From a virus: DNA of 21,070 nucleotides. The stretch is from the IMG/VR virus record IMGVR_UViG_3300036712_000037, positions 1 to 21,070 of that record; one strand, written 5' to 3'. The notes under the pieces were generated by a model, which was not told the DNA's origin, searched no databases, and was given only the letters and a program-made list of their open reading frames with translations. Positions 1 to 21,070 of this stretch are shown in pieces; positions within the stretch are counted from its first letter, which is position 1; the number at the start of each line of letters is the position of its first letter. Both the position numbers and the translations under genes were made by a program.

Positions 1-188
1 CTATCGTCGAGCACTTCGTTGAGCGCGACGACGAGACAATCAATAGCATCCGAGGGATGGTTCGTTCGATCCGGCAGGGCATCAGAGACGATGTCCTGCC
101 GGATCGCATCTGCGCGAAGAAGGACTGTACCCGGGCGAAGGAGTGCTCTGTCACCAAGCAGTGCTTTGGGAATGGAGAGGCGAAATGA
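1..188 (+). CDS. C-terminal fragment of a cysteine-rich phage protein, possibly a PD-(D/E)XK nuclease
   Basis: The frame beginning at base 3 is open from the window edge to a TGA at 186-188 and gives about 61 residues; the true start lies upstream. The last 30 residues carry four cysteines spaced C-x4-C-x5-C-x5-C (the stretch runs ICAKKDC, then KEC, then KQCFG). A C-terminal cysteine cluster of this kind occurs in Cas4/RecB-like PD-(D/E)XK nucleases, where it can hold an iron-sulphur cluster, and such nucleases often sit beside phage replication genes. The catalytic part is outside the window, so the nuclease reading is inference only. The stop overlaps the ATG of the next gene (ATGA), implying translational coupling. 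The competing frame-1 reading across this stretch ignores that junction and looks like a shadow. Confidence 0.6.
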   Translation, partial: IVEHFVERDDETINSIRGMVRSIRQGIRDDVLPDRICAKKDCTRAKECSVTKQCFGNGEAK

Positions 189-673
189 GTCGGGCCGATT
201 TACTGATCACAACCCTGTACCTCCGGCCGCTGCCGCAGAAGATGTGGGACTTTCCGTGTCAGCACTGTGGCAAGGCGCAGGCGCGTTGGGAGCTGCACGA
301 ACCTGAGGAGGACGAGGACGGTGAAGAGGGGATGCCGCGCCAAGAATTCAACGCTGTTTGTTCCCTATGCTTCCTGTATGAGTCCAATTGGGGCCGCCGC
401 CGGCTCGATGAGATACAGGAGTACATCCGCGATGTGGAGCAAGAGAAAGGTATAAAATACCTCCGCGACATCGGGAACCGTCTCCTTTCTTGCAACGACG
501 CGAACAACCTGCTGGCCTCCCTGGCCATGCTCTCACGGGTGCTCGAACAACGGCAGGCCTCGGCTGCGCTCGAACAGCTACAGGCGATGAAGGAAGCCGA
601 GGATAGCGATGGCAAAGAAGAAGACAACGAAGAAGCTGAGGGGGCAGACGAGGCTGTTGGGGATGGTGGATGA
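185..673 (+). CDS. Hypothetical zinc-ribbon-like protein with acidic tail
   Basis: A 162-residue protein starting at the ATG of an ATGA overlap with the upstream gene; the frame is open further upstream to 143, but this coupled start is preferred. Two CxxC pairs, C25/C28 (CQHC) and C59/C62 (CSLC), fit a four-cysteine zinc site with an acidic loop of about 30 residues between them. Residues 72-150 look helical and rich in Leu, Gln and Glu. The last 25 residues are almost all Asp, Glu, Gly and Ala. No family is recognised. A small zinc protein in a replication operon may bind DNA or a partner, but nothing in the sequence proves that. Its 3' end overlaps the resolvase gene by up to 65 nt. Confidence 0.75.
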   Translation: MSRADLLITTLYLRPLPQKMWDFPCQHCGKAQARWELHEPEEDEDGEEGMPRQEFNAVCSLCFLYESNWGRRRLDEIQEYIRDVEQEKGIKYLRDIGNRLLSCNDANNLLASLAMLSRVLEQRQASAALEQLQAMKEAEDSDGKEEDNEEAEGADEAVGDGG

Positions 674-1259
674 CGCTTCGTTCAGCAAGCCGAAGAGGAG
701 CTTCCATGTCCTTGGCCTCGACCCCGGATTTGCGAACGTAGGATACGCACTGGTTGCTGTGTCTGCCGACGGTGTACAGGTTGTGCGGGGCAGCGCGGGC
801 GAGTGGCGTATGGGGACCTGGAAGACGAAGAAGTCCGACAAGAAGCGATCCGTTCGGGCCTCGGAGGACGACGTGCGCCGCGCTCGGGAGATCGTGAAAA
901 GTCTGCGCGAGCTACTTTTGGAGGCGGATGTCAAGGTGTTGTGTGTGGAAACGATGAGCTTCCCGCGCAGTTCGAGGGTCGCCCAGCAGATGGGCGTTTG
1001 TTGGGGCGTGATTACCGCGCTTGCGGAGGTATTGGATATTCCTATCACCCAGGCGACCCCGCAGGAGATCAAGAAGAAGGTGTGTGGGTCAGGGAGCGCC
1101 TCGAAGCAAGCGGTCCAAAAGGTCCTAGCCGAGAAGTATGGACTCGACCCAGGCGACTGGCTTAAAAGCGAGATAGAACATCCGTTTGATGCGCTTGCGG
1201 CTGTCGGAGCTTGCATGGACAGCGAGGTCATCAAGACGGCCCAGAAGATGATGAGGTGA
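609..1259 (+). CDS. RuvC-family Holliday junction resolvase
   Basis: A 216-residue protein with the RuvC nuclease fold. It would cut branched DNA (Holliday junctions) formed in phage replication and recombination and help resolve DNA before packaging. Visible motifs are LGLDPGFANVGYA with D38, VETMSFPRSS with E114, a TPQEIKKKVCGSGSASKQ stretch like the RuvC helix that precedes the last acidic cluster, and EHPFDALAAVGAC with H191 and D194. The His-x-x-Asp ending replaces the Asp-x-x-Asp of E. coli RuvC; I recall the Thermus enzyme having the same form, so activity is plausible. The ATG at 609 follows CCGAGGA at 597-603. An in-frame ATG at 663 (M19) is a credible alternative that would drop the lysine-rich leader and shorten the overlap with the previous gene to 11 nt. 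Confidence 0.85.
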   Translation: MAKKKTTKKLRGQTRLLGMVDDASFSKPKRSFHVLGLDPGFANVGYALVAVSADGVQVVRGSAGEWRMGTWKTKKSDKKRSVRASEDDVRRAREIVKSLRELLLEADVKVLCVETMSFPRSSRVAQQMGVCWGVITALAEVLDIPITQATPQEIKKKVCGSGSASKQAVQKVLAEKYGLDPGDWLKSEIEHPFDALAAVGACMDSEVIKTAQKMMR

Positions 1260-1263
1260 CTAA

Positions 1264-2139
1264 ATGACTAATACAGCTGCCGACACGGCTGAGCCCCGCC
1301 CGGTTTCGATTGTTGGGTCCAAGAGCTGGATCAAGGAGCTGCGCAAGAAGGCCAAGCGTCTGGCAAAGCAAGTTGACCAGGTGTACATGGATCTCGCGGA
1401 ATGCTTGTACCTCGTCTACGATACCCCCGTTGGCAACGACCCCGAGTCCCCAGCGGTTTATGTCTACTGGGGCTACACTTCCGTTGGGGAGTGGGCCGAG
1501 AAGGAGCTGGACATCCCGCGCCGCAAGGCGGACCGCCTTCGGAGGATTTGGTATCGTTTGCAGCGCGAGCTTCAGATCGAGAAGCCTCTTATGCGGCGCA
1601 TTGCCGCTCTCGGTATTTCTAAAACACGTGAGCTGATCCGTGTCGTGAACGAGGCGACGGTCGAGGAGTGGGTGAAGCTCGCTGAGCAGGTCAACTACCC
1701 CGAGTTCTATCAGCGCGTGCAGGAGTACCTCGACGATGTCATCATGCAACAGGAGGCGCGGGAGGAGGCGCTGGAGGCTGGCGAAGAGGTCGACGTCTCC
1801 CCTGTTCCGGTTCCTGATCCGCAGGATGAAGAGGAGAAGCTGATCCCCCAGACCTTCCAGTTCTACCCCGAGCAGGCCAAAGTTGTTGTCCAGGCGCTCC
1901 AGTGCGCTGCGGAGCTGTCGCAGTCAAAGAAAAAGGGACACAATCTCAGTCTGATTTGCCTTGATTACCTGGCAACGAACGACTTCATGGAGGACATGAA
2001 GGACCGACAGCGCTACCTGAAGAAGATCGAGAACAGCATGCGTGTCAAAATTATTGCCATCGACCCGGCGCAGGGTGAGATTGTCTTCGGACACCGCACG
2101 CTCGAGTTGATGGCTAAACAGGAGTTAGAGGACGAATGA
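1264..2139 (+). CDS. Hypothetical protein, helical, possible DNA-binding N-terminal half
   Basis: A 291-residue protein starting at an ATG four bases after the resolvase stop, with a GAGGTG ribosome binding site overlapping that gene's end. Residues about 20-130 are basic and helical. The stretch SVGEWAEKELDIPRRKADRL followed by a second helix pair around ALGISKTRELIRVV resembles the helix-turn-helix layout of ParB-like or DUF3102-like proteins, but I cannot assign it. An acidic linker (residues about 160-195) joins it to a C-terminal domain of mixed helix and strand ending ELMAKQELEDE. Its place between the resolvase and the polymerase suggests a role in DNA metabolism. It ends in an ATGA overlap with the next gene. 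Confidence 0.75.
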   Translation: MTNTAADTAEPRPVSIVGSKSWIKELRKKAKRLAKQVDQVYMDLAECLYLVYDTPVGNDPESPAVYVYWGYTSVGEWAEKELDIPRRKADRLRRIWYRLQRELQIEKPLMRRIAALGISKTRELIRVVNEATVEEWVKLAEQVNYPEFYQRVQEYLDDVIMQQEAREEALEAGEEVDVSPVPVPDPQDEEEKLIPQTFQFYPEQAKVVVQALQCAAELSQSKKKGHNLSLICLDYLATNDFMEDMKDRQRYLKKIENSMRVKIIAIDPAQGEIVFGHRTLELMAKQELEDE

Positions 2140-2372
2140 TGCTTTTGCCCATATCCCAAGGGGTTGTTCTCCACGAGCTGGAAGCCGTCAAGGCCATGGC
2201 CGACAAGTGGATCCAAGTCTTCCAGAAAGAGATCCCGGGCGTCGAGAAACCGGAGAAGGACGAAGGCGAGTTGGAGATGCTGATCCGGAATTTCTGCGCC
2301 GAGATGTACTTCGCCAGCGACAAGTGTGAGAGCCTGTCGCGGAGAATGATGACCGACCTCATTAGTGACTGA
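2136..2372 (+). CDS. Small hypothetical protein between resolvase and polymerase genes
   Basis: A 78-residue, mostly helical protein that starts inside the previous stop codon (ATGA) and whose own stop overlaps the polymerase ATG by one base, so the three genes look translationally coupled. It has one acidic helix (residues 36-48) and a C-terminal helix with two cysteines (C54, C64). No family is recognised. Tight coupling to the polymerase makes an accessory replication role possible, as inference only. Confidence 0.7.
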   Translation: MMLLPISQGVVLHELEAVKAMADKWIQVFQKEIPGVEKPEKDEGELEMLIRNFCAEMYFASDKCESLSRRMMTDLISD

Positions 2373-4132
2373 TGCCCGCAGGAATCTCATACGAGTACAT
2401 CACGAAGTTCGAGGACCTCCCTCGCGTCGCGCAGGAGATGCTCGACTCGAAGGTTGTCGGGCTCGACATCGAGGCGACCAGCCTGCGCTCCTACGCTGGG
2501 AAGATCCGGCTCGTACAGATTAGCACCGGGAAGAACATCTACGTCATCGATCTGTTTCAGCTCGATGGGGACCTCGGTCCTGTTCTTAGTGCGCTGGCCG
2601 ATGAGAGCATCATCAAAATAATCCAGAACGGCCGGTTCGAGCAGAAGTACTTCCTGCACCACTACGGCATTGAGCTATGGCCGATCTTCGATACGTTGCG
2701 CGCGAGCCAGATCCTCTACAACGGCAAGCAGATGTCGCACGACCTCTACTCCCTCTATTCGAGAGAGTTGGGGGTCTTTCCGGTGGTGTCGGACCAGGGC
2801 CTGTCGGACTGGACGCGCCCCCAGCTCACGTCTGATCAGCTCCTCTACGCCGCCGAGGATGTCAACTGGCTCCATGCCTTGCGTGAGGTGATGAAGCCGA
2901 AGCTGAAGGCTTCAGGGCTTCTGAGAACCGCTTTGATCGAGTTCGGCGCCGTCCTCCCCGAGGCTGCCGTAGAGAACAAGGGTTTCTACCTAGACCGGGA
3001 GCGCTGGTTGGCGCTGGCCGTGGAGAACAAGAAGCTCGCCGAGCAGTACCGGCACGAGGTGGTCCACACGCTGCCGAACCCGACGGAACAGCTCACCTTT
3101 GCGGGGATGGATCCGAAGTTCAACCTGAACTCCCCGAAGCAGCTGATCAAGTCGTTGGCGAAGCTCGGTATCGAAACGGACAGTACTGCCGAGATGGTGT
3201 TGGCGCAGTACGTGGCCGAGTACCCGGAGGTGGCGAAGCTCTTCCTGTACCGTGAATACAGCAAGTCGGTATCGTCGTTCGGGCCCGACTACCTCAAGCA
3301 CATCGATGCCATCACTGGGCGGATCCACAGCGACTTCTATCCGTTCACCGGTGCGGGGCGGTATGCCAGCAGCAACCCGAACCTACAGCAGATCCCTCGC
3401 GACAAACGTTTCAGAAAGTGCTTCCGGGCTGCAGCGGGTATGCTGTTCGCCGCCGCCGATTACTCCGGCATCGAGATGCGTGCTATGGCTGAGGCGTCCG
3501 GAGACCCGGTCCTCACCAGGCTGTTCAAAGCAGGCGGCGACGCTCACCGCCACACGGCGAGTATCGTGAACAAGATCCGACCGGAGGAGGTCACGCGCCA
3601 ACAGCGCCAGGGCGCCAAGCCAGTGAACTTCGGCTTCCTCTATGGAATGGGCGCAGAGAAGTTCGTTGCGTACGCGCTCAAGGAGTACAATCAGGCCTTC
3701 ACGATTGGGGAGGCGCAGACCCTCCGGAGTCGATACTTCGAGGGCTACCAAGGCGTTGCGCGGTGGCAAAAGAGGACGGTCCGAGACGGTGGCCGTACCG
3801 GCCTCTCTCGTACGTTCTGTGGTCGTCTGCGGCACCTGAGCAAGGACAAATATACCGAGTACCTGAACACGCCGATCCAAGGAAGCTGCGCCGACGGCCT
3901 GAAGAAAGCCCTGCGCCGCGTCTACAAATTGCTCAAGAAGAAGTACGGAGACGATGCGGATATCGTTCATCATGTGCACGACGAGATCATTGCCGAGTGC
4001 AAGAAGGAGATCGCACAGGGCGTCGCCAAGGACATCGAGACTGGTATGAAGGAGGCAATGGAAGAGGTGCTGAAGAAGGTGCCGGTGGACGTTGAAGCGA
4101 AGATCGGGGAAGACTGGGCTGAGGTCCACTGA
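2372..4132 (+). CDS. polA: Family A DNA polymerase with 3'-5' exonuclease domain
   Basis: A 586-residue replicative polymerase of the Pol I family. It lacks the 5'-3' nuclease domain of bacterial Pol I and keeps proofreading and polymerase domains, which is usual for phages. Exonuclease motifs: Exo I LDIEA (D32, E34), Exo II QNGRFEQKYF (N86, with E90 where E. coli has Asp), and Exo III YAAED (Y159, D163). Polymerase motifs: motif A DYSGIEMR (D363-R370), motif B from R412 and K416 to F420, Y424 and G425, and motif C HDE (H536-E538). F420 sits where E. coli Pol I has Phe762, the residue that sets dideoxynucleotide discrimination. The start is the ATG that overlaps the previous stop by one base. 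This is the last gene of the left block. Confidence 0.96.
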   Translation: MPAGISYEYITKFEDLPRVAQEMLDSKVVGLDIEATSLRSYAGKIRLVQISTGKNIYVIDLFQLDGDLGPVLSALADESIIKIIQNGRFEQKYFLHHYGIELWPIFDTLRASQILYNGKQMSHDLYSLYSRELGVFPVVSDQGLSDWTRPQLTSDQLLYAAEDVNWLHALREVMKPKLKASGLLRTALIEFGAVLPEAAVENKGFYLDRERWLALAVENKKLAEQYRHEVVHTLPNPTEQLTFAGMDPKFNLNSPKQLIKSLAKLGIETDSTAEMVLAQYVAEYPEVAKLFLYREYSKSVSSFGPDYLKHIDAITGRIHSDFYPFTGAGRYASSNPNLQQIPRDKRFRKCFRAAAGMLFAAADYSGIEMRAMAEASGDPVLTRLFKAGGDAHRHTASIVNKIRPEEVTRQQRQGAKPVNFGFLYGMGAEKFVAYALKEYNQAFTIGEAQTLRSRYFEGYQGVARWQKRTVRDGGRTGLSRTFCGRLRHLSKDKYTEYLNTPIQGSCADGLKKALRRVYKLLKKKYGDDADIVHHVHDEIIAECKKEIAQGVAKDIETGMKEAMEEVLKKVPVDVEAKIGEDWAEVH

Positions 4133-4182
4133 GCTAAACGACTGAGTTGACTAGGCTATCCGACTCTATGCTACGGTAGGCC
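4133..4182 (+). promoter_or_regulatory. Gap between replication and packaging genes, weak promoter candidate
   Basis: This is the first real gap in the left half. It contains TTGACT at 4147-4152 and TATGCT at 4167-4172, which resemble sigma-70 boxes, but their spacing of 14 nt is too short for a good promoter. An imperfect stem (GGC-TA-CCG with CGG-TA-GGC, each side with a single bulged base) lies between 4155 and 4182. A promoter or processing site here would separate early and late functions, but the evidence is thin. Confidence 0.3.
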
Positions 4183-5010
4183 ATGGCCATCAAGCGCAAG
4201 CCGGCGCCACGGAAGCGGAAGAAGCTCTCGTCGCGCAAGAAGCCCGCGGCCTTTTCCGTCAAACCGAAAAGTCGCAAGGGGGGTTACCAGAAGCTCCGTA
4301 ACCTGGGCTGCTTTGAGGAGATGAAAGCGAGGATGCTACGGGGCTGGCCCCTCAAGCAGCTGGCCCGGTTTATCCAGGACGACAACGGAGAGTTGGAGGA
4401 CATGCCGATCGGGGCTCTCTGTGGGACGCTGGCCAACTTCCGCAAGACACTCCCCCCTGGGGAGTTCGCGAACCCGCCAGGGGAGTGTCCCACTGTTGTG
4501 AAAGAACGTATGACGCCTCATCACGAGAGAGCGATTGAGCGGATGAAGGAGAGTCTTGATGAGGTGGAGGAGCTGGAGAAGCTCTTCCGGCTCCAGATGG
4601 AGCGCGTCAAAATCGACAACACGCACGAGAAAGATAACGAGAAGCTACTGCCAAGTATGACGCAGGAGATCCGGTTGGCGAAGGAGATCCTCGAGTCGAG
4701 CGCGCAGCTCAAGATGGACCTGGGCATCGAAAAGCGCCACCTCGGGAGTATCGAGGCCAGCACCCGAATCGTGGACGAGATCGGATCGAAGTACGGCACC
4801 GATGCCGTAGCAAAAGTCCTAGAGGATCCGAAGTCTGTTCACCGGGTGCGTGCGCTAGCAAACAAATTCCTGCTTACGAGCGGTAGTGGTGAGAACGTCG
4901 AAGAGCTTCTGCGCGCGAGCGAGCGTGCGCAGAACGGTAACGGCAAGGCCTCTAATGATATGCACTTCACCAGGACGGTGGCGGAGCCTACCTCGGAGGA
5001 TGAACCTTGA
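4183..5010 (+). CDS. Putative small terminase subunit (by position)
   Basis: A 275-residue protein directly upstream of, and overlapping by 4 nt, the large terminase gene. Residues 1-35 are extremely basic (repeated KRK and SRKK). Residues about 40-90 contain a helical stretch around RMLRGWPLKQLARFIQDD that could be a DNA-binding helix-turn-helix. Residues about 110-200 form a long charged helical or coiled-coil region, and the tail is disordered. Position, a basic DNA-binding-like N terminus and a coiled-coil oligomerisation region match the usual small terminase plan, in which a ring recognises phage DNA and hands it to the large subunit. There is no sequence motif that proves it. The ribosome binding site is weak (GGTAGG, 4175-4180). 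Confidence 0.6.
   Translation: MAIKRKPAPRKRKKLSSRKKPAAFSVKPKSRKGGYQKLRNLGCFEEMKARMLRGWPLKQLARFIQDDNGELEDMPIGALCGTLANFRKTLPPGEFANPPGECPTVVKERMTPHHERAIERMKESLDEVEELEKLFRLQMERVKIDNTHEKDNEKLLPSMTQEIRLAKEILESSAQLKMDLGIEKRHLGSIEASTRIVDEIGSKYGTDAVAKVLEDPKSVHRVRALANKFLLTSGSGENVEELLRASERAQNGNGKASNDMHFTRTVAEPTSEDEP
4995..5000 (+). promoter_or_regulatory. Ribosome binding site fixing the TTG start of the large terminase
   Basis: GGAGGA lies 6 nt before TTG at 5007. No in-frame ATG or GTG is near; the ATG at 5017 is in another frame. The TTG overlaps the previous TGA (TTGA), so the start is supported by both the strong site and the coupling. Confidence 0.7.
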
Positions 5011-7115
5011 TCGTCGATGAAGGAGGTCAGTACAAAAGCGTACTGACCAAAGAAGAGATCGAGTCCCGCCTCCAAGAAGATATCGAAAACCTCACCCCGG
5101 AGGAGCTACACGTTCTCCAGATCATCATCTCCGAGAAGCTCGGGGTGGCTGAGGCAGAACTCGAGGTCGGGTTCGAGGCCGGGGAGGGGCCGAAGCAACA
5201 CTCGGTACTCGACGTGCTAAACAACGCTGAGTACAAGCACAAGCCCGTCGACCTCGAGACGTTTGTGAAGGACCCCTACTACTTAGGAGAGACCTGCAAG
5301 AACATTTATCCGGCGGTCCTTGAGGCCCTTACTCACATCTTTAACGGTGGTTTCAGTGAGGTAATCCTTACAGGGTCAATTGGCTGGGGCAAGTCGTATT
5401 GCGCTTCAGTCGGGCTCTGTCGGATCCTCTACGAGATCTCTTGCATGAAAGACCCGCATGGGACATTCGGTCTAGAGAAGAATACAAATATTTCGATAGT
5501 GTGCTTGTCGGTTAGTGAGGAACTAGCCATCAAGGTGGCGTTCGAGTACGTCGCCTCCCGGATCGAGGTCAGTCCGTATTTCAAGGATCAGTTCCCGTAC
5601 AAGAAAAAGAAGAAGCAGGTCGAGTTCCCTGGAAGTGTGTGGCTCGCGGCGCGGTCCTCCAGCGACAACTCCGTGCTCGGCCTCAACGTCATCGCGGGAA
5701 TGCTCGACGAGACAAACTTTTTGGCGAAGCCTGTGAAATCGGTGAAGAACCGGCCCGGGCAGCCGATGTACGATCACGCGCAGTCCCTCTACGACGCGAT
5801 CATGCGCCGTATGAAGACGCGCTTCCAGCAGAGGGGGAAGCTCCCGGGCGTTCTGTTCCTGTCGTCATCGAAGCAGACAGATGATGACTTCACAGCGCGC
5901 AAGATCAACGAGTCGAAGCACGACAGCAGCATCTACGTGGCTGACTACGCGGTGTGGGAGGCGAAGCCGAAGGACTACGAGCACAGCAAGTGGTTCTATG
6001 TCCTGTGTGGGAGCGCGGCCGTGCGCTCCCGGATCCTGGAAGAGGACGAGGACATTGAGGAGTTGGAGGGGCAGCTGCCAGAGGGCGCTTGCGTTGTCCG
6101 AGTACCAGAGGAGTATCGGCCTGACTTCGAGAGCAACCTGGAAGGCTCCATTCGCGATCTTGCCGGGCGAGCGACCTCAGCGATCACGCCGTACGTCCAG
6201 CGCCGTGAGAAGATCCTGTCTTCCTTTCCTGAGCACGGAGATCGGAAGCACCCCTTCAGTGTGATGGTCTACGACATGTCGAAGCCGGGGGACTTCATCT
6301 GGCCGCTCCTGATTCGGGAGGTCGAGATTCGCTTACCCGGAGGCAAAAAGAAAAAGAAACTCCAACCGATCGTCAACCCGAAGGCGATGCGCCACGTTCA
6401 CATGGACCCATCGCTCAGCGGCGACTGCAGCGGCTTCACCATGTCCCACATCTGTGGCTGGAAGGACGTCTTGCGCCGGAACGATCTGGGTGAGCAGCAC
6501 ATCGAGCGCGCGCCGGTCTACTGGATCGATCTCATGCTCCAGATCATCCCGCCGATCGGTGGTGAGATCATCCTCGGGGACGTGCGCCGCTTGATATACG
6601 CCTTGTCCGCTCGCAACTTCATCATCGGGATGGTCACCCAGGACGCCTACCAGCACGGGGACAGTCTGCAGAAGCTGCGCGCGAAGGGCTACAAAGCGGA
6701 GCTACTCTCGGTCGACACCTCCATCGATCCCTACGACACGTTCAAGGTCGCTATGTACGAAGGCCGCGTATTGGGGTACTACTACCCGCCCATCATCAAT
6801 GAGCTACGGAAGCTCGAGAAGGACAACAAGCGGAACAAGGTGGACCACCCGCCCGGTGGCAGCAAGGACGTTTCTGACAGCGCGGCCGGATCGATCTTTA
6901 CCCTGTCCGAGACGAGCACCTCGATGCCCCTCCCCATCATGACCGGGGCGCAGTCTGTCGATTCTGTGCCTATTGCCGCTGGGCAGCCCTCAGTGGTGGA
7001 TAGCCAGGGGGTGCCTCTGGTGACCACTTCGACTGGGCTCCCTCCGTTTATGGTAGGGTCCATGTTTGACGACTGGGGCGGTTTTGGGGGAGGGTGGGAC
7101 CCCGGATCCCTATGA
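5007..7115 (+). CDS. terL: Terminase large subunit (packaging ATPase and nuclease)
   Basis: A 702-residue motor protein that pumps DNA into the prohead through the portal and cuts it. The ATPase part has a Walker A loop GSIGWGKS (residues 123-130), a Walker B segment ending MLDE (232-235) and a coupling motif LFLSSSK (284-289). The RNase H-like nuclease part shows HMDPSLSGDCSG (D467), a middle strand with VTQDAYQHGDS (D546), and DHPPGGSKDVSDSAAG (D621, D624), typical of phage large terminases. The last 60 residues are low in complexity and rich in Gly, Ser and Pro. It starts at TTG, chosen from the strong ribosome binding site. It lies between the putative small subunit and the portal. Confidence 0.95.
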   Translation: MIVDEGGQYKSVLTKEEIESRLQEDIENLTPEELHVLQIIISEKLGVAEAELEVGFEAGEGPKQHSVLDVLNNAEYKHKPVDLETFVKDPYYLGETCKNIYPAVLEALTHIFNGGFSEVILTGSIGWGKSYCASVGLCRILYEISCMKDPHGTFGLEKNTNISIVCLSVSEELAIKVAFEYVASRIEVSPYFKDQFPYKKKKKQVEFPGSVWLAARSSSDNSVLGLNVIAGMLDETNFLAKPVKSVKNRPGQPMYDHAQSLYDAIMRRMKTRFQQRGKLPGVLFLSSSKQTDDDFTARKINESKHDSSIYVADYAVWEAKPKDYEHSKWFYVLCGSAAVRSRILEEDEDIEELEGQLPEGACVVRVPEEYRPDFESNLEGSIRDLAGRATSAITPYVQRREKILSSFPEHGDRKHPFSVMVYDMSKPGDFIWPLLIREVEIRLPGGKKKKKLQPIVNPKAMRHVHMDPSLSGDCSGFTMSHICGWKDVLRRNDLGEQHIERAPVYWIDLMLQIIPPIGGEIILGDVRRLIYALSARNFIIGMVTQDAYQHGDSLQKLRAKGYKAELLSVDTSIDPYDTFKVAMYEGRVLGYYYPPIINELRKLEKDNKRNKVDHPPGGSKDVSDSAAGSIFTLSETSTSMPLPIMTGAQSVDSVPIAAGQPSVVDSQGVPLVTTSTGLPPFMVGSMFDDWGGFGGGWDPGSL

Positions 7116-7138
7116 CTTAGTCAACTAGGGGGAGATCT

Positions 7139-9040
7139 ATGGGCGCGATCGAGTCTGCCATGCAGAAAGTCCGGACCATTCTGGCCCGGGACAAGGACAA
7201 GGTAGCGATCCAACTTGCGCGCGGTGCCACGTCTTCTGGTGCTATTACTGGTTCTGGCCGGGACATGCTCCAGGTTTTCGGCTACGACGCCATCGCCTCG
7301 TACCTCAACGTCGAGAACGACCTCATGTCGCGCTTCGCTGACTACGAGGAGATGGACGACGAAGCGACGCTCTCGACCTCGCTTGACATCTATGGCGACG
7401 ACTCGACGCAGCCTGACCTCGAGCGGCGGCGAACGATCTGGTGTGTCAGTCCAGACCGGACGATCGAAGAACTACTCGACCGCGATCTTTTTCAACGTAC
7501 GCTGCGGGCCGACGAAGAGGCGTGGACGATCTCTCGAGGGCTCTGCAAGTACGGCAACGACTACGAGGAGATCCTCATCAACGAGTCCGGCGTCGTCGGC
7601 CTGAACTTCCTACCGGCGGCCACGATCCGCCGTATCGAAGGCCCACGTGGAGAGTTGTACGGGTTCGTGCAGGACTTCCGTGGTAAGTATGGCTACACCC
7701 CTGGGATGTTCAAGGATCTCCTCGTGAAGAGGAAAGCAGGGCAGACTCCTCACGCTAACCTGCAGAACATGGATTGGCAGCGCCCCGACCGTACGCGCGC
7801 AATAGCGCTTGAGGATTGGGAGGTCGTGCACTTCAGGCTTCACGGTCGCGTGCGGCGTAGCGTCTATGGTCACAGCGTCTTTGAGCCTGCGCGTTGGTTG
7901 TTCAAACGCCTCATGCTCCTCGAGGACGCGGCGACGATCTATCGTCTGCAGCGCGCGCCCGAGCGCTATGCTTTCTACGTCGATGTCGGCAATCTGCCTC
8001 CGGGCGAAGCTCTGGCCTACACGAACAAGGTCAGGCAGATGTACAAAAAGAAGCGGTTCTACAACCCGAACACGGGGCGCTTGGACCTTCGCTGGGAGCC
8101 GCTCACCCAAGACGACGACATCTGGATCCCGATGTCCAAGGACGGTGGCACCCGAGTCGAGGTGTTGGGCGCGCCGGCCTGGCAGCACATGGATGACATC
8201 GAGTACTTCCGTGACAAAATGTTTGCTGCCATCAAGATCCCAAAGGCATACCTTGCGCAGGAGCAGGGCGTTGCACGCCAGGTTCTTAGCAGCGAAGATG
8301 TTCGGTTTGCTCGTACTATTCTTCGTGTTCAGCAAGAGCTGAAGAATGGATTCGGTAGGATCTGTCGCCTACACCTTGCCGCTCTTGGTCTGAATCCGTA
8401 CGCCGTTCCGTACGAAGTTCAGATGACCGTGCCTTCAGCGATCTTTGAGCTGGCGAACATGGAGGTACGCAATGCGCGCGCCGACTTCGCCAACCGCATG
8501 CAGGCTTTTGTCAGTCAGTACTGGATCCTCTCTCACGTGTTCGAGATGAGTGACGGTGAGATTCAAGAGATCATCAAGCAGCGCCAGGAGGAGGCTGAGC
8601 GGCAGGGCGACCTCGAGACCGGCATGCAGATCAAGGCCCAGACGGCGATGAACACGGCCTTCCCGCCCGAGATGCAGGCGGCCCAGGCTGGAGCGCAGAA
8701 GAACGGCGCGCAGCCTACACCGCAGGCGGGTACACAGAAACCTTCCTCTCCGGCCGCGCAAGAGGCCTTTGCACGTGCTGCAAACGAATACATCAAGCAG
8801 CTTAGTCAGGGCCCTAAAAATGGGAATGGTCATCATCGCCCGGCTAGCCACTTGCATCCCTGGAGAACCTTTGCTATTTCCGAACAGGAACTATTCGCAG
8901 GAAACCGTGAACACGAGAAGAGGGCGGAGCAGCAGTTAGAGAAACTGCTCCAGAATGATAGGCAGATGGCTAAGCAGCTGAGGGAAGTCTCCGGTCTTAT
9001 TGGTGATTTAAGATCAGCCATGGGTCGTCTACAACACTGA
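7139..9040 (+). CDS. Portal protein, T4 gp20-like
   Basis: A 633-residue portal, the dodecameric ring at one capsid vertex that nucleates head assembly and passes DNA. The central region matches the gp20 pattern closely: YRLQRAPER (268-276) followed by YAFYVDVGNLP (277-287), then KKRFYNPNTGRL, a strand with DIWIPMSKDGG, an EVLGAP segment, and MDDIEYFRDKMFAAIKIP. The C-terminal 120 residues add a Gln/Ala-rich flexible stretch and a charged coiled coil near the end. The ATG at 7139 follows AGGGGGAGAT. It is preceded by a 23-nt gap containing TTAGTCAACTAGG. Confidence 0.94.
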   Translation: MGAIESAMQKVRTILARDKDKVAIQLARGATSSGAITGSGRDMLQVFGYDAIASYLNVENDLMSRFADYEEMDDEATLSTSLDIYGDDSTQPDLERRRTIWCVSPDRTIEELLDRDLFQRTLRADEEAWTISRGLCKYGNDYEEILINESGVVGLNFLPAATIRRIEGPRGELYGFVQDFRGKYGYTPGMFKDLLVKRKAGQTPHANLQNMDWQRPDRTRAIALEDWEVVHFRLHGRVRRSVYGHSVFEPARWLFKRLMLLEDAATIYRLQRAPERYAFYVDVGNLPPGEALAYTNKVRQMYKKKRFYNPNTGRLDLRWEPLTQDDDIWIPMSKDGGTRVEVLGAPAWQHMDDIEYFRDKMFAAIKIPKAYLAQEQGVARQVLSSEDVRFARTILRVQQELKNGFGRICRLHLAALGLNPYAVPYEVQMTVPSAIFELANMEVRNARADFANRMQAFVSQYWILSHVFEMSDGEIQEIIKQRQEEAERQGDLETGMQIKAQTAMNTAFPPEMQAAQAGAQKNGAQPTPQAGTQKPSSPAAQEAFARAANEYIKQLSQGPKNGNGHHRPASHLHPWRTFAISEQELFAGNREHEKRAEQQLEKLLQNDRQMAKQLREVSGLIGDLRSAMGRLQH

Positions 9041-9051
9041 GCGTCTTGGAG

Positions 9052-9972
9052 ATGAGGGGAGCGGCGGCTAGTTTCGTACCGGATGGACTGAAACAGCTGA
9101 CGCAGGGCTCACACGAATACGTTATTTCTAAAGTAAAGCGAGCGGTGGAGGAAGCCCGCGGCCGTCTCTTCGAAGCTGCGCCCGAGATCGTCGCTACCTT
9201 TGCCAGGCACGCCATCATCGAGGTCGACGGACGCTATCATCGCGTCACCCTCGAGCAAGGCAAGGACGGCTCCTTCTCTGCTGTTCTGACAGAGCCCCTG
9301 GAAATCGAGGCGATCGGCCCGAACGATGTTGGGGATTTCCTACGGGCGAAGGCCGGCGCCGTCGCCGAGAACCTGATCAACGGACGGCCGGCGGCAGCCG
9401 AAGACGCGATCCGCGATCTCCTCTCCCACGTCCAGCCACGCAACCCCTCCGAGGATGAGGCCGTGGCTGACGCGTTTGTGCAGCGGGTGCGTAGCCCGCG
9501 TCCCTGGAAGACGGTGCTCGAGAACAGCTCGACGCTCGTCGACAAGATGGTTCCCGCTCACGATCGGTGGGCCGACATCGAACCTAAGTTCGAACAGCTT
9601 AGGGATCCGAAACGGCTCGGTGAGAAGGCCGATCAGTACCGCGACCTTGTTCGATCCTCGATCAAGGAAGCGCTCTCTTCTCTCGATCGTCTCGCGCAGG
9701 ACCTCGCCAAGGCGATGCCTAACCTTCCTGTTGCTATTGAGAAGGCGAACCAACACGACGCTGGAGAAGTAGTCGAGAGCTTCGAGTCTTTTGTACAAGA
9801 CCTGGCAGAAGACCTTGATTCGATACGAGGGGTTGTCGGCTCGGCCCTGCGGGATATGCAGGAGACGAGAGGTTTGGCTGTCATTCACGATGCACTCGCG
9901 GAGGAGTACGCAACGGTTCAGTTGGCGACTCGCTTCGTCGAGCGCGTTCTTGCAAAGTTTGTGGAGTCTTAG
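9052..9972 (+). CDS. Hypothetical head-region protein between portal and protease
   Basis: A 306-residue protein, mostly helical and acidic with long charged helices (residues about 90-300), and no recognised family. In T4 the slot between portal and prohead protease holds prohead core genes, so a scaffold, core or internal head protein is a fair guess from position. The start is uncertain. ATG 9052 is used here, but GGAG abuts it with no spacer; TTG at 9046 in the same frame would add two residues. The next gene begins 3 nt after the stop. Confidence 0.75.
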   Translation: MRGAAASFVPDGLKQLTQGSHEYVISKVKRAVEEARGRLFEAAPEIVATFARHAIIEVDGRYHRVTLEQGKDGSFSAVLTEPLEIEAIGPNDVGDFLRAKAGAVAENLINGRPAAAEDAIRDLLSHVQPRNPSEDEAVADAFVQRVRSPRPWKTVLENSSTLVDKMVPAHDRWADIEPKFEQLRDPKRLGEKADQYRDLVRSSIKEALSSLDRLAQDLAKAMPNLPVAIEKANQHDAGEVVESFESFVQDLAEDLDSIRGVVGSALRDMQETRGLAVIHDALAEEYATVQLATRFVERVLAKFVES

Positions 9973-9975
9973 ACT

Positions 9976-10920
9976 ATGGCGTTCCCACCTCCTCAGCGTG
10001 ACCCCCGAAACGTTCGACCGCTCGATGAGAGCCTGAAGAAGATCGGGCTCGAGATGCTGCTCCCGCCAGAGCAGGATCCTAACCCCGCTTCGCCGAACGA
10101 GGATCCTTCCTCGGAAGAGCCAGGGGAGCAACCTCAGGAAGGTGATGGAGAGGTTGCGGAGCAGATCGCTCGCTTCAGTCGTGTCCCGAAGCGGACGCGG
10201 ACGAAGGCTAGCAAGCCCTCTGAGAGGGTGGCTTGGAAGCGTGCCAAGAGGACATCGCGCTCCAAGTCCGTAGCGAGAAGGCACAACATCAAAAACATTT
10301 TCAAACGACGCAGGGAAGTACGTGATCAGCGCCGCGCGGAGCACCCTGTTCCGACAGGCCGCCCCGGGACGAGGAGAACCAGAATGGTTTACACAAAGCC
10401 GAAGGCAAGCAACGAAGGGACCAACGCGGTCGCCAACCTCGCCGAGGAGATTCAGAACCTCGTTGGTGAGATCCACACCTCGGGACAGAAGGATGTCATC
10501 ACCTCCTTCGCTTACGCGGCGCTCACCGCGGACCAGCTCGAGGATCGCTTCATGGCGCTTGCCGAGTGGTTCCACGACAATGCTGAGGACCGTGAAGACC
10601 TGGGCATGGCGCGCGACCTCGCAGAGATGTCGGAACAGTTCCAGGCTATCGCCGAGGACGCGGCGGAGTGCGCCGAGGCCCTCAAGGGTGCCCTGGTGGA
10701 GGGGACCGACGAAGAGGACATCGACATGGATAAGGTCGAGGGCCACTTCAGGGAGATGATGGACGCGGTCTTCGAGGGGCTCGATCTCTACGCTGTCCTC
10801 ACCGGCGACGAGGACGTCGAGGAGATCGACGAAAAAAAAGGTCATGGGTGGCCGTGGGGACACGCGATTCCGTCGATGAACAAGAAGAAGAAGAGCGGGG
10901 CCTACGGCGTCAACGCATAG
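9976..10920 (+). CDS. Hypothetical two-part core or scaffold-like protein
   Basis: A 314-residue protein with two unlike halves. Residues 1-65 are rich in Pro and Glu, and 66-136 are very basic (runs such as RTRTKASK and FKRRREVRDQRR), consistent with DNA or RNA binding. Residues 137-290 are helical and strongly acidic. The last 25 residues contain KKKKSG. A strong internal ribosome binding site precedes M137, exactly at the join between the halves. A run of eight A (10832-10839) near the 3' end could permit a -1 frameshift. It sits where T4 has gp67/gp68, so a prohead core role is inferred from position and charge, not from homology. Confidence 0.7.
   Translation: MAFPPPQRDPRNVRPLDESLKKIGLEMLLPPEQDPNPASPNEDPSSEEPGEQPQEGDGEVAEQIARFSRVPKRTRTKASKPSERVAWKRAKRTSRSKSVARRHNIKNIFKRRREVRDQRRAEHPVPTGRPGTRRTRMVYTKPKASNEGTNAVANLAEEIQNLVGEIHTSGQKDVITSFAYAALTADQLEDRFMALAEWFHDNAEDREDLGMARDLAEMSEQFQAIAEDAAECAEALKGALVEGTDEEDIDMDKVEGHFREMMDAVFEGLDLYAVLTGDEDVEEIDEKKGHGWPWGHAIPSMNKKKKSGAYGVNA
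10371..10376 (+). promoter_or_regulatory. Internal ribosome binding site for a nested start at 10384
   Basis: GAGGAG ends 7 nt before an in-frame ATG at 10384, ideal spacing. It falls at the boundary between the basic and acidic halves of the surrounding gene. Use of this site would yield a separate acidic protein. Confidence 0.45.
10384..10920 (+). CDS. Possible nested in-frame product (acidic C-terminal half)
   Basis: Initiation at ATG 10384 would produce 178 residues beginning MVYTKPKASNEG, that is the acidic helical half without the Pro/Glu and basic segments. The internal Shine-Dalgarno sequence is as good as those of most genes here. Nested in-frame head genes are known, the classic case being lambda Nu3 inside C. 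It is not proven to be used; the sequence shows only the signal and the domain boundary. Confidence 0.35.
   Translation: MVYTKPKASNEGTNAVANLAEEIQNLVGEIHTSGQKDVITSFAYAALTADQLEDRFMALAEWFHDNAEDREDLGMARDLAEMSEQFQAIAEDAAECAEALKGALVEGTDEEDIDMDKVEGHFREMMDAVFEGLDLYAVLTGDEDVEEIDEKKGHGWPWGHAIPSMNKKKKSGAYGVNA
10832..10839 (+). other. A8 slippery run, candidate -1 frameshift site
   Basis: The zero-frame codons are GAA AAA AAA GGT, so A AAA AAA at 10833-10839 is a correctly phased slippery heptamer. GAGGAG (10819-10824) lies 7 nt upstream of the A run, like the stimulatory Shine-Dalgarno of E. coli dnaX but closer. The -1 frame is open to the TGA at 11115-11117 and would give a product of about 380 residues ending in the small basic ORF described separately. 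Only a weak four-pair stem (CGTG-GGGA-CACG, 10853-10864) follows. Confidence 0.3.
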
Positions 10921-11000
10921 GTCTTCTGGAGGCACCTCGGAAACGAAGGTCCGGCTATAGCAGCGGACGCAAAGAGTTGGCGTTTGGATATCAGAACGAC

Positions 11001-11117
11001 ATGAACCCATGGGGCAAAAAGAGAAAGGTTGGCGGGCGCTTCAAGAAGCTGATGCTCGGACCTAAGACTCTCGAGTTCACGCCGTTCAAGAGCAGCCACT
11101 CGTGGAGGAAGTACTGA
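11001..11117 (+). CDS. Small basic protein upstream of the prohead protease, or frameshift extension
   Basis: A 38-residue very basic ORF (MNPWGKKRKVGGRFKKL at the start, SHSWRKY at the end) whose stop TGA shares one base with the protease ATG. It has no good ribosome binding site before its ATG, and the GGAGG at 10928-10932 is not followed by any usable start at normal spacing. The frame is open upstream through the A8 run at 10832, so it may instead be translated as the end of a frameshifted product. The 80 nt before it (10921-11000) hold nothing else I can identify. A small basic core or internal peptide is plausible beside a phage prohead protease. Confidence 0.45.
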   Translation: MNPWGKKRKVGGRFKKLMLGPKTLEFTPFKSSHSWRKY

Positions 11118-12640
11118 TGACTGTTGAGCTGCTCGTCGACTCCATGCCCTTCAAGGTGACTATGGTCGAGGCGAACGACAAGGGCGAGACCATAGTCAAG
11201 GGCCAGTTCGCTCTCTCGGATATCGCCACCGAGAACAAAAGACTCTACCGCCGCCCAATTTGGGAGCGGAACATCACCAGGCTTCGGCCAGCTATGGGAT
11301 CCAATCGGGTGTTCGGAGAACTCGATCACCCGTCGGACGGTCGGACGCAGCTACAGCGCTCGAGCCACATCGTGACCAATCTCGAGGTTCAGCCTGATGG
11401 GATGGTTACCGGTGAGGCGAAGATTCTCAACACCACGAACGGTCGTCAGCTCAAGGCGATCTTCGAGGGGGCTGGGCAGGTCGGTGTCAGCTCCCGGGGC
11501 TATGGTTCGACGCAGGTCAACGAGAAAGGCGAGCAGGTTGTTCAAGAGGACTACCGGCTCGTCACCTTCGACTTTGTCGCTGAGCCCGCATGTTCAACTT
11601 CCTACCCAGCAGTAGTTCGGGAAGACACCGAACCAGAAAAGGAGCCGGGAATGGCAATCGATTCCAAGAAGCAGGAGTCCACGAAAGAGAAGCCCCAGGA
11701 AGATACTCCAGAGGGCGGTGCGCCCAAGACGCTCACCCAGGAGGACGTTTCGGAGCTGGTGCTCAAGGTCATCGCGGAGAAGCGCGAAGAGATCCGGGAG
11801 GAAGAGAAGAGCAAGCTCCTCTCTGACCCGAACGTCGCCGCTGCCGCTTCGGTCCTCGAGGACATCAAGAAGGCACTCGGAGTGGTGTCCCTCCCGGACG
11901 ACGCCAAAACAGTTGTCAAGGAGCGGGACGCAGAGATCGAGCAGCTGAAGCGGGCGGTTGGCGAGCGCGACATGCAGATCGCTGACCTCGAGGAGAGTGT
12001 CGCTCAGCTGTCCGACGTCGCTCGTGAGGCGGGGTACAAGTTCTTCGTCGAGCGTGCCGTCTCTGGCCACCCCATGGCTGACACGATCCGAACCATGGTC
12101 GGCAATGTGCGTGGCTACGACAGCCCGCAGGCCATCCATGAGCGGATCGAAGAGGTCCTCTCTGAGCTGACCGAAGAGGCTGAGCGCCAAGAAGCAGCCA
12201 ACGCTCAGCGCGAGCGTGAGCGTCGGACCCTCTCGGAGGACGTGTCCAAGAAGGACGATCGCATTGCGCAGCTCGAAGAAGCCCTCGAAAAGTCCATCGA
12301 GCTGAACAAGGTCATGTCCGTTCAGCGCTATGCGGACCAACGGATGCAACGCCATCCGAAGGCCGACGACATTCGGGCGATCGTCGAATCTCGGGGGCCG
12401 AGGACGACGCAGGAGGTGGACAAGATCTTCGAGGAGTTCCAGCGTCCTCAGCTGGACACTGAGGACCTGGCGGCCGTGCGGTCGCGGGTCCGACGAATCA
12501 CCGCGGGTGGAACGGGCTCTTCCCCGCTCGAGGAGGAGACGGCGTCTCCTTCCGGGCAGAGGGCCCCGACCGCTCAAAACTACAACGGCCTTGGAGTTCC
12601 GCTCTCGGATCTTCGGGCATGGTCTGGTCTAGACAACTAG
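11117..12640 (+). CDS. Prohead protease (T4 gp21-like) fused to scaffold protein
   Basis: A 507-residue protein. The start is ATG 11117, set by GGAGG at 11104-11108; a GTG 15 nt earlier is less likely because the site lies inside it. Residues 1-170 form a T4-type prohead serine protease: ELDHPSDGRTQLQRSSHIV with catalytic-type H71, GVSSRGYGS with the serine at 125 or 126, and FDFVAEPA at 151-158. From about residue 170 the sequence becomes long charged helices and coiled coil (180-480), the character of a scaffold such as T4 gp22. The two activities are separate genes in T4 but joined here, as in lambda C/Nu3 and herpesvirus UL26. A strong internal start at M179 marks the junction. The capsid gene follows 12 nt later. 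Confidence 0.88.
   Translation: MTVELLVDSMPFKVTMVEANDKGETIVKGQFALSDIATENKRLYRRPIWERNITRLRPAMGSNRVFGELDHPSDGRTQLQRSSHIVTNLEVQPDGMVTGEAKILNTTNGRQLKAIFEGAGQVGVSSRGYGSTQVNEKGEQVVQEDYRLVTFDFVAEPACSTSYPAVVREDTEPEKEPGMAIDSKKQESTKEKPQEDTPEGGAPKTLTQEDVSELVLKVIAEKREEIREEEKSKLLSDPNVAAAASVLEDIKKALGVVSLPDDAKTVVKERDAEIEQLKRAVGERDMQIADLEESVAQLSDVAREAGYKFFVERAVSGHPMADTIRTMVGNVRGYDSPQAIHERIEEVLSELTEEAERQEAANAQRERERRTLSEDVSKKDDRIAQLEEALEKSIELNKVMSVQRYADQRMQRHPKADDIRAIVESRGPRTTQEVDKIFEEFQRPQLDTEDLAAVRSRVRRITAGGTGSSPLEEETASPSGQRAPTAQNYNGLGVPLSDLRAWSGLDN
11637..11644 (+). promoter_or_regulatory. Internal ribosome binding site for the nested scaffold start
   Basis: AAAAGGAG ends 6 nt before an in-frame ATG at 11651. 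It sits precisely between the protease domain and the coiled-coil scaffold, so its position makes functional sense. Confidence 0.6.
11651..12640 (+). CDS. Nested in-frame scaffold protein
   Basis: Initiation at ATG 11651 (M179 of the fusion) gives 329 residues beginning MAIDSKKQEST. It contains a disordered acidic linker, then alternating charged helices with coiled-coil character, a GHPMADTIRTM segment and a similar RHPKADDIRAI segment (perhaps a repeat), and a C-terminal tail ending LRAWSGLDN. Scaffolds fill the prohead and, in T4-like phages, are cut up by the prohead protease. A nested scaffold would supply many copies with few protease copies, as lambda Nu3 does. Support comes from the strong Shine-Dalgarno site and the domain junction. 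Confidence 0.55.
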   Translation: MAIDSKKQESTKEKPQEDTPEGGAPKTLTQEDVSELVLKVIAEKREEIREEEKSKLLSDPNVAAAASVLEDIKKALGVVSLPDDAKTVVKERDAEIEQLKRAVGERDMQIADLEESVAQLSDVAREAGYKFFVERAVSGHPMADTIRTMVGNVRGYDSPQAIHERIEEVLSELTEEAERQEAANAQRERERRTLSEDVSKKDDRIAQLEEALEKSIELNKVMSVQRYADQRMQRHPKADDIRAIVESRGPRTTQEVDKIFEEFQRPQLDTEDLAAVRSRVRRITAGGTGSSPLEEETASPSGQRAPTAQNYNGLGVPLSDLRAWSGLDN

Positions 12641-12652
12641 GAGGCATGCGCA

Positions 12653-14149
12653 ATGAGTGAGGCGCGAAGAATACTAGCGGAAGAAGGCCGGCGTTCCATT
12701 GCTGACGAGAGCTTCGTCAAGGTTCTCACAGAGAAGTGGGAAGGCTTTCTCGATGGGATGTCCGACATCAGCTACCACGACAACTATGTTCGTGGTTGCA
12801 CAGCGATGTTGATGGAGAATCAGCAGAACTATCTGGAGAACCTCAATGAGGAAATCCGGACGGTGAACGTGGGCTCGTTCACGAAGTTCATTTTCCCGGT
12901 TCTGCGTCGAGTCTTCCCCAACCTGATCGCGAACGAGATCGTGAGCGTTCAGCCGATGAGCGCTCCAGTAGGCGCCGTCTTTTTCTTGGACTACGTCTAT
13001 GGAACGACCAAGGGACCGACGACCGAAGGGGACGTCTTCCCGAGGGACTTCGACAAGGACTACTCGAGCGAGTTCATCAACGGCGAGATTCTCGCAACGG
13101 GCGACGCCGCGAAGTGGGGCGGTGTTGGTACGCCGCTGGACGCCACCTTGGCGTTCACCCCGGTTCGGCCGCTCGACACCACGCGTGGCTTCTCGGTCAT
13201 CATCCGTGATCTGACCTCGGCCGGCGTCGCGGCGCAGACCGCGACCGACAACGGCACCGGCGGGTTCACGGGCGATACGACCGCGGGGTCGATCAACTAC
13301 TCGAACGGGTCCATCACCGGGTTCTTGTTCACGGCGGCTCCGGCCATCGGGAACCAGATCAAGTGCTACTACTTCTACGACGGCGAGCTGAACTCGAAGA
13401 TCCCGCAGATCAACCTCGACGTGAAGAAGGCGCCGGTCGAGGCAAGGCCTCGACGCTTGAAGGCTCTCTGGTCCTCCGAGGCCAGCGAAGACCTGCGGGC
13501 GTTCCACGGCGTTGACGCCGAGGCGGAGATCGTCTCGGCGGTGGCGCAAGAGATCGCGCTCGAGATCGACCGCGAGATCGTGCAGAACCTCTTCGCGGTC
13601 TCGACGGGAACGGCCGACACGTTCGACCGGATCCCGCCGGCAGGTATCAGCGAGATCGACCACCTGCGGTCGATGATCACCAAGATCGCGACCGTCTCAA
13701 ACCTGATCCACAAGAAGAGCCTCCGTGCGCCCGCGAACTGGATCGTCACCAGCCCCGAGGTCTCGGCGCTGATGACCCAGCTCCAGACCCACGGCGACTT
13801 CCGTCCGTTGTGGACGCCCGGCATGGACACGCCGTATGGCCCGGTCGACATGATCCGACCAGGTGGTGCGACGCACGGTCAGTTCGGCATCTACAAGGTC
13901 GGAACGCTCTCCAACAAGTGGATCGTCTATGAGGATCCCTTCTTCACCCGCGACATGATGATGATCGGGCTGAAGGGGATGTCGTTCCTGGACGCGGGCT
14001 ACGTGTGGGCTCCATACATCCCGCTCCAGATCACGCCGACGTTCCTGGATCCTTCGGACTTCAGCTTCCGGAAGGGGATGAGGACTCGCTATGCCCAGAA
14101 GTTGCTCCGTCAGGAGTTCTATGGGCAGTGCCGCGTTCTCAACCTGTAA
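12653..14149 (+). CDS. Major capsid protein, T4 gp23-like
   Basis: A 498-residue capsid protein with an AGGAGG site 8 nt before ATG. Segments match the gp23 pattern: RRVFPNLIANEIVSVQPM (residues 85-102) then APVGAVFFLDYVYG, and later NLDVKKAPVEARPRRLKALW followed by EDLRAFHGVDAEAEI and EIALEIDREIV. The protein forms the hexamers of the head. Residues about 165-243 are a beta-rich insert, with GSINYSNGSITGFLF as its core, of a type that recurs in the tail sheath of this same window. The N terminus holds LAE at 8-10, fitting the (I/L)xE cleavage rule of T4 gp21, so a short propeptide is possible. Confidence 0.94.
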   Translation: MSEARRILAEEGRRSIADESFVKVLTEKWEGFLDGMSDISYHDNYVRGCTAMLMENQQNYLENLNEEIRTVNVGSFTKFIFPVLRRVFPNLIANEIVSVQPMSAPVGAVFFLDYVYGTTKGPTTEGDVFPRDFDKDYSSEFINGEILATGDAAKWGGVGTPLDATLAFTPVRPLDTTRGFSVIIRDLTSAGVAAQTATDNGTGGFTGDTTAGSINYSNGSITGFLFTAAPAIGNQIKCYYFYDGELNSKIPQINLDVKKAPVEARPRRLKALWSSEASEDLRAFHGVDAEAEIVSAVAQEIALEIDREIVQNLFAVSTGTADTFDRIPPAGISEIDHLRSMITKIATVSNLIHKKSLRAPANWIVTSPEVSALMTQLQTHGDFRPLWTPGMDTPYGPVDMIRPGGATHGQFGIYKVGTLSNKWIVYEDPFFTRDMMMIGLKGMSFLDAGYVWAPYIPLQITPTFLDPSDFSFRKGMRTRYAQKLLRQEFYGQCRVLNL

Positions 14150-14184
14150 GGCGGCCGAGAAGGTAAATGCAGGTTGCGGTTGTC

Positions 14185-14238
14185 GAGGAGTGAGGCCGGC
14201 GCGATGAGGCGGGATCCGCCCCGCGTAGCCACCTCCTC
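14185..14238 (+). promoter_or_regulatory. Long bulged stem-loop after the capsid gene
   Basis: The strands pair in nested segments: GAGGAG (14185-14190) with CTCCTC (14233-14238), GGC (14194-14196) with GCC (14228-14230), CGCG (14200-14203) with CGCG (14222-14225), and GGCGG (14208-14212) with CCGCC (14216-14220) around a GAT loop. About 18-19 base pairs form. No coding sequence that I trust crosses it. The ACCTCC at 14231-14236 could instead pair with the GGAGGT before the next gene (14317-14322). Confidence 0.5.
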
Positions 14239-14263
14239 CCCGACGCCGTGTGGATCAACCCCT

Positions 14264-14300
14264 CGCCCTCGGTGTTCGGCATTGCCGAATGTCGGGGGCG
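14264..14300 (+). terminator. Seventeen-pair stem-loop between capsid gene and next gene
   Basis: Bases 14264-14280 pair without interruption with 14284-14300 around an ATT loop; the inner arms are TTCGGC and GCCGAA, and four of the pairs are G-U. No T run follows, so it is not a classical intrinsic terminator. It could attenuate read-through, mark an RNA processing site or protect the capsid mRNA end. It lies 28 nt before the next start. Confidence 0.45.
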
Positions 14301-14327
14301 TGTGCGTCTCGGCAATGGAGGTCTGAG

Positions 14328-14603
14328 ATGGAACAGAACGCAGTCACCGGAGTCATCAAGGAGCTGGAGTCTCTCGGCGTCGTGGGAGCGACGACCGGAG
14401 ATCATGCCCAGCAACAGGAGGGTGAGGAGTTCGACGGCGACCAGCTGTTGGAAGCCTGTGGTCAAGCCTACGGCACCATCGAAGGGCTGCAGGAGCAGAT
14501 TGAGGGGATGGCACAAGCACTCGACCAACTCAAGGAAGCCATCACCCTGATCGGCGGGACGCTCACGGCCCTCATGGAAGATGGGGAAGAGGGCGATGAG
14601 TAA
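14328..14603 (+). CDS. Small acidic helical protein downstream of the capsid gene
   Basis: A 91-residue protein. The start is the ATG at 14328 because GGAGG (14317-14321) lies 6 nt before it; the longer frame back to 14250 would run through the stem-loop region and is rejected. The sequence is acidic, with a helix around EGLQEQIEGMAQALDQLKEA (about residues 52-72), a short hydrophobic stretch and a tail of Glu, Asp and Gly. No family is recognised. Small proteins beside the capsid gene are often head decoration or assembly factors, but nothing here shows it. The stop overlaps the next start by 8 nt. Confidence 0.7.
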   Translation: MEQNAVTGVIKELESLGVVGATTGDHAQQQEGEEFDGDQLLEACGQAYGTIEGLQEQIEGMAQALDQLKEAITLIGGTLTALMEDGEEGDE

Positions 14604-14898
14604 GCGCTACCGTAAGAGATCGGACGTCTCCTACGTCATCCTCCCCGGGGTCGGTCGGGTCCAAGACAGCCGTGTCTTGGATTATGAAGGGTTGGCGAGA
14701 TACTGCCCGACGTTCCTGGAAGAGGTGGAGGAGGAGGCACCGCCCCCGAAGAGGGCACCGCCGTCTCCGGAGGAGCCTCCTGAGAAGAAGGAGGAGCCTC
14801 CCGAGAAGAAGGAGGAGGCAACAAAGGTGGACAGACCGGCGAAGAGAGCACCGGCGAAGAAGAAAGGCGGCCCGAAGAAAAGGAGCGAGGAGGACTAG
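14596..14898 (+). CDS. Small protein with charged low-complexity tail
   Basis: A 100-residue protein starting at ATG 14596 after GGAAGAGGG; an in-frame ATG at 14581 has no usable spacer. Residues 1-45 look folded (SYVILPGVGRVQD, then LDYEGLARYCPTFLEEV). Residues 46-80 are Pro, Glu and Lys repeats, and the last 20 are basic (KRAPAKKKGGPKKR). The layout resembles the 127-residue protein at 19090 near the sheath: small ordered head, Pro/Glu/Lys tail, basic end. Function is unknown; position after the capsid gene suggests a virion or assembly role. Confidence 0.7.
   Translation: MSKRYRKRSDVSYVILPGVGRVQDSRVLDYEGLARYCPTFLEEVEEEAPPPKRAPPSPEEPPEKKEEPPEKKEEATKVDRPAKRAPAKKKGGPKKRSEED
14770..14811 (+). 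repeat. Two-copy 21-nt tandem repeat inside the low-complexity tail
   Basis: Two in-frame 21-nt units (14770-14790 and 14791-14811) differ at one third-codon position and encode EEPPEKK twice; a partial third unit follows. This is probably how the Pro/Glu/Lys tail expanded, and copy number may vary between relatives. Confidence 0.7.
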
Positions 14899-14901
14899 TC
14901 A

Positions 14902-15642
14902 GTGGCTGAAGCTCAACTCAACCAGCTGATGAACGAGGAAGAACTGCAGCAGTGGATACTGCGGCAGCTCGGCGCGCCTCAGCTGAAAGTAGAGCTTACT
15001 CAGTGCAACCTCGACGACTCCGTAGAGGAGGCCCGTCGTTGGTTCTCTGCCAAGAAAGGGGTGAAAAGGGCGGCAGAGCTTCCCGTGTCGGAAGGTCAGA
15101 CGGAGTTCGTTCTCCCGGACGACGTGGACACGGTGATCGACATGTCTCCCCCTTCCACCCCCACTGATTTTTCTCGCGTGATTGACCCGCTTGGGCTTTT
15201 GGACGCGAGCATTCCGTACAACCTCTTTCCCTTCCCCGCTGCCGGCGGGCTCTTCAGCACGTACGCGCAAGCGTTGCAGTACATCGAGCTGAGCAAAAGA
15301 ATTACCGGCGGTGAGGTGGAGTGGCGTCAAGATGGACGGAAGCTCACCGTCTTCCCTAAGGCGACGACGTCGGGGTTCATCGTCATCGACTACAAGGCCA
15401 ACGTGGTCACGATCGAGCACCTGAACGAACGTGATCACGACATGGTCAAGCGCTACGCGTTGGCGTGGGCGAAGACACTCCTGGGGCGTGTCCGATCCAA
15501 GTACCCCGAGGGCTATCCGGCGGCGCAAGGGCGCGCGATGCTCGACGGGATGAACATCCTTCAGGAGGGCGAGAAGGAAAAAGAGGCGCTGGACGAGGAA
15601 CTGCGGCTGAGTGCGTTCCCAATGGGGATCCTGACGGGATGA
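14902..15642 (+). CDS. Putative neck (head-completion) protein, gp13-like
   Basis: A 246-residue protein starting at GTG, fixed by GAGGAGG (14887-14893) 8 nt upstream. The N-terminal helices carry LRQLGAPQLKVELTQCNLDD then VEEARRWFSAKKGVKR, and a beta-rich part follows (TEFVLPDDVDTVIDM). Later come a long linker with Gly/Phe/Pro and a C-terminal helix (DHDMVKRYALAWAKTLLGRV). An N-terminal LGAP-VEL-DD helical pattern followed by the strand ending in DD-V is seen in phage neck proteins of the T4 gp13 type. Gene order (capsid, this, gp14-like) agrees. The assignment rests on pattern memory, so confidence in function is moderate; the gene itself is certain. Confidence 0.65.
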   Translation: MAEAQLNQLMNEEELQQWILRQLGAPQLKVELTQCNLDDSVEEARRWFSAKKGVKRAAELPVSEGQTEFVLPDDVDTVIDMSPPSTPTDFSRVIDPLGLLDASIPYNLFPFPAAGGLFSTYAQALQYIELSKRITGGEVEWRQDGRKLTVFPKATTSGFIVIDYKANVVTIEHLNERDHDMVKRYALAWAKTLLGRVRSKYPEGYPAAQGRAMLDGMNILQEGEKEKEALDEELRLSAFPMGILTG

Positions 15643-15646
15643 TGTG

Positions 15647-16240
15647 ATGGCTAAGCCGAAGTGCTACATCGAGCCCTACACTTTCCCGGGCGTGAACAAA
15701 GTCCAGCCTCTGCAGCCAGGAGAGGAGGCCTTCACCCTCGATGGGAGTGGAGAGCTGCACCTCTTCGACTCCGTTGCGCAAGAACATACGGAGATGGCCG
15801 GCACGGAGATCGACTTCTATGCGTTGGATGTGGAGAAGTCGACCCGCGATCCGCTGTACGACGAGCCCGTGACCAGGGTCTGGCGTGGGCCCTTCAGGAT
15901 GAAGGCTTGGGTAGCGTGGGCAGAAAGTATCCCTGTGGTAGGGGAGAGCGGGTTCCGCTTCAACTTCCTCAGTTCGTGTTGGATACCTCGCAGCTCCCTC
16001 GAGGAGAAGCGAGCGCCTGCTCCCTTTGAGGGAGACGTCATCCGGTTTTGGCCTTCCCCGTTCTTTGACAAGCTCGCTGTCGCGCGCCGGTACGCGACCT
16101 CGAAGGATGGCTACTTCTTTGACATCACGAACTCGGACGACGACGGCCACGTCTTCGACCAAGCGGAGTTCGTCGGCTTCAAATGCGATCTCAAGCGACG
16201 GTCCGAGTTCGGCGCGGAGAGGAGGATCCTCCCCCCATGA
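15647..16240 (+). CDS. Putative neck protein, gp14-like
   Basis: A 197-residue protein; ATG 15647 is preferred over the adjacent GTG 15644. Ordered beta segments include DPLYDEPVTRVWRGPFRMKA (about residues 66-85), a run ending SGFRFNFL, EGDVIRFWPSPFF, YFFDITNSDDDG, and FVGFKCDLKRRSEF. A DxLYxE motif, an (E)GD-(V/L)I-x-F strand and a following FFxI-type strand recall T4 gp14, which with gp13 closes the head after packaging. The match is by pattern and neighbourhood, not a computed alignment. The stop overlaps the next start (ATGA). Confidence 0.6.
   Translation: MAKPKCYIEPYTFPGVNKVQPLQPGEEAFTLDGSGELHLFDSVAQEHTEMAGTEIDFYALDVEKSTRDPLYDEPVTRVWRGPFRMKAWVAWAESIPVVGESGFRFNFLSSCWIPRSSLEEKRAPAPFEGDVIRFWPSPFFDKLAVARRYATSKDGYFFDITNSDDDGHVFDQAEFVGFKCDLKRRSEFGAERRILPP
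16221..16232 (+). promoter_or_regulatory. Palindromic ribosome binding site
   Basis: GGAGGATCCTCC is a perfect 12-base palindrome 4 nt before the ATG at 16237. Its left half is the Shine-Dalgarno sequence and its right half is the complement, so a small GGAG-CTCC stem could hide the site unless upstream translation opens it. Confidence 0.45.
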
Positions 16241-16524
16241 GTCTGCGCCGTCTGACAGAGGACCTTCGAGACCTCACCGAGAGTGCGGACGAGCGCCGCT
16301 ACCTACGTGACCCCGTGGGTATGGCGCGCCTGATCGCGCTCTCCACACCAGACGTATCTCCGGAGGACACACCGAACACCGCCGCCGGCAAGGCTATCCG
16401 GCACCTCAGGACTCTGATGCACCGACGCTCGCTCCTAGCTCAAGCGTTCCGGCTGATGCGCGTCCGGTCACGTGCGCTCGAGACCTCTCGCGCACTGCAG
16501 AGGAGGGTGAGCCGTGCTCGATGA
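16237..16524 (+). CDS. Small arginine-rich hypothetical protein
   Basis: A 95-residue protein starting in an ATGA overlap with the gp14-like gene; the longer frame back to 16183 would begin inside that gene. It is very rich in Arg and Leu, helical throughout, with two long basic helices (DLRDLTESADERRYLRD and HRRSLLAQAFRLMRVRSR). No family is recognised. It sits in a run of neck and tail-completion genes, so a connector or nucleic-acid-contacting role is conceivable. Confidence 0.6.
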   Translation: MSLRRLTEDLRDLTESADERRYLRDPVGMARLIALSTPDVSPEDTPNTAAGKAIRHLRTLMHRRSLLAQAFRLMRVRSRALETSRALQRRVSRAR

Positions 16525-16981
16525 AGCCAAGATCCGGCAGGTGGTGGGCGATGGTCTGTCTCCGGTGTGCGCGACGTGTACGTGGTATTGGAGGGCGCGG
16601 GACCTACAACTCTCACGGTGTTCCGATCTGCACAATGGGGATTGCGGAGGTCCGATCGCTGGGCTCGACTTCCCGCTCTACGATGGGCCAATGGAGCGTC
16701 TGGACAAGTTCTGTTTCGCCTGTGCCGCACCGGCGAGCTTGGCCATCAAGACGCCAGGTACTGGCAGATTGGTGGGGGTGTGCAAGGAGCACCTCTCCCT
16801 GATCGATCGCTACCTCGCTGAAGGGACCGGACCCTCCCTCACCGAAGTCCGGTCGGCGAAAGGACTCGTGCTCCCCATCAACGGTCGCTACACCAGGAAG
16901 AGCCTTGTCGAGGTGATAGCGGAGAACGAGGCGAAGTTCGAGAAAGAGCGCCAAGAACGAGTGCACGAGGTTGAGTCATGA
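16514..16981 (+). CDS. Hypothetical protein with two likely zinc sites
   Basis: A 155-residue protein starting at GTG 16514, set by GGAGGG (16502-16507) 6 nt upstream, and overlapping the previous gene by 11 nt. Cysteines form two clusters: C19/C22 (CATC), C36 and C44 (GDCGGP), then C67/C70 (CFAC), C90 and H93 (CKEH). The second fits a CxxC...CxxH zinc site well. The C-terminal 40 residues are a charged helix. Small zinc proteins occur among phage structural and regulatory genes; the role here is unknown. It ends in an ATGA overlap with the next gene. Confidence 0.7.
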   Translation: MLDEAKIRQVVGDGLSPVCATCTWYWRARDLQLSRCSDLHNGDCGGPIAGLDFPLYDGPMERLDKFCFACAAPASLAIKTPGTGRLVGVCKEHLSLIDRYLAEGTGPSLTEVRSAKGLVLPINGRYTRKSLVEVIAENEAKFEKERQERVHEVES

Positions 16982-17802
16982 CCTCCGTGTTCAACTTCTC
17001 CATCACCAAAGAGGGTAAGGACACACTCCACGTGGTTCGAGAGAGCCCGAAGCGATCGAAGGCGGTCATGGCGCAGTTCGCGCGCAACGCCGCTGAGTAC
17101 ACGAAGAAGGGTGTACTGAAGCGTATTCCGAACAAGAAGGAGTACAAAAAATATCGCGACTCTTTGGAGGTCTCTAAAGTCACTGGTATGCCTGGTGGGG
17201 CGTACGGGTTTGCTGTCCACTCTGCAGCTAAGCGCGGCGGTGCGCAGGCGCTAGACACGAAGCGATCGGTCATCAGCATCAAGCCGAAGCGTACTGCTAG
17301 CGAGCGCACTAAGATCCTGGCGAAGAACGGTCCGTGGACTGCAGACACCGTGCCGTTCCTTCCCGACAATCCGTCGGAGTGCACGGTGGTGCGCAAGAAG
17401 AGCAGCCCGAGAGACGTTGATCGGATCCGGAGGGCGCGAAAGAAAGACAAGCGTACCTGGTCGAAGGAGCTATCGAAGGCGGGCTGGCGTCCGCCGAGGG
17501 GCAAGGACGATCGTTCTTTGCAGGGGTCGGGAACCGTGTCCGATACGGTCCTCCAGGCGAAGCGTCTGGAGTTCGGTATTGGTGGGGAGCCGGCGAGGGC
17601 TGCGTGGCGGCCGACGCTGGTTGGGTTGGTCCGGCGCGATGCAAAGAAGTGCATGGGCAAGAAGGAACAGATCGCCAAGGCGATGACTGACTATCGGTTC
17701 AGGGATTGGGTTGACTGGCCCACGAAGACGAAGACGAAGATCAAGATGAACGACATGCGGAAGTTCGTGGGTTGGCGAGATCTTCTAGGGCTGAAAGTGT
17801 AG
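16978..17802 (+). CDS. Basic protein, possible tail-completion (HK97 gp10-like) protein
   Basis: A 274-residue, strongly basic protein starting in an ATGA overlap. Residues 20-50 are a helix (SKAVMAQFARNAAEYTKKGV), followed by basic strands. Near residues 193-222 a segment reads AKRLEFGIGGEPARAAWRPT, which resembles the E-x-G-T...P-F-x-P-A signature of HK97 gp10-type tail-completion proteins. Between neck genes and the terminator and sheath genes, such a joining protein is expected. The resemblance is short, so the function is a suggestion; the gene itself is well supported by codon use and coupling. Confidence 0.65.
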   Translation: MTSVFNFSITKEGKDTLHVVRESPKRSKAVMAQFARNAAEYTKKGVLKRIPNKKEYKKYRDSLEVSKVTGMPGGAYGFAVHSAAKRGGAQALDTKRSVISIKPKRTASERTKILAKNGPWTADTVPFLPDNPSECTVVRKKSSPRDVDRIRRARKKDKRTWSKELSKAGWRPPRGKDDRSLQGSGTVSDTVLQAKRLEFGIGGEPARAAWRPTLVGLVRRDAKKCMGKKEQIAKAMTDYRFRDWVDWPTKTKTKIKMNDMRKFVGWRDLLGLKV

Positions 17803-17811
17803 GTGACGAAG

Positions 17812-18270
17812 ATGCCATTGGATAAGGCCACGAGTATTGTTTTGCAGCAAATCAGGTCCCGGCTCGTCCACCTGAACGGCGACACCCAGTATGCAGGGGA
17901 GAAGTCCATCTCCCACCAGGTGGACTTCGAGCGCAAGTTCTTCGAGTACATCGACGACTGCGCGAACCACCTCATCATGCACTACGGTTCGGACACCGAT
18001 GAGGCGTGGGACTTCATCGTTGACCTGTGCGGTTACCTAGCTGAGCAGGCTATGATGCCTCCGTTCCCGACCGACATCTCGACGGAAGCAGACATGGTTC
18101 GGTGGCTCCATGCTGCGCACGCTTCCAAGTTTCGAGAGATTCTTCGGGAAGAGGCTCGTCGCATCTCCGATGAGCGCGAAAACGATGCGGACGATAGGGC
18201 CCGGGAGGCGCGGCGGATCTACCGCAATCGATCCGAGCACCCGTACCCGATCAAAGGAGGCAGCTTCTAG
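17812..18270 (+). CDS. Hypothetical helical protein in the tail-completion region
   Basis: A 152-residue protein. ATG 17812 is chosen because AGGTGA (17801-17806) lies 5 nt upstream; a GTG at 17803 in the same frame would add three residues. The N-terminal half has mixed helix with FERKFFEYIDDCANHLIMHY (residues 42-61) and a hydrophobic helix with two methionines. The C-terminal third is a long charged helix rich in Arg and Glu (ILREEARRISDERENDADD). No family is recognised. Position suggests a tail or connector component. Confidence 0.68.
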   Translation: MPLDKATSIVLQQIRSRLVHLNGDTQYAGEKSISHQVDFERKFFEYIDDCANHLIMHYGSDTDEAWDFIVDLCGYLAEQAMMPPFPTDISTEADMVRWLHAAHASKFREILREEARRISDERENDADDRAREARRIYRNRSEHPYPIKGGSF

Positions 18271-18273
18271 AAC

Positions 18274-19080
18274 GTGACCAGGCTGAAGCGCCCTCCTCCG
18301 TCGCCTAGTGGGAAAGCGGCGGTTTCGTTCCCCGGCCCCGAGCGCGAGACCTACGAGAAGCGCATGCACGGGTCTATACCCACGGGGTACGTAGGTTTGG
18401 ACAACTACGACGAGGGCGTCGTGGTCACGCTCGGTGGTACGCTACGTCAGATGCCTGGGCAGCCCCAAGGCATCGAGAACTACTACATCGATGTGCAGGA
18501 CGTGTCTCCGCCTCCCGGGGACCCCGGCATCCCGATCATCTTTGCGTACCCCGAGGACACCTTCGAGAAGCTCGCTCTGCCGGCCATCGTTGTTCGTCGC
18601 GATGACATCGCTCCGGACATGTCGCGGTGGCACCCCGGGGCGCAGCAGTACCGTACGCCAGCCCAGACCTCCAAGCGCGCTCCCGTTTCCGTTGGAGGCC
18701 AACCCACAGGAACGTTGGTCCCGGATCTGGTGGAAGAGCAAGCGCAAGGCGAGCCTAACGATCTCCTGTACACGATCGTGATCCAAGCGCGGCACAGAGC
18801 CGGCTTAGCTGCTCGGCGTGAAGCGAACGCGATGCTGCGTCACACGATGGGCAAGTACCAGGTCTACGGGACTGTCTTCGTCAAGGATAGCCTAGGTGAC
18901 TGGCGTAGTTACGAGGCATTTAGGGAGGGCGTGAGCATGCTTGACGATAGTTCCGAGGTCGCTGGCCGTGTGATAGGCTTCGCCGTGACGATTCGTGTGG
19001 TGGCCTGGCTGGATCTCGTTGGTCCTACTGTGCATCGGACGGCTAGGGAGGCGGTCCTTTCAATGTCTGTGAAGGAATGA
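18274..19080 (+). CDS. Putative tail terminator (gp15-like) protein
   Basis: A 268-residue protein starting at GTG 18274. AAAGGAGG ends 13 nt upstream, a little far; ATG 18364 (M31) is an alternative. After a Pro-rich leader come strands with IPIIFAYPEDTFEKLALPAI, then DLLYTIVIQARHRAGLAAR, and near the end a segment running SMLDDSSEVAGR into VIGFAVTIRVVAWLDL. The layout, a strand-helix core followed by an R-x-I-x-F-x-V-T-I-x-V-x-x-W strand, and the length resemble T4 gp15, the sheath terminator. It sits one gene before the sheath. This is a pattern-based inference. Confidence 0.6.
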   Translation: MTRLKRPPPSPSGKAAVSFPGPERETYEKRMHGSIPTGYVGLDNYDEGVVVTLGGTLRQMPGQPQGIENYYIDVQDVSPPPGDPGIPIIFAYPEDTFEKLALPAIVVRRDDIAPDMSRWHPGAQQYRTPAQTSKRAPVSVGGQPTGTLVPDLVEEQAQGEPNDLLYTIVIQARHRAGLAARREANAMLRHTMGKYQVYGTVFVKDSLGDWRSYEAFREGVSMLDDSSEVAGRVIGFAVTIRVVAWLDLVGPTVHRTAREAVLSMSVKE

Positions 19081-19089
19081 GGTAGTGAT

Positions 19090-19473
19090 ATGCCTAAGTA
19101 CTACAACAAATCCCGTGGTCCGCTGCCCTTGAAGCTGAATAGCGGCAAGTCAGGGTCAATCGCGCCCAAGTCGTGGGTCACCATCGATCCCGAGGACGAA
19201 TGCTCGCCGATGGTGAACCGCTACAAGAAGAAGGGGCTGTTGGTCAGGCAGAAGATCATGGACGAGGCGGAGCCGCAGAAGGCGCCTCCGCCTCCCGAGC
19301 CCGAGGCACCCGAGCCTGAGACGGCACCTGAGGCTCCCAAGGAGGCTCCAGCACCAGAGCCCGAGGTCGAGGAGAAGCTGGTCGAGGAGGCACCGGCGGC
19401 CGAGAAACCGAAGGAAGAGAAGACTGAGCCGCCGGTAGAGCTGGCTCCCAAAAGGAAGAAGAAGGGGTCCTAG
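19090..19473 (+). CDS. Small protein with Pro/Glu/Lys tail preceding the sheath gene
   Basis: A 127-residue protein. Residues 1-55 look folded: MPKYYNKSRGPLPLKL, then a Gly-rich strand pair with SWVTIDPEDE and VNRYKKKGLLV. Residues 60-115 are low complexity, with many PEPEAPE-like units, and the end is basic (KRKKKGS). It resembles in plan the 100-residue protein at 14596, and the two may be related or may share a role such as a flexible linker in the virion. Function is unknown. Confidence 0.7.
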   Translation: MPKYYNKSRGPLPLKLNSGKSGSIAPKSWVTIDPEDECSPMVNRYKKKGLLVRQKIMDEAEPQKAPPPPEPEAPEPETAPEAPKEAPAPEPEVEEKLVEEAPAAEKPKEEKTEPPVELAPKRKKKGS

Positions 19474-19481
19474 TCACTAGG
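19469..19481 (+). repeat. Short inverted repeat spanning a stop codon before the sheath gene
   Basis: CCTAGT and ACTAGG are perfect inverted arms separated by one base; the left arm contains the stop codon of the previous gene. The remaining 44 nt up to the sheath start hold the sheath ribosome binding site (GAGGAGG, 19514-19520) and a weak TTATGC, but no clear promoter. Confidence 0.4.
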
Positions 19482-19525
19482 CGCGGACACCTTATGCACA
19501 GGGCCCAAAGGCCGAGGAGGCAAAG

Positions 19526-21070
19526 ATGGCGGAGTATCTATCCGGCGGAGTATTCATCGAAGAGGTCCCTTCGCAAGTGCAAGTCGTCACGGCGGTCACC
19601 ACCAGCACGGTAGTGGCGGCGGGCTTCACTCCGCGGGGGACGGAGAACGACACGATCCTGGTAGGGTCCCCGGGGGAGTTCACCAACAAGTGCGGTGATC
19701 TGAACTCGAACACCTTCCTGGGGCTGTGCATGTTCGCCTTCTTCTCGAACGGAGGCACCAGGGCGTACATCATTCCGGTTCGACCGGAAGACGCGACCAC
19801 GGCGGATTGCAAAATCCAGAGCCAGACCACCGACCAGGAAATCGAGACCGGTGACGGCGTCACGGCGGCGTTCACGAAGGACTCGTCAACCACGCAGCTC
19901 AAGGTCAATAGCGGAGCAACTCCGATTGTCACCACCAGCTGCGCGATTGGTTGGCGTGGCCAGGAGTCCTCGGCGCTCACGACCACAGCTACGATGGCGC
20001 GGGATGGAACGACTCCGCTCGTAACGGTGGCAGGGCGTATCGCCTACGAGGGGATCATCGACCCGACGACGGTCCCAACGTTCTCCGAGAAGCACCACCG
20101 AGTGGTTCCCGGTACGGTCACGATCAATTTCGACGGCCACGCCATTGCCGTGGCTGGCACCACAGACGTTGCGACGGCGACGACGGCGGACGGTACGGTG
20201 ACCATCGATCACAGAAGTGGCCGGTTCTCGCTCTTGTCTGCGGATGCGATCGGGACGCCTGGGGCGGTGACGGCGGACTACACCCCGACCTCTGGTGATC
20301 AGGGCGACCGCGCGGTGGCGACGATCAATACTGGTGGCGGCGCAGACGATAAGGTCTACATGATCGTGGATAATGTCGGGGCTGCAGGCAACGCGTGGAC
20401 GTTCGAGGTGGTAGTTGGGACCGGGGTGTTGACGGCGGCGTTCAAACCGAACACGTCCAACCAGATCCTCATCACGCTCCCGCCCGCTGGTGACACCGCG
20501 TTGAATATCGCGGCTGCGGTTACACTGCTGACGGGAGTCACAGCGAGCATGTCCGGTTTGGGGACAGGGACTATCAGTGTAGCAGAGGGGCCGACGAGCT
20601 TTACTGGTGGCCGGGACGCGAACACCGAAGGGGTCTTCGAGATCACGGATACAGTTGGCGTCTATCCCGCTGGCACACTCAATACGGGTGTAGGGCTCAC
20701 CGGTCCAGGCACGATCGACTACACCACGGGCGCCTACAGCTTCACCACAGCTGCTGGTCTGACGATCAACACCGGTGTAGCGACTACAGGCTTCGTGACC
20801 AAGGGGTACACGGCTGTCCCGCACGTGCAGGCGCCGGTGAATATCGACTACCAGATCGAGGCCTGGGATCTCAATCCGACGTGGCGTGGCGAAACTGGCA
20901 ACGACTTGCGGGTTCAGTTGCGCGGCAATGCGGACTACTTCACGGCGGCTACCGGGCAGTACTCCAGGTTCGACATCAACATCCTCCTGGACACGCCGTT
21001 GGACCGGGGGACCTTCGTTTTGAAGGAGACGTGGGAGGAGCTGGACCTCAGCACTCCGACCTCGGCGAAG
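19526..21070 (+). CDS. Tail sheath protein, N-terminal 515 residues (cut by window end)
   Basis: The frame is open to the last base and ends on a codon boundary; the C terminus lies outside. The start follows GAGGAGG with a 5-nt spacer. The first 86 residues are typical of contractile tail sheaths: YLSGGVFIEEVPSQVQ, TSTVVAAGFTPRGT, a PGEF segment, and FFSNGGTRAYIIPVR. The sheath contracts to drive the tube through the host envelope. Residues about 105-430 are an inserted beta-rich region of at least three modules: about 170-253, 264-363 (with GAAGNAWTFEV and SFTGGRDAN) and 364-428 (with PGTIDYTTGAYSFTTAAG). Sheath sequence resumes near 445 with WRGETGNDLRVQL. The insert makes this sheath large for its class. 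Confidence 0.93.
   Translation, partial: MAEYLSGGVFIEEVPSQVQVVTAVTTSTVVAAGFTPRGTENDTILVGSPGEFTNKCGDLNSNTFLGLCMFAFFSNGGTRAYIIPVRPEDATTADCKIQSQTTDQEIETGDGVTAAFTKDSSTTQLKVNSGATPIVTTSCAIGWRGQESSALTTTATMARDGTTPLVTVAGRIAYEGIIDPTTVPTFSEKHHRVVPGTVTINFDGHAIAVAGTTDVATATTADGTVTIDHRSGRFSLLSADAIGTPGAVTADYTPTSGDQGDRAVATINTGGGADDKVYMIVDNVGAAGNAWTFEVVVGTGVLTAAFKPNTSNQILITLPPAGDTALNIAAAVTLLTGVTASMSGLGTGTISVAEGPTSFTGGRDANTEGVFEITDTVGVYPAGTLNTGVGLTGPGTIDYTTGAYSFTTAAGLTINTGVATTGFVTKGYTAVPHVQAPVNIDYQIEAWDLNPTWRGETGNDLRVQLRGNADYFTAATGQYSRFDINILLDTPLDRGTFVLKETWEELDLSTPTSAK

Follow-up and report, generated by a model that had tools for sequence, protein, structure and literature searches.

The window, by which we mean the whole 21,070-base stretch of DNA analysed, is a virus record whose structural genes follow a T4-like order: a terminase-like ORF, portal, prohead protease, major capsid protein, adaptor and other small genes, and finally the start of the tail sheath gene. 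The ORF in the terminase position (702 aa, 5007-7115) gave nothing beyond chance against Pfam and PHROGs. The prohead protease (11102-12640) has a Peptidase_S77 domain at residues 26-168 followed by ~340 charged, coiled-coil-like residues, and is possibly a protease-scaffold fusion. The major capsid protein (12653..14149, + strand; 498 aa) is of the gp23 type, matching Pfam Gp23 (PF07068) over residues 74-490 with an E-value of 1.7e-69 and the PHROG major head protein with an E-value of 1.1e-67. The tail sheath gene (19526..21070, + strand) leaves the window at residue 515 of a protein that, judging from its relatives, is expected to be ~830-1060 aa long. The N-terminus that remains matches solved sheaths (E 7e-10), and the full-length relatives score above the Pfam sheath cut-offs (PF04984 and PF17482) and match the PHROG tail sheath; in the relative that we call L025, those cut-offs are passed at residues ~592-826.

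A preliminary description of this DNA had pointed to a beta-rich module at 13145-13381 in the capsid gene. Those positions do correspond to capsid residues 165-243, and the strings quoted from them are present, but they cover only the larger part of a slightly bigger domain, residues ~148-245 (13094..13387, + strand), as delimited by the AlphaFold model and by a position that is kept in 40 aligned relatives. The related loci found in viral contigs numbered 67, and all of the full-length capsid relatives share a consensus that begins after residue ~148 as xATGDGxxxGGxGxxLxAxLAFxPVRPLxxxxGFSVxxxExxxxGxxxQ and continues directly as xATDNGxGGFTGxxxAGxINYSNGAxxxFxFTxAPAxGNxIKAxYYYDGE. The most recognizable portion can be written as the signature D[DN]GxGxxxGxxxxGx[IV][ND]YxxG (13247..13308, + strand), which matches the window at this one place and in none of 100 shuffled versions. 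The AlphaFold model of the capsid protein is weak overall (mean pLDDT 64.7, pTM 0.44), and it therefore does not predict how the module docks on the shell; the module is nonetheless its best-predicted part, with blocks at pLDDT 76-89. Within it, a beta domain is flanked by two long strands, residues 139-149 and 252-266, and the top Foldseek match of the whole model is the head protein of phage P1.

The same description held that this segment interrupts an otherwise gp23-like fold, a view that did not survive comparison with known capsids. The T4 gp23 sequence aligns to the window's capsid protein up to about residue 123 and resumes at about residue 242, which places the module where T4 has its insertion domain. 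We conclude that residues ~148-245 are the I-domain of a gp23-type capsid protein, in the regular I-domain slot: the gp23 family (the PF07068 match given above) is present on both sides of the segment, a folded domain (mostly at pLDDT 76-89) lies between the two strands that form the E-loop arms, and the module is related in sequence to a solved I-domain, that of P1 gp23 (PDB 9ukm). An HMM of the module found the P1 I-domain with an E-value of 2.3e-5 among 15,349 ORFs, and over the P1 genome gp23 was the sole match (E 7.6e-9). Read from the genome, the P1 I-domain runs VPIRKGRTNIYVNRIKSVVDNGSGSLL...SLNYNIGQIALSFSKAPDKGTEI; it resembles the window's module in its position in the capsid protein, its beta-rich character and the presence of the signature, whereas its sequence has otherwise diverged far. 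In the P1 structure, this beta-sheet-rich domain protrudes outward and makes stabilising contacts between adjacent subunits and capsomers (PMC12810830). The I domain of T4 gp23 and gp24 belongs to the same protein family and occupies the same position, set in the E loop and resting on the neighbouring subunit (PMC9958956), but by sequence no match to the signature was found in it. Four further cultured phages, SP-15 (Bacillus), LIS04 (Listeria), phiXF1 (Xanthomonas) and QdP_Psa3 (Pseudomonas), have gp23-type capsid proteins with a shorter form of the module at the same place, in which the spacing from DNGxG to GxINY equals that of the window's lineage. In SP-15, the annotated capsid gene (L076:14542-17059) consists of two pieces that are joined, and an endonuclease ORF lies in the gap. 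No module was found in the gp23-type phages immuto, Mel-JY01 and RM378. No phage record was retrieved by tblastn with the capsid module as the only query, and an alignment of the module gave only chance-level matches against PDB sequences.

The preliminary description had also proposed that the sheath carries the same module, citing two short strings at about residues 222-253 and 393-412. Searched singly with module HMMs, the window's own sheath gave no match, so the link between capsid and sheath requires a family profile. Neither a pattern scan of viral contigs with the single sheath sequence nor tblastn against cultured phages found a relative; the relatives were reached instead as neighbours of the capsid relatives. 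When the capsid-module profile was compared with the resulting alignment of the whole sheath family, it matched two regions, at L025 residues 445-522 (E 2.6e-8) and 270-329 (E 9.9e-8). In L025 the modules occupy residues ~185-335 and 432-515, outside the conserved core, as opposed to the core domains at ~592-826.

Three copies can be distinguished in the sheath family, the third of which lies past the end of the window. Module 1 comprises residues 148-260 of the window's sheath (19967..20305, + strand). Module 2, mapped from L025, comprises residues ~363-448 (20612..20869, + strand) and is split in the window by an insertion of ~100 residues (~266-362; 20321..20611, + strand), which shows as an alignment gap relative to L025, the nearest relative lacking it. 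The insertion is modelled mostly at pLDDT < 50, and its sequence is not that of the shared module; it looks like an inserted module too, though not of the same kind. The window's own copy of module 2 is poorly modelled. Using hhalign, with 100 column shuffles of each sheath region and the sheath core regions as controls, we found that the capsid-module profile matched the family region of module 2 with an E-value of 2.1e-11 and a score of 60.7 (shuffles reached at most 20.4, and the reversed control 7.9) and module 3 with an E-value of 4.2e-10 and a score of 54.6 (shuffle maximum 16.3); both sheath cores scored as background. This profile-profile comparison bears out the proposal of one beta-rich module common to capsid and sheath, including the string at 393-412.

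The case for module 1 is less direct. Against the capsid profile alone, the region of the 222-253 string gave an E-value of 0.017 and a score of 18.1, which is not significant given that shuffles reached 18.2. Built from 97 segments, none of them from close relatives of the window's capsid, a broad profile of the module did match residues 185-265, with an E-value of 1.3e-7 and a score of 38.7 (shuffle maximum 13.9), and the same profile matched module 2 at 2.4e-15, module 3 at 2.7e-16 and the capsid module at 1.6e-14, with three core controls at background. The structural model agrees: among matches drawn from VIA lists, residues 148-260 superpose on P1 capsid gp23 residues 197-305 with a Z-score of 8.2 (rmsd 3.2 over 98 residues), which makes P1 gp23 the best match outside sheaths, with only a sheath core scoring higher; the capsid of Staphylococcus phage S6 follows at Z 6.0. 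The claim for this string thus failed with the capsid profile and stood with the broad profile and the structure, and it is on these last two that we place both strings in the module family.

Searched over related contigs, the broad module HMM (E < 1e-3) picked up 66 of the 69 ORFs for the capsid and 34 of the 41 for the sheath; all the other ORFs in the set of 8,153 and all reversed decoys went unmatched. These counts bear on the possibility that capsid and sheath hold unrelated beta domains with a common hairpin signature but with neither descent nor fold in common. Such convergence could account for the fact that the strongest match spans only 50-75 columns, rich in G, T and D, and that module 1 is not reached by the capsid profile alone. 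We nevertheless consider it improbable: the shuffled, reversed and core controls lie far below the true matches, no other ORF and no decoy is found, and the best non-sheath structural match of module 1 is a capsid I-domain.

The pairing extends throughout the window's lineage. In 15 larger records (73-200 kb) that we searched whole, the capsid copy was found in all 15 and one or two sheath copies in all 13 that reach the sheath; the two with no sheath copy, G003 and G004, both stop shortly past the capsid gene. Only two extra matches were seen in these records, both weak, in ORFs of 1,120 and 380 aa. The former (G010:C1:5913-6041) is a weaker copy of the module in a protein that is neither the capsid nor, by its position, the sheath. 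Five cultured phages have the module (P1, SP-15, LIS04, phiXF1 and QdP_Psa3), each of them in the capsid only: gp23 was the sole match in P1, and no sheath copy was detected at an E-value of 0.01 in the other four. The sheath copies thus appear to be specific to the window's lineage, which is most simply explained by supposing that the module was in the capsid first and that this lineage later acquired it in the sheath as well.

Among viral contigs at large, the module is widespread. An unbiased scan with the signature, written as a degenerate DNA pattern, matched at least 119 stretches of viral contigs, where the number expected by chance is essentially nil. Among the matches listed, which represent 118 distinct ORFs, 50 are gp23-type capsid proteins, as judged by a profile with the module removed, and the others fall into several unrelated groups, including PHROG 6128, tail proteins, a neck-like group and weak gp15-like and baseplate-hub matches. 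PHROG 6128 itself matches the capsid module with an E-value of 1.2e-4, although the whole proteins are otherwise unrelated. DUF2460, likewise otherwise unrelated as a whole protein, matches the module region of a related capsid with an E-value of 0.0012, below the cut-off: its gathering score is 30.4 bits, as compared with 18.8 bits for that capsid and 11.9 bits for the window's sheath. The module is thus a common building block of virion proteins, in agreement with the earlier suspicion that the module itself is not new. One other carrier, an 869-aa virion protein (L122:4291-6897), also matches the Pfam E1_FCCH model at three places (E 4.6e-37), which lie outside the module.

That the module has been portable seems right over long times, given this spread, but not over short ones. 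Modules from the capsid and sheath of the same record are 33.7 and 31.2% identical in our two comparisons, and those from different records 33.8 and 30.6%. In a tree built from 68-69 columns, which resolves few forks and gives neither a date nor a direction of transfer, the modules mostly cluster by host protein, with 13 label changes where groups with shuffled labels need far more. Since identity is no higher within a record than between records, and the modules group by host protein, we regard the copies as old ones that have stayed put. The opposite scenario, in which the capsid and sheath genes within a phage have lately swapped the module or still do so, might seem favoured by their arrangement, as the two genes lie ~7-11 kb apart or less in most of the related records, but we give it almost no credence: the identity comparison and the grouping in the tree both speak against it.

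Taking these results together, we favour the reading, with a probability of roughly 0.7, that the module is a surface domain with a stabilising role, which is ancestral to the capsid protein and occurs also in the sheath of the window's lineage. The capsid segment is the beta-rich I-domain of an HK97-fold protein of the gp23 type, set into the E-loop; by analogy with the P1 and T4 structures, it would stand outside the shell and rest on neighbouring subunits, acting both as a built-in clamp and as a bump on the surface. In the sheath, two or three copies of the same domain family lie between the first segments of the conserved core and beyond them. Extra domains of other sheaths have been described as located away from the tube, and a role in sheath stability or in adhesion has been suggested for them (PMC9230969). 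The beta-sandwich (Ig-like) domains of large-phage sheaths are similar to our modules in being extra and outside the conserved core (PMC9230969). The sheath copies most likely do an equivalent job on the outer face of the sheath, where they would pack against neighbouring subunits and make the structure bulkier and more stable. The capsid and sheath copies are both old and evolve separately. On this basis, we infer that both sets of copies stabilise the virion.

Capsid and sheath together form the exterior of the virion, and the preliminary description had raised the possibility of a portable domain for binding. A domain on head and tail that bound carbohydrate, the cell surface or environmental particles would make the whole virion weakly sticky. 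The adhesion role proposed for extra Ig-like sheath domains (PMC9230969) is compatible with that idea, as is the weak Ig-like character of sheath residues 153-260, which match T-cell receptor variable domains at Z ~5 with an rmsd of 3.6-4.8; this may reflect no more than a common arrangement. Still, none of the known binding domains was matched at its curated cut-off, and the same was true of the Ig-type families, the best being Big_8 at an E-value of 0.033 in one of 12 modules. The most conserved positions of the module are the turn glycines, the aspartates and the tyrosine of the hairpin signature, which look like structural residues rather than a variable binding face. We therefore consider a binding module unlikely, if the least unlikely of the alternatives to a stabilising domain. 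It is also conceivable, though doubtful, that in this lineage the sharing serves a purpose: head and tail may be coated or joined by one partner that uses the domain on both, be it a decoration protein, a glycan or the domain itself.

Add-on beta domains are already known in both phage capsids and phage sheaths. What appears to be new is the tie in sequence between a capsid I-domain and the sheath, limited to these two proteins across the lineage; in the open-access literature that we searched, we found no paper that connects a sheath domain by sequence to a capsid I-domain. In one phage lineage, both of the proteins that form the exterior of the head and of the tail carry the domain. A sequence profile is now available for this widespread but unnamed virion domain, tied to the solved I-domain of the P1 capsid, and with it annotators could detect I-domains and sheath add-ons from sequence. 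The role of the sheath add-on domains thereby becomes testable alongside that of the better-understood domain of the capsid.
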